Notes under the pieces: model-generated
What the model was told of the DNA's origin: nothing
Seen by the model: only the letters and a program-made list of their open reading frames with translations
Database searches by the model: none
Translations under genes and position numbers: made by a program
Source: Bryobacterales bacterium
Lineage (GTDB): Bacteria > Acidobacteriota > Terriglobia > Bryobacterales > UBA6623
DNA: 64,000 bases
Assembly (NCBI GenBank): GCA_028819235.1
Contig: JAPPMC010000154.1
Location: forward strand, 1 to 64,000
Direction: 5' to 3'
In this document: piece after piece, positions 1 to 64,000 of the stretch
How the letters are laid out: every line of letters begins with the position of its first letter
How positions within the stretch are numbered: position 1 is the first letter of the stretch

Positions 1-109
1 GGCGTGGCTCACACGCCGCCGCCCGTACCCGGCCTGACGGGATCGACCATGGAGGCTGCCTTCAGCTGGACCGCCTGGTAGGCCATTCCCGAGGAATGGC
101 CGGAGCGGT

Positions 110-3100
110 TTGTCCGTGCGTTACGATTCCACGAGGACGGGGCGTGTCGGAGTGATCAACGGGTGCCAGTTCGACCCCTTGGTGCGGGAGTGGTTCGAAG
201 TAAAGTTCGGAGAGCCGACTGACCCGCAGGCAGAAGGCTGGAAGGCGATCGCGTCCGGAAGGGACGTTCTGGTGTCCGCACCCACGGGCTCCGGGAAGAC
301 ACTCGCCGCGTTCTTGATCTGCTTGGACGGGTTGGTGCGACGTGCGCAGCGAGGGACTCTAAAAGACCGCACCGAAGCGGTGTACGTCTCACCGCTGAAA
401 GCCCTCAGCAGCGACATTGCGAAGAATCTCGAAGCGCCGCTGTCGGAGATCCGCAGCCTGGCCGAGAAACGGGGCACTCCTCTCCAGCCCATACGGACGG
501 CCGTCCGCACCGGGGACACTCCCGCCTACGCTCGCCAGAAGATGCTCAGCCAGGTGCCCCATGTCTTGGTCACGACTCCAGAATCCCTGTTCATACTTCT
601 GACCGCCGATCGCAGCCGGGCGCTCGTTCGCACTGCCCGCACACTGGTCGTCGACGAGATCCACGCGGTCGCCGGCAACAAGCGCGGATCGCACCTGGCG
701 CTCACTCTTGCGCGCCTGGACAGGCTCTGCCGGGCGGAAAGCGGCCGGCGGCCGCAGAGGATCGGCCTCTCGGCGACTGTGCGACCAATGCGCGAGGTCG
801 CGCGCTTCCTTGTAGGCGGGACAGCCTCGGGCGAGCGTGAATGCAACATCGTCCGGTTCGGGCACAGGCGCGAGATGGACGTGTCGGTGGTATTGCCGCA
901 GGAACCCCTCGGGGCCGTGGCGACGAACGAGCAATGGGAGGAGACCTACGACACCCTCGCCGGGCTGGTGATGGCCCACCGGACCACCCTGATCTTCGTG
1001 AATACCCGGCGGCTCTCCGAGCGCGTCGCTCACCGGCTCGTCGAGAGACTCAGCCCGGATGCGGTCCTTCCGCATCACGGAAGCCTCTCCCGAAAACTGC
1101 GGGTCGAGGCCGAAGACCGCCTCAAGAAGGGCCTCCTCCGCGCTGTGGTGGCTACGGCGTCCTTGGAACTCGGCATCGACGTCGGCTCGGTCGATCTGGT
1201 CTGCCAAGTCGGGTCCCCGCGCTCGATCTCCGTGGCCCTTCAGCGGATCGGGCGGTCGGGTCACTGGGTCGGCGCCTTGCCCAAGGGTCGGTTCTTCCCG
1301 CTGACGCGGGATGGGCTTGTCGAGTGCGCCGCGCTGGTCCGCGCCATCCGGAACGGCGACCTGGACCGTCTCGAAATCCCGGAGGCACCGCTCGACCTGC
1401 TCGCCCAGCAGATGGTTGCCGCCGTGGCGTGCGAGGAACTGGGCGAAGAGGAACTGCTGGGGCTGGCTAGGGAGGCGCACCCGTATCGCTCACTGGGCCG
1501 GAAGGACTACGGCGACGTTCTGGGGATGGTGGCCGCGGGTGTGGCGCCGTCACGAGGCCGCCACGGCGCGTATGTTCACAGGGACCGCGTCCACGGACGA
1601 CTCCGGCCGCGACGCGGCGCCCGGCTGGCGGCGATCACTTCGGGCGGGGCGATCCCCGACTCCGCCCAGTACCTCGTGGTGGCCGAACCGGAAGGCGGGG
1701 TTGTGGGCATGGTCGACGAGGACTTCGCGGTCGAGAGCAGCATCGGAGACGTGTTCCTGCTGGGAACGACTTCATGGCGGGTGCGGCGGGTCGAAGCCGG
1801 CCAGATCCGCGTGGAAGACGCCCGGGGCGCGGCTCCGACAGTCCCTTTCTGGCTCGGCGAAGCTCCGGGACGAACGGCAGAACTCTCCTCCCACGTGTCC
1901 GCGATCAGGGAGCGTGTCGATGCCTTGGAATCGGGGGAATCCGGCCGGGTGGGCGCGTGCCGCTTCTTGATGGAGGAATGCCGCCTAGATCGAGAGGGGG
2001 CCGGACAGTTGGTCGACTACATGTCGGCGGGGCGGAGAGTCTTGGGGGTCGTTCCGTTGGCCAGGCGGATCGTTGCCGAGCGGTTCTTCGATGAGTCGGG
2101 AGGAATGCAGCTCGTGATTCACTCCCCGCTGGGTGTGAGGATCAACCGCGCATGGGGGCTTGCGTTGCGCAAGAGGTTCTGCCGGTCCTTCAACCTCGAA
2201 CTGCAGGCCGCCGCGACGGACGACGGCGTCCTGATCTCCCTCATGGAGCAGCACTCGTTTCCTCTGGACTTGGTCTTCGGATTCGTCCAAGGCCCGACCC
2301 TCGAACGGGTGCTCACCCAAGCCCTGCTCGATTCCCCCATGTTCACGGCGCGTTGGCGGTGGAACGCCTCGCGCGCGCTGGCAGTCCTGCGCTTCGCGGG
2401 CGGGCGGAAAGTTCCGCCTCCGATCCAGCGCATGCGGTCCGACGACCTCTTGGCGGCGGTCTTCCCGGATCAGGCTGCCTGCGCGGAGAACCTCTCTGGC
2501 GAGATCCGCGTGCCCGATCATCCGCTGGTGAGGGAGACGATCGGGAATTGCCTGCACGAGGCGATGGACCTGCGGGGCCTGGCCCGCTTGCTGGACTCGA
2601 TTCGGGCAGGTCGGACCAGCGTCGAAGTCCGCGAGACGGCCGAGCCGTCGCCGTTCTGTCACGAAATCCTCAACGCGAGCCCCTACGCGTTCCTGGACGA
2701 CGCGCCGCTGGAGGAGCGGCGGGCCCGGGCCGTCCAGATGCGGAGGTCTCTGGACGCGAAGCACCTGGCGACCGACGCCGCTCTCGACCCTCGGGTGATC
2801 GAGGATGTGGAGCGCACTGTCCAGTGCACAGTCCGCGACCCGGAGGAGCTGCATGACGCGCTCCTGTCGCTCGTAGCGCTTCCCGAGCGCGAGGAGTGGA
2901 ATGGACACTTCAGCGCGCTGGTCTCGCAGGCAAGAGCGGCCACGATGCGGGCCGGTGGCCGCGCGTTCTGGGTTTCAGCGGAGCGCCTCGAGCTGGCTTC
3001 GCGCATCTATCCCGAGGCCTGTGCGGCGGAAGGGCTCGCAGCCGTGGCTCCGCAGCGGCCGCCGCCGGACAGCAGGCAGGGCTGCGTGGCCGAAATGCTG

Positions 3101-4420
3101 CGCGGCTGGTTCGAGTGCATCGGGCCGAGCACGGCCGGCTTCCTAGCGTCAAGCCTGCAACTTCCCGCGTCCATCGTTCAGGCGGCTCTGGCGCAGCTCG
3201 AAGCTGAGGGCGTAGTCTTGCGGGGCCGATTCAAGGACATGTCCGAATCCTCGGAGGTCGAGTGGTGCCACAGGAGAATCCTTGCGAGGATCCACCGTCA
3301 AACCCTGACCCGCCTCAGGCGCGAGATCGAGCCGGCGACAAGCGCGGACATCATGCGCTTCCTGTTCCGTTGGCAGCATGTGATGCCCGGAAGAAGGCTC
3401 CATGGCACTGACGGCACCCTGCAAGTCCTCAGGCAGCTGCAGGGATTCGAGATTCCCGCAGCCGCGTGGGAGTCAGGGATCCTGCCGTCAAGAGTCGAGG
3501 ACTACAAGGCGGCCCACTTGGACCGTCTCTGTCTCTCCGGCGAAGTCCTGTGGGGCAGGATGTCCCCGCACCCCGCCTTCGCTCGCCAAGCGACCGCCGA
3601 TCGGTCGCGAGGCAGCGTCCGCCGGCGTCGTGTTCGGCCTACTCGCTCGGCGCCGGTCACGTTCGTGCTCCGCGAGGATGCGGAATGGCTGCTTCCCTTC
3701 CTGCGTCATGGCGCCGAGGCCTCCGACGCGCCGCTTTCGTGGCCCGCCCAAGACGTCGCCAAGTGCCTGAGGCGCCGGGGCGCGTGCTTCTTCAGCGACT
3801 TGGTGCGGCTGACCGGCAGGCTCCCGAGCGAGGTCGAGGAGGCTCTCTGGGAACTGACTGCTGCCGGTTCCGTGACAGCCGACGGATTCGACAACCTCCG
3901 CGCGCTGATCGATCCAAAGCGCCGGGGCGGGACCGGGCGGGGGCGACTTCGCCGACCGCGGCACGCCCCTGGTAGGTGGACCCTTCAGGCAGAAGCCGTG
4001 CCGCATGGCGACGGCATCGGCCAAGAGCGCCAGTACGAGCTCTTGGCAGGGCAGCTGTTGCAGAGGTGGGGCATCGTGTACCGAGACATGGTCCGCCGCG
4101 AGCTGGTCCTTCCGCGGTGGCGCGGTGTTCTGAAGGCACTGCGCCGCTTGGAGGCCCGCGGCGAGATCCGTGGAGGACGGTTCGCCCAGGCGTACTGCGG
4201 CGAGCAGTTCGCGCTTCCCGAGGCCCTGGAGCTGCTCCGATCTGTCCGGCGTGGCGGGGCGGGGGATGAACCTGTCGAGCTCGGCGCCGCAGACCCGCTC
4301 AATCTCACGGGAGTCGTGCTTCCGGGGCCGCGGTGCAGCGTGAGCTCGCGGGATGTGCTGCGGTTTCGGGGAGGCGTTCTCGACCCAAGGCCCGACGCAT
4401 CCTCGCTTGCAGTCGCCTGA
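110..4420 (+). CDS. lhr: Lhr-type large DEAD/DEAH-box ATP-dependent helicase (long form)
   Basis: 1436 aa ORF; Walker A APTGSGKT, Walker B DEIH, LSATV motif III, QRIGRSGH motif VI, long C-terminal extension typical of Lhr. True start may be the GTG near 152. Confidence 0.93.
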   Translation: MSVRYDSTRTGRVGVINGCQFDPLVREWFEVKFGEPTDPQAEGWKAIASGRDVLVSAPTGSGKTLAAFLICLDGLVRRAQRGTLKDRTEAVYVSPLKALSSDIAKNLEAPLSEIRSLAEKRGTPLQPIRTAVRTGDTPAYARQKMLSQVPHVLVTTPESLFILLTADRSRALVRTARTLVVDEIHAVAGNKRGSHLALTLARLDRLCRAESGRRPQRIGLSATVRPMREVARFLVGGTASGERECNIVRFGHRREMDVSVVLPQEPLGAVATNEQWEETYDTLAGLVMAHRTTLIFVNTRRLSERVAHRLVERLSPDAVLPHHGSLSRKLRVEAEDRLKKGLLRAVVATASLELGIDVGSVDLVCQVGSPRSISVALQRIGRSGHWVGALPKGRFFPLTRDGLVECAALVRAIRNGDLDRLEIPEAPLDLLAQQMVAAVACEELGEEELLGLAREAHPYRSLGRKDYGDVLGMVAAGVAPSRGRHGAYVHRDRVHGRLRPRRGARLAAITSGGAIPDSAQYLVVAEPEGGVVGMVDEDFAVESSIGDVFLLGTTSWRVRRVEAGQIRVEDARGAAPTVPFWLGEAPGRTAELSSHVSAIRERVDALESGESGRVGACRFLMEECRLDREGAGQLVDYMSAGRRVLGVVPLARRIVAERFFDESGGMQLVIHSPLGVRINRAWGLALRKRFCRSFNLELQAAATDDGVLISLMEQHSFPLDLVFGFVQGPTLERVLTQALLDSPMFTARWRWNASRALAVLRFAGGRKVPPPIQRMRSDDLLAAVFPDQAACAENLSGEIRVPDHPLVRETIGNCLHEAMDLRGLARLLDSIRAGRTSVEVRETAEPSPFCHEILNASPYAFLDDAPLEERRARAVQMRRSLDAKHLATDAALDPRVIEDVERTVQCTVRDPEELHDALLSLVALPEREEWNGHFSALVSQARAATMRAGGRAFWVSAERLELASRIYPEACAAEGLAAVAPQRPPPDSRQGCVAEMLRGWFECIGPSTAGFLASSLQLPASIVQAALAQLEAEGVVLRGRFKDMSESSEVEWCHRRILARIHRQTLTRLRREIEPATSADIMRFLFRWQHVMPGRRLHGTDGTLQVLRQLQGFEIPAAAWESGILPSRVEDYKAAHLDRLCLSGEVLWGRMSPHPAFARQATADRSRGSVRRRRVRPTRSAPVTFVLREDAEWLLPFLRHGAEASDAPLSWPAQDVAKCLRRRGACFFSDLVRLTGRLPSEVEEALWELTAAGSVTADGFDNLRALIDPKRRGGTGRGRLRRPRHAPGRWTLQAEAVPHGDGIGQERQYELLAGQLLQRWGIVYRDMVRRELVLPRWRGVLKALRRLEARGEIRGGRFAQAYCGEQFALPEALELLRSVRRGGAGDEPVELGAADPLNLTGVVLPGPRCSVSSRDVLRFRGGVLDPRPDASSLAVA

Positions 4421-5963
4421 TCTCGCTGAACCGGCGGGCCCCGGAGACGCTCGACAAGCGACCGACCGATTGTCCGGACTGTATCAACGTCCGGAGTCGA
4501 GAGCCGTTGCAGGCGTTGTGTAGAGATTCGAGACTCTCGGTTCTCGCACCGCAATCGGTGGCATTCGTCCGACCTACAACCGACAGCGTCGCCCTGGTCT
4601 CGCTCGGCGAGGCCCCCGGGAATGCGGGGCCTACAGCAAGCTAGCCCGGGAAGAAGGCGAACCGCTCGCCGAGAAGCGCGGGTCGGCGGGCATCCCCACA
4701 TTCGGCAAAGCCGGCAAGGTCGCGGTCGGCGACAAGTGAGCGAGGTGACGCGGTACGGCCCCGACGAGGAACCGAATCCGCACTCTGGAACTGCACTCGT
4801 TCCCCCGCCGAGGGTAGTCCCGGTCTCGGGAATCGCGAGCGCCGACGTGATGCAGATCCTCACGCCGTGCTGGCAGGGGAAGAGGCCGGCGGCCCGGTTC
4901 GTCCTCGTGCAATAGCCGACACTACTTCGCCATCGATGCGATTCCGCCTGTGCGACCAGCGCCGATCCTCGACTGACAGCTTGACGCGGAAGTGCTTCTC
5001 GACGGGATTGCGGTTGGCCACGCGCGGGTGCCTCCATCACGGCGCGAAGCAAGGCAAGGACCAATAGCGTGCAGTGCGTTCTGGCCACTTGCGGTCCGAT
5101 CGCGTCGGGTAGCCGCTCAACGAGGTCCGCCTGCGCAATCCCATTTTTCTCTGCCCGCATCACTGGTGACGGTCGGGATTGTCACTGCTTTTCGGCCATG
5201 CGAGGCGCTGGGGTCAATTCCATCCCGGGGTGCACCCGCCCGCTCCCAGAGCCCAGGGATCGCCCTGACCGACGCCACTGGCCTCAGCACCCACTTAATC
5301 CGTAGCTCCCCGCGGCTGGTGGTGTGTCCGTCAGCAGGAGTTGCATCCGATGCGGCATTCGGTGGCCGCCCAGCCGGCCTGCGGCCCTGAAAGCGGCTAT
5401 GAGATCTGAGGGGCGAAGGAGGGAGCGGCATCCCCTCGCCAGATCCCAGTGTTTGACAAGGCGTCGGTTCGCCTTCTCGCGCGACGCTTCTGTCTGGACC
5501 GCGACAGCCTTCACGACCGAATAGTGCTGCGGCACCGGTCGTCATCGCGGGTTGCCGCGTTCCCGCGCCTCTGTCTCTTGTTACGTGACGTGTGACGGTA
5601 GGATGGTGGGCTGAAGGCACGGCGTCGCGACGCAGTCTCAGGATTGATGAGACCGCGATTCGCTGGTCGCTATAGAAAAGGGACTTCCGGTGAGTCGCCG
5701 AAGTCTCTCAGCCAAGCGACCGACGTTCCGCGTTCGATTCTGGAGGCAAAGACGCGGCGACCGTTCGCCGTCGGAGTGCTGTTTCTCCTCTCGTCGGCAG
5801 ATCTCGGCGATGGAGGTCGCTTGGAGAGTGGGACCAGTCGTGCGCGGCGACACGGAGCTGTCTGGGACAAGCTGATCCCACACCCCGAAACAAGTACTGT
5901 CACCATCCGAAACCGACTCGGTCGGCGAGCGTCGCCCATCCCACGTCGCAGCGAAGAATCACA

Positions 5964-7724
5964 GTGAGCTCAAGCATGGAACGACAGGACGTTCGCTACG
6001 AGCCCGACGAGCGACCCCCTCTACCGATCACGGTCGGGCTCGGAGTCCAGTACGCCATCCTCTGCATCGCCAGCGTCATCCTGACGCCAACCGTGATGAT
6101 CACCGTGGCCGGGGCGGGCGATGAGTACCTGTCCTGGGCGGTGTGCGCAGCGCTGGTGGTAAGCGGTGTAACCACGGCGATCCAAGCGCGCAAAGTGGGA
6201 CGCATTGGCGCTGGCTACATCCTGGTCATGGGAAGCACGGGCGCGTTCCTCGCAGTGAGCGTAACGGCCCTCGAACAGGGCGGTCCCGGAATGCTCGCGA
6301 CGCTCATCATCGCGTCTGCATTGGTTCAGTTCGTCCTGGCGGCAAGGATGGCCTTTCTTAGGCGGATCTTCACGCCCACTGTCGCCGGAACCGTACTGTT
6401 GCTCATCCCGATCACCCTAACCCCCCTCATCGTCCGGAAACTGGGCGAGGTGCCCCCGGACGCCTCGCCCGCCGCCGGCCCAGTCATCGCGGGGGTGACG
6501 CTGCTGGTCATGATTCTCGTCCCGCTTCGGGCCTCCGGACTCCTGCGCCTGTGGGCACCGGCCATCGGCATCGTCGCTGGCTGCCTCACCGCCCGGCTGG
6601 CATTCGGCATGTACGACACGTCGACGGTCTTGGAGGCGCCGTGGATCGGGCTGCCCAAATTGGCCCATCCCGGCGTCGACCTGAGCTTTCGGCCGGAGTT
6701 CTGGGCTCTCCTACCGTCCTTCATCATGGTGACGCTCGTAGGCGCGCTTGACACGCTCGGGGACGCGATCGCGATCCAGCGGGTTTCCTGGCGGAAGCCG
6801 CGCGCCATCGACTTCCGGTCCATCCAAGGCGCAATCGCGGCAGACGGGCTGGGCAATCTGCTCTCCGGCCTCTCAGGGACCGTTCCGAACACCACCTATG
6901 GCATGAGCATCAGCGTCGCCGAGCTCACCGGCGTCGCCGCTCGCCGCATTGGGGTCTGCGTCGGCATCGTCTTCGTGGTGCTCGCGTTCCTGCCGAGATT
7001 CATCGGTCTGATTGTCGCGATTCCGGGGCCAGTCGTCGCGGCATACTACATCGTCATTGGCGGCCTGATCTTCGTCTTTGGGATGAAGATTCTGCTGCAG
7101 GAGGGCTTGGACTATCGCAAGGGCCTAGTGGTGGGCGTCGCGTTCTGGATCGGCCTCGCGTTTCAGTTCGACTGGATCTATCCGGAGTACTTCCAAGGCA
7201 TATGGGCCGAGCTCCTCGGCAATGGCATGACCGTCGGCGGTTTCACAGTCATCTTGCTGGCTATGTTCGAGGAACTCGTCGGAGGGCGCCGGTCGCGCCT
7301 GAAGACCCGACTTACGCCCGAGATCTGGTCCGAGATCGATGACTTTATGGTCAGATTCGCCGCGAGCAAGGGCTGGAGCGAGGAGATGGAGGGGCGCCTG
7401 CGCGCTGTGGGAGAGGAGACAGCGCACATACTCATGCGTGCAGATGCGGACGAGGGGGCGGACTCGCCGAAACGTCGCCTGCTCCTGATCGCCGGCAGCG
7501 ATGGGGACGCGGCCGACCTCGAGTTCATTGCGACGACCGATGAAGCGAACATCGAGGATCAGCTAGTGATGCTCAGCGAAGGAGCGCCGAGATTCGGAGC
7601 GGAGACCCCGCTCAGGCTGCTGCGCCACTACGCCTCATCCATCCGCCACCAGCAGTACCACGAGATCGACGTCCTCTTGATCCGCGTGGACAGCTCGGCG
7701 CAGCCGAGCGGTGGAATCGACTAG
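5964..7724 (+). CDS. NCS2 family xanthine/uracil permease with an additional C-terminal cytosolic domain
   Basis: Polytopic protein with NCS2-like segments (GALDTLGDAIAIQ, GLGNLLSGLSGTVPNTTYGMSISVAELTGVAARR); about 130 aa soluble C-terminal extension. Confidence 0.88.
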   Translation: MSSSMERQDVRYEPDERPPLPITVGLGVQYAILCIASVILTPTVMITVAGAGDEYLSWAVCAALVVSGVTTAIQARKVGRIGAGYILVMGSTGAFLAVSVTALEQGGPGMLATLIIASALVQFVLAARMAFLRRIFTPTVAGTVLLLIPITLTPLIVRKLGEVPPDASPAAGPVIAGVTLLVMILVPLRASGLLRLWAPAIGIVAGCLTARLAFGMYDTSTVLEAPWIGLPKLAHPGVDLSFRPEFWALLPSFIMVTLVGALDTLGDAIAIQRVSWRKPRAIDFRSIQGAIAADGLGNLLSGLSGTVPNTTYGMSISVAELTGVAARRIGVCVGIVFVVLAFLPRFIGLIVAIPGPVVAAYYIVIGGLIFVFGMKILLQEGLDYRKGLVVGVAFWIGLAFQFDWIYPEYFQGIWAELLGNGMTVGGFTVILLAMFEELVGGRRSRLKTRLTPEIWSEIDDFMVRFAASKGWSEEMEGRLRAVGEETAHILMRADADEGADSPKRRLLLIAGSDGDAADLEFIATTDEANIEDQLVMLSEGAPRFGAETPLRLLRHYASSIRHQQYHEIDVLLIRVDSSAQPSGGID

Positions 7725-8085
7725 GGGCGCTCGATCTACGGTCCCAGTGCCCAGATCGGGCTCCGAGCCGGCCGACGGAGCTGGCCCAACGATGTGCCGG
7801 CCCGACAAGATCCGCGTGCGCCGTTCGACTTCCCTCTGCAAGGAAAGGGGAGAAGGGCGAACGATCACAAGTAGATTGGATCAGACAGGCTCGCACCAAC
7901 AGCTTGGTGTTGCAAGCGAGGATGGCCGGGATTGCGAGACGCGGTTCATTGCGGTCCGAGTGGAGCCTGCCGGAGCCGCCCGGTAGTGCCGTAGTGCCGA
8001 TGTTCCCCGCGTTGCGGCCAAACCCAGTGTGACGCCGTCCGCTTGCCGCTAGAGTCTTAAGAGGGAGGCGCGCTGCAGGCGAGAA

Positions 8086-10890
8086 ATGCGGAGAGGTCCA
8101 GAATGGAGCACGGCAGCAGTAGCGCTGGGCGCACTCCTCTCCGCAGTGCCCCTCAAGTCGACGGCCGCGGTCTCGGCGCAAGAGCACTTTGAGCGCAGCA
8201 TCCGGCCACTTCTGCAGGCCAAGTGCGCGGCCTGCCACGGGCCCGGTACTCGCATGGGGGGCTTGGACCTGACGAGCGCCTCGGGCGTGGCACGCGGGGC
8301 GGATTCGGGACAGGTTGTGGTCCCGGGCAAGCCAGGCGATAGCCGCCTGATCTTGGCCGTGGAATACGGGTCCGACATCAGGATGCCTCCCACGGGCAAG
8401 CTGCCCGACCACGAGATCGCCGCGCTGCGAGATTGGGTGCTGCAGGGCGCCGTCTGGCCCGGCGGGCCGGATTCCCAAGTGGTCGGGCCAGAGAGCGCGC
8501 ACTGGAGCTTCCAGCCGATCCGCGACACCCATCAGCCCGACGTGAAGGGAAGGAACTGGGTCCGGACGCCGGTCGATGCCTTCATCCTTGCCCGGCTCGA
8601 GAGCGAGGGTGTCCGGCCGGCTCCCTCCGCAAGCAAGCTGGACTTGCTGCGGCGCGTGAAGTACGACCTGCACGGGCTGCCCCCCAGCCGTGAGGAGACT
8701 CTCGGCTTCTTGGAAGACGACAGCCCGGACGCGTTCGAGCGGCTGGTCGACCGACTGCTCGCTTCGCCGCGCTATGGAGAGAAGTGGGGACGCCACTGGC
8801 TGGACGTCGCACGCTACGCAGAATCCTCGGGCCTGGACGACGACATCAAGCTGCCGCACGTATGGCGGTATCGCGACTACGTGATCGAGGCGTTCAACGA
8901 AGACCTGCCCTTCGACCGGTTCATCCTCGAACAGCTCGCCGGCGATCTGCTGCCCGCGGACCCGCAGGGCACGGTCAACCGGAGGGGCATCATCGCCACA
9001 GGTTTCCTAGCCGTGGGGCCCAAGCCGCTGGTCCAGCAGGACAAGGTCCAGTTGCGCTATGACGTCGTGGACGAGCAGATCGATGCCGTAGGCAAGGCCT
9101 TCCTTGGCCTGACCATCGCCTGCGCGCGCTGCCATGACCACAAGTTCGACCCGATTTCGACCCGGGACTACTACTCGTTGGCGTCAATCTTCGCCAGCAT
9201 CCAGAACTTTGAGGACATCGGTGAACTGGTCTCGAAAGTGCATTTTGAGCCGCTCGTGCCTGGGTCCGAGTACGAGACCTACAGAGAGAACCGCAAGAAG
9301 GCCGAGAACCGTGACGCTTGGATCGAAGCCGCGGTGGAGCTCGCCGTGTACCGGAATGTTGTCGAGGTGTCCGGCCCCCGGCTGGCCGAGTACATGCTGG
9401 CAGCCCGAAGAGTGTACGACGACGGCGAGGACTGCGGAACTGTCGCCGCGGAAGAGGGCATTAGCAGCCACATTCTCCAGCGGTGGGTCACCTACTTGCG
9501 CCCGGCGGACGTGCTTCGCCTCTATCTGGAACCTTGGTACGAAGCGCCTAGGGACCAGGCGGAGACCTTGGCGCAGTCGTACGAAGACCGGTTCCTCGGA
9601 CGGGGCCGGGCCGAGATCGCCGTGCTGGAGTCGTGGCTCGAAGAAGCGGCCAAGGCCATCCGGGCCGACGAGCATCCACCCGAGCGGGATCGATTCTCAG
9701 CATCGGACGATCGGCTGTTCGCCGAGGTGGCCTTTCAGGCCGACCAAATGGGTGAAGGCGCCGCGGACATCGACGGTCCGTTCTCTGTGGCCGAGGCAGA
9801 ACGCGAGAGTCTCCTTGGCGAAGGAGCAAGGAACTCGATCGAGGCCATGCGTCGGGAGATCGAGATTCTCAAGGCCAAAGCGCCGCCCGAGCCGGACATG
9901 GCGTATGCCGTCAAGGAGGGCGAGAGCGTCGAGCAGCGCGTTTTCCTTCGCGGCAGCTACCGCAGCCCGGGAGATCCCGTGCAGAAGGGCTTTCCGGCCA
10001 TCTTGGCAGGTGACAGCCCGCCCCAGATCACGGCAGGCAGCGGCCGGCCTGAGCTGGCCCGCTGGCTGGCGCAGCCCACAAACCCACTCACGGCGCGGGT
10101 GGCTGTGAACCGGTTGTGGCTATGGCACTTCGGGCAGGGCCTCGTCCGGACGCCCAACAACTTCGGCATCCGCGGCCAGCCGCCGACGCATCCAAAACTG
10201 CTGGACTACCTGGCGCGACTCTTCATCGAGAGCGGCTGGTCGGTCAAGGCCGTGCACAGGATGATTCTGGCTTCCAGCACCTATCGCATGAGCGCCGATC
10301 CCACCGAGCGAGCGCTTCAAGCAGACCCGGAGAACGCTCTGTGGTCCCGGTTCGGCCGAAGGCGTCTGACGGCCGAGGAAATGCGCGACTCGATGCTTGC
10401 AGTTGATGGAGCGATCGACCTGACGGTCGGCGGCAGTGTCTCAAAGACCCTGGATTCGTATGGCTCGGAGGAGCCCTTCTTCCACCCGGACCGCTCCCGT
10501 CGGCGGACAGTCTACATCCCGCTGTACCGAAATAAGCTCCCCCCGGACCTGACCCTGTTCGACTTCGCAAACTCGACGACGAGCCTCGGGCAGCGCTCGC
10601 AGTCGACGATCGCACCGCAGGGGCTGTACCTTATGAACAGCGGTTTTGTGGACACGCGCGCCCGCGCACTTGCCCGGAGCTTTCTGGCTGAGCCCGTCTC
10701 GTCCGATCGCGAGCGGCTCGCCGATGCGTACTGGTCCGTGCTCGCACGGCCCCCTTCCGAGGAGGAGGCGGAGCGCCTGCTGGCATTCCTGTCGCGCTAC
10801 CCGCTCGACGGGAGCGAGGCACGCGTCACGGCTTGGACCGGGCTGTGCCGTGTCCTTCTCGCCTCCAACGCATTCCACTACGTGAACTGA
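8086..10890 (+). CDS. Planctomycete-type cytochrome c (PSCyt1) / DUF1549 / DUF1553 protein
   Basis: Signal peptide, CAACHGP heme motif, CARCHDHKFDPIS DUF1549 motif, DUF1553-like C-terminus (NRLWLWHFGQGLVRTPNNFG). Confidence 0.92.
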   Translation: MRRGPEWSTAAVALGALLSAVPLKSTAAVSAQEHFERSIRPLLQAKCAACHGPGTRMGGLDLTSASGVARGADSGQVVVPGKPGDSRLILAVEYGSDIRMPPTGKLPDHEIAALRDWVLQGAVWPGGPDSQVVGPESAHWSFQPIRDTHQPDVKGRNWVRTPVDAFILARLESEGVRPAPSASKLDLLRRVKYDLHGLPPSREETLGFLEDDSPDAFERLVDRLLASPRYGEKWGRHWLDVARYAESSGLDDDIKLPHVWRYRDYVIEAFNEDLPFDRFILEQLAGDLLPADPQGTVNRRGIIATGFLAVGPKPLVQQDKVQLRYDVVDEQIDAVGKAFLGLTIACARCHDHKFDPISTRDYYSLASIFASIQNFEDIGELVSKVHFEPLVPGSEYETYRENRKKAENRDAWIEAAVELAVYRNVVEVSGPRLAEYMLAARRVYDDGEDCGTVAAEEGISSHILQRWVTYLRPADVLRLYLEPWYEAPRDQAETLAQSYEDRFLGRGRAEIAVLESWLEEAAKAIRADEHPPERDRFSASDDRLFAEVAFQADQMGEGAADIDGPFSVAEAERESLLGEGARNSIEAMRREIEILKAKAPPEPDMAYAVKEGESVEQRVFLRGSYRSPGDPVQKGFPAILAGDSPPQITAGSGRPELARWLAQPTNPLTARVAVNRLWLWHFGQGLVRTPNNFGIRGQPPTHPKLLDYLARLFIESGWSVKAVHRMILASSTYRMSADPTERALQADPENALWSRFGRRRLTAEEMRDSMLAVDGAIDLTVGGSVSKTLDSYGSEEPFFHPDRSRRRTVYIPLYRNKLPPDLTLFDFANSTTSLGQRSQSTIAPQGLYLMNSGFVDTRARALARSFLAEPVSSDRERLADAYWSVLARPPSEEEAERLLAFLSRYPLDGSEARVTAWTGLCRVLLASNAFHYVN

Positions 10891-10905
10891 TCCCGACACA
10901 CAGCC

Positions 10906-12342
10906 ATGCCAGCGAAGCCAAGCCCAAGCGAGATGTCGCGACGCGCCATTCTGCGGCGCTCGGCGCTGAGCTTCGGGATGTTGGGGCTGGCGGGAATGGT
11001 CGCTCTCCCGACGAGGCGCGGCGCGGCAAGCACAACCGAACCGCTGGCCCCCCGGGAGCCGCACTTCCCGGCGCCGGCGAAGCGGGTCATCTTCCTGTTC
11101 ATGCACGGCGGCGTGTCGCACATCGACACCTTCGACCCCAAGCCGCGCCTGGACCGGGACGACGGAAAGCCCATGCCGATAGCGCTGGAACTGGCATTCT
11201 CGAGAAACCTCGGCAACCTGATGCGGTCGCCGTTCGAGTTCCGGCGACATGGCCAGAGCGGCATCCCCGTCAGCAGCCTGTTCCCGAACGTCGCCGGCTG
11301 CGTGGACGACCTGTGCGTGATCCGCTCGATGGTCGGCGACGGGGTAGACCACGGCGGGGCGATGCTGCAGCTGCACACCGGCTCCTTCACTTTCACGAGG
11401 CCCAGCGTGGGTTCGTGGGTCCTATACGGGCTCGGCACGGAGAACCGAAACCTGCCCGGCTTCGTGACCATTAAGCCGACCCTGTGGCACGGCGGGGCCA
11501 AGAACTGGGGGTCGGCGTTCCTGCCGGGCTCCTATCAGGGAACGCCCATCGGCAACTCGGCCGCCAGCCTGAACGAGCTCCGCGAGGCACCCATCGAGCA
11601 CCTCACGAACACGACGCGCACGCCCGGGCAGCAGAGGTATGAACTTGAGATGCTCGCTGAAATCAATAGGCTCCACCGCCTCGACAAGCGGCACGATCCC
11701 AGCCTGGAGGCGCGAATCCAGTCCATGGAGCTCGCGTTCCGAATGCAGATGGAGGCGCCCGAGGCCTTGTCTGTCGAGGGCGAGTCGGAAGCCACAAAGC
11801 AGCTCTACGGGATCGACGAAGAAGTGACCCGGGACTTCGGGTGGCAGTGCCTGCTGGCCCGCAGGCTGGCCGAGCGGGGAGTGCGCTTCATTCAGTGCTC
11901 GCACTCCGGCTTCGAGGAGAAGTGGGACCACCACAACGCGGTTGCGCGCCGGCACCATGCGAGCGCGCGCGAAGTGGACAAGCCCATAGCCGGCCTACTG
12001 AGGGATCTGAAGGCGCGTGGCATGCTCAGCGAGACGCTGGTCATCTGGGCGGGGGAGTTCGGCCGAACACCTTTCACAGACCAAGGAGACGGGCGGGACC
12101 ACAACCCGTACGGCTTCACGATCTGGATGGCTGGGGGAGGCTCGAGGCCGGGGACGGTCTACGGGGCCACGGACGAGTTTGGCTACCACGCGGTTGAGAA
12201 CCGCATGCACATCCACGACCTGCACGCGACGGTGCTGCACCTGATGGGGCTGGACCACACCAAGCTGACGTACCGCTTCGACGGGCGGGACTTCCGGCTC
12301 ACCGATGTGCATGGCAGAGTGGCTGAGGACATCTTGGCCTGA
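10906..12342 (+). CDS. DUF1501 domain-containing secreted protein
   Basis: Tat-like N-terminus (MSRRAILRRSALSFG), FMHGGVSHIDTFDPKP, WAGEFGRTP, GRDHNPYGF motifs; directly follows DUF1549/1553 gene. Confidence 0.93.
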   Translation: MPAKPSPSEMSRRAILRRSALSFGMLGLAGMVALPTRRGAASTTEPLAPREPHFPAPAKRVIFLFMHGGVSHIDTFDPKPRLDRDDGKPMPIALELAFSRNLGNLMRSPFEFRRHGQSGIPVSSLFPNVAGCVDDLCVIRSMVGDGVDHGGAMLQLHTGSFTFTRPSVGSWVLYGLGTENRNLPGFVTIKPTLWHGGAKNWGSAFLPGSYQGTPIGNSAASLNELREAPIEHLTNTTRTPGQQRYELEMLAEINRLHRLDKRHDPSLEARIQSMELAFRMQMEAPEALSVEGESEATKQLYGIDEEVTRDFGWQCLLARRLAERGVRFIQCSHSGFEEKWDHHNAVARRHHASAREVDKPIAGLLRDLKARGMLSETLVIWAGEFGRTPFTDQGDGRDHNPYGFTIWMAGGGSRPGTVYGATDEFGYHAVENRMHIHDLHATVLHLMGLDHTKLTYRFDGRDFRLTDVHGRVAEDILA

Positions 12343-12619
12343 GAGACGGCGGGCGTACGGGGGCGCGTTGCCGAGGAAGGCATGCGGGCGACTTCCCCGA
12401 AGACTGCCTGGAGCAGTTTCACCGGGACGGCCGGGACCGAGGGGACAGCCAAACCACCGATCCGGACGGTCGGGGTCCTGCTCTCGCCCGATACGGACAA
12501 GGTGCCCGGACCGGGCGCTACAACCGGTGCGTGGTGGTAACGGGACATCCGTGGGCGGCCAGCACGAAACGGCGCTGCCCGCAGGAAGGTCAGTTGGCGT
12601 TCTCTAGCACTCTCTAGAC

Positions 12620-12895
12620 GTGCCTCTAGCTCCTGTTTCGATAAGGCTGGATCCTGAAGTCCGCGAGCGCTTGAAGCGTCTTGCAAGAAACGTCAGAGGT
12701 CTGCGCACTGGCTGCCGCGTGACGCCGCCGTCCGCCAGAACATCGACCGCGGGGAGGCTCCTGAGGGGTTCCTCCAGCGGGGAGCGGTGGCATGACGGCA
12801 CTGCCAGGAGACCGGTCTGCACGTCACGGGCCAAGAGGTGGCGGCTTGGCTCACCACGTGGGTGACGGCGACGAGCCTGCACCGCCCAAGTGTCA
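12620..12895 (+). pseudogene. Frameshifted CopG/RHH-type antitoxin remnant
   Basis: Starts VSIRLDPEVRERLKRLARNVRG, then similarity moves to other frames (AAVRQNIDRGEAPEGFLQR; ETGLHVTGQEVAAWLTTWV), giving the expected antitoxin segments split over frames. Confidence 0.5.
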
Positions 12896-13327
12896 CAGCT
12901 GATCTGGACAGCGCTCGCACTCGACAACTTGCGGCGCCTGCGGGTATTCCTCCGCGTCAAGAGCCTAGCCGCGGCCCGGCACGCTGCGACCGTAATCGTC
13001 ACTGACATGGAAAGGCTTGCCCGCCACCCTCTGGTAGGCCGTCCTGCATCGGACCATCCAGAGTGTCGGGAACTGCCAATCGACTCTGGCAGCGCGGGAT
13101 ACCTGGCGCCGTGCCGCGTGCAAGACCGGAAAGTGGTCGTGCTCTCTTCACGGTCTGGCCGAGAATTGGACTATCGTCTGGGTCATTTAGCTCCGTTGAC
13201 GGCTGGCGGTCAGGGGCGGTCCAATAGCGGAGCTTGGCAGTCCCGCGGCGGGCGCCAGCCGCGCTCGGGGGCAGAGGGCACGCATACGGGGGACTTCCGG
13301 CGTGGGCACTGCTGGACTTCGGGCTGA
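12890..13327 (+). CDS. ParE/RelE-superfamily toxin-like protein
   Basis: NLRRLRVFLRVKSLAAARHAATVIVTDMERLARHPLVGRPASDHPECRELPIDSGSAGYLAPCRVQDRKVVVLSSRSGRELDYR follows the ParE pattern; conserved part ends near 13185, rest of ORF looks spurious. Confidence 0.6.
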   Translation: MSQLIWTALALDNLRRLRVFLRVKSLAAARHAATVIVTDMERLARHPLVGRPASDHPECRELPIDSGSAGYLAPCRVQDRKVVVLSSRSGRELDYRLGHLAPLTAGGQGRSNSGAWQSRGGRQPRSGAEGTHTGDFRRGHCWTSG

Positions 13328-13754
13328 GCGGCGTTGCAACTGCTGGCGGGCCGGTCGGGCTCGGGGGAACAGTTCACCAATTGGCTCTCGAGGCTCATGT
13401 GGACAAGTTCCGAAGCTTGGCGAGCTTGCGCGGTGCAGCTTTGGTGGGATACGCCCAGCTGGGCGTCGAACTCGGGGGGTGCGACCGTCGTGCGAATCTG
13501 TGATGAGGGCCAGAACGGTGCTCAGTAGCTTGCCGCTATTGGAAAGGCGGGCGGGGACATGTGATCACGTGCTGCTGGAGTCGAAGTCGGTAGTTTCGCG
13601 CCAGACGCCATGTCTTCTTCTCAAGAATCGCAAGGATCCTTGCGCATGGCTCACTTTGGACCTACCATGAGGTCGCCCTGTGCTTGAACGCGGGGCGAAC
13701 ACGAATTGGAGCGCACTGCGTTCCAAGCATGGGCAGTGAGGAAAGAGGGGCGCG

Positions 13755-16700
13755 ATGAACGCTATTAAGAAGACCGGATGGCTGACGGCCGTGGCATTGC
13801 TCGCTACAGCGGCAACGCACCTGTTCGGCCAAGCCGACACTACGCAGATCTCGGGTTTCGTCCGGGACGCCACCGAATCGGTGATCCCGGGAGCCGCCGT
13901 CACGATCACCAACGAGGCGACACAGCTGACGCGCGAAGTCCAGACTAACGAGTCGGGCTACTACGTGGCCTTGGCCCTGCCGCCGGGCTACTACACGGTC
14001 GCGGCGGAATCTGAGGGTTTCAAGAGGACGCTGAGGACGCAGAACAAGCTCGACTCCAACATCGCCATGCAGGTCGACCTGCGGCTGGAACTGGGCGAAG
14101 TGACCGAGTCCATCGAGGTCGCCGCGGAGGCCATCCAACTTCAGTCGGAGACCGCCACTGTCGGCCGCCTCGTCGAGGAGACGCAGATCAAGAACATCGT
14201 CCTCAACGGCCGCAACCCGCTGTTTCTCGCGCTGCTCAAGCCGGGGGTCACGTCGCGCTCGTCCATCGGGGGCTTCAGCTTCGGCTTGACAAGCGGTAGC
14301 CTGTCCATCAACGGGTCCCGTAGGCAGGACAACATCATCTCGTTCGACGGGGCCGTCAACATGCGGACCCGCTCGAACGGCACGAGCATCGGCACGGCGG
14401 ACCTGGAGACGGTGCAGGAGATCCAGATCCTGACGGCCAACTACAACGCCGAGTACGGACGAGGAATGGCCGGCCAGATCCGATTCGTCACGAAGAGCGG
14501 CAGTTCGGAGTTCCACGGGAGCCTCTACGAGTACTTCCGCAACAACGCCCTAGACGCCAACACGTGGTCGAGGAACCGCGCCGGGCAGGAGCGGCAGGCC
14601 GAGCGCTTCAATCAGTTCGGCTACGTCCTCTCGGGACCGGTCGTGCTGGGTCGATTCAATCGGAACCGCAACAAGATGTTCTGGCTGTGGAGCCAAGAGT
14701 GGGTCACTCGCCGACGGGAGAGGACCTCGATCATCACGGTGCCGTCGCTCCCGATGCGCAACGGGGACTTCTCCGAGCTGCTGTCGCCTGACAACACCTT
14801 CTTCGGCAGGGTGCGCAACGTGATCGACCCCGACTCGGGCGAGCCGTTCGCAAACAATATCGTTCCTCAGGCCAGGCTGAGCCGCAACGGACGCGGCTTC
14901 CTGGCGGCCTACCCGGATCCTGTCCCCGGCTTCCTGCAGGGCACCAACAACTTCATCCAGACACGGCCGCAGCCGGCGGACCAGCGCAAGGACACCGTCT
15001 CGATCGACTACAACATGGCCCACAACCAGAACCTGCGGTTCCGGCTCCAGAACTACAACTACTTCGAGCCGGAGGCCTTCCGCGGCGGAACGGACCGCGC
15101 CACCCGGACGATCGACCGCCCGAACCGCACCTACACGGCCAACCACATCTGGACGGTCTCGCCGACGCTGATCAACGAATTCCTGGCCTCGATCAGCTAT
15201 GACCGCGTCTACCTCGAGGTTCCGGTCACGTCCCGACTCGACCGCGGAACGTACGGCATCGACTACCCGTACATCTATCCGGAGCGGAAGGAGATCCCGA
15301 TCAAGATTCCGACCATCAACATCCAGAACATGGGGCGGGTGGACGGAGGGCCCTATCCCGCCTTTTCGTCAGGACCCATCTACCAGATCTCGAACAACAT
15401 CACGAAGATCGTGGGCAACCACTCGATCAAGTTCGGCGGTCGCTTCGAGAGGGCCGGCCAGAACGACTTCGACCAGATCAACGTGTCGGGCGTGCCGGGC
15501 GGCACCAACAACCAGAACGGACGGTTCGTGTTCGACGACCGGCGCTTGGGGGCGCCCTCGACTGGCGTGGCCGTCGCGAACGCGGCGGTGGGACTGTTTT
15601 CCACGTACGCCGAGATTGGCCAGCGGGCGTACACCCCGTACCGGGGGATCATGGGCGAGTTCTTCGTCCAGGACTCTTGGAAGCCCACTCCGGACCTGCG
15701 CATCGAGCTTGGTGTGCGGTACTCGGTAATGACACCGTACTTCTACAGCCTTTGGCGCAACATGGCGGTGTTCGATCCGGCCAGCTACGACCCTTCCAGA
15801 GCGGCCGTCATGGACCCCCAGACCGGCAACGTGATCGGCGGGGACCGTTACAACGGCGTCCGGATCCCCGGCAAGGGCTGGCCGGAAGCGGCGTTCGGTC
15901 GGGTCGCCATCGCGGACAGCGGGGAGTTCGACCACCTGTTCACGGGCGGCACGAAGTACTGGGGCCAGGTGCAGACCAGGGAGTTCCAGCCGCGCATCGG
16001 CATTGCGTACAAGATTTCGGACCGCAGCGTCGTGCGGGCCGGCCTCGGGCGGTACCTAGCCCGACCCGGAGTCGCCGACAACGTGTTCCTCGGCGGCAAC
16101 CCTCCCTTCCAGCCGATGGTCTCGGTGTCCGCCGGGCTGGCCGACAATCCCGGAGCGGGCGAAGCCACGGGCTTCCCCCAGTTCTTCATGACCCAGGATC
16201 CGGTCTACCGAATCCCCGCGTCCTACATGTGGAACATCTCCTTCCAGAGGGAGGTCGGATTCAAGACCCTTCTGGAGGTGGGCTACGTGGGGCGCACAGC
16301 CACTCACATGGAGCGTGTCCGGGACATCAATCAGTTGCCGCTGGGAACGCTGCTGAGGCCTGAGCTGGACGGCGTTAATCCGAACTACCTGCGCCAGTAC
16401 AAGGGCTTCGCCAACATCATCCTCGGCGAGAACGCGGCGCGGTCCGAGTACAACGGCCTGCAGTTCAACTTGACCAGGAGATTCAGCGACGGCCTCAGTT
16501 TCGGGGCCGCCTACACTTACTCCTCGTCGTGGGACAACGCCGACAATCGCCGGGACCGCATCTGGAACAGCGCGGACGATACCAACTTCTGGGGACCCGC
16601 GGACTACGACGTCCGGCATGCCTTGGTCCTGAACTGGGTCTACGAGGTGCCCCTCATGCGGAACTCCGCCAACCGAGTGGCCAAAGCCGTGGTAGGCGGA

Positions 16701-17183
16701 TGGACTGTTTCCGGTGTCATGCAGTATCAGACGGGATTCCCGCGAACGGTAGGCAGGAACAGCGACTACGCCGGAATCGGCGACAACTCGTTCCAGCCGT
16801 GGGAGGTCGGCGGCGACCCGAAGCTGCCCCGCAGCCAGCGGGGCTTCTCGCAGGGCCGCGGCGACGACGTGTACTTCTTCCGGACCACGACCTCGGGCGG
16901 CGACCGGCTCTTCAACGCGCCGGCGGCCGGCACGTTCTCGCAAACACAGCATCGGAACCAGTACATCCGGCAGCCGAACCGGCAGAGCTGGAACCTGGGA
17001 ATCTTCAAGGACTTCTCCGTGTCCGAAGGGCAAACGGTGACGCTGCGCTGCGAGATGTTCAATTTCCCGAACCACCCCAACTTCTCGAGCGTGAACACGA
17101 ACCCGGTCAGCGCGACCTTCGGCAAGGTGACTTCGAAGACTTCGAATCGCAACCTCCAGCTCAGCCTGCGCTACTCGTTCTAG
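13755..17183 (+). CDS. TonB-dependent receptor, Oar-like, with N-terminal carboxypeptidase-regulatory-like domain
   Basis: 1142 aa; signal peptide, ISGFVRDATESVIPGAAVTITNEAT, plug-like region, C-terminal beta-barrel ending in LSLRYSF. Confidence 0.92.
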   Translation: MNAIKKTGWLTAVALLATAATHLFGQADTTQISGFVRDATESVIPGAAVTITNEATQLTREVQTNESGYYVALALPPGYYTVAAESEGFKRTLRTQNKLDSNIAMQVDLRLELGEVTESIEVAAEAIQLQSETATVGRLVEETQIKNIVLNGRNPLFLALLKPGVTSRSSIGGFSFGLTSGSLSINGSRRQDNIISFDGAVNMRTRSNGTSIGTADLETVQEIQILTANYNAEYGRGMAGQIRFVTKSGSSEFHGSLYEYFRNNALDANTWSRNRAGQERQAERFNQFGYVLSGPVVLGRFNRNRNKMFWLWSQEWVTRRRERTSIITVPSLPMRNGDFSELLSPDNTFFGRVRNVIDPDSGEPFANNIVPQARLSRNGRGFLAAYPDPVPGFLQGTNNFIQTRPQPADQRKDTVSIDYNMAHNQNLRFRLQNYNYFEPEAFRGGTDRATRTIDRPNRTYTANHIWTVSPTLINEFLASISYDRVYLEVPVTSRLDRGTYGIDYPYIYPERKEIPIKIPTINIQNMGRVDGGPYPAFSSGPIYQISNNITKIVGNHSIKFGGRFERAGQNDFDQINVSGVPGGTNNQNGRFVFDDRRLGAPSTGVAVANAAVGLFSTYAEIGQRAYTPYRGIMGEFFVQDSWKPTPDLRIELGVRYSVMTPYFYSLWRNMAVFDPASYDPSRAAVMDPQTGNVIGGDRYNGVRIPGKGWPEAAFGRVAIADSGEFDHLFTGGTKYWGQVQTREFQPRIGIAYKISDRSVVRAGLGRYLARPGVADNVFLGGNPPFQPMVSVSAGLADNPGAGEATGFPQFFMTQDPVYRIPASYMWNISFQREVGFKTLLEVGYVGRTATHMERVRDINQLPLGTLLRPELDGVNPNYLRQYKGFANIILGENAARSEYNGLQFNLTRRFSDGLSFGAAYTYSSSWDNADNRRDRIWNSADDTNFWGPADYDVRHALVLNWVYEVPLMRNSANRVAKAVVGGWTVSGVMQYQTGFPRTVGRNSDYAGIGDNSFQPWEVGGDPKLPRSQRGFSQGRGDDVYFFRTTTSGGDRLFNAPAAGTFSQTQHRNQYIRQPNRQSWNLGIFKDFSVSEGQTVTLRCEMFNFPNHPNFSSVNTNPVSATFGKVTSKTSNRNLQLSLRYSF

Positions 17184-18277
17184 CGCAACACTCAGCGAGG
17201 CCGACAGCGCTTGCGCAGGCCGCGTCCGGTACCGGCGAGGATCCGTTTCGACAGGTCGGTGTCCCGCCGAAGAGACATCGAAGACGATTGGATTCCGGTA
17301 AGAGGGGACTCCCCGGTCCGCTGCGGAATACGGCGGGCACTCGTGCCGCACGGGCCGTCCTAGCGGTCGCCTACGCGACCCCGGTTGCAGTTCCGAGGCC
17401 CGAACAGATCGGACTCTGTCAGGGCAGCCTGCCTCGCGGTCCCGTTCGGGGACGGCGAGGCGGAGCTGTGGAGCACGCCCCTGCTGCACCGCAGCCGCCT
17501 GTGGTACGCGGCGCCGTCCTCGGCGGCAGCGGTGCAAGACTCTTCCCTGTTGGAATGCGGCGCTTGTCGCCGCTGCCTGGATGCTCGGCCGTGATGCGGT
17601 CAATTCAATTCCGAGGACATGCGTTCGGGGCAAAATCACGTCGGGTGCAGGATTCGCCACCTCAGCCCCTCTTGAGCTCCCACCTGCCCACTACCCCGGA
17701 CCAGGAAGAGAAGGGTCCCTAATGGCTCAGCTGCGATGCCCTGACCGGCGACCCCCGCGATCCGCCTTCAGGACGCAGAATGCTCGAACCGTCCCCCCGG
17801 CTACGGCGGCGCAGGTATCGCCGAACCTTGATGACGGACAAGCTGCCGAAGAGATCACAGAAGAAGGCCAATGCCACCCAGCGGGCGACGCAGATGGCGG
17901 GCATGCGGAAGTAGCCGGGCGTTTGGCTGTCGTGCGACCGCCTGCGCATCCAAGTCCGAGAAGGCGGTCAACAAACTCGTCACCGACGGCGAGGGTCTGC
18001 CGGCCTTCACCGACTGCCCGCCGAGAACCGGCCGCACTTGCGCACGACCAGTCCTGTGCGCATCGCCCGTCAGTCCGCAGGTCCGACTGGTCGTAGAGCA
18101 CGGCCACCCACGATCGTGGCGGCACGACGCCCAGCCGCAATCCAGGAGGGTCGACTTGGGCTCTCGCTGCCACCCGCACCGTTTGTCGCACGGCACTCAA
18201 CTCCACCGACGGCCCTCCTCCTGTGCGCGGACCTTCGTCCCAGGGCCCAATGGGCGCTGATACACTTCAAACCTGAG

Positions 18278-19513
18278 GTGCACAGGCTCGCCACACTGAA
18301 AGTCTCCCTGCTTCTGGTCGCGGCACTCTCGGCCAACGACCTGCGAGAAGCGGCTGAAGCTCTGGGACGGAATGACTTCGCCGCGGCAGTGCCGTACCTT
18401 CGCGCGGCGCTTGCGGATGATCCCGAGAACGTCAACGCGCGGTTCAACCTGGCATACGCGCTGCAGTCGACCGGAGACGCGGACGGCGCAATCCGGCAGT
18501 ACTCACTTATCGCTAGTCGCCAGCCGGATCTGGTGGAGGCCCGCCAAAACCTGGCGACCTTGCTGATGCAGGCCGGTCGTTTCGGCGAGGCGGCGGAAGC
18601 ATACAGCGCCATAGCCGCGGCCAATCCGGACGACCCGGCCCCGCGCATGCTCGCGGCAATGGCGACGGAGCGGGCGGGCCCACCCAAGGCTGTGGTGGCG
18701 GCCTATCGTCACGTCCTTGAGCTCGACCCCAGCAGCTTGGATGCGCGCCTCGGCCTGGCGCGCTCGCTCGAGGCGTCGGGAATGCTCCTGGAAGCCGTCG
18801 AGGAATACCTCCGGATCGCTGACTCGACACCGCACGCGGATCAGGCCCTCCTGAACCTAGCGGAGCGACTTGAGCAGTCCGGCCAACCGGACACCGCGCT
18901 CGATATCTATCGGCGCCATGCCTCGATGAACCCTGATGATCCAGCAGTACAGGAGGATCTCGGACTCCTGCTGCTGGAGAAAGGCGCGACCGTCGAGGCC
19001 ATTGGATTCCTCGAGCGGTCGGTGAGCGCGGATCCCACGGGCCGTAGGCACTCTGCCCTTGCAGAGGCTTATCGCCGCTCGGGGCGCCCGGAAGCGGCGC
19101 ATGAGCAGCTACGCCTGGCCGCCGAGGCCGATCCGGGGAACGCCTCCGGACGCCTGCGCTACGGCAGTTCCCTGCTGCAGCGGCAAGAGTTCGAAGGCGC
19201 GGCGCGCGAGTATCTGGCTGCCGCCGAGGCGGACCGCAGTCAGCCGGAGGCCTGGAACGGGCTGGCCTTCGCCATGTACCGCCTGAACAACTTCCCTGCC
19301 GCACTGCGCGCACTGTCAGAATCAGCCAAGCTGGTTCCGCCTGCGGCCGCCAGCGTATATCTGAGGGCAATCTGCCAAGACAACCTGCAGCTGTACGAGG
19401 AGGCCCGAGACAGCTACCGGGCGTTCTTGGCCATGCAGCCGGGAATGGAGGACGAGGTCTGGAAGGCCACCCAGCGGCTGAAGACGATCGAGAAGGTCCT
19501 GAAAAAGCGGTGA
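18278..19513 (+). CDS. Tetratricopeptide repeat protein, probably secreted/periplasmic
   Basis: Multiple TPR units (NVNARFNLAYALQSTGDADGAIRQY...). ORF opens at 18038 but an in-frame GTG at 18278 gives a signal-like N-terminus (VHRLATLKVSLLLVAALSA). Confidence 0.88.
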   Translation: MHRLATLKVSLLLVAALSANDLREAAEALGRNDFAAAVPYLRAALADDPENVNARFNLAYALQSTGDADGAIRQYSLIASRQPDLVEARQNLATLLMQAGRFGEAAEAYSAIAAANPDDPAPRMLAAMATERAGPPKAVVAAYRHVLELDPSSLDARLGLARSLEASGMLLEAVEEYLRIADSTPHADQALLNLAERLEQSGQPDTALDIYRRHASMNPDDPAVQEDLGLLLLEKGATVEAIGFLERSVSADPTGRRHSALAEAYRRSGRPEAAHEQLRLAAEADPGNASGRLRYGSSLLQRQEFEGAAREYLAAAEADRSQPEAWNGLAFAMYRLNNFPAALRALSESAKLVPPAAASVYLRAICQDNLQLYEEARDSYRAFLAMQPGMEDEVWKATQRLKTIEKVLKKR

Positions 19514-19962
19514 TGCGGGGAATTTGCCTGATCGCGTTGGCGGCTATTGTGAGCGCCACCTGGCCCTCTGCAGCCCAAGATTCCGGTCTCGAGCGAATCA
19601 CGGCCATACAAGAGATGACTCAGCGGGCTCGCAAGGCTCTCGACTTCGCGGCAGCGCGCCTCGAGGCCGCGGCGAAGGCCTACGGGGCCGACGAGGTGGA
19701 GTCAGGCCGAAAGGCCCTGGACGAAGTCGGCGCGGCCGTCGAACTGGCGGTTGAGTCGCTAGAGGCGACCGGCAAGCATCCCAGGCGCAATCCGCGCCAC
19801 TTCAAGAATGCGGAGATCCGAACGCGGAGGCTGCTGCGGCAGATCCGCCAGCTGCGCCAGAGTGCCCATATGGCCGACCATCCCGACATCGACCGCCTGA
19901 TCGAGCGTGTAGAGGAGGGGAACAGCAAGCTCCTGCTTGGAATCATGAGCCCCAAGGGCTAG
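19513..19962 (+). CDS. Small secreted helical protein of unknown function
   Basis: Signal peptide MRGICLIALAAIVSATWPSAAQ; helical/charged mature part; start overlaps upstream stop (TGATG). Confidence 0.75.
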   Translation: MRGICLIALAAIVSATWPSAAQDSGLERITAIQEMTQRARKALDFAAARLEAAAKAYGADEVESGRKALDEVGAAVELAVESLEATGKHPRRNPRHFKNAEIRTRRLLRQIRQLRQSAHMADHPDIDRLIERVEEGNSKLLLGIMSPKG

Positions 19963-19974
19963 AGTGAGGGGGGC

Positions 19975-20640
19975 ATGAGACTCGGACTGCTGGTGCTGGC
20001 GATGGTTTGGGCCACGGGTGCGGCTTCAGGCCAAGAGCTGCCCGGGAGCCGCGAGTTCCTCACGGACTATGAGATCGACGTCCTTCGCGAGAGGCAGGAC
20101 ATCAAGCTAAGGCTGGAAGCCTACTCGAAGTTCGCGGCGCTGCGACTCGAGCTTGTGGAGCAGCTGCTGGCCAAGCCCGAGCCGGGCCGCGGCGCCAAGG
20201 TCCACCGCTCCCTGTCTGAGTACAGTTCGATCATCGAGGCCATCGATGACGTCATCGACGATGCCCTGCTCCGCAATCGGGACGTGAGCAAGGCCCTCAC
20301 CGGAGTGCTGGAGGCGGAGCAGCGGTTTTCGGCCCGGCTGGCGAGGATAGCTGGCGAGCCGCAAGACGATGCCTGGCGGTACCAGTTTGTACTCGAGGAC
20401 GCGATCGACATCACCCGGGACAGCGCCGAACTGCTCGCCGAGGATCTCGGAATCCGCAAGGGAAAGCTCTTGGTCGACGAGGAGCAGCAACGCCGCCGCA
20501 ACCTTGAGAGCATGGCGCCCGATCGGCGCAAGGAAGCAAAGCAGGCTGCCCAGGAGGAAGCCGACGACCAGGCCGAACGGGACAGCAAGCGCCCCTCCCT
20601 GCTGCGGCCCGGCGAGAAGCTGGGCTCCAAGGGGCGCTAA
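19975..20640 (+). CDS. Secreted helical protein of unknown function
   Basis: Signal peptide MRLGLLVLAMVWATGAASGQ; long helical region and charged C-terminus; third gene of the TPR operon. Confidence 0.78.
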   Translation: MRLGLLVLAMVWATGAASGQELPGSREFLTDYEIDVLRERQDIKLRLEAYSKFAALRLELVEQLLAKPEPGRGAKVHRSLSEYSSIIEAIDDVIDDALLRNRDVSKALTGVLEAEQRFSARLARIAGEPQDDAWRYQFVLEDAIDITRDSAELLAEDLGIRKGKLLVDEEQQRRRNLESMAPDRRKEAKQAAQEEADDQAERDSKRPSLLRPGEKLGSKGR

Positions 20641-20648
20641 GGCAGCGA

Positions 20649-23600
20649 TCAGCGCACAGGCACGGCTCCCGGCTCGGTGGGGATTCCGCCGATCGAGACT
20701 ACCACCTCGGCGATCCCCGCCCGCACTCCTGACGGCACGATCGCCTCAACGAAGGTAAGCCCCGTCACACCGGGAAAGCTGCCGTCAAGGGTGACGGTTG
20801 CGGTCAGCCCGTCGATGCTGACTGCCACATCGTTAGCCAGCTCGACACTTTCTTGGAACGCATCTCCGCTCGCCAGCGGCTCGGCGAACGGGCCTGTGCC
20901 GGTCAGCTGCATGAGGATGGTGTCCCCTGCCGAGGCCGGCTGGCCCCTCGTCACGGGTCTGCCGTCGGCATGCCATGCGGAAGTCCAGCCGGAGCCGTCC
21001 GGCACCGAGTACAGCTCCGGAGAAATGTCCGCCAGCTCTAGCACGACAGGCTCGGACCACGACTGGTCCCCGTAACGGTCGGTGAAGCGGACCTTGACAT
21101 AGGCGAAATTCAGCCCGGCCAGCTCCCACGGGATCTGCACGCCCACCTCCTCTGGCCCCACGTAGAAGACCCGGCCCGGTTCGCTGATTCCGGCCTCGGG
21201 AAAGTCGAAGCTGACGCTGACCGCCTTCAGGGTCACCGGCAGAGGGGCCGCGGGGGCCTCGCCCCAGAACTCGCTGAACGCTCCGCCGAGGATAGTCGCG
21301 AGCGAGCCCGGCGCCAAGGGCCGCGCGTCGAGCAGGGTTGCGCTGTTGTATATGCCGTCAATGCGCGGGCGCTCGCGTTCCGAGTAGAAGGTGAACGGCA
21401 GCTCGACGCCTCCGGCCACGACCACTGCTTCGTGCGGGCCGCGAGAGGGCCCGAACTCCACGACGGCCTCCACGACGCCATGCCGGTCGGTCCGGTTGTA
21501 GGCACTCAGGACAGTGACCTCACCGGAGGGCAGACGCACCTCCACCGGCGCGTCGGCCACGCCAACGCCAAAGCGGTCCACGAAGCGGGCGGACACGCGG
21601 CGACGCGAGACCTCCCCTTGGAACCCACGCGTGCTGCCTGGCCCCGTCGCGAATGCTGAGTGGGGCACGTTGTCCCCGACCAAGTACAGGTAGGGGACCC
21701 GCAGTTCGCCGACTTCACCGACAGCCCGCACAGCCACATGGCCCTCATACGAGCCGGGAAGCGGGCGGAGGCCCTCCAATGAGACGCGGATGGCCCGGTA
21801 CTCGTCCGGCTCAAGCCCAAGCACGATCCGGCTGCGGCCGTCGAGGTTCACCGCAGCCCGCGGGTCGTTGTCCCGCGGGACGACCTCAAGCTCGTAGCTG
21901 CGGGCCACGGAAGCGCGGTTTGTCACGTAGATCTCCTGCCAGACGGGCAAGGTGCGATCCGTGAGCATCCCGAAGCCCACCGTGGCTGGCTCCACGGTCG
22001 CGATCGGTTCCAAGGCGGCCGCCACGTCGAGCAGGCCCGCGCCGACGGCTGCCGCGCGCGCCCGCTCGCCATCCTCCACGATCTCCACGCTGGCGGTGTT
22101 GATGAGCGCCGACGCCACCTCCCGTGAGGTTAGGGCCGGGTGCCGCTGCCAGATGAGGGCGGCTGCGCCTGCCGCGGCTGGTGCGGCCGCGCTTGTGCCC
22201 GTGACGCGCCGGAACTCGCTGGGGTTGAAACCCCCGATCCGCTCGTACTGGAAGGCGCCGGCCGTGTATACGTCGAGCCCCGGAGCTGCAATGTCGGGCT
22301 TGAGGTTCAGTCCCGGGCTAGGGCCTCTGGAACTGAAGGCCGCCGGAGAGCGCCAAGGCCGGGCCGAGCGCAGGGGCGTCGGATCCAGCGTCAGGAGAAC
22401 CTCCCCCTCCGCGCCGGCCTCCTGCACCAGTGCCTCGATCGTCGCGCCACTCTCCGCGCTGACGAAGTAGGCCGGAATGTCCGTGTCGCGCAGGGCAGAC
22501 ATCTCAACCAGGTCCTGCAGCGGCTGATCGTCGTACACGACCAGGCCTACCGCGCCGGCGGCAGCCGCGTTCTCAGCCTTGTCCGCGAACCAGCACTCGC
22601 CCCGACGGGCGACAAGAATGGCGCCGTCAAGCTCGGCACCCTCGAGTGGCGCACAAGCCTGCGCGTCGCCCAGCGAAGCAGCGAGCCTGACCGGAGCCCG
22701 CAGGCCAGCGTCCAGCCCGGGCCCGGATCCGGACAGGGCCGGGAGAGTGCTGCTGGCGATGCGCACCGACTCGTGCAGCCGCACGGGGTTGGCGGTCGCC
22801 GCGACGGCGATGACATCGGGCGCGACGGCCGGCGACGACACCGTCGCCATAGCCGGCTGCAGCCCCCCTGCGATCCGGCCGTCGTTGCCGGCCGCCGCGA
22901 CAACGACCCGGCCGAAGTCCACGACGGCGCTCTGCGCGGCCGCAGCCAATGGGTCGCAGAGGACGTCTGGCGGCTGTCCGCAGCCGCGCCCGGAGGCGTT
23001 CCAGGGAAAGTCGGCGACGTGCCCCAAGCTCAGGTTGAGGATGTCCATCCCGTCAACGACCGCGTCGTCGATGGCCGCGATGACCGCCTGCGAACTGGCC
23101 GCCGGAACCAATCCCGGAGTGCCCGATACCTTGTAGATCCCCAGATAGGCCTTGGGGGCGACGCCGCTGACCGGGCCTGCGGGAGACTCCACCTGGCCTC
23201 CCGCGGCGATCATCGCCACGGCCGTGCCGTGGCCGCTGAAGTCCCATGCCGAGGAGTCGTCCGGGGCGGACGTTGCCGGATCCCGGGTGTTCTGCAGGTG
23301 CTGGTAGGTCCGGATCGCTACCACCTTCGAATTCGCCAGCGCAATGTCCGCTGGGCGACCTTTGGGAAACCCCGCGAGCGGCGCCAAGGAATCGTCGGAG
23401 AAGGCCGGATGCAGAAAGTCTAGGCCCGAGTCGATGACGGCGATGCTGACGCCCTCGCCGGTGGCCCCGATCTCCGTGGCTTGGGAACGGGCCTCCATCA
23501 GGCGCACAGCCTCCTCTACGCCGATCAGGCCCAGCGCCAGTTCCCGGCTCGCGACTACACGGCTGACCCCGGGGATTCCCAGGAAGGACTCGACCTGCTT

Positions 23601-23945
23601 CTCGTCCGCCCACACGAACACGGCGTTGAGAACGTTCCGGACCGATCCGAGCACGACGGCGCCCTGCGCGCGGAGGGCCTCGATCACGGGCTGCTGCGTC
23701 CCGTCGACGGCCTTCTCCATGACCGCGAAGCTCGTCTTCGCGACGCGGGCCGGCCCGCGGCCCGCCGACTTCCTCGAGCGCTGCCTGCTGAGGCGCTGAC
23801 CAGTCGCGGGCGCGTCGAGCAAGACGGTGAATTGGCGCGCTCCATCGTCGGACGGCACACGCAGCGGCGCCTGGCCCAACAGCGGCACGGCGAGAGCGGC
23901 GAGGAGCCACAGGTGCCGCAGGAGATGAGCCAAAGTGCTTGCCAT
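20649..23945 (-). CDS. S8 family subtilisin-like serine peptidase with PA insert and TIGR03437-like C-terminus
   Basis: Catalytic motifs VIDSGLDFLHP, SGHGTAVAMI, GTSAAAPAAAGAAALI; PA-like insert ECWFADKAENAAAAGAVGLVVYDD; C-terminal GSLATILGG...VQIPWEL. Confidence 0.93.
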   Translation of the reverse strand: MASTLAHLLRHLWLLAALAVPLLGQAPLRVPSDDGARQFTVLLDAPATGQRLSRQRSRKSAGRGPARVAKTSFAVMEKAVDGTQQPVIEALRAQGAVVLGSVRNVLNAVFVWADEKQVESFLGIPGVSRVVASRELALGLIGVEEAVRLMEARSQATEIGATGEGVSIAVIDSGLDFLHPAFSDDSLAPLAGFPKGRPADIALANSKVVAIRTYQHLQNTRDPATSAPDDSSAWDFSGHGTAVAMIAAGGQVESPAGPVSGVAPKAYLGIYKVSGTPGLVPAASSQAVIAAIDDAVVDGMDILNLSLGHVADFPWNASGRGCGQPPDVLCDPLAAAAQSAVVDFGRVVVAAAGNDGRIAGGLQPAMATVSSPAVAPDVIAVAATANPVRLHESVRIASSTLPALSGSGPGLDAGLRAPVRLAASLGDAQACAPLEGAELDGAILVARRGECWFADKAENAAAAGAVGLVVYDDQPLQDLVEMSALRDTDIPAYFVSAESGATIEALVQEAGAEGEVLLTLDPTPLRSARPWRSPAAFSSRGPSPGLNLKPDIAAPGLDVYTAGAFQYERIGGFNPSEFRRVTGTSAAAPAAAGAAALIWQRHPALTSREVASALINTASVEIVEDGERARAAAVGAGLLDVAAALEPIATVEPATVGFGMLTDRTLPVWQEIYVTNRASVARSYELEVVPRDNDPRAAVNLDGRSRIVLGLEPDEYRAIRVSLEGLRPLPGSYEGHVAVRAVGEVGELRVPYLYLVGDNVPHSAFATGPGSTRGFQGEVSRRRVSARFVDRFGVGVADAPVEVRLPSGEVTVLSAYNRTDRHGVVEAVVEFGPSRGPHEAVVVAGGVELPFTFYSERERPRIDGIYNSATLLDARPLAPGSLATILGGAFSEFWGEAPAAPLPVTLKAVSVSFDFPEAGISEPGRVFYVGPEEVGVQIPWELAGLNFAYVKVRFTDRYGDQSWSEPVVLELADISPELYSVPDGSGWTSAWHADGRPVTRGQPASAGDTILMQLTGTGPFAEPLASGDAFQESVELANDVAVSIDGLTATVTLDGSFPGVTGLTFVEAIVPSGVRAGIAEVVVSIGGIPTEPGAVPVR

Positions 23946-24031
23946 GCGTCCCCTCAATCCGACGCGCCCCTGCGGGGTACGGTTGCACGCCGGGTCTGCG
24001 GCCGAGACGGGCATCCCTACAATGAGTCCCA

Positions 24032-25492
24032 GTGCGTGGCACTCGCGCCGTCGCGTTCTTCACTGCGCTGCTCCCGCTCGCGGCGAGCGCGCGCGCACAG
24101 GCCGACTACCGCGTCTACGAAGACCATCCGAGGATCTTCCTGGAGCCCGAGCGCCTAGTCAGGCTGCGCCGGGACGTCGACCGCCAGTCGCTGCGCTGGC
24201 GGGCGCTGCACGACGTGATCGGGACCGGAGCGGACTTTGAAGAGCAGCCGCTCGTCGACGCACTGCTGTACCAAACCGAGGGAGATGCGCACGCTGGGCG
24301 CCGTGCCGTCCAGTGGTGCTTGGCCAGCGCGCCGGACGGCGTGGGCAGCTCTGCGGAACTGCGTATGCTGGCGCTGGCGTATGACTGGTGCCACGACCTC
24401 TTCGATCCGGCCGACAAGGCTGCGGTGGGCGGCGCGATGGCCTCGGCGATCGAGGAAGTCGTGCCCCGGGCGAACGTCGGGCCGGGCCTGGTCCGCGCGG
24501 CAATCCTCGGATCGATCGCGCTGGCGGGAGATTGGGACGGTTCTGAGGCCGCGCTCGGGGCGCTTCTCGAGACACACTGGGAAGCGGACGTTCGGCCGGG
24601 CCTGGAAGACGGCCGGATGGCAGACGACGCCGGCGCCATGGTCGCCGCCCTCGAGGCTGGCTTGGCGGTGCGGCACAACCTGGACCGCGACCTTCTCAAG
24701 CCCGGGTTTGCCGCGCTGCGAGCGCTAGCGCGATGCCGACTGCTGAGCTACTACCCAGCGGACATCGAGACCGCCGAAGGGCGGATGCGGCGCCATTCCC
24801 GCTTCGGGCCGGACGAGGCCGCGGCGCGGCTGCAGGCCCCTCTGGACCGGATCGTGGAGATGCTGATCGTGGCGTACGAGGCAAACCTGCGCGAGTTCCA
24901 GTTTGTGCAGGGCTGGATCCGGGATGAGGCCTACCTGCCGCGCTCAACTCTGCTGGCACCCTACGAGTTCCTTTGGGTGAACCCTTACCTTCCCGGACTG
25001 ACGGCGGAGTCGTCGCCCCTCATCGCTCACGACTCCGTCCGGGGCCGCCTCTTCGGCCGCGCGACATGGCAGTGGCCGACAACTTGGATCGGATACTCTG
25101 ACGGGCGCCTGGAGATCTTGGCCGGCGGCGAGCTGTCGGCAACAGAGAGCATGGGTGGGCTGTCGCCCGTCTTCTTCGAGGAGGCGGTAGTGGTTCCCAT
25201 CCGGCCACCCGGGAGGGTCGTCCTGTCTTGGGAGCCGAGCCGCGATGAGGCCCCCGAGAGCGTGACCGTATACCTGATCGGGCTGGTGGAGGGGGAGACC
25301 TACGGATTGAGGATCGCCGGGCGCGAACCGCGCCTGATCCGGGCGGGTCCGGGCGGGATTGCGATCGTCCGCAGCGATCCGGGTGTGCCAAGGCGCGACC
25401 GAATTGACTTCAGGCGCAGGGTCCGCTTGGATCTCCAGCCCACCCTGAAGCCCACCAGGCCGGGCCGGCCGCCGCCCTCACTTACGCGCTGA
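24032..25492 (+). CDS. Heparinase II/III-like (alginate-lyase-fold) secreted protein, function uncertain
   Basis: Signal peptide from GTG start; DHPRIFLEPERLVRLRRD and LALAYDWCHDLFDPADKAAVGGAM resemble the N-terminal toroid of heparinase-type proteins. Confidence 0.6.
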   Translation: MRGTRAVAFFTALLPLAASARAQADYRVYEDHPRIFLEPERLVRLRRDVDRQSLRWRALHDVIGTGADFEEQPLVDALLYQTEGDAHAGRRAVQWCLASAPDGVGSSAELRMLALAYDWCHDLFDPADKAAVGGAMASAIEEVVPRANVGPGLVRAAILGSIALAGDWDGSEAALGALLETHWEADVRPGLEDGRMADDAGAMVAALEAGLAVRHNLDRDLLKPGFAALRALARCRLLSYYPADIETAEGRMRRHSRFGPDEAAARLQAPLDRIVEMLIVAYEANLREFQFVQGWIRDEAYLPRSTLLAPYEFLWVNPYLPGLTAESSPLIAHDSVRGRLFGRATWQWPTTWIGYSDGRLEILAGGELSATESMGGLSPVFFEEAVVVPIRPPGRVVLSWEPSRDEAPESVTVYLIGLVEGETYGLRIAGREPRLIRAGPGGIAIVRSDPGVPRRDRIDFRRRVRLDLQPTLKPTRPGRPPPSLTR

Positions 25493-26191
25493 CGCCTTGT
25501 GGGGCGCCGGCAGCGACGCCAGATCCGCGGACGGGCAGAGGCGTGCGAGTCCGCACTTGTCGCACAGCGGCCTGCGGGCCTTGCAGACCTGGCGGCCATG
25601 GTGAATCACCTGGTGCGAAAAGAGCACCCAACGCTTGCGGGGCAGAAGGTCCATCAGGCGGCGCTCTGTCTTCTTGGGATCCTTCTCGGCGGTCAGGCCA
25701 AGCCGGGTCGAGATGCGCTGGACGTGGGTGTCGACGACAACGCCCGTGGCCTTGCCGAACCACGTGCCGGTCACCACATTCGCGGTCTTGCGCGCGACGC
25801 CCTGCAGCTTGACCAAATCGTCGATGCCAGACGGCACTTGGCCACCGTGCTCGGAAACGATCCGCTGGGCGGAGCTCTTTATCGCCTTGGCCTTGTTGCG
25901 GAAGAATCCCGTCGTCCGGACCAGGTCCTCGATGGCCTCGACCGGGGCGTCGGCCATCCGCTGCGGCGTGGGGAAAGCCGCGAAGAGCGCGGGGGTGACC
26001 TTGTTCACCCGCACGTCCGTGCATTGCGCCGAGAGAATCGTGGCCACGAGCAGCTCCCAGGCAGTGCGGTGGTGGAGAGCACATTCGGCGTCCGGGTAGT
26101 CGCGGTCGAGGATTCGCAGGATCTTGCCTGTCCGGCGCTTGCGGGCCAAGGCGCTCTCGCCGCCGACGGAGGAACGGGGCATCGGGGCCAT
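25478..26191 (-). CDS. nth: Endonuclease III
   Basis: HhH-GPD region (LQGVARKTANVVTGTWFGKATGVVVDTHVQR) and C-X6-C-X2-C-X5-C [4Fe-4S] motif CKARRPLCDKCGLARLC. Confidence 0.95.
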   Translation of the reverse strand: MAPMPRSSVGGESALARKRRTGKILRILDRDYPDAECALHHRTAWELLVATILSAQCTDVRVNKVTPALFAAFPTPQRMADAPVEAIEDLVRTTGFFRNKAKAIKSSAQRIVSEHGGQVPSGIDDLVKLQGVARKTANVVTGTWFGKATGVVVDTHVQRISTRLGLTAEKDPKKTERRLMDLLPRKRWVLFSHQVIHHGRQVCKARRPLCDKCGLARLCPSADLASLPAPHKASARK

Positions 26192-26217
26192 GGTAGCCGA
26201 CGCCTGCGAAGTGGCCC

Positions 26218-27789
26218 CTAAACGCGCACCAATGTCTGGGCAAGTTCGGCCTCAAATTCCGCCAGGGCCATAGCCATCCCCGCCTCGTTCCACCCGAGCT
26301 GCTCCGCGGCGACCTCCGCGGCCGCCCATGCCCATCCCGGCTCGTACCCGGCTGCGAAGGCAGCACCTGTCCGGCGCAGCAGTATGTCGCCTAGGGTGAG
26401 CGCGCGCTCTTCCCGGACGGCCCGGACGACCTCGCCGCAGGCGACCTCGCAACCTGGGGCCAAAGGCTCGGCGAAGCCCGGCGATGATGAGAGGAACCTC
26501 TGCACTTGGGCCGCTCGAGGACCGTAGACTGCGGACAGCCGTGACGAAAACGCGCCGTTCCCCTGCGGGGCGCGCACGTCGTCTTGGGCGGGCGGGGCAA
26601 CAGGGGTTAGCGGCCGCCCCAGCATGGCCGCGACACGGGAGAGCGTCCTGCGGGCGAACGACTGCGCCGTGGTCAGCTTGCCGCCAGCCATGGTCACCAA
26701 GCCGCCGATTCCGTCCCTGCGCTGGTGGTCGACTATCGCGTCCCCCCTGGAGGCTTTGTTCAGGTCCGTACCTTCACTCTTCAGGACGGGACGGGATCCT
26801 GAGTAGGCGTACAGCACGCTGTCGCGCACGACCCCGGCCTCTGGCAGCAGCGCGGCGGTCTCGTCGAGCAGATACCGCACTTCTTCCTCGCCGGGCGTCG
26901 CGCGGTCGGGCCCGTCCACGCTTCGTACCTCAGTCGTCCCGATTAGGTGAAGGCCCCGCCAGGGGACGATGAAAAACGGACGCCGGTCTGACCGGGCCTC
27001 GCGGTAGACGGCGTGGGAGGGCGCAGCCTCAAGCCGGGGAACCACCACATGCGCACCGTTGATCAACGTGAGCAGCTTACGGATCGGCTGCCGACCGACA
27101 CGGGCCAGGACCTCGTCAGCCCAAGCCCCGGCCGCATTCACCACGAGCGCGGAACGCACTTCGCCTTCCCCTCCCGCGCCCTTGAACTGGAGCCCAATTA
27201 CCCGCGATCGGCGGGTCAGAAAGCCCTCGACGCAGGCGTGGTTCCGGATGTCGGCACCGGCGTCCTCCGCCTGCAGGGCCATCTCGAGGGCTAGGCGCTC
27301 GGGGTAAACGGCCTGGCAGTCATGGTATTCGAAGCACGCCCGCAGCCCTTTCCGATCCAGCCCGGGAACGAGCCGTCCGCACTCTTCCAGCGGGAGGCGG
27401 CGCGGGGGTGGCAACTGCCCGCCTGCCCCCAGCAGGCGGTAGAGCAGCAGTCCTGAGCCCACATACCACGGCGGTCGCGAATCGTCGCTGTAGACCGGCA
27501 GAAGGAAGGGCAATGGCTGGACCTGACCCGGAAACTCGCGAAGGAGCGAGGCCCGGTCGCGCAGCGAGGCCCGGACCAGGGAGAGGTCGAACCGCTCCAA
27601 GTAGCGAAGCCCTCCGTGGATTAGCCGGGTCGAGCGACTTGTGGTCCCGGCACCAAAATCGCGACGCTCGAGCAGGAGCGTCCGCAAGCCGGCCCGTGCC
27701 GCCTCCCGGGCAAGGGCGCAGCCATTGATGCCACCGCCGATGATGGCCAAGTCATAATGGCCGTCGGTGTTCAAGTCCCAATCTAGCAA
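26218..27789 (-). CDS. glpD: FAD-dependent glycerol-3-phosphate dehydrogenase
   Basis: DLAIIGGGINGCALAREAARAGLRTLLLERRDFGAGTTSRSTRLIHGGLRYLE; ORF open to 28143 but the protein probably begins near the TTG at 27789. Confidence 0.88.
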   Translation of the reverse strand: MLDWDLNTDGHYDLAIIGGGINGCALAREAARAGLRTLLLERRDFGAGTTSRSTRLIHGGLRYLERFDLSLVRASLRDRASLLREFPGQVQPLPFLLPVYSDDSRPPWYVGSGLLLYRLLGAGGQLPPPRRLPLEECGRLVPGLDRKGLRACFEYHDCQAVYPERLALEMALQAEDAGADIRNHACVEGFLTRRSRVIGLQFKGAGGEGEVRSALVVNAAGAWADEVLARVGRQPIRKLLTLINGAHVVVPRLEAAPSHAVYREARSDRRPFFIVPWRGLHLIGTTEVRSVDGPDRATPGEEEVRYLLDETAALLPEAGVVRDSVLYAYSGSRPVLKSEGTDLNKASRGDAIVDHQRRDGIGGLVTMAGGKLTTAQSFARRTLSRVAAMLGRPLTPVAPPAQDDVRAPQGNGAFSSRLSAVYGPRAAQVQRFLSSSPGFAEPLAPGCEVACGEVVRAVREERALTLGDILLRRTGAAFAAGYEPGWAWAAAEVAAEQLGWNEAGMAMALAEFEAELAQTLVRV

Positions 27790-27847
27790 TCCGAGCGGTA
27801 CGCCCAACGGCGCACGACCGAGACCCTCCGGCGCGCCAGTTTGAGCA

Positions 27848-28768
27848 ATGGCGGACCTGCGCACGTCGATCTGCGGAGTCGATCTGCGGAGTCCGGTGAT
27901 CGCCGCAGGGGGGACGTTCGGGTACGGCCTCGAGTTTGGGGGAATCGCCGACCTCGGCTCGGTTGGCGCCATCGTCACAAAGGGGCTCTCGCGCGAGCCG
28001 ATGGCCGGAAATCCGGCACCCCGGGTCACGGAGACCGCATCGGGAATGCTCAACGCCATCGGCCTCCAAAACGTCGGCGTCCGAGCCTTTGTCAGCGAGA
28101 AGCTGCCCGCTCTGCGGAGCCTAGGCACCCCGGTCATCGCCAATGTGTTCGGGTTCCGAGTAGAGGACTATGCCGAGGTCCTGCGCGTCTTGGAGGCGGC
28201 CGAAGGCCTAGCGGCGTACGAGCTGAACGTCTCTTGTCCGAATACTAGCCATGGAGGCTTGGAATTCGGGGCCGACGCGAGACAGCTGTCGAGGGCAGTC
28301 GCAGCCGCACGCGCAGCTGTCGGTCGAAGGCCCCTGCTGGTGAAGCTCTCCCCAAATGTCACCGACATCCGGGAAATGGCTCGCGCGGCCGTGGAGTCCG
28401 GCGCCGACGGGTTGAGCCTGATCAACACGCTGCGGGGCTTGGCGGTGGATGCGCGCACGAGGAAGCCCGTACTCGGGGCGGGCTCAGGTGGGCTCTCCGG
28501 CCCCGCCATCAAGCCGGTGGCTCTGCACATGGTCCACCAAGTGGCGCAGGCCGTCGCGGTGCCGGTCATCGGCATGGGCGGGATCGCGACGGCCGAGGAT
28601 GTGGTCGAGTTCCTGCTGTGCGGGGCAACCTGCGTGCAGGTAGGGACGGCCAGCTTCTGGGACCCAGCGCGCGTGGCGAACCTTCCGGGGGAGCTTGGTG
28701 CCTACCTTGACGCACAGGGAACGGCGAGCGCGGCCGATCTGAGAGGCGCGCTCCTGAGTCCCTCCTGA
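27848..28768 (+). CDS. pyrD: Dihydroorotate dehydrogenase (class 1B-like catalytic subunit)
   Basis: AAGGTFGYGLEF, ELNVSCPNTSHGG, VKLSPNVTDI, GMGGIATAEDVVEFLLCGATCVQVGTASF. Confidence 0.94.
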   Translation: MADLRTSICGVDLRSPVIAAGGTFGYGLEFGGIADLGSVGAIVTKGLSREPMAGNPAPRVTETASGMLNAIGLQNVGVRAFVSEKLPALRSLGTPVIANVFGFRVEDYAEVLRVLEAAEGLAAYELNVSCPNTSHGGLEFGADARQLSRAVAAARAAVGRRPLLVKLSPNVTDIREMARAAVESGADGLSLINTLRGLAVDARTRKPVLGAGSGGLSGPAIKPVALHMVHQVAQAVAVPVIGMGGIATAEDVVEFLLCGATCVQVGTASFWDPARVANLPGELGAYLDAQGTASAADLRGALLSPS

Positions 28769-28795
28769 ACGGGCGCGGCCACGGCCGACGGGGCC

Positions 28796-29851
28796 CTACT
28801 GTGCCCGAGCGGGCGCGAAGGCAAACCTGCAGGCACCCCGGGCCAGCCCGTCGATCTCGGGCCACGAAAATCCCAGTTTGCGGAGCCCGGCCAGCTCTTC
28901 GGCCAGCGAGATCCCGAAAAAGGTCGGATCGTCCGTGTTGATCGACATCTGGACACCCGCTTCGAAGAGGTCCCGTGCAGGGTGCTCCTCCAGCGACCGG
29001 TACACGCCGGTGCGAACGTTGCTCGTCGGGCAGATTTCGAGCGGGATTCCCCGCTCGGCCAGATGCCGCACGAGTGATGGATCTTCGATCGCCCGGACGC
29101 CGTGGCCGATGCGCTCTACTTGCAGCGTCTGCACGGCCTGCCAGACGCTCTCGGGCCCGGAGGCTTCCCCGGCATGGACCGTCGTGCGCAGTCCTGCCTC
29201 CCGCGCGATCTCGTATGCGCGGCTGAAGTTCCGGTTGGGGAATAGATGCTCCGCTCCTCCCAGCGTCACGCCCACCAACGTCGGCGGACGCCGAAGGGCG
29301 ACTTGCTCGAGGTGCGCCTCAGCCTTTGCGGGCCCGTAGCCGCGGACCGGGTCGACGATCCAGCGGACCGTCGGGCCTCCCGGCGGATCCTGCGCCAAGA
29401 CTTCGAGGATCTCCGCCAGCTGCAGCCCTTGCTCGACGTACTCGGGAATCGAGACCGTCACTTCGGCATAGGTGATTCGCTGCTCGCCGAAGCCGGCCCG
29501 AACCCCTCCCACGAGCTCGCGGAAATCGTCAATGTTTCGCACGAAGTGGACCGTGAAGAGGTACGCCGCAAGGAACTGCTCGAAGTTCCGGTACCGGAAC
29601 AAACGGTCCAGCTCTGCCGCGGGATCGGCAGCCTCAAGAATGTCCCCGATGCCGGGATGCTTCGAGAAAAGTCTCAGATGACCCGGCGGCGCGGCTTGCA
29701 GCGCGGCCGCCGGAGGCCGACGCCGCAGCCTCGAGCGGAGGAACGACAACGGGATCGCGCCTCGGAGGTGCAGGTGCAGCTCGGTCTTGGGGAGCGCCTG
29801 CAGATCGGACAGCGAAGCAACGGGCCGAGCCGCGGCCGGGCGCTCAGCCAC
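28796..29851 (-). CDS. Adenosine deaminase family protein
   Basis: LPKTELHLHLRGAI, HAGEASGPESVWQAV, RIGHGVRAIEDPSLV, LEICPTSNVRTGVY, SINTDDPTFFG. Confidence 0.9.
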   Translation of the reverse strand: MAERPAAARPVASLSDLQALPKTELHLHLRGAIPLSFLRSRLRRRPPAAALQAAPPGHLRLFSKHPGIGDILEAADPAAELDRLFRYRNFEQFLAAYLFTVHFVRNIDDFRELVGGVRAGFGEQRITYAEVTVSIPEYVEQGLQLAEILEVLAQDPPGGPTVRWIVDPVRGYGPAKAEAHLEQVALRRPPTLVGVTLGGAEHLFPNRNFSRAYEIAREAGLRTTVHAGEASGPESVWQAVQTLQVERIGHGVRAIEDPSLVRHLAERGIPLEICPTSNVRTGVYRSLEEHPARDLFEAGVQMSINTDDPTFFGISLAEELAGLRKLGFSWPEIDGLARGACRFAFAPARAQ

Positions 29852-31352
29852 GCTCGCCGTACTGCCCGCGGAGGCGCAATAGCTCCGCGCGAAGCTCTTC
29901 GACGAGCTGACCGTGACCCGGCTCCTCGTAGAGATTACGGAGCTCGTGCGGATCCTCGTGCAAGTCGAACAACTCCCAATAGTCGCCCTCGCCGTAGAAC
30001 TCGATCAGCTTGTAGCGGTCGGTGCGCACGCCACGGTGCGGACCGACCCTGTGCGGTGTCCAGAATTGGAAGCTCGGATCGGTCATCTGCTCCCGGGCCA
30101 TCTCCCGGAATGCCCAAGAGTTCTCGTAATAGCTGTAGAAGGTCGAAGTTCGCCAGTCGTCAGGCGGGGCGCCCTCGAGCAGCGGTCTAAAGCTACGGCC
30201 CTGCATGCCCTCCGGCACCCTGACGCCGGCAAGATCGAGCAGGGTTGGCGCGATGTCCGTGTTCAGCACCGGCCGGCCCTCGACTTGGCCGGCACGGCTC
30301 AGGCGGGGGTAGCGGACGAGCAGGGGTATGCGGAGGGCCGGCTCGTACATGAAGCGCTTGTCATACCAGCCATGCTCCCCCAAGAAGTACCCGTTGTCCG
30401 TGGTGTAGAGCACGACCGTGTCTTCCGCCAAGCCGGACGAGTCCAGGTATTCCAAGACGTATCCGAGATTCTCGTCCACACCGTGCACGGCGCGGTGGTG
30501 GTCCTTGACGAAGCGCTGGAAGATCCACTCGCGACGCTGCGCGGGACCCAGGCCAGCCGGCAGATCCGGGTAGTCACCCGCCAAGCTGATCTCGAAGCGC
30601 ATGTCCTCGGCCTCAGACGCCACCTGACGGGTCGCGTAATCATCGTCATAGCTCGCGGGCTTCGGCCAGTCGACGCCATCGTAGAGGCCGGCGTGCCGCG
30701 GGGCCGGCGTGAACGGCCTGTGCGGGGCCTTGTGCTGGTACAGCAGGCAGAACGGCTCGGACCCGACGGTTCGGAGAAAGTCCAGGGCAAAGTCGGTGGT
30801 GATGTCCGTCGCGTATCCCGACTGCTTGACTGTCTCCCCGCCGATGATGAAGTCAGGATCGAAGTAGACGCCCTGGCCTGGCAGGACCTTCCAGAGGTCG
30901 AACCCCCTCGGCTGCTGGCGCAAGTGCCACTTCCCGACCAAGCCTGTGCGGTACCCCGCCTCCTGCAGCAGCTGGGGAAACGTCGGCAGGCTGGCGTCGA
31001 TCTCCTCGATCGCGTCGGCCTTCTCGGAATTGCCGCGGATCCCGTGCACGTGTGAGTAGCATCCCGTCAACACGGTCGCCCTGCCCGGAGCGCAGAGCGA
31101 ATTGGTGCAGAGGGCGTTGGAGAACCGCGTGCCCTCGGCGGCCAGCCGGTCCATACTCGGCGTTCGCAGCAGCGGGTGACCGGCACAACCCATCTGGCCG
31201 TACTGCTGGTCATCCGTCATCACCAAGAGAATGTTCGGCCGCGGGCCGGATGGTCGGCCGCAGCGGGTGAGGAACGCCGCGCCCGTTGCGGCGGCGGCCG
31301 ATTGGAGTAAGTCGCGGCGGCTGGGGCCGCCGACCCCTGTCAGTCCTGGCAT
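29844..31352 (-). CDS. S1-family sulfatase with intact formylglycine motif
   Basis: Tat-like N-terminus from MPGLTGVGGPSRRDLLQ; RPNILLVMTDDQQYG; CAPGRATVLTG (C-x-P-x-R). ORF open to 31802 but start at 31352 fits. Confidence 0.93.
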   Translation of the reverse strand: MPGLTGVGGPSRRDLLQSAAAATGAAFLTRCGRPSGPRPNILLVMTDDQQYGQMGCAGHPLLRTPSMDRLAAEGTRFSNALCTNSLCAPGRATVLTGCYSHVHGIRGNSEKADAIEEIDASLPTFPQLLQEAGYRTGLVGKWHLRQQPRGFDLWKVLPGQGVYFDPDFIIGGETVKQSGYATDITTDFALDFLRTVGSEPFCLLYQHKAPHRPFTPAPRHAGLYDGVDWPKPASYDDDYATRQVASEAEDMRFEISLAGDYPDLPAGLGPAQRREWIFQRFVKDHHRAVHGVDENLGYVLEYLDSSGLAEDTVVLYTTDNGYFLGEHGWYDKRFMYEPALRIPLLVRYPRLSRAGQVEGRPVLNTDIAPTLLDLAGVRVPEGMQGRSFRPLLEGAPPDDWRTSTFYSYYENSWAFREMAREQMTDPSFQFWTPHRVGPHRGVRTDRYKLIEFYGEGDYWELFDLHEDPHELRNLYEEPGHGQLVEELRAELLRLRGQYGERG

Positions 31353-32164
31353 TCTTCGCTCCCTCCACATTCCGCCATCGTCCAAGCAGGGCGCCGCTTG
31401 TTCAGGAACGCCCTCACGCCCTCCTGCCCCTCCTCGGAGGCGCGACGCGTGGCCAAGAGCTTCGCGGTCCGTTCGTGGATGGCCGCATCGAGGGGCGACT
31501 CGGCGACTTCCCGGACCAATCGCTTGCAAGCAGCCAACGCACCGGGGGCCCCCAGCAGCAGCCGGTCGACGACTTCCCGGGCGCGTGCCTGGAGCTCGGC
31601 GGGTGGGACGACCTCGTCGACCAACCCGATTTCCCGTGCCCGCTCTGCGTCGACACGCTCGGCGCTGAGCATGATCCTGCGGGCAGCCCGGGCCCCGAGA
31701 GCTTCCACCAAGTATGGGCTGACCATTGCGGGGACCAGTCCGAGGCGTACCTCGCTCAGCCGGAAGAACGCGCTCGTCGAGGCCACCGAAAAATCGCAGC
31801 ATGCGACGAGCCCTACTCCGCCGCCCACGGCCGCGCCCTGAACAACGGCCACCGTGGGCTTGGGAAAAGCGTGCAGGGCTGCGAGCATGCGAGAGAAGCG
31901 CAGAGAACTCGCAAGGTTCTCAGCGGCACTAGCCCGGCCCATCTGGTGCATGGAGCGGAGGTCTACCCCGGCGCAGAAGCAAGAGCCCTCCCCGGCCAGC
32001 TTGACTATCCGCACGCGCGGGTCGCGCCCGGCGGCGTCCAGTGTCCGGTGCAGCTGCCCGACCGTCTCGTCGTCCAGTGCATTGCGCACTCCGGGACGGG
32101 CCAACCTCACTGTCGCGACACAGGCGTCACGCTCAAGGCGCACGTGCGCGGTCGACATTGCCAA
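31340..32164 (-). CDS. Enoyl-CoA hydratase/isomerase family protein
   Basis: LAGEGSCFCAGVDL, KPTVAVVQGAAVGGGVGLVACCDFSVAS, crotonase-fold motifs. Start may be ATG at 32158. Confidence 0.92.
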   Translation of the reverse strand: MAMSTAHVRLERDACVATVRLARPGVRNALDDETVGQLHRTLDAAGRDPRVRIVKLAGEGSCFCAGVDLRSMHQMGRASAAENLASSLRFSRMLAALHAFPKPTVAVVQGAAVGGGVGLVACCDFSVASTSAFFRLSEVRLGLVPAMVSPYLVEALGARAARRIMLSAERVDAERAREIGLVDEVVPPAELQARAREVVDRLLLGAPGALAACKRLVREVAESPLDAAIHERTAKLLATRRASEEGQEGVRAFLNKRRPAWTMAECGGSEECQD

Positions 32165-32504
32165 AGATCATAGCCAACGCTCCCACGAAAGATTCCTGGG
32201 GCGGCTCTTCTACGGCCGAGGGCAAGCACGGGCAGAGTGCCGCCCATTGTGAGCCGGAACGGGCAGGCCGCTTCCTGGGAGCCGAGATTGCCTCAGCGGA
32301 CTTCCAAGAGGCGCGGGCCTGCCCATCTCTGCCGGCGCTTGCGACCGTCCCGGAACCAGAGAGGCTCCCAGCGCGACACGCGAGGGGTCACTGCGGTTAC
32401 GAACCGGAAGGGCCTGACCCATGCCTTCCTGCTATCCTCTGCGTGGCGGCGGGGCCCTTCTGCAACCTCTTCTGGCAGGGCGCTGTCGACGAAGGGGGAT
32501 TAGG

Positions 32505-33641
32505 ATGCCGATTGACCGACGCGAATTCCTGGCCGCATCGCTCGGCGCAACAGTCGCGTCACTTCCAGTGGCCGTTGCAAGGGCTCAGGAGTCGTCCCAG
32601 GCTGCCGTGGGCAAGCTTGGGATCCCCGGACCATACCCAGGCCGAGTCGTGGCGGTCCACCACCCAAACTGCATCGCCTCCGGCGCCTACGAGTCCGGCC
32701 CAGTCGAGAGCATGATCGACCGCGGCATGTGCGAACTCACGGGTGCTGACGCCCCGCTTGACGCCTGGCGTCGCTTCTTCGAGCCCGGGGATGTCGTGGG
32801 CATCAAGCTGAACCCTGTCGGGATGCCGCACGTCATCTCGGCGCCGGAAGTCTTGCACCCGATCATCCGGGCACTGGAGCAAGTTGGCGTGCCACGCCGG
32901 GACATCGTTGCTTACGACCGCTACGGCAACCAGTTCGAGCAAGCAGGATTCGCCGAGTGGCTTCCGGAAGGAGTGCGGTGGACCTCGGCATCGCCGACCT
33001 TCCAAAGGATTCAGCTCGACATGGACGGGTACGACAGCGACGTCTACATGGAGATGCCGCTCGTGCATCCGGACTACGGCGAGGAATACGACCTCAGTGA
33101 CGCCCACGTCCGCCGCTCGTATGTCGCGAAGTTCCTGACCAAGGAGGTCAACAAGGTCATCAACATATGCGTAATGAAGCATCACCAGTCGGCCGGCGTG
33201 ACCCTCGCGCTCAAGAACATGTCGCACGGGCTGGTGAACAACGTCAGCCGGAGCCATGCCACGACTACGGCGAACGCCTGCGGCATCTTCATTCCCGCTG
33301 TTGTCGACCTGCCGGTGGTCCGCGAGAAACTTGTGCTGCACGTTCTCGACGGCGTCAAGGCCGCATACCACGGAGGCCCGGGGCGCAGCGTCGGGCGCTA
33401 TACGTGGGAGCACAAGGCGATGTACTTCGCGACGGACCCAGTGGCCCTGGACAAGACCGGCTGGAAGGCCATCGACGCCAAGAGGGCCGAAGTTGGCAGG
33501 CCGCCGATCGCGCTGCTCAAGCCCGACGAGGACAGCCGCTGGCTCAACGCCCAGGTGGAGCACATCGAGCTGGCGTCGAACTTCGGTCTCGGCGTCTTCG
33601 ATGACGAGCGGATCGACCTCCGGCGCATCGACCTTTCTTAG
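32505..33641 (+). CDS. DUF362 domain-containing protein, Tat-exported
   Basis: MPIDRREFLAASLGATVASLPVAVARAQ Tat signal; DUF362-like core (GDVVGIKLNP, MKHHQSAGVTLALKNMSHG, FATDPVALDKTGW). Confidence 0.8.
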   Translation: MPIDRREFLAASLGATVASLPVAVARAQESSQAAVGKLGIPGPYPGRVVAVHHPNCIASGAYESGPVESMIDRGMCELTGADAPLDAWRRFFEPGDVVGIKLNPVGMPHVISAPEVLHPIIRALEQVGVPRRDIVAYDRYGNQFEQAGFAEWLPEGVRWTSASPTFQRIQLDMDGYDSDVYMEMPLVHPDYGEEYDLSDAHVRRSYVAKFLTKEVNKVINICVMKHHQSAGVTLALKNMSHGLVNNVSRSHATTTANACGIFIPAVVDLPVVREKLVLHVLDGVKAAYHGGPGRSVGRYTWEHKAMYFATDPVALDKTGWKAIDAKRAEVGRPPIALLKPDEDSRWLNAQVEHIELASNFGLGVFDDERIDLRRIDLS

Positions 33642-33676
33642 GGCTGGCCGGCCCTGTTGGCCGTCGGCGGCCAGCC
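33642..33676 (+). terminator. Stem-loop immediately after the DUF362 stop codon
   Basis: GGCTGGCCG (33642-33650) pairs with CGGCCAGCC (33668-33676), 17-nt loop; no clear U tract. Confidence 0.4.
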
Positions 33677-33803
33677 TACCGCCCGGCCGGGCGAGGATGG
33701 AAAGAGGGCACGCCAACAGGGAGGCCTGATTGGCACGCAGATTCTGGGCCCGGCCGGCGAGCTCGAGCACGATGCGTCAGTGGCCCCGGGTGCCCCACAG
33801 GGC

Positions 33804-33824
33804 GGGCACTTCCGGGAAGTGCCC
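33804..33824. repeat. 21-nt inverted repeat in a convergent intergenic region
   Basis: GGGCACTTCC-G-GGAAGTGCCC: 10-bp perfect arms around one base. Confidence 0.6.
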
Positions 33825-33914
33825 GATTGCCGGACATCTCGGCCGTCGACAGGCAAGCCACAGGGGACATTCGGGGGGCCGACCTCATGCGCGGGGCGCC
33901 GATGCGGCAACTGC

Positions 33915-34589
33915 CTATCTTGGAGCCGCGGAGGGCCCAGACCCTAGCGACGGAGCATAGCCCTCTATGGCTATCGCACGCACCGGCGAGCCATCCCCTT
34001 GATGTAGCTTCAGCGGCAGGGCCATGAAGAAAGTGCGCTCTCCCAACCGGTCCAGATTGCAAAGCCCTTCGCAGATCGTGACGCCGGCCTCTAGCAGGAT
34101 CGTGTGAATCTCGGTGAGTTCGCGAATGTCATGGACAGCGGCGATCGAGGGCCCCTCAACTCCAACCAGCTTCACGCCAGCGCCGACCAGCCAGCGGGCC
34201 AGTGCTGTGCCGATACGGGGGAGGCGGTCACGATAGACACCGCTGTCGTCGATGTGGCGGCTCCAGCCCGTGGCAAGCAGCAGGCAGTCCCCAGGCTCGA
34301 CATTCTCCGCGACCGGACCCAAGTCTCCTGGGCCGAGCACTTGGGAGGGCTGCACGTCTGGAATGTGGGCCACCCACGCCGGGCCGCAGAAGCTCTCCAA
34401 GGGCACGGTGTCGATGGTGGTCGGTGCGACGCCGAAGTGGATCTTTGCGTCCACGTGCGTCCCAGCGTGGGAATAGATCGACCAATTGGTCGCATTCCAT
34501 CCATCCCGCTCCTTTGTGTATGCGGGTTCGACGCTTATCCCCCGCATCCCGGGCTTGAGCGTAACGCTAAGATCGACGATGAAAGCCAT
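33915..34589 (-). CDS. Cyclase family protein (kynurenine formamidase-like)
   Basis: Metal motif HAGTHVDAKIHF, GVEGPSIAAVHD, cyclase-family length and layout. Confidence 0.9.
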   Translation of the reverse strand: MAFIVDLSVTLKPGMRGISVEPAYTKERDGWNATNWSIYSHAGTHVDAKIHFGVAPTTIDTVPLESFCGPAWVAHIPDVQPSQVLGPGDLGPVAENVEPGDCLLLATGWSRHIDDSGVYRDRLPRIGTALARWLVGAGVKLVGVEGPSIAAVHDIRELTEIHTILLEAGVTICEGLCNLDRLGERTFFMALPLKLHQGDGSPVRAIAIEGYAPSLGSGPSAAPR

Positions 34590-34749
34590 GGCGGGACCGC
34601 GCAGCCGTGCGGGCGTTCGTGGCGCTCGATGCCAAGACGCGCCAGATTCCGACTACCGGCCGAAGGCGGGCCGCGCAACGGCGAATTATAGCGGACGGGC
34701 CCTACAATCGAACCTGCCTGCGACCGCGGCAGGGCCCCCATTCATCACA

Positions 34750-36135
34750 ATGAACCGTCGCCAATTCCTCGTGGCCAGCCTTTTGGGCAGCGCGGCCTGT
34801 TCCCGCCCCCAAGGGAAGCGTCCTAACGTCCTCTTCCTGATCGTGGACGACATGAACGACTACGGCTTCTACAGCACTCTTGGGGGCGTCAAGACTCCCT
34901 ACCTCGACAGGTTCAAGACCACTGCAGTGACGTTCGAAAAGGCATACTGCGCCTCACCGGCGTATGTGCCATCGCGAGCCGCGGTCTTCAGCGGCCTGTA
35001 TCCGCACACCACCGGGGCCTACCGCAACGGCAGCGATCCTTGGACCAAGCCGCCGCTGGACGCCACGGAGTCGCTGCCGGAGCTGTTCAAGCGGAGCGGG
35101 TACCGGACATACGGCCAAGGCAAGCTCACCCATGCCCCGGTCGCGGACGAGAAGCTGCAGGGCATGTGGGACAACAGGCCCCATGGCGGGGGGTTTGGTC
35201 CCTTCCCGCCCAAGGAGGACCAAGTGGCAGGCCGGTTCTGGGGATGGACGCCTTGGGACGGTCCGGACTCGGACTTTCCGGATGTCGTCAACGCGGACTC
35301 CTTGGTTGACTTCCTGCAGCGGCCCCAAGAAGGGCCCTTTTTTGCGGCCTACGGCCTTTGGCGGCCTCACACGCCATTCACCGCCCCTCGGCGATTCTTC
35401 GACATGTACGACCGGGAGCGGATTGAGATGCCCCCATACAGGGAGGACGACCTCGCCGATGTCCCTGAGCTGGGACGCGAGCTGGCTGCCGTTTGGGGGG
35501 AGCGCTTCGTTGTCAGCGGCAGGGAGACCGAAGACTCCTGGAGAGACTTTGTCAGGGCCTATCTGGCCTGCACGTCTTTCGCGGACTGGAGCTGTGGGCG
35601 GGTCCTCGAAGCCCTGGACGGCGGCCCTCACGCCGAAGACACCATCGTCGTGTTCTGGTCGGACAACGGATACCACTGTGGCGAGAAGGACCACTGGGAG
35701 AAGACCACCCTCTGGGAGAAGGCGTCGCTGACGCCCATGGCCATCCGCCTGCCCGCGTCGTCGCACGCGGGCCGAGTCTGTCGGCGGCCGGTCGGATCGA
35801 TCGACCTCTACCCGACGCTTGCGGAGTACTGCCGACTGGAGACTCCGGCCCACCAGCCCGAAGGTGAATCGCTGCGGCCACTGCTGGACGACCCGGAGGC
35901 CGAGTGGAACCGGCCGGCACTGACGACCTTCGGAGAGGGCTACGCTTCCGTGCGGGACGAGCGCTTCAGGTACATCCGCTATCCCGACGGGACAGAGGAG
36001 CTGTACGACCACGATGCCGATCCCAACGAGTGGTCGAACCTGGCGGACGCGCCAGAGAATCACGCGGTCAAGCGAATACTGGCCGAGGCGATCCCCGCGC
36101 AGTTCGCCAAGTCGCTCGGAGGTCGAATGGGGTAG
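34750..36135 (+). CDS. S1-sulfatase-family protein with atypical active site (YVPSR instead of C/S-x-P-x-R)
   Basis: MNRRQFLVASLLGSAACSRP leader; RPNVLFLIVDDMNDYG; AYCASPAYVPSRAAVFSGLYPHTTG; SDNGYHCGEKDHWEKTTLWE. Confidence 0.9.
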   Translation: MNRRQFLVASLLGSAACSRPQGKRPNVLFLIVDDMNDYGFYSTLGGVKTPYLDRFKTTAVTFEKAYCASPAYVPSRAAVFSGLYPHTTGAYRNGSDPWTKPPLDATESLPELFKRSGYRTYGQGKLTHAPVADEKLQGMWDNRPHGGGFGPFPPKEDQVAGRFWGWTPWDGPDSDFPDVVNADSLVDFLQRPQEGPFFAAYGLWRPHTPFTAPRRFFDMYDRERIEMPPYREDDLADVPELGRELAAVWGERFVVSGRETEDSWRDFVRAYLACTSFADWSCGRVLEALDGGPHAEDTIVVFWSDNGYHCGEKDHWEKTTLWEKASLTPMAIRLPASSHAGRVCRRPVGSIDLYPTLAEYCRLETPAHQPEGESLRPLLDDPEAEWNRPALTTFGEGYASVRDERFRYIRYPDGTEELYDHDADPNEWSNLADAPENHAVKRILAEAIPAQFAKSLGGRMG

Positions 36136-36280
36136 TAAGCGCCGGGGCGGAGAGCGCGCCACCAGACGGTCTCGGAGCACCGCCGTCCCCTCGCAGCACT
36201 AGCGCTGAGAGTCCTCGCTTAGCAAACCTCCCGAGGGTATCCTGCCATCAGGCCCCCGCCAGCGCGCGCTGCCAAGCATC

Positions 36281-37318
36281 ATGAATCCGCTGGACTTGTC
36301 CCCGCTCGGGAGAACCGGGGTGCAGGTGACGCGGCTGGGATTCGGCACGGGCCCACTCGGTGGAGCGCGGGCTGTAGTGTCGGACGATGACGCAGAGCGG
36401 ACCGTCGCCACGGCGGTCGAGTCCGGCATCAATTACTTCGACACGGCGCCTTGGTATGGCGTCGGGCAAGCCGAGATGCACCTTGGGCGCGGCTTGCGGG
36501 GGCGTCGGACGGCGGACCACGTCGTAGGCACAAAAGTCGGCCGGGTCCTCATGCCGACGGATTCGGCCCAACCGCCCTACCGCAAGCGGTGGCCCGGGGG
36601 CGCGCCCAACGACGTGCGCTTCGACTACACGCGTGACGGTATTCTCAGGTCACTGGAAGACAGCCTGCGCCGCTTGGATCTCGACGGCGTTGACGCCTTG
36701 GCGATTCACGACCTCGACTACAAGTACCACCGCGACGCCGCCGGGATTGACGCAAGGTTCCGCGAACTCGAGAGTGGCGGAGGATACGCGGTCCTCAGCG
36801 AGATGAAGTCCTACGGCGTGATTCGGGCCATCGGCGCGGGGATCAACATGACCGGCATGATCCCCAAGTTCGTCGAGCGATTCGACCTCGACTTCTTCGT
36901 CGTCGCCATGCCCTACACCCTCATGGACCAGCCGGCGCTGGACTGCGAACTGCCTGAGTGTGAGCAAAGAGGGATCTCGGTCGTCGTCGGGGCCCCGTTC
37001 TGCTCTGGCCTGCTGGCGCCGGGGGCGGACAGGTCTGCCTGGTACGGCTACTCTCCCCCCAGCGGGGACGTTGTCAAGCGGGCGCTGCGCATTGCCGCCG
37101 TGTGCTCACGGCACGGCGTGTCGTTGGCAGCCGCTGCGCTGCAGTTTCCCCTGGGGCACCCGGCTGTTGCAGCGGTGATCCCTGGGCCGGAGTCGCCCGA
37201 GCACGTGGCCTCAAACCTGGAACTGATGCGCGAGCCCATCCCTTCCGACCTGTGGGAAGAACTAAAGGCCGACGGCTTGCTGCGGAGGGATGCGCCCGTA
37301 CCCGGAGGGCCCTCTTGA
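36281..37318 (+). CDS. Aldo/keto reductase family oxidoreductase (aldose dehydrogenase-like)
   Basis: LGRTGVQVTRLGFGTGPLGG, GINYFDTAPWYGVGQAEMHLGRGLRG, SLRRLDLDGVDALAIHDLD. Confidence 0.92.
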   Translation: MNPLDLSPLGRTGVQVTRLGFGTGPLGGARAVVSDDDAERTVATAVESGINYFDTAPWYGVGQAEMHLGRGLRGRRTADHVVGTKVGRVLMPTDSAQPPYRKRWPGGAPNDVRFDYTRDGILRSLEDSLRRLDLDGVDALAIHDLDYKYHRDAAGIDARFRELESGGGYAVLSEMKSYGVIRAIGAGINMTGMIPKFVERFDLDFFVVAMPYTLMDQPALDCELPECEQRGISVVVGAPFCSGLLAPGADRSAWYGYSPPSGDVVKRALRIAAVCSRHGVSLAAAALQFPLGHPAVAAVIPGPESPEHVASNLELMREPIPSDLWEELKADGLLRRDAPVPGGPS

Positions 37319-37543
37319 CAAGCAGCCGGAGCCGAAGCGGTACTGATCGTTGAGGGACCGGTCCAAACCGAGGGCGGGCCGGTAGCGAAGAGGGGCAATG
37401 TCTTGCGACGGCGTCGTGGCGCCGGCGGCGTTTCTTGAGACGGAATCCGCGGGCTTGTCCCGGCCTGCGGCGGGCGAAGTTGGGCGCTCCGGTCTGGCCA
37501 GCCGGACAGACCATCCCAGCGAGCGGCGCACGCCAGCCGGCGG

Positions 37544-38173
37544 TCATCTGGCTGAGGGCGCCTCGGGAGAGAATGCCGGGTCGCTTGAGAGAACCCAAGC
37601 GTCCATCTCGAACCCGTCCTCGCGCATCGAGAACATGACGGTGTGGCTGCCCGGCTCTGCTATGTCTAGCCAGATCAGGCCGGGCACTCCACAGTGCTGG
37701 TCCGCCGTACGCTGCTTGCTCGCCCAGGTCCACGCGTTCTTTCCCTCGCACCATTGCATGCGGCGACCCGACTCGGGCCACTCGCCGTCGATCCCAACAT
37801 GGATGCCGTTGTCCTCAGTCCCGGTCGAATAGGCGCGCACCCAGACGAAGTAGCGCCCTGGACTGGTGATCCGCACGTCGTAGGCTACGACGGCCATGAC
37901 GCCGGGTTCGTTCGTGAAGTTCTCTCCGCGAATCAGCTTGTCGTCGTGGGACGTGCGGGTGTCCGGCAGCACCTCGATGTAAGCGCCGCCGCTCGCCCCC
38001 TCGGCGTGGGCTCCGGCTGAGACGACCCTCCATTCCCGCACTTGCGTAAGCTCTTGGCGATCAAAATTCTCGGCCTCGACCCGCAGCAGCCCGTCCGTCT
38101 CGGTCGGTACTTGGGCGCCGGAAGTGAGACAGGTGGCAAACAGGGCAATAGCTCCGCGCATCGAAACCTGCAT
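37544..38173 (-). CDS. Secreted carbohydrate-binding-like protein
   Basis: Signal peptide MQVSMRGAIALFATCLTSGA; VEAENFD, ASGGAYIEVLPDTR, GRYFVWVRAYSTGTEDNGIHVGIDGEWPESG resemble domains appended to glycoside hydrolases. Confidence 0.7.
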   Translation of the reverse strand: MQVSMRGAIALFATCLTSGAQVPTETDGLLRVEAENFDRQELTQVREWRVVSAGAHAEGASGGAYIEVLPDTRTSHDDKLIRGENFTNEPGVMAVVAYDVRITSPGRYFVWVRAYSTGTEDNGIHVGIDGEWPESGRRMQWCEGKNAWTWASKQRTADQHCGVPGLIWLDIAEPGSHTVMFSMREDGFEMDAWVLSSDPAFSPEAPSAR

Positions 38174-38769
38174 TCTATCCCCGCTGGTTGCTCGGCCCCC
38201 CTGGCCGAACCTCTCGCGTTGACCACTCATCTCGGCTCGGATGCACGGGATAGCCCCGAAGGGCCCTGCCGAGCCAAGAGTTCCCGGTCGCCTACGAAGA
38301 CTCGGTGAAGTCGGAACCCCGGCGACGGACCTTGTCCAAGCGCAGGCCTGCTCGGGGGAGCTGCCGGCGTGGAGATCTGGGTGCTTGACCGCTCCCGGCG
38401 GTCAATGCTGGGGTCTGTGACACTCGGCTGGCTCCGTCTGATTGTTGTTCGACGGTGGGGTCCAACCAAGCCGTCCCTTGCCGCAGGAACTTCCTCAGAT
38501 GGCCCTCCGTTGCAACAGTGCGGCGGGAACGGCTGTGCCGGCACAGTGCCTCAAGGTCGGCGGCGGACGTTCGGCGGCTGGCACACTAGGCGGCAACTCG
38601 GGCCTGTCCAGGGCGGGAAAGACAGCCAAGCCAACGGCGCGAAGCAGACTTCGCCTCTCCCGCCTGTCCGGACGCGGGCATAGTCCATGTTCCGCTCTGC
38701 TCCTGCCGCCCCGTGCCGGCCCCTTGCAAGCGCCCGGCCTACACTTCCCACCCCGCCTCCCCAAGCCAC

Positions 38770-38798
38770 TTGACCGAGCTTCCCTCTGCTGCTACGAT
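38770..38798 (+). promoter_or_regulatory. Predicted sigma70-type promoter upstream of TonB receptor
   Basis: TTGACC - 17 nt - TACGAT, followed by AAGGGGG SD-like sequence before ATG at 38825. Confidence 0.6.
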
Positions 38799-38824
38799 TA
38801 CCGACTTAAGTCCAAGGGGGTCAT

Positions 38825-41800
38825 ATGAAAGTGAACACGCGAGCGATCAGAAATCGTTTGCTGGCATCGGTTGCCTTGCTTCTGCCAATCGGCGGTCTTG
38901 CGCAGAACTCGGGGATCCAAGGCGTCGTCAGTGACGGAAGCGGTGCGGCTATTCCTGCCGCCGCGGTAACGGTTACGAACGTTGCCACTGCAGTGGACTA
39001 CCCCACGCAGTCCAACGAGACGGGCTTTTACTCCGTGCCATTCCTCAGTCCAGGAACTTACTCGGTGACGGCTACTTCAGAAGGATTTGCGGCGTCAACG
39101 CGTGAGAACCTGAAGCTTGACGTCCAACAGATAGCCCGTGTCGACTTCGAACTCTCGATTGGCACTGTCACGGAAGTTGTAGAGGTTTCGGCCGCCGCAG
39201 CGCTTCTTGAGTCGGAGCAGGCAACGATGGGGCAGGTGATCGAGAACAAACGCATCGTCGAGATGCCGCTGAACAAGCGAAACTACTTGGAACTTGCTCA
39301 ATTGTCAGTCGGCATTTTGCCGGGTGCAACAGTCGGTGCCGGCACTCGGCCGGGAAGAAACGAAGCCGGATTCTCTGGCATGGGAATGCGAGGGTACCAG
39401 AACAACGTCATGATTGACGGGATTGACAATGGCTCACGTGCGGGTGGCGGTCCACTCGGATTCGAAGCGCAAGCCAGCAAGCCGTCCGTGGACGCAGTCG
39501 GAGAATTCAAGGTCGTCACAAACAATATGTCGGCGGAATACGGCTTCCGTATGGGACCAAAAGTGCTAGTCTCAATCAAGTCCGGCTCAAACGAGTGGCA
39601 CGGCAGCGCCTTCGAGTTCGTTCGGAACGAAAAGCTTGATGCGACGAATTTCTTCGCGAACCGCTCAGGTTCTGTGAAGCCAACGCTCCGCCAGAACCAG
39701 TTCGGCGGAACAATCGGCGGCCCGATCATCAAGAATCGTACCTTCGGGTTCTTCAGCTATCAAGGTACCCGGATTCGCTTGGGCCGGACTTTCCTAGCGA
39801 CTGTCCCCGCGCAACTCACGCGTTCCGGCGACTTCTCGATGGAGCGCCGCAACTTCAACATGATCTACGACCCCGCGACCACTGTCGGGACAGGGGCTGA
39901 CGCAATTCGGGATCCATTTCCAAATAACGTCGTCCCGTCTAGTCGCTTCGATCCTGTCAGCACACCGCTGCTGAGTCGGTACCCGTCTCCAAACGTGAGT
40001 GGCAGAGAGTTCAGCTTCAACAACTATTTCCGTGCGCCTTCGGACGCTGATGATACAGATCAGTATGACTTCCGGGTCGACCACAATTTCTCAGATATCG
40101 ACCGCGTTTTCTTCAGGATGAGCATTCGTCGGCAGTTTCGCGTCAATCAGAGTCCTCTTCCCGTCGATGCTGGGGGCCAAGGCGGGCAGACTGTCGACCT
40201 CAACGGAGACAATCTTGCGTTCAATTGGACACACTCATTCTCTCCTACCCTGCACAACGAGGCACGGTTCGGATTCACACATTTTCCCACTCGGTTCGAT
40301 ACGTTGATCCAAGAGCCTTTGAACGCTACTCTTGGAATTCAGGGTGCACCCGGCGACACATTCGGCGATGGTTTCGATCAGGGATTCAGTTTCTTTAACA
40401 TCAACGGTTACAACAATTTGGGGACGCCGTGCTGTTGGCCTAACATCAACAACATGGACAACATCCAAATTGTGGACAACCTGATGTGGCAAAGGGGCAG
40501 TCACAGTGTGAAGATCGGTTTCGACTACCGTCGCCTGAATATCTTTCGCGAAGCGATGCGTTTCCGTCGGGGCCAGTTTCTTTTCAACCGCGTGTTCACA
40601 GCCGAGCGGCCGAATATCGGAGCCAGCAGGTCGAGAACTGGAAACGGACTGGCGGAAATGATGCTTGGAGTGGTGGGCCAGACCCGAGTCGGAAACCCAG
40701 CAGGCGAGAACGCGATCGTTCCCTATTGGGGAGCCTACATCCAAGATGACTGGAAGATCGTCCCCAAGCTGACGTTGACGCTTGGATTGCGCTGGGAGTT
40801 GTTCAACCGCGGATTCTATCCCCACGGGCATGTGCCCGGGCGCACGGGGGTGAGCAACTACATCACGGAGCGGAATGGCCTCCAGGCTGGCCAAGAGGAA
40901 TTCTGGGACCGCCCGGAAGACGGGAGCGACTGCGGTTGCGAGCAGGACATCAATAACTTCGCTCCGCGCGTGGGGATCGCCTACCAGCTGAACAACAAGA
41001 CCGTGGTACGGGCCAGCGCTGGCATATTCTACGGTGAGGCGGACATCGTGACGAGTGGTTCGGCTTGGTCACGCCAGACACCGGACTTCACCGAGATCAT
41101 TACGCCGACGTTCGACAACATCACACCCGTCACCCTAGTCAAGGACGGGTTCCTCCCCGTGACGCTCCCCGCCTCGGAGCCGTTGCCCAACACCGGCGCC
41201 TCAGTCTTCTACCAGAAAAGGCCCACCCAGTACGCAGCGCAATGGTTCGTGGACATCCAGCGACAACTGCCGGCGGACATGGTGTGGATCATCGGGTACC
41301 AAGGATCCAGCACGAGCTACTTGAACTATCGTCTCGACATCAATTTCCCTGGCCCCCATCCGACGATACCGGCCCGGCGACGGAGATTGCGGCCAGAGCG
41401 GACTGGCGTGACGATTCAAGAGCCTGGCGCGAACGCGAGCTACAACGCTCTAGTCACGCGGCTTGAGAAGCGCTTCAGCAGGGGTCTCACATTCTTGACC
41501 TCATACACGTGGTCGCACAATATCGACAACAACACCCAGTTTCTTGACTCTGGGCTGTTCAATGTGGCCAACCCGTACGACCGGGGAGCCGAGCGATCGA
41601 GCGCCAACATAGACATGACGCACAGCCTCACCACCAGCTTCACTTGGGAACTGCCATTCGGGAACGGCCGCGCGCTCGGCTCGAATTGGGGCGGAGCCTT
41701 GGACGCTGTCTTGGGTGGCTGGCAGGTGGGAGGGATCGTTGCGGTGCGGTCCGGCTTTCCGTACGAAGTCACATTCCCCGGTGATCCCCAGAACTCGGGC

Positions 41801-42148
41801 ACGACGAATCGCGGCAACCGGGCCGGAAGCGGCAAGCTGAGCCATCCGACGATCGACAACTTCTTTGACCAGTCCGCCTTTGCTGTCAGCGCGCCAGGAG
41901 TGTTCGGCAACAGCGGGCGAAACGTGCTCCGCGGGCCTGGAGGCCGGAGCTTTGACTTCATGCTGGGCAAGCGGTTCCGGACGCCATGGGAGGGACACAA
42001 CCTGCAGTTCCGCTTCGAGGCGTTCAACTTCACCAACACTCCACGATTCGGACAGCCGGCCGGAGGCATGCTTCGGGCCGCAACTGGCACGATCAACAGA
42101 GCGGACGAGCCGCGGCGGATCCAGTTCGGGCTCAAGTACCTCTTCTAG
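38825..42148 (+). CDS. TonB-dependent receptor, Oar-like, with carboxypeptidase-regulatory-like domain
   Basis: 1107 aa; IQGVVSDGSGAAIPAAAVTVTNVAT, plug region, barrel ending IQFGLKYLF. Confidence 0.93.
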   Translation: MKVNTRAIRNRLLASVALLLPIGGLAQNSGIQGVVSDGSGAAIPAAAVTVTNVATAVDYPTQSNETGFYSVPFLSPGTYSVTATSEGFAASTRENLKLDVQQIARVDFELSIGTVTEVVEVSAAAALLESEQATMGQVIENKRIVEMPLNKRNYLELAQLSVGILPGATVGAGTRPGRNEAGFSGMGMRGYQNNVMIDGIDNGSRAGGGPLGFEAQASKPSVDAVGEFKVVTNNMSAEYGFRMGPKVLVSIKSGSNEWHGSAFEFVRNEKLDATNFFANRSGSVKPTLRQNQFGGTIGGPIIKNRTFGFFSYQGTRIRLGRTFLATVPAQLTRSGDFSMERRNFNMIYDPATTVGTGADAIRDPFPNNVVPSSRFDPVSTPLLSRYPSPNVSGREFSFNNYFRAPSDADDTDQYDFRVDHNFSDIDRVFFRMSIRRQFRVNQSPLPVDAGGQGGQTVDLNGDNLAFNWTHSFSPTLHNEARFGFTHFPTRFDTLIQEPLNATLGIQGAPGDTFGDGFDQGFSFFNINGYNNLGTPCCWPNINNMDNIQIVDNLMWQRGSHSVKIGFDYRRLNIFREAMRFRRGQFLFNRVFTAERPNIGASRSRTGNGLAEMMLGVVGQTRVGNPAGENAIVPYWGAYIQDDWKIVPKLTLTLGLRWELFNRGFYPHGHVPGRTGVSNYITERNGLQAGQEEFWDRPEDGSDCGCEQDINNFAPRVGIAYQLNNKTVVRASAGIFYGEADIVTSGSAWSRQTPDFTEIITPTFDNITPVTLVKDGFLPVTLPASEPLPNTGASVFYQKRPTQYAAQWFVDIQRQLPADMVWIIGYQGSSTSYLNYRLDINFPGPHPTIPARRRRLRPERTGVTIQEPGANASYNALVTRLEKRFSRGLTFLTSYTWSHNIDNNTQFLDSGLFNVANPYDRGAERSSANIDMTHSLTTSFTWELPFGNGRALGSNWGGALDAVLGGWQVGGIVAVRSGFPYEVTFPGDPQNSGTTNRGNRAGSGKLSHPTIDNFFDQSAFAVSAPGVFGNSGRNVLRGPGGRSFDFMLGKRFRTPWEGHNLQFRFEAFNFTNTPRFGQPAGGMLRAATGTINRADEPRRIQFGLKYLF

Positions 42149-42171
42149 GCGGCAGCGCGAGAAGAGCGACG

Positions 42172-42204
42172 CGTCCGGTTTGCCTTAGTCCAGCGAACCG
42201 GACG
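42172..42204 (+). terminator. Stem-loop 24 nt downstream of TonB receptor stop
   Basis: CGTCCGGTT (42172-42180) pairs with AACCGGACG (42196-42204), 15-nt loop; no clear U tract. Confidence 0.4.
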
Positions 42205-42551
42205 GTCGGGCCAGTCCAATGGTCGGGGCGGCATAGGGGCACCGCAGAAGCCACGGGCGGGCCGCTGGCAGCGATCCGAGCGACGCGGCGGGTGACCGGC
42301 CCGCCGGACTCCGGATTCCCAGTTCCACCGACCGGTGTCTCTTTGGCTCGGCACGCCTTCCGCACAACTGCACGATCCCGCCACCTAGATCGGCCCCGAC
42401 CCAGGCCGCCGGCGGGCAGCCCACGCTGCTGCTCACGGGCTTGGGAGGCAGGTTCGCATTGCTGCGATCGCAGGGATTGGGCCAGCGCGGTAAGGAAGGG
42501 CGATCGCTCGCGTAGGATCGTCTCCATCGTTGCCGGTGCCAAAATGGGGCC

Positions 42552-45503
42552 GTGCCCTTGTCAAGACTCCTCCTGCCCAGCCTGCTGCTCATCCCTGGCC
42601 TGGCATCGGCAGAGAAGGTCCAGTTCTGCATCCTGTTCGGAGTCGGCCAGCAGCAGCCGGCTCGATGGGACGGCTCGATCGACGCCACCGGGGCGCGCAT
42701 TTTGGACGTGGCCGGATGGAGACTCGGCCGGCAGGACTCGATCTCCGGCGCCAGCTGGCGGCTCGCCACGCGGCGAATCGCCCTCACCAGGGGCCAGAGT
42801 GATCTCAGCCGGTACCACCCGCTCGAGACCGGAATCTACGTCTTGGCTGACTCGTTTGGGGACGATGCCCAGTTCCGGCTCCGGACCGAGCAGGGCGAGG
42901 CGTCGTTCAGCCTGCGCGAGGTGGGTTTTGGAAGTCCCGCGATGCTGATGGACGGGAGGGTGTCGGTGGAGCGGATTCCCGCCCTGGCCCTGCTGACACG
43001 CTCCCGGGAGGAGCAGGACCTGCCCGCCACCGCCAAGTCCGGCGACACCGCGTATATGGCCTACGTGGAGTTCACCCACGGCGACCGAAGCCTGCAATTG
43101 CGCCGCCAACTTCGCGAGGAACCGGATTCCTTGGACTCCCTAGTCAGGCCAACGGGCGGCGACCGCATCTGGCTGCGCGAGTACTCGATCTCCGGCGGCG
43201 AATGGGGACCGGCCGAGGCAGTTGGCGAGGGAGGCCGGGACGTGTACTCGGTGACCGTTGCGGTCGACGGCGCCGGAAGGGTCTGGGTCGTCCGGTCTGA
43301 GCAGGTGGGTGGGAACTTCGACATCTACGCCAGCTACCGGGAAGGCGGCAATTGGTCCCAACGGCAGCGACTCACTACCGATCCGGGCCCAGACATCAGT
43401 CCGACCGCCACGACCGCGGCTGACGGCGCGGTTTGGGTCGCTTGGCAGGGCTACCGCGACAATTCCGACATTCTGGTCGCACGGCAGACCGGGGACGCGT
43501 TCTCGGCCGAGCGAAGGGTCTCGACCTCGACCCAGAGCGACTGGGCCCCGGCGATCTCTGCGTCCTCAAGCGGGGCCGTGGCCGCGTCCTGGGACACCTA
43601 CGACGCCGGCAACTACGACGTCCACGTGCGTCGGATGGCCTTCAAAGACAGCATTGTCATGGAAGAGCCCGTCGCTGTGGCCACTAGCGCGCTGTTCGAA
43701 GCGAGGCCGAGCGTTGCACTCGACGCTCAAGACCGGATCTGGGTAGCGTACGAGGAGTCGTTCGCCGGCTGGGGCAAGGACTTCGGCGCATACGAGACCA
43801 CCGGCTCTGGCCTCTACCGCGATGCGACGGTTCGCGTGCGAGTCGTCGAGGGCGGACGGCTGCATCGGCCCGCAGTTCCTGCGGCGAGGGTGGTCGCCAG
43901 ACTCCCCGCCTCCAATCCGCATAACCCCAGAAGGGGGCTCAACAGGAATCCGACGACGAGAGCGCTGCCTGACGAGGGCGTTGCAGCAGCCCGACCTCCG
44001 CACAGGACCGGCTATCCGCCACGCTCCGCCGCCCTAGAGGGATACCCCCGGATAGCCATTGACGACTCGGGAAACGTCTTCCTGGCCTACCGGACTTCGG
44101 CCGGGCGAATCTGGGGCCGACTGGGGACCACTTGGTTCGAACACGTGGCCCGCTTCGACGGCAGGGACTGGGAGGGGCCGACGTTCTTGGGCAGGTCGGA
44201 TGGTCTGCTGGACCAGCGTCCCGCGCTGCTTCCCATCGGGCCGGGGGAGCTGCTGATCGTCGCGGCCACTGACCACCGCTTCACTGAAGGCGACACGCGC
44301 AACCTGAACCGCAACGACTTCGACTTCGACCTGGTCGCACACGAATACCGAACCGGGAGCGGGGCCGGTGACTACCGGCTCGAGCCGGTGGCGGAGACCG
44401 AAGCGCCGCGGCTGGCCCGAGAGGTTGGGCGGGAACTCGGGCAAGTCGCCATGATGCGGTCGTACCGGGCGGAGATCGGCGGCGAGACCCTGCAGCTGAT
44501 GCGCGGCGAGTTTCACCGCCACACGGAAATTAGCGGTGACGGAGGGGGCGACGGCGGGCTGATCGACGCATGGCGCTACTTCATAGACGCCTCCTATTTG
44601 GACTGGGCCGGCTGTTGTGACCACGACAACGGTCGTCGGGAATACCCCTGGTGGCGTACGCAGAAGCTGTCCGACGCATTCCACCTGCCCGGCAAGTTCG
44701 TCACCCTGTTCAGCTATGAGCGCAGCGTGCGCTATCCGGAGGGGCACCGCAACCTGCTCTTCGCCCAGCGGGGAGTCCGCCCCTTGCCGCGCCTTCCCAA
44801 GACAGCCGAGGACTCACCCAGCGAGCCGGCCCCGGACACGCAGATGCTGTACCGCTACTTGCGGCGCTTCGGCGGGTTGGCTGCGGTCCACACTTCAGGC
44901 ACGGACATGGGCACGGACTGGCGGGACAACGATCCCGAAGTCGAGCCCTGGGTGGAGATCTACCAGGGAGACCGCCACAGCTACGAGATTCCGGGCGGGC
45001 CCCGAACGAACTCCGCGGAAGACTCCATCGGGGGCTGGAGGCCCCTAGGCTTTGTCTCGAATGCCTTGGCAAAGGGCTATCGACTGGGCTTTCAGGCCTC
45101 CAGCGACCACATCTCCACGCACATGTCCTATGCCAACGTCTGGGTGACCGAACCGACCAGGCAGGCCATGCTGGACGGCATCCGGAGACGCAGGGTCTAC
45201 GGCGCGACCGACAACATCCTCGCCGACGTGCGTAGCCGGGGACACTTCATGGGCGAGGAGTTCGAGACGAGCGATCCGCCGCGCATCGAGATCAGCCTGA
45301 CCGGCACGGCAAGCTTTGAAACGGTCTCGATCGTAAAGGACGGCAACTACGTGCATGTAGCAATGCCGGGCACGCGCGAGGTGAACCTGACTTGGACGGA
45401 CAGCGATTCACGACTTGGCGACACGTCGTACTACTACGTCCGAGGTGACCAAGTGGACGGCGAGATCGTTTGGGTCAGCCCGATGTGGATCACTCGTCGG
45501 TAG
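42552..45503 (+). CDS. Secreted fusion: beta-propeller-like N-terminal region plus PHP/DUF3604-like metal-dependent C-terminal domain
   Basis: Signal peptide; repeated propeller-like phrases (VAVDGAGRVWVVRSEQ, TAADGAVWVAWQGYRDNSDI); C-terminal HRHTEISGDG, DHDNGRREY, HTSGTDMGTDW, SSDHISTHMSYANVWV. Confidence 0.75.
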   Translation: MPLSRLLLPSLLLIPGLASAEKVQFCILFGVGQQQPARWDGSIDATGARILDVAGWRLGRQDSISGASWRLATRRIALTRGQSDLSRYHPLETGIYVLADSFGDDAQFRLRTEQGEASFSLREVGFGSPAMLMDGRVSVERIPALALLTRSREEQDLPATAKSGDTAYMAYVEFTHGDRSLQLRRQLREEPDSLDSLVRPTGGDRIWLREYSISGGEWGPAEAVGEGGRDVYSVTVAVDGAGRVWVVRSEQVGGNFDIYASYREGGNWSQRQRLTTDPGPDISPTATTAADGAVWVAWQGYRDNSDILVARQTGDAFSAERRVSTSTQSDWAPAISASSSGAVAASWDTYDAGNYDVHVRRMAFKDSIVMEEPVAVATSALFEARPSVALDAQDRIWVAYEESFAGWGKDFGAYETTGSGLYRDATVRVRVVEGGRLHRPAVPAARVVARLPASNPHNPRRGLNRNPTTRALPDEGVAAARPPHRTGYPPRSAALEGYPRIAIDDSGNVFLAYRTSAGRIWGRLGTTWFEHVARFDGRDWEGPTFLGRSDGLLDQRPALLPIGPGELLIVAATDHRFTEGDTRNLNRNDFDFDLVAHEYRTGSGAGDYRLEPVAETEAPRLAREVGRELGQVAMMRSYRAEIGGETLQLMRGEFHRHTEISGDGGGDGGLIDAWRYFIDASYLDWAGCCDHDNGRREYPWWRTQKLSDAFHLPGKFVTLFSYERSVRYPEGHRNLLFAQRGVRPLPRLPKTAEDSPSEPAPDTQMLYRYLRRFGGLAAVHTSGTDMGTDWRDNDPEVEPWVEIYQGDRHSYEIPGGPRTNSAEDSIGGWRPLGFVSNALAKGYRLGFQASSDHISTHMSYANVWVTEPTRQAMLDGIRRRRVYGATDNILADVRSRGHFMGEEFETSDPPRIEISLTGTASFETVSIVKDGNYVHVAMPGTREVNLTWTDSDSRLGDTSYYYVRGDQVDGEIVWVSPMWITRR

Positions 45504-45802
45504 GCCTCCCAGCAACAAATCGCGGTCGGGACGCCGGCTCGCCGAGGCAACGAGGGCCGGGGCCGCGCAAAATCCATGCATCCCAGCGCGGGATTCCCAG
45601 CTGAGACGGGGCATCGCGGATGTGCTGGGGCGTTGGCTTGAGAATTCATCTCTCGAACCGGCGAGCCCGCCACGGCCTGCAGGAGCACGATTCTACGGGA
45701 GACTCTCCGCCGCATCGCCGTTCAGAGCCGCCTGGAGTTGCGGCACAGCGCTATAGGCCCCCACCGGACCGTGTGGACGCCCAGCGGGTCGCGGCAGGAT
45801 GA

Positions 45803-46885
45803 CTAGATCTCAAACGTTAGCGGCCTGCTCCCCTGGCGCTCCTGCACCGAGATTTCGAGCGGTCGGCTGAAGTTGATGTGGTATCCGCCGTGCAGAGGGT
45901 TATGGCGGGTGGGCTGGATCTCCCCGGACTCCGAGACAGCGCGGGCCAGCAGCTGGCAAGGGCCAGGGCGCGACGGCGACCAAACGAGTCGCCAATGTGT
46001 CCAAGCGTAGCGTCGCTTCGGCCCGACGAGTTCGGCCTTCCTCCAAGACTGGCCGCCGTCGCAACTGACCTCGACAGCGGCAACGGACTCTGGGCCGGCC
46101 CAGGCAACTCCTTCAACCAGCACGGATCCCATGGCCACCGGTTCGCCGGGGCGGGGGCGCGTAATCTCGGACTTCGGCAGCATCATTGCCACCACGTCAT
46201 CTCTCAATCCCCTTGCGGTGCGGCGCTTGACCGTATACCGGGCGCTCTGGAAGTAGCCCTGAAAAGGCGCGCTCACCACGCGGACCGCTCGCAGCCACTT
46301 AACCGATGCGACGCCATACCAGCCGGGGACGACCAACCGCGCCGGATAGCCGTGTGCCTTCTCAAGCACCTCACCGTTCATGCGGAGAGCAATCAGGGTA
46401 TCGGGATGCAGCGCCATGGCCAGCGGCAGGCTCCGTGCAAAGCGGACCTGCCCAGCCGGCTCGCTGTCGACTCCGCTGTCGGAGCCCTCAAAGACAGCCT
46501 CCAACGCGCCCTCGGCGATGCCAGCCGACTCCAGAAGCTTGCCGACCGCGACGCCGGACCATTCGGCGTTTCCCACGGCTCCGGCCTCCCACTGCACGCC
46601 AGGGTTCTCGCCCTCCAAGAACGCCCGGCCGTTGCCGGCGCACTCGAGAGTCGCGACAAGACTGGCCTGCGGCATTTTGTTGAGAGATTCCCAAGTCAGC
46701 CTCAGGTCGCGCTTGACACAGCCGGTGACGGCCAAGCTCCAGCCGGAACGGTCTATCTCGGGATCGTCGAAGTGATTGCGCACATAGAACTGCTCGTTCG
46801 GGGTGATCCAGTTCCGGAATGCGTGGGCCGGTGTCTCGCTGTTCTCGGGCGAACTCGTGATTACTCGTCGACCAGAATGGGCCAT
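45803..46885 (-). CDS. Sulfite oxidase-like molybdopterin-dependent oxidoreductase (no N-terminal signal apparent)
   Basis: LECAGNGR with conserved Cys, PARLVVPGWYGVASVKWL, C-terminal dimerization-like domain; ORF opens at 47020 but ATG at 46885 follows a strong promoter. Confidence 0.88.
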   Translation of the reverse strand: MAHSGRRVITSSPENSETPAHAFRNWITPNEQFYVRNHFDDPEIDRSGWSLAVTGCVKRDLRLTWESLNKMPQASLVATLECAGNGRAFLEGENPGVQWEAGAVGNAEWSGVAVGKLLESAGIAEGALEAVFEGSDSGVDSEPAGQVRFARSLPLAMALHPDTLIALRMNGEVLEKAHGYPARLVVPGWYGVASVKWLRAVRVVSAPFQGYFQSARYTVKRRTARGLRDDVVAMMLPKSEITRPRPGEPVAMGSVLVEGVAWAGPESVAAVEVSCDGGQSWRKAELVGPKRRYAWTHWRLVWSPSRPGPCQLLARAVSESGEIQPTRHNPLHGGYHINFSRPLEISVQERQGSRPLTFEI

Positions 46886-46891
46886 GGTCGG

Positions 46892-46920
46892 ATTATACGC
46901 GCGTTTCTTCCCGGTTTCAA
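46892..46920 (-). promoter_or_regulatory. Consensus sigma70-type promoter predicting a leaderless transcript
   Basis: On the minus strand TTGAAA - 17 nt - TATAAT - CCGACC - ATG; predicted +1 falls on the A of ATG at 46885. Confidence 0.65.
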
Positions 46921-47419
46921 TGGATTCCTTTTCCCTAATTGTCGATTGGACTAGTAGGGATTGCCTGAGCCTCGCGACTGGAAGAAGCCATGCGTACGGT
47001 CCCTGCCGCTCGGCGTGCATGACGGCGGCAGACGGTGAGGCATCCTCCGCGATCGCTGCTCATCCTTGCCCTTGGTCACGCCGGTCCCCGATGGCGGGCC
47101 TCGGCTGACCCCCAGCCGTGATCAACGATCCGGCCCTTCCTGGCTCTCACTGCGCGACAGCCTTTAGACGGGCCTCGCAAGGGAAGCGCTTCTGTTTCGC
47201 GAACCAGATTCAGGCACGACCGACGCCTTTGGGGGATGTTGTCGGAGGATCCTGGCATTGGAGCGGCGGAAACTGTCGGAGCGTCTTGGCGTGTCCTACT
47301 CTCTGGCCGACCGAGACTTCGGCCATCGGCGCCCTAACTGCTCGGACGTGTCATCTCGCACCACGACTTATTCAGGCAGCGACCCGGAACTGTCCACGAC
47401 TCCTGCGCGGCCCGCACAC

Positions 47420-48155
47420 CGATGCGACGAAGGGCCCTGTTTGGGAAGAACGATCGCGCCTTGGAGGCCGCGGTTCCGCATCGGGGGAAGCGACTCGACT
47501 ATGGGGAGCCCTCAGAGCGGACCACTTGGCTGCTGGACCAGGCCTCGGGGCGTCCGTCTACGGGCCGGAATTCCGCTCGGCTTCGACAGCCCCTTGGATT
47601 CGGGCGACAAGCGCACTGCCAGAGTCGCAATCCTCGCTCCACGAAGCCACGGACTGCAGCGTGTCTTCAGAACGCAGGGATTGCAGCGTCCCCGCCAGCG
47701 AACTTGCGAGGCCTTCGCCAAACCGAGCACGCGCAATGCCCAGAATCACGCCCTCGATGCGCGCCCGCTTGGCTTTTGACTGCGCCCGTCTGAGGGCAGC
47801 CGCCAGCCGCTCCGTCTTGGCCCGCTCCATTTCCACCCACGTCATCTCTCGCTCCAGGACCTCCTCCACCAAGTCCAAGTCCTTCACCGGAACCGCGTCC
47901 GGATGCATCAGCCTTCCCTTCAGAATCGTCTGCACACATGTTACTAGCGCTTGGCGAGCTGCCTCCTCGTCCGACCTGCCCTCCAGCCATTCAGTCCACA
48001 TTTCGACCTCTCTCAAGGCGTGATCGACCGCTCCCTCGCGCTCGATCTGGAATACGCCCTCCGCGACGTCTCGAAAGGCCCGTGGCAGGTCTTCGCAACG
48101 GTGTGCGCGTCCACCAAGAGGTACTTCAGCTGGAGATCGCACGGACTCGCCCTGT
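47420..48155 (-). repeat. Degenerate tandem duplicate of the Rpn locus (copy 2)
   Basis: Aligns to about 48632-49388, including roughly 130 nt beyond the stop codon; homology ends near 48155. Confidence 0.75.
47558..48155 (-). pseudogene. 5'-truncated, frameshifted Rpn-family gene retaining an open C-terminal coding region
   Basis: EDLPRAFRDVAEGVFQIEREG...ERNSGP matches the C-terminal half of the gene at 48765-49889; 2-nt insertion near 48101-48106 (ACGGTGTGCGCGTCCACC vs ACGGTGCACGTCCACC); N-terminal half absent. Confidence 0.75.
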
Positions 48156-48631
48156 CCAAGGAGCGTGGTGAGCTCGGCAAGCACCGAAGGCTGTGCCTGT
48201 TTCTGCGTTTGGTCACGACAGGCCCTCCGTCGCGAGCCTACGCAGCCCCCAGTCGTGACCAAGCCACTGCTCCTTCCGAGCTTCCGGTGCTCCCGTCGGC
48301 CTCCCGCCGACCGATGCAAAGAGCCTCCCGCGGATCAGGAATCTCCGTCAGGCCCAATCGCAGCTTCGCAGGTCGAGGATTCCGGCACTGGAACATCTAG
48401 GGGAGTCGGAGAGTTCAGTATTTCCTGCTCTCTGGCCGGTTGGGACCTGGGTCGTTGGCACAGGCGTTCGGCTCAGACCGTCATCTTGCATCGAGTCATT
48501 CTCCCGGGAGCACTGTTCCGGGGGTGCCCAGATCTCTCGTGCCGCGCACGAAGAACCTCTCCGGGCGATCGCCGGCAGGGCCCACCGCGCTCGACACTCC
48601 TCATCCAGCCGGCTTTGTTTGCGGCCGCACC

Positions 48632-49388
48632 CTGATGCGACACAGAGCTCGGGCCAGAACGATCGCGCCTTGGCATCCGCGGTTCGCCCCGGCGGAAGGA
48701 ATTCAACTATGGGAAGCCTTCACCGTGGCCCCCTGGCCGCTCGACCGGACCTCAGGACGTCCGTTTACGGGCCGGAATCCCGCTCGGCTTCGACGGCCTC
48801 TTGAATTCGGGCGACCAGCGCACCGCCAGTCTCGCAACCCTCGCTCCACGATGCTACCGACTGCAGCGTCTCTTCGGACCGCACGGATGGCAGCGTCCTC
48901 GCCAGCGAGCTTGCGAGGCCTTCGCCAAACCGAGCACGCGCTATGCCCAGAATCACGCCCTCGATACGCGCCCGCTTGACTTCGGACCGCGCCTGTTCGA
49001 CTTTGGACTGCGCCCGCCTAAGGTCAGCCGCCAGCCGCTCCGCCTTGGCCCGTTCCATCTCCACCCACGTCATCTCTCGCTCCAATAGCTCCTTTAGCTG
49101 ATCCAAGCCCTTTACTGGAACCGCCTCTGGATACTTCAGCCTTCCCCTCAGAATCGTCTGCACCCATGTTACTAGCGCTTGGCGCGCTGCCTCCTCGTCC
49201 GATCTGCCCTGCAGCCAGCCGTGCCACACTTCGACCTCTCTCAGGGCACGGTCGACCGTCCCCTCGCGCTCGATCCGGAATACGCCGTCCGTGACGTTTC
49301 GCAAGGCCCGTGGCAAGTCTTCGCTACGGTGCACGTCCACCAAGTGGTATTTCAGCTGGAGATCGTACGGACTCGCCCAGTTCGCCGA
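48632..49388 (-). repeat. Tandem duplicate unit of the Rpn locus (copy 1, within and downstream of the intact gene)
   Basis: Matches 47420-48155 by direct reading of both strands. Confidence 0.75.
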
Positions 49389-49889
49389 CACCCTCCTCAG
49401 ACCCGCCAAGTCCGTCTTGGCGTTCCAGGCTCCGCCTCCGCTGTACAGGACTATCGGCAGCACCTGCGGGATTCTCCGCTGCTGCTTCACACGTGCGTTG
49501 CTTCTCATGAGCTCCAAGATCACATGGCTGACGTATAGCGCCATGCGGGCTGCCATTCTCCAGTCGGGGCGGTGTTGGAACTCGAGCATCAGCGTGACAA
49601 AGAGGTTCTCCCCGCCCTTCATCGCCACCTCCCAAACCAAGTCGTTCGCACTTCTGGCCAAGTTCTCTGCGACATGCTGCGTCTCGGCTCGGCGCAGTGT
49701 GCTGAAGTCGAGGCGGTCGGTGAATCCCTCGCTCGTGAAGCCGCGCAGAAAGTCCTTCATCATCGTCGCGGAGCCGTACAGCAGCCTGTATGCTCCATCG
49801 CGGTCGATCGGTTCCCTGAATGGCGAAGGCGCGGGATTGTTTGCTGCTTGGGTATTGCTGGAATCTTGGCCCAGATGTCTCTCACTCAT
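48765..49889 (-). CDS. Rpn family recombination-promoting nuclease / putative transposase (PD-(D/E)XK)
   Basis: DGAYRLLYGSATMMKDFLRGF, LVWEVAMKGGENLFVTLMLEFQHRPDWRMAARMALYV, LPIVLYSGGGAWNAKTDL; helical C-terminus. Start at ATG 49889 is predicted. Confidence 0.9.
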   Translation of the reverse strand: MSERHLGQDSSNTQAANNPAPSPFREPIDRDGAYRLLYGSATMMKDFLRGFTSEGFTDRLDFSTLRRAETQHVAENLARSANDLVWEVAMKGGENLFVTLMLEFQHRPDWRMAARMALYVSHVILELMRSNARVKQQRRIPQVLPIVLYSGGGAWNAKTDLAGLRRVSANWASPYDLQLKYHLVDVHRSEDLPRALRNVTDGVFRIEREGTVDRALREVEVWHGWLQGRSDEEAARQALVTWVQTILRGRLKYPEAVPVKGLDQLKELLEREMTWVEMERAKAERLAADLRRAQSKVEQARSEVKRARIEGVILGIARARFGEGLASSLARTLPSVRSEETLQSVASWSEGCETGGALVARIQEAVEAERDSGP

Positions 49890-49949
49890 GGCTGATCTTG
49901 GGGATTGGCCCCGCACACGCGATCGAAGGTGATTCGCTTCTCTCTACTG

Positions 49950-49955
49950 AGTATA
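49950..49955 (-). promoter_or_regulatory. Extended -10 element upstream of the Rpn gene
   Basis: Minus strand TGGTATACT (TG-n-TATACT) about 60 nt before ATG in an AT-rich stretch; no good -35. Confidence 0.4.
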
Positions 49956-50231
49956 CCACATAGACGTTGTATATTCTTGTATATCACCAGTTCTATACAT
50001 AATATTTTCGCATTCGCGCGGATATCTTGCGAAACTATGGACCTGTGACCGATCCGGACCGTGCCCGGGCTTGCGCGTTGGACGGCACCAATGGAGCGGC
50101 CTCGGCATTCGGCCTAGGGAGGGAGGTAGCTTCAGCCGGGCGGTCCGGCGACGCGGTGTGCCTATGGAGTTCGCTTGGGGCCGGACGCGCCCTAGGCGTC
50201 TCAGGATCCGCGGCCCGTGGGTGGCAGGCGA

Positions 50232-50777
50232 TCAAGCCTCGCCGGCAAGCAAAGCCTCGATCTCCTCCTCATACTTCGCTTTTGAGACGAGCCCTTGGTG
50301 GGTGAACACCACGTTGCCCTGTCGGCTTACTAGCAGTGTCGTCGGCAGCACGTAGATTCCGCCGAAATCCTCCGAAACGGCATCGTCCCCAAGCAGCACC
50401 GGGAAGTTGAACTCGTACTGCTCGGCAAACTCCCTCACGGGCTCCCAGCCCTCTTCGTCCAGCGACACCGCCAGCACGGTGAAGCCGCGGTCCTTGAACT
50501 TGCGCTGGAACTCAACGAACCACGGCATCTCGATCTTGCAGGGCCCGCACCATGTGGCCCAGAAATTGACCAGGGCGACCTTGCCCTCAATGTCCGCATT
50601 CGTGACTGCGCTGCCGTCCATGCTCTCAATGCTGAACTCCGGAACGGAGGGCATCGTCCCGGCTTCGGAGGCCCTGGCGGCAGGATCGCCGTCCTCATCG
50701 ACCATTGGGCCGACACCGCACGCCGCCAGCGCAAGGGCCAGAAGGCAACTGACAAGGATTAGCCGCAATTTCCGCAT
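50232..50777 (-). CDS. TlpA/ResA-like thioredoxin-family lipoprotein
   Basis: Lipobox LALAACG; LVNFWATWCGPCKIEMPWF; LPTTLLVSRQGNVVFTHQG. Confidence 0.93.
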   Translation of the reverse strand: MRKLRLILVSCLLALALAACGVGPMVDEDGDPAARASEAGTMPSVPEFSIESMDGSAVTNADIEGKVALVNFWATWCGPCKIEMPWFVEFQRKFKDRGFTVLAVSLDEEGWEPVREFAEQYEFNFPVLLGDDAVSEDFGGIYVLPTTLLVSRQGNVVFTHQGLVSKAKYEEEIEALLAGEA

Positions 50778-50843
50778 TTTCCGTCGGGCCTCCCAGACGG
50801 GGCCCTAAATGGATTATAGGCCAGCGCTTCCGGGCCGGCGCCC

Positions 50844-53333
50844 TCAGTGCGCTTTCCCCGCGCTGATCAGGTTGGCGAAGACGCGAAAGGCACCCGGAAC
50901 GCCGGCTGGCAGCTGCCGGAACCAAGAGTAGCCGGTAAAGACATAGGCCCCCTTCCCGTGGCGGGCGTAGAGCAGCCCGCCTTCCAGCTGCTCCTCCCCG
51001 GGATCGGCGCAAGCCAGCACGGTGTCGTAGCGCTCGTCCCAGGCGGACATGAAGTACAGGCCGCGCTCTTGGACCCACCCGTCGAAGTCCTCGGCCGAGA
51101 TCCGGTTTGGGACCGACAGCAGGGGGTGGGCCGGACCATTCGGAAAGCTGATCCTTGCGCGCTCGTCGGTTACCCTCAAGCGGGACGGTGTCATCGGGTA
51201 CGGACCGAGCGTCAGCCCGCTGCCAGCGCTGCGCCGGAAGGAAGACGTGTTGTACTGCACGACCAGAGTCCCTCCTCCCGCGACATATCCCAGCAGGCGC
51301 TCCTTCGCGCCCAGCAGGTCGGGACGTGCGTTCAGCGCTCTCACTCCAGTGATGATGGCGTCGAACCGCTCCAGATCACCGGCCGTCAGATCCTCGGCGG
51401 TCAGCAGCGTAACCTCCGCCCCAAGCTGCCGGAGCGCATCCGGAATCATATCGCCGGCGCCCATCACATAGCCGACGTGGCGGGAGAGCAGCTCCACGTC
51501 CGTCCGCTCCACGCGCATCGCCGCCCGCGGGAACACCATGGTCGGCGGGATGTGGTCGTAGGCGATCGAGCGCATGCCCGACCTGATCGTGTGGCCGCCC
51601 AAGGTGAAGCTGGCGGTCAGCTCGCCACCGGAGGCCGCCTGCGGAGGGGTCACCTCGAACTTCGCTACGTGCTCCTGCCCCCGTCGCCGGAACTGCACGT
51701 CAAGCTCAGCCGGCTCGACGTTCCAACCTTCAGGAGCCCGCAAACGGACACTGCCGGACGCTGCGCCCGAGTTGGACGCAAGCCGCACGGCGACCGTGAT
51801 CGGTTGGGCGTCAGGAAAGATCCTGCTCTGGCCAGTGAACGCCACCGTGACGGGGGGCACCACCGTAACCGGGCGCGAGCGCTCGCCAAGGGCGGGGTCG
51901 ACCCAGCGGTAGAGCACGGGCTTGCGGAATTCGACCCGCGTGCCGTCGGCCGCCTCCAGCCTGAACGTCGCGACCAGCTCCGGCTGCGGCCCGGGCGTGA
52001 CGGCCGAACCGGAGGGACACCCGGGCTGTCCCGTCGACCCGTCGCCGAGCCAGTGCGGGTGCGAGTAGCACGCATCCGCCGGAATCTTCACCTGCGCACT
52101 GCGCAGCCCAACCTCGTTGGGATGCAAGGCCCCGCTTCCTGCGACGGTCGCCGTGCCGACGCCGCCAACCAGCGCGTCCAGCCATTTCCAGCCCCCTTCG
52201 GAGCGCTGTAGCACGGCCCCCGTGACCTCGATGGCTTCTCCCGAGACCGCGTCCCAGCGGTCTGCCGAGGCGTCCACCCAGAGACCTGCTGCAAGCTCGA
52301 TGGCGCGGCTGAGCTCCCCGAGCTTGTACTCGGCGTCTGGCCCCTCCAGCCCGCGCAGGTCGCGGTAGGCCGCTAGCAGGTGCCCGAGGATCGCGCCAGG
52401 GCGGGTCGGATGGTACTCCGCCCGGGCAGCGGCAAGGCTGCGGCCGACCCCCTCAGCACCCTCAACTCTGCTCCAGCCCAGATCGATCCCTTCAAGAAGG
52501 TCCTCCTTGGCCTTCTCGCCGGCGACGTGCTCGAAGAACGCGGGCACGCTGCCCTTGCGCTGGGAGGTGCCCATCGCCTGGCTGCGGTGCATGCTGCGGC
52601 TCTCGCCGGCGATTTCCGCGTAGGACTTGCCCAGCACAGGGTCGTAACCGCCAACGTCGATGCGCAGCCGGCCGGGCTGGCGCGCAGCACTCTCCTCCAT
52701 GCGGCGGCCGAAGGTGAAGACGTTGAAGTAGTAGCGGCGGCCCTGCCAAGGGGCAAGGCCCAGCTCCGGGAAGCGGGCCGGGTCCGCCGCCGCCTCGAAC
52801 GCCTGGGGTCCGGTCCAGCCGACCGCAGTGTGGTGGCCGTGTCCTCCGCTGCCCGGCTTCGGCGGAAACCTGGAAATGATCACGTCCGGGCGAAACTTGC
52901 GGATCGAGCGCACCATGTCGCGCAGCAAGGTCCGCTCTCCCCACACCTGCAGGGTCTCCTGCGGCGTCTTGGAGTATCCGAAGTCCACGACCGTCGCGAA
53001 GTCCTGCTCGCCGCCGTCGATCTCACGGGCGCGCAGAAGCTCGTGGGTGCGGATCACGCCCATGAGGGCACCCTGCTCTGTGCCGATGCGGTTCTGGCCC
53101 CCCTCTCCTCGCGTCGCGGAGAAATATGCCGTCCTGAGATGCCGGCCGCGGGCGAAGTGGGCCATCACGGCGGTGTTCTCGTCGTCGGGGTGGGCGCCGA
53201 GCATCAGGACCGTGCCGACAGTGTTGAGGCGGTCCAAGAGCTCGTGCAGCTCGGCCGAGCCCCCCAGCGGCGTGGGCTGTCCCGTGAGCAGTGCGGCGGC
53301 CAGGGCCTTGCAGGCGATGAGGCGAGAATGCAT
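50844..53333 (-). CDS. PIG-L family (LmbE-like) deacetylase, large secreted form
   Basis: VLMLGAHPDDENTAVMAHFARG, GHGHHTAVG; start MHSRLIACKALAAALLTG. Confidence 0.92.
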   Translation of the reverse strand: MHSRLIACKALAAALLTGQPTPLGGSAELHELLDRLNTVGTVLMLGAHPDDENTAVMAHFARGRHLRTAYFSATRGEGGQNRIGTEQGALMGVIRTHELLRAREIDGGEQDFATVVDFGYSKTPQETLQVWGERTLLRDMVRSIRKFRPDVIISRFPPKPGSGGHGHHTAVGWTGPQAFEAAADPARFPELGLAPWQGRRYYFNVFTFGRRMEESAARQPGRLRIDVGGYDPVLGKSYAEIAGESRSMHRSQAMGTSQRKGSVPAFFEHVAGEKAKEDLLEGIDLGWSRVEGAEGVGRSLAAARAEYHPTRPGAILGHLLAAYRDLRGLEGPDAEYKLGELSRAIELAAGLWVDASADRWDAVSGEAIEVTGAVLQRSEGGWKWLDALVGGVGTATVAGSGALHPNEVGLRSAQVKIPADACYSHPHWLGDGSTGQPGCPSGSAVTPGPQPELVATFRLEAADGTRVEFRKPVLYRWVDPALGERSRPVTVVPPVTVAFTGQSRIFPDAQPITVAVRLASNSGAASGSVRLRAPEGWNVEPAELDVQFRRRGQEHVAKFEVTPPQAASGGELTASFTLGGHTIRSGMRSIAYDHIPPTMVFPRAAMRVERTDVELLSRHVGYVMGAGDMIPDALRQLGAEVTLLTAEDLTAGDLERFDAIITGVRALNARPDLLGAKERLLGYVAGGGTLVVQYNTSSFRRSAGSGLTLGPYPMTPSRLRVTDERARISFPNGPAHPLLSVPNRISAEDFDGWVQERGLYFMSAWDERYDTVLACADPGEEQLEGGLLYARHGKGAYVFTGYSWFRQLPAGVPGAFRVFANLISAGKAH

Positions 53334-53370
53334 CAGTACCTCTGAGAGATTGAGTTTAGCGCCCCGCCGT

Positions 53371-53778
53371 ATGCTGGGAGGTTCCAAGATGAGCGTCGAG
53401 CGGCAGCGGGCCCTTTTCCAGGAAGGAGCGCGGCTCTTCAACGAGGGCGAGTTCTACGACTGCCATGAGGTCCTTGAGGAGTTGTGGACGTTCACGCAGC
53501 AGCCCGACCGCTGGTTCCTGCAAGCCCTGATCCACTTCGCGGTGGCCTGCTACCACCACGAGAGGGGCAACCCCGTCGGCGCGACCCGGCAGCTGCGCAG
53601 GGGGCTGCTGAAGTTCCGGGGCTACCTGCCGCGGTGGGACGGCGTCGAGACGGGGCTTCTCGCGGGCCAGATGGAGACGGGCCTGGAGGCGATCGAGGCG
53701 GGCAGGCGCTGGCGACCCGACGGGCGCGTCGTGCAGTCGGAGCTGTGGCCAGGGTTGCGGTCGCCACTCAGAAAGTGA
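53371..53778 (+). CDS. DUF309 domain-containing protein
   Basis: FNEGEFYDCHEVLEELWTFTQQPDRWFLQALIHFAVACYHHERGNPVGATRQLRRGL; start 53371 or 53389. Confidence 0.85.
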   Translation: MLGGSKMSVERQRALFQEGARLFNEGEFYDCHEVLEELWTFTQQPDRWFLQALIHFAVACYHHERGNPVGATRQLRRGLLKFRGYLPRWDGVETGLLAGQMETGLEAIEAGRRWRPDGRVVQSELWPGLRSPLRK

Positions 53779-53794
53779 CAAGGTAGCCAGAGAG

Positions 53795-54586
53795 ATGCAA
53801 CGCTCCGCGCGCTACTTGCACCAGCTGTTCGGCCTTGACTCCAGCGTGGCCATTGTCATCGGGGGGACGGGAGTCCTCGGCGGGGCGCTCTGCGACGGAC
53901 TCGCGGCGGCCGGCGCCCGGGTGATCGTCGCTGGGCGGTCCGAGGAGCGCGGCGCAGCGCGCGCCGGCGCCATCGGCCGTGCCGGAGGCTCGGCACGCTT
54001 CCACCCGGTCGACGTGACGTCCCGGCAATCCTTGGAAGAACTGCGCGACAGCGCCCTGGCCGAGGAGGGCCGGGCGGAGGTCCTGGTCAACTGCGCCGGC
54101 GTCAACTCGGCCGTGCCTTACGAGCAGATCAGCGATGAGGACTGGCAGCGCGTGCTGGACACGAACCTCAAGGCCACCCACCTCGCGTGCCAGATCTTCG
54201 CGCCCGTAATGGCCGCCCAACCGGGCGGCGGGTCGATCCTGAACATAGGCAGCGTGACCGCCCATCTCCCGCTGTCGCGGGTCTTCGCCTATTCGGCCTC
54301 AAAGGCCGCGGTGAACAACCTGACCAAGAACGTCGCACGGGAGTATGCCCCCAAGGGCGTGCGCGTGAACTCGCTCAACCCGGGATTCTTCCCGGCCGAG
54401 CAAAACCGCAAGATTCTGCAGCCCGAGCGTGTGCAGAAGATCATGGAGCAGACACCCATGGGCCGCTTCGGCGAGGCGCACGAACTGGTCGGAGCGGCCC
54501 TGCTGCTGGTCTCCGCCCAAGCCGGGGCCTTCATCACGGGCGCGGAGGTCTTTGTCGACGGCGGCTTCACCGCCATGCGGTTCTGA
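53795..54586 (+). CDS. SDR family oxidoreductase
   Basis: IVIGGTGVLGGALCDGLAAAGARVIVAGR, VNCAGVN, YSASKAAVNNLTKNVAREYAPKGVRVNSLNPGF. Confidence 0.94.
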   Translation: MQRSARYLHQLFGLDSSVAIVIGGTGVLGGALCDGLAAAGARVIVAGRSEERGAARAGAIGRAGGSARFHPVDVTSRQSLEELRDSALAEEGRAEVLVNCAGVNSAVPYEQISDEDWQRVLDTNLKATHLACQIFAPVMAAQPGGGSILNIGSVTAHLPLSRVFAYSASKAAVNNLTKNVAREYAPKGVRVNSLNPGFFPAEQNRKILQPERVQKIMEQTPMGRFGEAHELVGAALLLVSAQAGAFITGAEVFVDGGFTAMRF

Positions 54587-54604
54587 AAGTTCGGGGCCGG
54601 AGCG

Positions 54605-56203
54605 TCAGACGCGGACCGGCACGCCCCTCCTCTTTCGGCGCCTTTCCGGCGGAGGGCTGAAGGAGGGCGGCTGACCCTTGCCGCGGCGGTGGTCCCTGAG
54701 CGCCTTGTACCCGTCGACCAGAATGCGGAGAAAGCTGGCGCGGTTCTGCCACAGCAGGGCGACCCACTGGCGCTTCGTCATCTGCGGGAAGTAGATGCCC
54801 CTGAAGGCCAGGCGGGTGAAGAAGAGGACGGCGCGTTCATGGAAGGGGCGATGGGCGATCTTCACGAGCGCTTGCCGGGTGGCCTCGGGCGAGTAGGACT
54901 CGTTCCACGCCAGATCAACCTCCGCCTCGGACTCTTCGATGCTGATGTGCAGCGGAGTGTAGGCCATGCGGAAGGGCCGGAAGTCGAGCCAGTGACGGGG
55001 ACGGGTCAGCCGACCCTGCTCCATCAACCGATCGTAGAGCGGTGTCGCCGGATACGGAGTCATCAGCCCGTAGACCGGCAGACCGGGCGGCCAAGTGGCA
55101 ATGGTGTCGAGCGTGGTCCGCGCCACGCCCGGCCGGTCGCCGTCCATCCCGAAGATGAACGACGTGATCGAGTAGATGCCACGGCTCGCCAAGCGCTCGA
55201 GTACTTCGCCATACTGCGCCGGCTTGTTGAAGCCCTTGTTGACGTCCTTGAGGCTGGCCGGATCGATGGATTCCAAGCCCATGAAGATCCAGCGCCCCCC
55301 GCTTTCCTTGATCAGGTCGACCAGCTCCTCGTCCTTGAGCAGGTTCATGCTGATCTGGGCAACCCACGGCACTTGGGCGCCTTGGGCGATCATCTCGCGG
55401 AGCAGCGCTTTCGTCCTCTTCCTGTTGATGGCGAAGTTGTCGTCGATGAAGAACACGGCCACCCTGCCGCCCTCGGCCTTGGCCCGGGCCTTGAGCCGCA
55501 GGATCTCGTCGACCACGCTCTGGTTGCTGCGGAAGCGGATCGAGTCGCCGAAGAAGCCCGTCACCGTGCAGAAGTCGCAGCCGTACGGGCAGCCGCGGCC
55601 GGACTCGATGGGCACCACGTAGAAGCTCTTCCATGTGCTCCCGGCCTTCTCCATCAGGTACCGGCCCCATTTGGGGACCTTGGCGATCAGGTCGAACTGG
55701 GTCAGATCCATCGACTCCCACGGGATCTCGGGATAGTCCTCCAAGGACGGCTTGACCTCGACGCCCCGCTCGTCAACCGGCATGTAGACTTCCTGCAGCC
55801 TGCCGGCTTCGGCGTCGCGGACGATATTGGGCCAGATGTCGTCGGCCTCGCCCAGGGCGACCGCATCCGCGTGGCGCGGCTCGCCGTCCCGCCCGAGGGG
55901 CTCGTCGGGCACCTCGGTGACGTGGGGACCGCCCATAACGACCTTCGCACCGGCCGCGCGTATAGCGTCCGCCATTCGGTAGGCGCGGGCGGCCATACGC
56001 GTCATGGCCCCGATCCCGGCGAGATGGATGTCATGGTCGCGGACGAACTGCGCGATGTCGTCCTCGGTCATGTGCCGAGCGTTGCCGTCGATCAGGAAGA
56101 CTTTGTGGCCCGGTGGGGTCAGCGCCTGCAGGACAAACATCCACAGGTGCGGCATGTAGTTCTTGGTGACCTGATTGTCGGGGTTATAGAGGAGGATATT
56201 CAA
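54605..56203 (-). CDS. B12-binding-domain radical SAM protein
   Basis: N-terminal B12-binding-like region; CPYGCDFCTVTGFFG radical SAM motif; DDNFAINRKRTKALL. Confidence 0.94.
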   Translation of the reverse strand: MNILLYNPDNQVTKNYMPHLWMFVLQALTPPGHKVFLIDGNARHMTEDDIAQFVRDHDIHLAGIGAMTRMAARAYRMADAIRAAGAKVVMGGPHVTEVPDEPLGRDGEPRHADAVALGEADDIWPNIVRDAEAGRLQEVYMPVDERGVEVKPSLEDYPEIPWESMDLTQFDLIAKVPKWGRYLMEKAGSTWKSFYVVPIESGRGCPYGCDFCTVTGFFGDSIRFRSNQSVVDEILRLKARAKAEGGRVAVFFIDDNFAINRKRTKALLREMIAQGAQVPWVAQISMNLLKDEELVDLIKESGGRWIFMGLESIDPASLKDVNKGFNKPAQYGEVLERLASRGIYSITSFIFGMDGDRPGVARTTLDTIATWPPGLPVYGLMTPYPATPLYDRLMEQGRLTRPRHWLDFRPFRMAYTPLHISIEESEAEVDLAWNESYSPEATRQALVKIAHRPFHERAVLFFTRLAFRGIYFPQMTKRQWVALLWQNRASFLRILVDGYKALRDHRRGKGQPPSFSPPPERRRKRRGVPVRV

Positions 56204-56528
56204 ACGTCACCGGCCCGGCGCAAGGCGGCGCAGCAAGGCTGTACCGACACTATGGCCTGACGGGTAGCGTAGCACGGAACTCGGACGAGCGGGCCGGACG
56301 GCCGAGCCGACTCTCTCAAAAGCTTGCCCTGGCCCCTTCTGGGGACCCTCGCGTGCACATCAGAGGTCGCGGCGTTCCGATCGCCCTCGGAGAACGATGG
56401 CGCGAGCGCGCCACCTGACGCCGCCCCGACGCGCGAGGCTCGCTGAGGGCGTCTTTCAAGGACCCAGGCCGGGTCGGCCCCTTGCCTCCACGGCGCCGCT
56501 TGACTACGCTGACTATGTGGGTAGGACT

Positions 56529-58934
56529 ATGTCTATCGCTGCGGTGGCGGGCAGTCTTCTGGCCGTTCCCAGCGCTCTTGCGGTAGCGATCGAGCCCGCC
56601 GGCATCCGCCTTCAAGGACCGGGCGCGACGCAGCGCTTCCTGGTGAATGGCGGCAGCGAGTGCCAAGTCGCAAGCGACACGCCGGAAATCGTCACCGTGC
56701 AGGACGGCGTGCTCAGGGCGCACGTGACGGGACGTGCCGTGGTTGAGGCGCGCTGCGCCGAGGGTGTTGCCACCGCCGCTGTCGAAGTCGCCGAAGTCGC
56801 ATCGCAGGTCGGCGTCGGCTTCGAGAGGGACCTGCTGTCGATCCTGACCACGAAGGGCTGCAACTCCTCCTCCTGCCACGGCTCGCCGGCAGGGCAGAAC
56901 GGTTTCCGGCTTTCCCTGTACGGCTCGAATCCGCGCCTGGACCACGACATGATCGTGAGGCAGCACGATGGCCGCCGCGTCTCGCTGCAAGATCCGGGGG
57001 AGTCCCTGCTGCTAGCCAAGCCCTCCTTCGAACTGGCGCACGGGGGCGGCCAGCTGATGACCCGCGAGAGCGATGAGTACCGAACCATTCTGGAGTGGCT
57101 GCGCCAAGGGGCACCCTACGGCTCCGGAGGGACGCGGCTGGAGCGCCTTGAGGTCTATCCGGCCGAGCCTGTCTTAGCCGGCTCGGGGACTTCGCAGCCG
57201 GTGGTCGTGGTGGGCCGGCTATCGGACGGGACCACGCGGGACATGACCGCCGAGGTGCGCTTCTCGGTTGACGACGAGGCCGTTGTCCGCCTCGGCGAAG
57301 GCACCGTCGTCACCGCGGCGGGCACCGGCATGACCACGCTCCTGGCGCGGGCCATGGGCAAGGCCGCAGCATCCCAGATCATCGTCGTCGACCGGCAGCC
57401 AGCTGTCGCGCCGGGGATTCCCGAACCGGCAAACCTGATCGACACCCATGTCTTCGGAAAGCTGCGGCGCGTGGGCATCGAGCCTTTCCCGCCCAGCGAC
57501 GATCGCACGTTCCTGCGCAGGGTCTACCTGGATGCCGCCGGAATCCTGCCCACCCTAGAGGAGGCCGCCAGCTTCCTGGCAAGCGATGCCCAGGGCAAGC
57601 GAGAGGCCCTAATCGACGCGCTGCTGGAGCGGGAAGAACACACTACCCACTGGCTGGTGAAGTTCGAGGACTGGTTCCGGAACTCGCAGTACTACTCGCA
57701 GGGACGCACCAACGCTTCGTTCAAGCGCTGGCTGCACGACTCGATCCGGGAGGACTGGCCGTACGACCGGACCGTGCGGGAGATGCTGACGGCCGTGGGA
57801 GACACGACAGTCAGGCCGGCTGGCAACTTCTGGCACCCGGCCATCGACTTCATGCTCAAGACCTTCGAAGTCGAGAAGGCCGTACCCACGATCACGAGGC
57901 TGTTCCTCGGACAGCGCATCGAGTGTGCGCAGTGCCACAACCACCCGCTCGAGAACCTGACGCAGGACGACTTCTACGGCCTGGCGGCGTTCCTGGCCCG
58001 CGTGCGGGTCAAGCACGGCTACGGCCAGTACCGCAGGGTCTGGTACGACGCGCGAGAGGGCGAGACCGTACACCCGGTCACGAGGCGCACCGTCGCGCCG
58101 CGATTCCTGGGTGGCCACGAGCCAGAGATTCCGGCCGGCACGACTCGCCGGGCCGCGCTGGCCGACTGGATCACTCGCAACCAGCGCATGCAGTTCGCCC
58201 GGGCCACGGTAAACCGCGTCTGGCACGAATACTTCCAGCGGGGCATCGTGGAGCCGTTCGACGACTTTCGATCGACCAACCGGCCGTCTCACCCGGCCCT
58301 GCTGGACGCGCTGGCGCGCCATTTCATCGATTCTGGCTTCCGCTTCAGGTCGCTCCACCGCCTCATCCTGAACTCGCAGGCCTACCAGCTCGCGGCCCAC
58401 GCTCCCGGGCGGCCGGGCGGCGAGCGCCCGCTGGAGGACGCCCTGTTCGCGCGCTACTTGCCGCGCAAGCTTCCGGCGGAAGTGCTGCTGGACGCGATCA
58501 GCCAAGTCACCGGAGTTCCCGAGGAATTCCGCGGATATCCGCCCGGCACGTCGCCCAAGCTGCTGGTCGCGAGCATCGGCGCTCCGCGGTTCCTGACGAC
58601 ATTCGGCCACCCCCGCAGAGATGTCATGGAGGACCGCTCCAACGCGCCCTCGCTGGCCCAAGCGCTGCTCATGATGAACGGGGACGTGCTGGCCGCCAGG
58701 GCACACGCCGAGGGGTTCGTTGTAGAGCGGCTGCTCGAGAGCGGCCTCAGCGACGGGCAGGTGGTGGACGCGCTCTACGCACGGGCGCTGTCCCGCCGTC
58801 CGGATGACGACGAGCGGCGGGGCATTGAAGCCTACCTCGCTGAGGAGGCCGCCGCAGGCCGAGACCGGCGCCAGCGACTGGCGAACGTGCTGTGGGCCGT
58901 CCTGAACACCAAGGAATTCCAGATGAACCTGTGA
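56529..58934 (+). CDS. DUF1549/DUF1553 protein with N-terminal Ig-like and cytochrome-like region
   Basis: GCNSSSCHGSPAGQNGFRLSLYG, IECAQCHNHPLENLTQDDFYGLAAF, NRVWHEYFQRGIVEPFDDFRSTNRPSHPALLDALA; start at ATG 56529 with signal-like N-terminus. Confidence 0.92.
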   Translation: MSIAAVAGSLLAVPSALAVAIEPAGIRLQGPGATQRFLVNGGSECQVASDTPEIVTVQDGVLRAHVTGRAVVEARCAEGVATAAVEVAEVASQVGVGFERDLLSILTTKGCNSSSCHGSPAGQNGFRLSLYGSNPRLDHDMIVRQHDGRRVSLQDPGESLLLAKPSFELAHGGGQLMTRESDEYRTILEWLRQGAPYGSGGTRLERLEVYPAEPVLAGSGTSQPVVVVGRLSDGTTRDMTAEVRFSVDDEAVVRLGEGTVVTAAGTGMTTLLARAMGKAAASQIIVVDRQPAVAPGIPEPANLIDTHVFGKLRRVGIEPFPPSDDRTFLRRVYLDAAGILPTLEEAASFLASDAQGKREALIDALLEREEHTTHWLVKFEDWFRNSQYYSQGRTNASFKRWLHDSIREDWPYDRTVREMLTAVGDTTVRPAGNFWHPAIDFMLKTFEVEKAVPTITRLFLGQRIECAQCHNHPLENLTQDDFYGLAAFLARVRVKHGYGQYRRVWYDAREGETVHPVTRRTVAPRFLGGHEPEIPAGTTRRAALADWITRNQRMQFARATVNRVWHEYFQRGIVEPFDDFRSTNRPSHPALLDALARHFIDSGFRFRSLHRLILNSQAYQLAAHAPGRPGGERPLEDALFARYLPRKLPAEVLLDAISQVTGVPEEFRGYPPGTSPKLLVASIGAPRFLTTFGHPRRDVMEDRSNAPSLAQALLMMNGDVLAARAHAEGFVVERLLESGLSDGQVVDALYARALSRRPDDDERRGIEAYLAEEAAAGRDRRQRLANVLWAVLNTKEFQMNL

Positions 58935-58945
58935 GGTGACCGCTG

Positions 58946-60217
58946 ATGCTGCTTTCCCAGATGCGCGCCCGGTACTCCCGGCGCGACTTCCTCCGCGTCG
59001 GCGGGACCTCGATTGCTGGTGTGAGCCTGCCGCAGCTGCTCGCGGCCTCGCCTGGACGCAGCGAGCGGTCGTGTCTGGTGTTTTTCCAAAGCGGAGGTGT
59101 CTGCCAGCACGACTCGTTCGACCCCAAGCCGGAGGCCCCGGCCGGAATCAGGGGCGGATTCGGCACGATCCCGACGGCCGTGCCAGGCGTGCGCTTCAGC
59201 GAGCTGCTGCCGCGCAGCGCAGCCAACCTGGGCCGATTCTCGGTGATACGGTCGATGTTCTCGCTCGAGGCCATTCACGAGAAGGCGAAGCAGTACGCAT
59301 TCTCCGGACAGCGCCCGAACAACGCATACAAGCACCCGGTCTACGGCTCGGTCGTGGCCCGCGAACGCGGGGCCCGCAACGGCCTGCCTCCCTTCGTCGT
59401 GATCCCGAACCGGGACATCAGCGCGGACGCGGGCTTCCTGGGATCGGCCTACGACCCCTTTGTCGCCGGCGATCCAGCCAAGGAGAAGTACTCAGTGCAG
59501 GATCTGTCGCTCCCGACAGGGCTCGGCCTGGAGGAGGCGCGCGGCCGGGCGCACCTGCTGGCACGGCTCGACGCACGCCTTGAAGCCCTCGAGAAGTCGG
59601 ACGTGGTCTCCAGCATGGACCACTTCTACCAGAAAGCCCTCGATCTGGTGAGTTCGCCGCAGGCCAAGCGGGCATTCGACCTTGGTTCCGAGCCCGACAA
59701 GCTGCGCGACGCCTATGGCCGAACGACCGGTGGCCAGGGAGCGCTGTTGGCGCGCCGGCTGATCGAGGCCGGGGTACGCCTAGTGACGGTCTTCCACGGG
59801 GGCTACGACACGCACACCGACAACGACAAGAGGAACGGCACGCTATACCCGGAGTTCGACCAGGCATTCAACACCCTGCTGGAGGACATGGACGCACGCG
59901 GGCTGCTGTCCACCACGATCGTGCTGGCGATCAGCGAGTTCGGCCGGACGCCCGAAATCAACCACTCGGCGGGCCGGGACCACTGGCCAGGCGTATTCTC
60001 CATCGCCGTAGCCGGGGCGGGCGTGCCCGGCGGGCAGGTGATCGGGAGTTCGGACAGGCTGGGTGCGGAGCCAGCCGACCGCCCCGTATCGATCGAGGAC
60101 CTCGGCGCCACCGTCTACCGCAAGCTGGGCATCGATGCCCACAAGGAGTACCACGCCGCGGGCAGGCCCATAAGGATCAACGATGGCGGCGAGCCGATTC
60201 CCGAACTGTTCGCCTAG
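58946..60217 (+). CDS. DUF1501 domain-containing secreted protein
   Basis: YSRRDFLRVGGTSIAG Tat-like signal, FFQSGGVCQHDSFDPKP, AISEFGRTPEINHSAGRDHW. Confidence 0.94.
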   Translation: MLLSQMRARYSRRDFLRVGGTSIAGVSLPQLLAASPGRSERSCLVFFQSGGVCQHDSFDPKPEAPAGIRGGFGTIPTAVPGVRFSELLPRSAANLGRFSVIRSMFSLEAIHEKAKQYAFSGQRPNNAYKHPVYGSVVARERGARNGLPPFVVIPNRDISADAGFLGSAYDPFVAGDPAKEKYSVQDLSLPTGLGLEEARGRAHLLARLDARLEALEKSDVVSSMDHFYQKALDLVSSPQAKRAFDLGSEPDKLRDAYGRTTGGQGALLARRLIEAGVRLVTVFHGGYDTHTDNDKRNGTLYPEFDQAFNTLLEDMDARGLLSTTIVLAISEFGRTPEINHSAGRDHWPGVFSIAVAGAGVPGGQVIGSSDRLGAEPADRPVSIEDLGATVYRKLGIDAHKEYHAAGRPIRINDGGEPIPELFA

Positions 60218-62105
60218 GCGCACTGGCCTCGCCCTCGCGCTGCTCGCCGTTGCCTTCCGCGCGGGGGCCAGCGAGGCCCCCGGCAATCCGTGGCTGGACC
60301 GCATGGAGCCGTTCGGAGGGCAGGCCGGCCAAGCAGTGGAGGTGCTGCTCGCCGGCGCCAACCTCGAGCTGCCTGCCGAGCTCGAGTTCGACTCGCCGCA
60401 CCTGACGGGCGAGGCAGGCCGGACCGCGCCGGACGGCGGCCTGATCGCCACGGTGCGCATTGCGGTCGACGCCCCTCCGGGTCCGCACATAGCGACGCTG
60501 CGGACACCAAGGGGCCGGTCCAACTCGCGCCTGTTCTACGTCCACGAGATGCCGCCGGCCCGCGAGGTCGAGCCAAACGACACCCTTGGCCAAGCGCAGC
60601 AGATCGACCTCCGCACGCAGACGCTGCACGGCGCCATGCACACGATCGAGGACGTAGACACCTTCCGCTTCGAAGCCGAGGCGGGCGAACGCTGGATCTT
60701 CGACCTGCGCTCGCTGGAGTACGGCGGCTTCCTGGAGAACAACCTCGCGCTGCTGGACTCGAGGGGCGAGCAGGTCGCCTTCAGCGACGACCGCGACGAT
60801 TACCTTGAGACGCCCTTTCTGGAGCACGTCTTCGAACAGACGGGGCCGCATTACCTGAAGCTGGACCAGTACCGGGGGCCGCAACGCGTCAACTGCAACA
60901 AGAACTGCGGCTACATGCTGCGGATTGGCCAGACGCCCGTCGTTGAGGCCGCCTCCCCGCTGGGAGCGAGGGCAGGGTCGGAGGTCTCCGTATCCCTCCT
61001 GGGCCGAGGGCTGGCTGACGTCGGGGAAGTCTGGATGCAGCCGGTGCGCAGGGCCGAGTACTACCGGCTGACGTTTCCATTCACCATCCCGCTGCGCACA
61101 GACACGATGGGCGGCGAGTCTGTGCAAGCGCACGTGTCCGATCGTCGCGACGACCGGCTCAAGGCCGAATTCAGGCTGCCGGCCGACGCGCCGCGCGGCC
61201 TGTGGCGGATTTGGGTGCGATCGCCCGGAGGAATCGCCGACGGGCTCAGCTTTGTGGTCTCAGACCTTGAGGAGCCGGACTGCGCGCGGTTTCGGCCGGC
61301 AGCTGTCGGCACCGCCTGCAACGGCGTCCTGGCGGGGGGAAGGAGCGGCCAAGACGAGTACTGGCTGCGGCTGGAGGCGGGCGAGCCGCTGGTGGTCACA
61401 ACCCTGGCAGCCCAGCTGGGCCTGCCGCGCATTGACACCGTCCTGGAGCTGTTCGACGCCGAGGGGAACCTCGTGGCCTCGCACGACGACCTGATGTCCG
61501 GCCAGGGAACGGTCATCGGGAATCCGGACTCCTTTCTGCACGCGCGCCCCGCGCGGAGCGGAGAGTACAGGCTTGTGGTCCGCGACCGTATCGGGAGGAC
61601 CGGACCGGACATGGCGTACCGGCTCCACGTCGAGCGCCGCGAGCCGCGCTTTGCCCTGCTCTCGGATCCGGAGAACCTGAACGTCGTGCAGGGCGGCGGA
61701 CTGTCTGTGGGAGTGCTGCTGATCCCCGAGCCGGGCTTCTCTGGGGCTGTGGACGTGTGGCTGGAGGACGCGCCTGAGGGCATTGCGGCCACGCGGGCGA
61801 CGTTTGCTGCGGACCAGTACTTCGGCCCATCCGGTGATGGGGACAACGTGGTGATCCCGACCGCCTTCATCGACGTGCTGGCCGACGCGCGCGTGGCGGC
61901 GGGAGACTACCCCCTGCGCATCGCCGGGCAGACGCGGGGCGGGGAAGCGACCGCAGAGGCGATTTCCACGCTGTGGATCGGCCCTCCGACCAAGCGCAAT
62001 GACGTGCGCCGCCCCCTGGAGTCCGTGCGGCTGACCGTGCTCAACTCAAGTGCCGCGTCTCCTGCAGCGGATGCGCACCTGTCGGCCTCCGGAGGCGCCC
62101 GCTGA
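60183..62105 (+). CDS. Secreted PPC (pre-peptidase C-terminal)-domain protein
   Basis: Signal peptide; EVEPNDTLGQAQQIDL and DVDTFRFEAEAGERWIFDL typical of PPC domains; overlaps upstream gene by 35 nt. Confidence 0.85.
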   Translation: MAASRFPNCSPRRTGLALALLAVAFRAGASEAPGNPWLDRMEPFGGQAGQAVEVLLAGANLELPAELEFDSPHLTGEAGRTAPDGGLIATVRIAVDAPPGPHIATLRTPRGRSNSRLFYVHEMPPAREVEPNDTLGQAQQIDLRTQTLHGAMHTIEDVDTFRFEAEAGERWIFDLRSLEYGGFLENNLALLDSRGEQVAFSDDRDDYLETPFLEHVFEQTGPHYLKLDQYRGPQRVNCNKNCGYMLRIGQTPVVEAASPLGARAGSEVSVSLLGRGLADVGEVWMQPVRRAEYYRLTFPFTIPLRTDTMGGESVQAHVSDRRDDRLKAEFRLPADAPRGLWRIWVRSPGGIADGLSFVVSDLEEPDCARFRPAAVGTACNGVLAGGRSGQDEYWLRLEAGEPLVVTTLAAQLGLPRIDTVLELFDAEGNLVASHDDLMSGQGTVIGNPDSFLHARPARSGEYRLVVRDRIGRTGPDMAYRLHVERREPRFALLSDPENLNVVQGGGLSVGVLLIPEPGFSGAVDVWLEDAPEGIAATRATFAADQYFGPSGDGDNVVIPTAFIDVLADARVAAGDYPLRIAGQTRGGEATAEAISTLWIGPPTKRNDVRRPLESVRLTVLNSSAASPAADAHLSASGGAR

Positions 62106-62118
62106 ACGGCGGTCCCCG

Positions 62119-64000
62119 CTACTGGACCGGCAGGAGCATCGGCTCTTCGATGTCGTCCGTGCGCGGCACTACCGACGCAGCCGCGACTTGGTCGCCTTTC
62201 TCGAGGTCCACGAGCCGTACGCCTCGGGCCCCCCGGCCTGTGAGGCGGATCTTGTTCGAATCGATGCGCAGCGTCTTGCCGTTGCGGCTGATGATCATGA
62301 GCTCATCGTCGATCTGGACGCCAAGCACGGCAACGACCGCACCGCTGTAGCGCGTGATCTTAGCGTTTAGCACGCCCTTGACGGCGCGCGCAGTGAGACG
62401 GTACTTGCCAATCTTCGTGCGCTTGCCCTGCCCTTTCTCGAGGATGGTGAGGGCATAGTCCTCGTCCGTTGCGCAGAGCATTCCTACGACTTCGTCTCCG
62501 TCCGCCAGCCGGATGCCGATCACGCCTTGGGCAACTCGGCCCGTGGGGCGCAATTCGCTGCTCTCGAAGCGCACGGCCTGCCCCAGCCGAGTGGCGATCA
62601 GGATGCACTCCTCATCCCCGGCGAGTCGGGCGGCCACGAGTTCGTCACCCTCGAGGAGGATCAACGCGATGATCCCGATCGAGCGCGGACGCGAGAATTG
62701 CTCGAGCGAGCATCGCTTCACCTTGCCGCGCTTGGTCACCATCACCACGAATCGGGTCGGGTCGAATTCGGTGACCGGAAGCAGGGCCTGGACCGTCTCC
62801 TCGGGCTGCAGCTTGAGCAGGTTGACGATGTTGCGACCCTTGCCAGCGGCGGCCACCTCCGGGATGTTGTAGACCTTGAGCCAGTAGACGCGGCCGAGGT
62901 TGGTGAAGACCAGGAGGTACGAGTGGGTAGTGACGGACAGCAGGTACTCGATGAAGTCGCCGTCGCGCGTCGCCATGCCTATCCGTCCGCGACCGCCGCG
63001 GGACTGCTTCCGGTAGGTGTCCAGGGCGGTGCGCTTGAGGTAGCCGTTCTTGGTGACGGTCACCACCATGTCCTCGTCGGCGATGAGGTCCTCGATTGAG
63101 ATTTCCCGGACTTCCTCGCCGATCTCGGTGCGGCGAGGGCTGGCGAACTTCTTCTTGAGGGCTCGGAGCTCGCCGATGATCACCCGGTTGAGCTCGTCCT
63201 GACTGCCGAGGATCTCTTCGTAGCCGCGTATCTTCTCCTGAACCCCCTCGAGCTCGTCGTGGATCTTCTGCCGCTCCATGCTTGTGAGCCGCTGGAGCTG
63301 GAGCTCGATGATGGCCTGGGCCTGGCGTTCCGTGAATTCGAAGGGCCGCGTGTCGACCGCAACTCCCTGCGGCAGGAAGCGGCGGTAGTCGATCTCGACC
63401 TCGCCGACGAGGCCGGCCTTGGCGTGTTTGGGGTTATCCGCCGAGCGTATCAACGCGATGACCTCGTCAATGCGCAGGAGGGCCTTTGCGAAGCCGAGCA
63501 GCAGATGTTCCCGGCGACGGGCCTTGCGCAGCAGGTGGTTGGTCCTGCGCCGGACAACATCCTGGCGATGCGCGATGAATAGCCTGAGGTACTCGACAAG
63601 GCCGACGGTCTTGGGCCTGCCATCGACGATGGCGAGCAGCGCCACTCCCGAACCGTGTTGGAGGTCGGTCTGCTTGTAGAGGTTGTTCAGGACGACCTTT
63701 GGATTCTCGCCGCGCTTCAGCTCGAACACGATCCGCATCCCCTTCCGGTCGCTCTCGTCGCGAATGTCGCTGATGCCAGCGAGCTTCTTGGCATTCACGA
63801 GGTCCGCCGCCTTGCGGATCAGACGGGCTTTGTTGACCTGGTAGGGCAGCTCGGTGACGATGATCGCGTGCCGCCCCTTGGGGCGGGACTCTGTCGCGAC
63901 TCTGGCGCGGACCACAAGGCGCCCTCGGCCGGTGTAGTAGGCTTGGCGGATTCCGCTCGTTCCGCAAAGAATGCCAGCCGTTGGAAAGTCCGGCCCTCGG
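62119..64000 (-). CDS. gyrA: DNA gyrase subunit A, C-terminal portion (truncated by window end)
   Basis: TELPYQVNKARLIRKAADLV, GyrA-box-like KQSRGGRGRIG, C-terminal beta-pinwheel repeats; frame continues to window edge (GPDFPTAGILCGTSGIRQAYYTGRGRLVVRARV). Confidence 0.95.
   Translation of the reverse strand, partial: RGPDFPTAGILCGTSGIRQAYYTGRGRLVVRARVATESRPKGRHAIIVTELPYQVNKARLIRKAADLVNAKKLAGISDIRDESDRKGMRIVFELKRGENPKVVLNNLYKQTDLQHGSGVALLAIVDGRPKTVGLVEYLRLFIAHRQDVVRRRTNHLLRKARRREHLLLGFAKALLRIDEVIALIRSADNPKHAKAGLVGEVEIDYRRFLPQGVAVDTRPFEFTERQAQAIIELQLQRLTSMERQKIHDELEGVQEKIRGYEEILGSQDELNRVIIGELRALKKKFASPRRTEIGEEVREISIEDLIADEDMVVTVTKNGYLKRTALDTYRKQSRGGRGRIGMATRDGDFIEYLLSVTTHSYLLVFTNLGRVYWLKVYNIPEVAAAGKGRNIVNLLKLQPEETVQALLPVTEFDPTRFVVMVTKRGKVKRCSLEQFSRPRSIGIIALILLEGDELVAARLAGDEECILIATRLGQAVRFESSELRPTGRVAQGVIGIRLADGDEVVGMLCATDEDYALTILEKGQGKRTKIGKYRLTARAVKGVLNAKITRYSGAVVAVLGVQIDDELMIISRNGKTLRIDSNKIRLTGRGARGVRLVDLEKGDQVAAASVVPRTDDIEEPMLLPVQ

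Follow-up and report, generated by a model that had tools for sequence, protein, structure and literature searches.

Partial tandem duplication of rpn in a Bryobacterales genome and the putative free-standing RpnS reading frame that it left

An intact rpn gene and a downstream half-copy

We analyzed a stretch of 64,000 nucleotides (the window) from a Bryobacterales MAG. It contains an intact rpn gene and a second, partial copy that corresponds to the C-terminal half of rpn (the half-copy). The features of the locus are as follows:

48765-49889, minus strand: intact rpn, 374 amino acids from its ATG, with a PF04754 nuclease domain and an RpnS-type C-terminus
49317-49799, minus strand: nuclease domain (PF04754), the toxin part of the intact gene, with no counterpart in the half-copy
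48765-49073, minus strand: internal RpnS-type open reading frame of the intact gene, 102 amino acids, with the SD sequence GGAG 6 nt before its ATG
48156-48764, minus strand: 3'-flanking sequence of the intact gene, related by homology (BLAST and shuffle test) to that of the half-copy
48621-48764, minus strand: near flank of the intact gene, a putative conversion tract (47407-47557 on the side of the half-copy)
48155-48156, no strand: tandem-duplication junction, where the flank that follows the intact gene ends and meets the interior of rpn
47558-48155, minus strand: half-copy, covering the C-terminal half of rpn and following the rpn frame from 48106 on
47558-48001, minus strand: alternative 147-amino acid reading frame of the half-copy, from an ATG at 48001 behind GAGAGAGG
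47558-47845, minus strand: 95-amino acid RpnS-type reading frame of the half-copy, without the heptad VEQARSE
47852-47855, minus strand: SD sequence GGAG upstream of the ATG at 47845
46990-47557, minus strand: 3' flank of the half-copy, the ortholog of the flank of the copy in genome G002, with ~80% identity

By its sequence, the intact gene is an Rpn nuclease of PF04754. It matches the family with E = 2.2e-18 (67 bits, compared to a curated cut-off of 21) and carries PD-(D/E)XK-type catalytic residues, with D55, E75 and Q77 invariant over ten rows of the nuclease-domain profile, this gene included. The omega of its branch is ~0.15. Its open frame starts farther upstream, at a GTG at 49916 (383 amino acids; 48765-49916, minus strand). 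The internal start is the ATG at 49073, where GGAGCGAGAGATG is identical among the intact gene, the half-copy and G002.

The similarity between the half-copy and the intact gene is far beyond chance: BLAST aligned 48155-47407 with 49381-48621 at 82% identity (E = 0). An earlier note on this DNA, made from the letters alone, had described the half-copy in terms that were largely borne out. The homology stops at 48155, as it had stated, and the 2-nt insertion that it had seen near 48101-48106 is placed at about 48103-48106 by alignment to the intact gene. The SD sequence (47855-47852) and ATG (47845) are arranged as in the intact gene, and the 95-amino acid product, for which it had counted a 7-residue deletion and about a dozen substitutions, lacks VEQARSE and has 13 substitutions relative to the 102 residues of the intact gene (86% identical). 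The C-terminal frame is open, as the note had claimed, but 95 amino acids is too short a measure of it: the rpn frame is open from 48106 on (182 amino acids), with no stop or frameshift after 48103. There is a second plausible start at ATG 48001 (147 amino acids), preceded by GAGAGAGG-TCGAA, at a position that is GTG in both the intact gene and G002, so the start of the 95-amino acid frame is not the sole candidate. The core KRARIEGVILGIARARFG is conserved in the half-copy, along with the SD sequence, the ATG and the 95-amino acid frame. The half-copy has no Pfam match and no nuclease domain, its homology starting C-terminal of the PF04754 domain, and a search for a promoter-like site for the half-copy found none.

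The sulfite-oxidase-like gene at this locus has TTGAAA-17-TATAAT 6 bases upstream of its ATG at 46885 (46885-46920, minus strand), which suggests a putative leaderless or nearly leaderless transcript.

Origin of the half-copy by partial tandem duplication

Judged from the alignments, a partial tandem duplication spanning the rpn C-terminal half and ~600 bp of 3' flank gave rise to the half-copy, which is its downstream unit. The first ~150 bases of the flank of the intact gene align by BLAST to the 3' flank of the half-copy. The remaining ~460 bases are homologous as well, with a semi-global score of 136.5 compared to 54.9 ± 10.3 for dinucleotide shuffles (z = 7.9). The units therefore lie in direct orientation: full rpn and its flank come first, then the C-terminal half and its flank. 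This is the order of a partial tandem duplication, and thus the nuclease half was never in the half-copy. The earlier note had taken the half-copy for a decayed copy whose toxin half was lost. Position 48155 is instead the duplication junction, the sequence upstream of it (48156-48764) belonging to the intact gene as its 3' flank, and decay of a nuclease half is ruled out by this junction. Nor does the note's suggestion, that selection may have kept the inhibitor while the toxin half disappeared, fit a copy that was truncated from birth and whose ratio of nonsynonymous to synonymous changes is not below neutral (see below). The half-copy was born without a nuclease domain, and its free-standing RpnS reading frame, complete with SD sequence and ATG, is an immediate by-product of the duplication.

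The closest relative, G002, is a Bryobacterales MAG of the same genus (record JAJDWM010000750). Among the genus genomes that we looked at, the order PIG-L/TlpA/rpn/sulfite oxidase occurs only in G000 (the genome of the window) and G002, and a scan of genome contigs found no genome other than G002. The flanks of the half-copy and of the G002 copy are ~80% identical along their length (near versus distal, P = 0.72). In contrast, the flanks of the intact gene and the half-copy are 75% identical near the gene and 58% identical distally (near versus distal, P = 0.0004), and dS between the two coding parts is 0.28. This pattern fits an older duplication that would have been followed by conversion of the coding part and the near flank; because homology in the distal flank is only ~60% identity, its exact age is uncertain. 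From the divergence gradient we infer that later gene conversion with the intact gene may have kept the coding part and near flank of the half-copy similar. Exchange of this kind with a gene under constraint is enough to keep the half-copy open, so its reading frame could be open without selection on the half-copy.

In G002, contigs C282 (at its end) and C212 (at its start) break inside rpn with an exact overlap of 141 bases. This overlap is as long as the k-mer of the megahit assembly (a contig is named k141_442689), which indicates a branch in the assembly graph, due to either a tandem repeat or a strain mixture.

The two 3' flanks in the window each contain a version of an element whose ends are complementary (TTGGTCACGAC ... 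GTCGTGACCAA), at 48209-48262 and ~47072-47125 (minus strand). The complementarity is complete in the version that follows the intact gene, and there is a related stretch in the G002 flank.

Selection on the half-copy

We counted changes on each branch of the triple formed by the intact gene, the half-copy and G002 as the third sequence, and started neutral simulations from the majority codons of the three. There were 26 nonsynonymous and 16 synonymous changes unique to the half-copy, compared to a neutral expectation of 29.4 nonsynonymous changes (P = 0.15; omega about 0.7). In contrast, the intact gene and G002 together had 8 nonsynonymous and 24 synonymous changes (omega 0.13-0.15), and the half-copy is relaxed relative to them (26/16 versus 8/24; Fisher P = 0.002). 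The RpnS part of the half-copy had 9 nonsynonymous and 7 synonymous changes (omega 0.55, P = 0.17), and the part upstream had 17 and 9 (omega 0.78). A second count gave 9/9 (omega 0.44) and 15/5 (omega 1.12), respectively. The gap between the two parts, which is not significant at these small counts, hints that the RpnS part may retain some constraint.

The earlier note had proposed dN/dS as a check, with a value near 1 speaking against retention by selection. The values for the RpnS part (0.44-0.55) lie below 1, but not significantly (P = 0.17), and a value near 1 remains compatible with the data. The chance that the RpnS part would be free of stops under neutrality is about 0.6. Pairwise dN/dS between the half-copy and the intact gene (0.27-0.35) was dropped as proof of selection on the half-copy because the constrained intact lineage lowers the value. 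On these counts, the half-copy cannot be told apart from a sequence drifting without use.

Relationship to RpnS of E. coli and the predicted product

In E. coli, RpnS is made from an internal start and binds and blocks RpnL, and there are separate RpnS genes, ypaA/rpnE_S and rpnC_S, downstream of the parent rpn (Zhong et al. 2023, PMC10327210). A stand-alone RpnS downstream of rpn is thus already known. As in E. coli RpnA-E (COG5464, PF04754 YhgA-like), there is a nuclease domain with D..ExQ, an internal SD sequence and ATG for a small helical C-terminal protein, a varying number of repeats in the first helix after that start, and tandem arrays formed by direct duplication. The variable unit differs: in the Bryobacterales lineage it is a heptad (VEQARSE or VEQAQSE) rather than the 4-residue unit of E. 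coli.

Like ypaA/rpnE_S and rpnC_S, the half-copy is an extra RpnS copy directly downstream of, and derived from, its parent rpn. It shares homology with the RpnS part of the neighboring gene and has its own start, as expected of a separate reading frame. The earlier note was therefore right that the retained part is the antitoxin half, in that it is the RpnS (intragenic antitoxin) part with its own start, for which E. coli provides the precedent (PMC10327210). Unlike YpaA/rpnE_S, the half-copy still has ~87 codons ahead of the RpnS start and is one heptad off its parent; it is known from sequence alone, whereas E. coli RpnE_S has been detected as a protein (PMC10327210). Some E. coli RpnS genes are annotated with DUF4351 (PF14261), which the half-copy does not match; 3 of 13 RpnS domains of the genus do (best E = 1e-4).

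AlphaFold2 predicted helices at residues 3-42, 44-54, 60-70 and 76-92 of the 95-amino acid product (pLDDT 93.7). If translated, it would be an RpnS-like helical protein that dimerizes through its first helix and, going by E. coli RpnS, it would cap RpnL nucleases of matching helix length. Searches with PADLOC and against PDB, by sequence and by fold, found no match; with no solved structure matching the predicted fold, a likeness to the RpnA_S crystal fold would be putative. The heptad that the half-copy lacks belongs to the long first helix. The number of heptad repeats is two in G002, one in the intact gene and zero in the half-copy, so that the half-copy and its neighbor are unequal. In E. 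coli RpnC, one 4-residue repeat more or less in the first helix abolishes inhibition (PMC10327210). By analogy, with a helix one heptad short, the half-copy is predicted not to be a cognate inhibitor of the intact gene, and it most likely would no longer inhibit it well.

C-terminal-only copies in the genus

We ran profiles of the RpnS domain and of the nuclease domain over eleven genomes of the genus. Of 25 full-length copies, 21 had an internal SD sequence with ATG or GTG near the RpnS boundary, compared to 21% of control windows (P = 6e-10). This argues that the internal start is a general feature of rpn in the genus, although codons there are constrained by the protein sequence as well. 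The internal SD sequence of the copies in G000-G010 is often GGAGGTG, six bases upstream of the ATG.

There were about 20 (internal) C-terminal-only copies and five to six nuclease-only copies in the eleven genomes (sign test, P about 0.004-0.009, ignoring shared ancestry; contig-edge cases were removed by hand). Both counter-selection of nuclease halves that lack an antitoxin and retention of free antitoxins would fit this excess. C-terminal-only copies lie right beside a full copy in G000 (C296, C305 and C6), G010 (C93), G005 (C22) and G003 (C23). In all eight tandem cases that we looked at, the full and the adjacent C-terminal-only copy had unequal repeat numbers; repeat number often differs between full-length relatives as well.

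As a class, solo RpnS parts had an omega of 0.45 (P = 1e-13 below neutral), compared to 0.40 for full-length genes. The parts upstream in solo copies were also low (0.54), so history before truncation, together with conversion, can explain the value for the class. Stops and frameshifts in C-terminal-only copies are nearly all upstream of the RpnS part. Striking as this is, we did not use it as proof, because copies found with the RpnS profile bias the count. By these comparisons, the half-copy appears to be an ordinary member of a recurring class of by-products in the genus and is possibly a stand-alone RpnS.

Interpretation of the half-copy

We consider it probable that the half-copy is a duplication by-product, homogenized by conversion and under relaxed selection, and that it is a transient or weakly used RpnS paralog and not a dedicated antitoxin. 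Two results count against this: the omega of its RpnS part is lower, though not significantly, than that of the part upstream (0.78-1.12), which would fit selection on the RpnS frame, and the class omega of C-terminal-only RpnS parts is like that of full-length genes, although history before truncation and conversion can account for this.

The half-copy could instead be an untranslated pseudogene fragment, open by chance and by recent conversion, a reading that we place somewhat short of an even chance. The relaxed ratio of changes, an omega of about 0.8-1.1 upstream of the RpnS part, the lack of a promoter-like site and the signal of conversion with the intact gene all fit this reading. It accounts less well for the somewhat greater conservation of the RpnS part, and for an SD-ATG arrangement that is intact in a frame with no stop or frameshift after 48103.

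It seems unlikely that the half-copy is a maintained stand-alone RpnS that neutralizes the neighboring RpnL or raises the ratio of RpnS to RpnL, like rpnE_S/ypaA. E. coli has the same arrangement and the extra copy is expressed there (PMC10327210); the half-copy retains its SD sequence, ATG, 95-amino acid frame and core, and the omega of the RpnS part is about 0.5. However, this omega is not significantly below 1, a stop-free frame is already the likelier neutral outcome (about 0.6), and the half-copy is one heptad short of its neighbor, where a single repeat change ended cross-inhibition in RpnC (PMC10327210). The earlier proposal of a stand-alone inhibitor kept by selection thus holds for the presence of an RpnS half with its own start, but the near-neutral ratio of changes and the missing heptad speak against the rest. 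A role as dedicated orphan antitoxin for the intact gene is possible, though we lean against it.

Less likely still is a stand-alone RpnS of new specificity, which would protect against shorter-helix RpnL proteins encoded by other copies or by incoming DNA. The unequal repeat numbers in eight of eight tandem cases and the many rpn copies in this genome would favor it. However, the differences among full-length relatives set the base rate for such inequality, and the remaining rpn copies of the genome share only ~30% identity, with RpnS being cognate-specific. C-terminal-only copies could also be silent donor cassettes, whose conversion with the full-length gene would shift the helix repeat number of RpnL and RpnS together and switch specificity, but we regard this as very improbable. 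The one-heptad difference and the conversion gradient between the two copies, and the unequal repeat numbers of full and C-terminal-only neighbors in all eight cases, would fit it.

If the half-copy is a by-product of duplication, as we favor, a single step is enough to create a stand-alone antitoxin, without a toxin-less intermediate. Since RpnS lies within rpn and has a start of its own, a partial tandem duplication would need only to cover the 3' half to yield a ready-made free antitoxin gene. Such newborn genes could persist, acquire new targets, serve as conversion donors or disappear, and because C-terminal-only copies are frequent in the genus, their fate is directly testable.

Other arrangements of rpn in the genus

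Tandem arrays of full and partial rpn copies are present in the genome of the half-copy itself, at G000:C296 (L053) and G000:C217 (L054), and in the sister genome, at G002:C204 (L052). In G005:C68 (L096 115-1870), a 249-amino acid Rpn nuclease frame is followed by two tandem DUF4351-type frames (109 and 101 amino acids) with an unequal number of 4-residue repeats. In G004:C8 (L065 1602-3783), rpn is split at the boundary between nuclease and RpnS by an insert with a 373-amino acid IS630-like transposase frame, leaving a 241-amino acid nuclease frame and a 100-amino acid RpnS-type frame 1.2 kb downstream.

Follow-up and report, generated by a model that had tools for sequence, protein, structure and literature searches.

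The closest described systems are the RpnL/RpnS pairs of Escherichia coli (RpnA, B, C, E and P2), in which a nuclease gene also encodes its own small C-terminal protein. In RpnA the internal start is M244, as proved by mutation (Zhong et al. 2023, PMC10327210). The small protein blocks the toxicity, the SOS induction and the DNA cleavage of the long protein, and for RpnA the block of cleavage was also obtained in vitro (PMC10327210). The helix repeats of the E. coli proteins are four-residue units which set the RpnL-RpnS specificity, and at rpnE-ypaA a copy comprising the C-terminal domain (C-domain) only lies downstream of the complete gene (PMC10327210); the first helices (helix 1) of RpnE and YpaA differ in length by four residues.

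The window analysed here (64,000 nucleotides of contig JAPPMC010000154.1 of a Bryobacterales bacterium) carries an rpn gene which shares with these systems the PF04754 nuclease domain followed by a helical C-domain, a junction ATG in the same alignment column within GGAG-N6-ATG-Thr, a variable number of helix-1 repeats, and a C-domain-only copy downstream. Its features, in window coordinates, are as follows.

49889-48765, minus strand: full-length Rpn ORF (RpnL-like), 374 aa, ATG at 49889
49317-49799, minus strand: PD-(D/E)XK-type nuclease domain, residues 31-191, PF04754 match
49083-49080, minus strand: Shine-Dalgarno-like (SD) GGAG, 6 nt ahead of the internal ATG
49079-49074, minus strand: 6-nt spacer CGAGAG between GGAG and the internal ATG
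49073-49071, minus strand: ATG of M273, candidate start for internal translation, in the frame of the 374-aa ORF
49073-48765, minus strand: candidate RpnS-like C-terminal protein, 102 aa, predicted all-helical
48966-49007, minus strand: two 7-residue (21-nt) repeats of helix 1, SKVEQAR SEVKRAR, beginning 22 residues past M273
48155-47407, minus strand: partial tandem copy of 49381-48621, 82% DNA identity, stop at 47558
47855-47843, minus strand: GGAG-CGAGAG-ATG in the partial copy, geometry as in the window gene; would start a 95-aa RpnS-like protein
49620-49634, minus strand: competing SD-ATG, GGAGGTG-GCG-ATG (M90, ATG at 49622), within the nuclease domain

The ORF matches Pfam PF04754 (Transposase_31, YhgA-like, that is Rpn) with E=2.1e-18 and 67.1 bits against a curated cut-off of 21, which bears out the Rpn identity proposed in the first-pass annotation; on this profile match it is an Rpn/YhgA-like protein (PF04754, COG5464). 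The residues D83, E103 and Q105 (pattern D83...E103-x-Q105) are invariant in 18 of 18 aligned genus members, and the same D...E-x-Q pattern of the PD-(D/E)XK active site is present in E. coli RpnA/B/C/E in the profile alignment. The closest named relative (91% amino acid identity) is carried by L047, a MAG contig from the Bryobacterales (Acidobacteriota). The region upstream of the gene (49900-50020), rich in A+T and well conserved between the window and L047, is probably the rpn promoter; a sigma-70 consensus was not matched there, in a scan that is poor for this taxon. Association with defence genes is a reported tendency of RpnL/RpnS systems, not a defining feature; among the seven neighbours scanned there were no PADLOC hits, and the neighbours are metabolic.

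With a profile made from the genus sequences, E. coli RpnA/B/C/E can be aligned across the junction (E from 1e-31 to 1e-37), and M273 shares its column with M244 of RpnA/B/E. The first-pass annotation had called the ORF a distant homolog of E. coli Rpn, which is correct, and had placed GGAG, spacer and internal ATG right to the base; the in-frame segment is exactly the 102 aa it quoted (M273 plus 101 codons, then a stop), with a calculated mass of 11.1 kDa against its estimate of about 11 kDa. The two systems also differ. E. coli RpnA, B and E have AAGGAG-N6-ATG and Met-Thr-Ile, whereas the window gene has the weaker GGAG-N6-ATG and Met-Thr-Trp. The C-domain is 102 aa long in the window gene and 49 in RpnA, and the repeat unit comprises 7 residues instead of 4. 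Transcripts start internally in E. coli, whereas no internal sigma-70-like promoter was recognised in the window gene (by the same scan, poor for this taxon). The E. coli pairs were shown experimentally, while the window gene is known here from its sequence alone. Other Acidobacteriota PF04754 proteins (L140-L169), some with DUF4351 (PF14261) C-domains, have an SD and a junction ATG that belongs to the motif M-x-[ST]-[IL]-A, and carry 4-residue helix repeats; the window C-domain gives no match to the DUF4351 (PF14261) model.

Taken by itself, the SD-ATG of M273 is near chance, and its own SD is uninformative. Of the 197 internal ATGs in the long ORFs of the window, 11.7% have an SD at least as good, and when the peptide was recoded synonymously with the family codon usage, an equal or better SD appeared in ~45% of draws (P ~0.45). 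The mRNA folding around the internal ATG is unremarkable (z = -1.55). Since the SD is weak, the site by itself would not carry the claim of an internal start, and these figures would suit an explanation in which the SD-ATG is a by-product of a helical linker rich in Glu and Arg (LLEREMTW) and of the high GC content of the genome: the relatives use internal starts, in the window lineage the start has been weakened or lost, and the long protein is the sole product. We consider this possible, though on the unlikely side, as M273 and its GGAG are kept in all three copies of the lineage, the geometry is exactly that of E. coli, and M273 has the best SD among the ATGs kept in L047. M90, where the SD-ATG is the strongest in the ORF, was tried as the true internal start; its SD surpasses that of M273, but the residue is Thr in the 91%-identical L047, and M90 was therefore judged incidental. 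What raises M273 above chance is its position, as seen by comparison.

The comparison within the genus covered 89 Rpn-like ORFs, and a strong SD+ATG was defined by a contiguous pairing of -10.9 kcal/mol or better at an allowed spacing. The anti-SD GGATCACCTCCTT is present in four of four genus genomes searched; a search for a longer form in the assembly of the window itself gave nothing, probably because the rRNA is missing there. Strong sites number 52 among 406 in-frame ATGs, and 38 of the 52 fall within profile positions 230-249, the nuclease/C-domain junction, where 67 of the 406 ATGs lie (Fisher p=1e-23, a value inflated by the relatedness of the genus sequences). The position of the junction ATG varies with the subfamily (237/238, 241, 245 or 246, and 247 in the window gene). 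Paralogs with EVLEM, LEGEM or EVKENM junctions have the domain order of the window gene and an SD-ATG at the junction, with a usually stronger SD. Most paralogs lack a Met at the exact M273 column and have the ATG 1-10 residues further upstream, so the start is conserved as a zone and not as a residue. The junction SD is GGAGG, GGAGGTG or GGAGGTGA in most subfamilies, far stronger than that of the window lineage, which is among the weakest; these stronger SDs at shifted positions also fit a start lost or weakened in this lineage.

The codons used at the junction point to selection on the SD itself. For an unchanged peptide, the genus junction ATGs are preceded by a stronger SD than expected from codon usage (Stouffer p=3e-4 for 15 representatives below 70% identity, and p=7.7e-6 for 25 below 80%), whereas the ATGs of the nuclease domain, used as genus controls, show no codon bias towards an SD. 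Glu-Val pairs are written GAGGTG in 7 of 7 cases at the junction and in 18 of 37 elsewhere (p=0.014, dereplication at 70%), or in 25 of 29 and 39 of 88, respectively (p=8e-5, dereplication at 95%). Synonymous conservation per column is modest: codon conservation is highest at V238 among the Val columns, and E237 ranks fifth of 16 Glu columns.

The same picture is found in the phylum. Of the 347 Acidobacteriota genomes sampled, 16 contain PF04754, and a strong SD precedes 19 of the 94 ATGs located after the nuclease domain against 0 of 98 inside it (p=4.6e-7). Many of these junction ATGs stand in the motif M-x-[ST]-[IL]-A-[EQ], which is the E. coli motif, with SDs of up to AAGGAGGTGA (L161). 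In the codon test, 21 genes (one of them, L170, from a viral-contig record) reach a Stouffer p=3.5e-4, compared with p=0.88 for 73 control ATGs; as a positive control, the E. coli genes reach P values of 0.07-0.17 each. Judged by codon choice, the SD at the rpn junction is under codon-level selection in both genus and phylum. As this comparison shows internal starts to be kept by selection across the phylum, the intragenic arrangement of E. coli is probably general among rpn genes. The proposal of the first-pass annotation that the window gene may use the E. coli layout is well supported by the homologous column, the SD geometry and the retention of M273 in the relative and in the partial copy, and further by the junction-specific enrichment of SD+ATG and the codon-level selection on the SD in genus and phylum.

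Between the window gene and L047 the full-length reading frame and its ATG are conserved, with dN/dS of ~0.2 over the whole length and 0.11 in the C-domain, which indicates that the complete copy is under purifying selection. M273 and the surrounding 22 nt (TGGAGCGAGAGATGACGTGGGT), including GGAG, are identical in the window gene, L047 and the partial copy. Related genes were found in 10 of 11 genus genomes, with the maximum of 24 rpn-like places in the genome of the window itself, and in 0 of 50 other genomes searched in the family and order; within the order, the rpn expansion is restricted to the genus. Several of the 24 places carry internal stops or truncations.

The partial copy just downstream (48155-47407), absent from the first-pass annotation, lacks the nuclease domain and retains an intact C-domain. 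It has a frameshift before residue 187, from where the frame is open to the stop, and it shares 80% amino acid identity with the window gene over residues 186-374. Its dN/dS is 0.40 upstream of the ATG and 0.27 downstream, and an estimate for its own branch (from three pairwise values) is similar on both sides. The copy was considered as a proven separate rpnS gene, and this was rejected for want of a clear contrast in constraint across the ATG. Its frameshift and relaxed constraint, together with the number of damaged rpn-like places in the genome, agree with a decaying locus, an array of duplicated and degenerating rpn genes whose C-terminal fragments survive by chance. The constraint on the complete copy speaks against such decay, which we hold to be the least probable of the explanations considered.

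C-domain-only ORFs also occur elsewhere in the genus, on other contigs or in other genomes. They directly follow complete rpn genes in L052, L053 and L092, and in L072 a complete gene is followed by a C-domain-only ORF with a diverged partner; the others stand alone. Separately, L056, L065 and L082 carry nuclease-domain ORFs in which the family match stops just short of the C-domain, at profile position 235-236; the one in L065 is followed ~1.15 kb later by a C-domain ORF.

The AlphaFold2 model of the 102-aa protein (three sequences, pLDDT 93.8) is all-helical, with helices at residues 3-49, 51-63, 67-77 and 83-99. The full-length model (two sequences) has low confidence for residues 1-231, so that the nuclease part is unusable; in this low-confidence model the first of these helices starts at residue 262 and spans the junction. 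A PDB fold search with the predicted C-domain gave no match at E<=0.001, and 7TH0, the RpnA-S structure, which is about half the length of the window C-domain, was not listed. The predicted long helix and helical bundle are typical of oligomerisation parts, and internally translated subunits such as Cas11 are known (cited in PMC10327210); the small protein could then be made as a partner subunit of the nuclease, for example one for stoichiometric dimerisation or DNA binding, and not as an antitoxin. We give this little credence, as the E. coli small proteins prevent both cleavage and toxicity, and that of RpnA also prevents cleavage in vitro (PMC10327210).

The partial copy has a single 7-residue unit in helix 1, the window gene has two and L047 has three, and at DNA level a 21-nt tandem repeat is present at 48967-49017. 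The other repeat-bearing members of the genus have a period of 4, or of 8 (2x4). Neighbouring rpn copies (L089, L090, L092, L094, L053 and L105) have first helices whose lengths differ by 4 or 8 residues, and those of the window by 7, even where the rest of the C-domain has 93-100% DNA identity; this was considered as a special pattern of neighbours and set aside, because the differences are real but close homologs generally differ as often. Steps of seven residues would keep the phase of the helix, while steps of four would shift it. A tentative extension, which we think unlikely as it stands, is that the window lineage adjusts the coiled-coil 'lock' between the nuclease and its intragenic antitoxin in whole heptads instead of the four-residue steps of the family, that partial tandem duplication would then yield neighbouring C-domain-only proteins which differ in helix length and are non-cognate, and that specificity would be set by length alone.

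The reading we favour, with moderate confidence, is that translation does start internally at M273 and yields an inhibitor of the RpnS type. The rpn gene would be a gene within a gene, with a long product of 374 aa combining the PD-(D/E)XK nuclease and the helical C-domain, and a second start at the junction yielding the 102-aa C-domain alone. By analogy with E. coli, the long first helix of the small protein would join it to the corresponding domain of the full-length protein, and the paired small protein would keep the nuclease inactive for as long as no phage or stress signal shifts the balance. From this analogy we infer translation of the small protein, toxicity of the long one, their binding, the antitoxin action and a role in phage defence for the window system. 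At sequence level the window gene belongs with the known RpnL/RpnS kind, and its repeat unit is unusual.

Intragenic antitoxins have been shown in E. coli, and one C. difficile gene has likewise been found to give an RpnS product. In Acidobacteriota, the codon-level signal specific to the junction indicates that rpn internal starts are selected far beyond these two species, and an SD+ATG at the PF04754/C-domain junction offers a simple sequence test for any rpn gene. The seven-residue variant of the window lineage would provide a natural test of whether the length or the phase of the helix sets toxin-antitoxin specificity.
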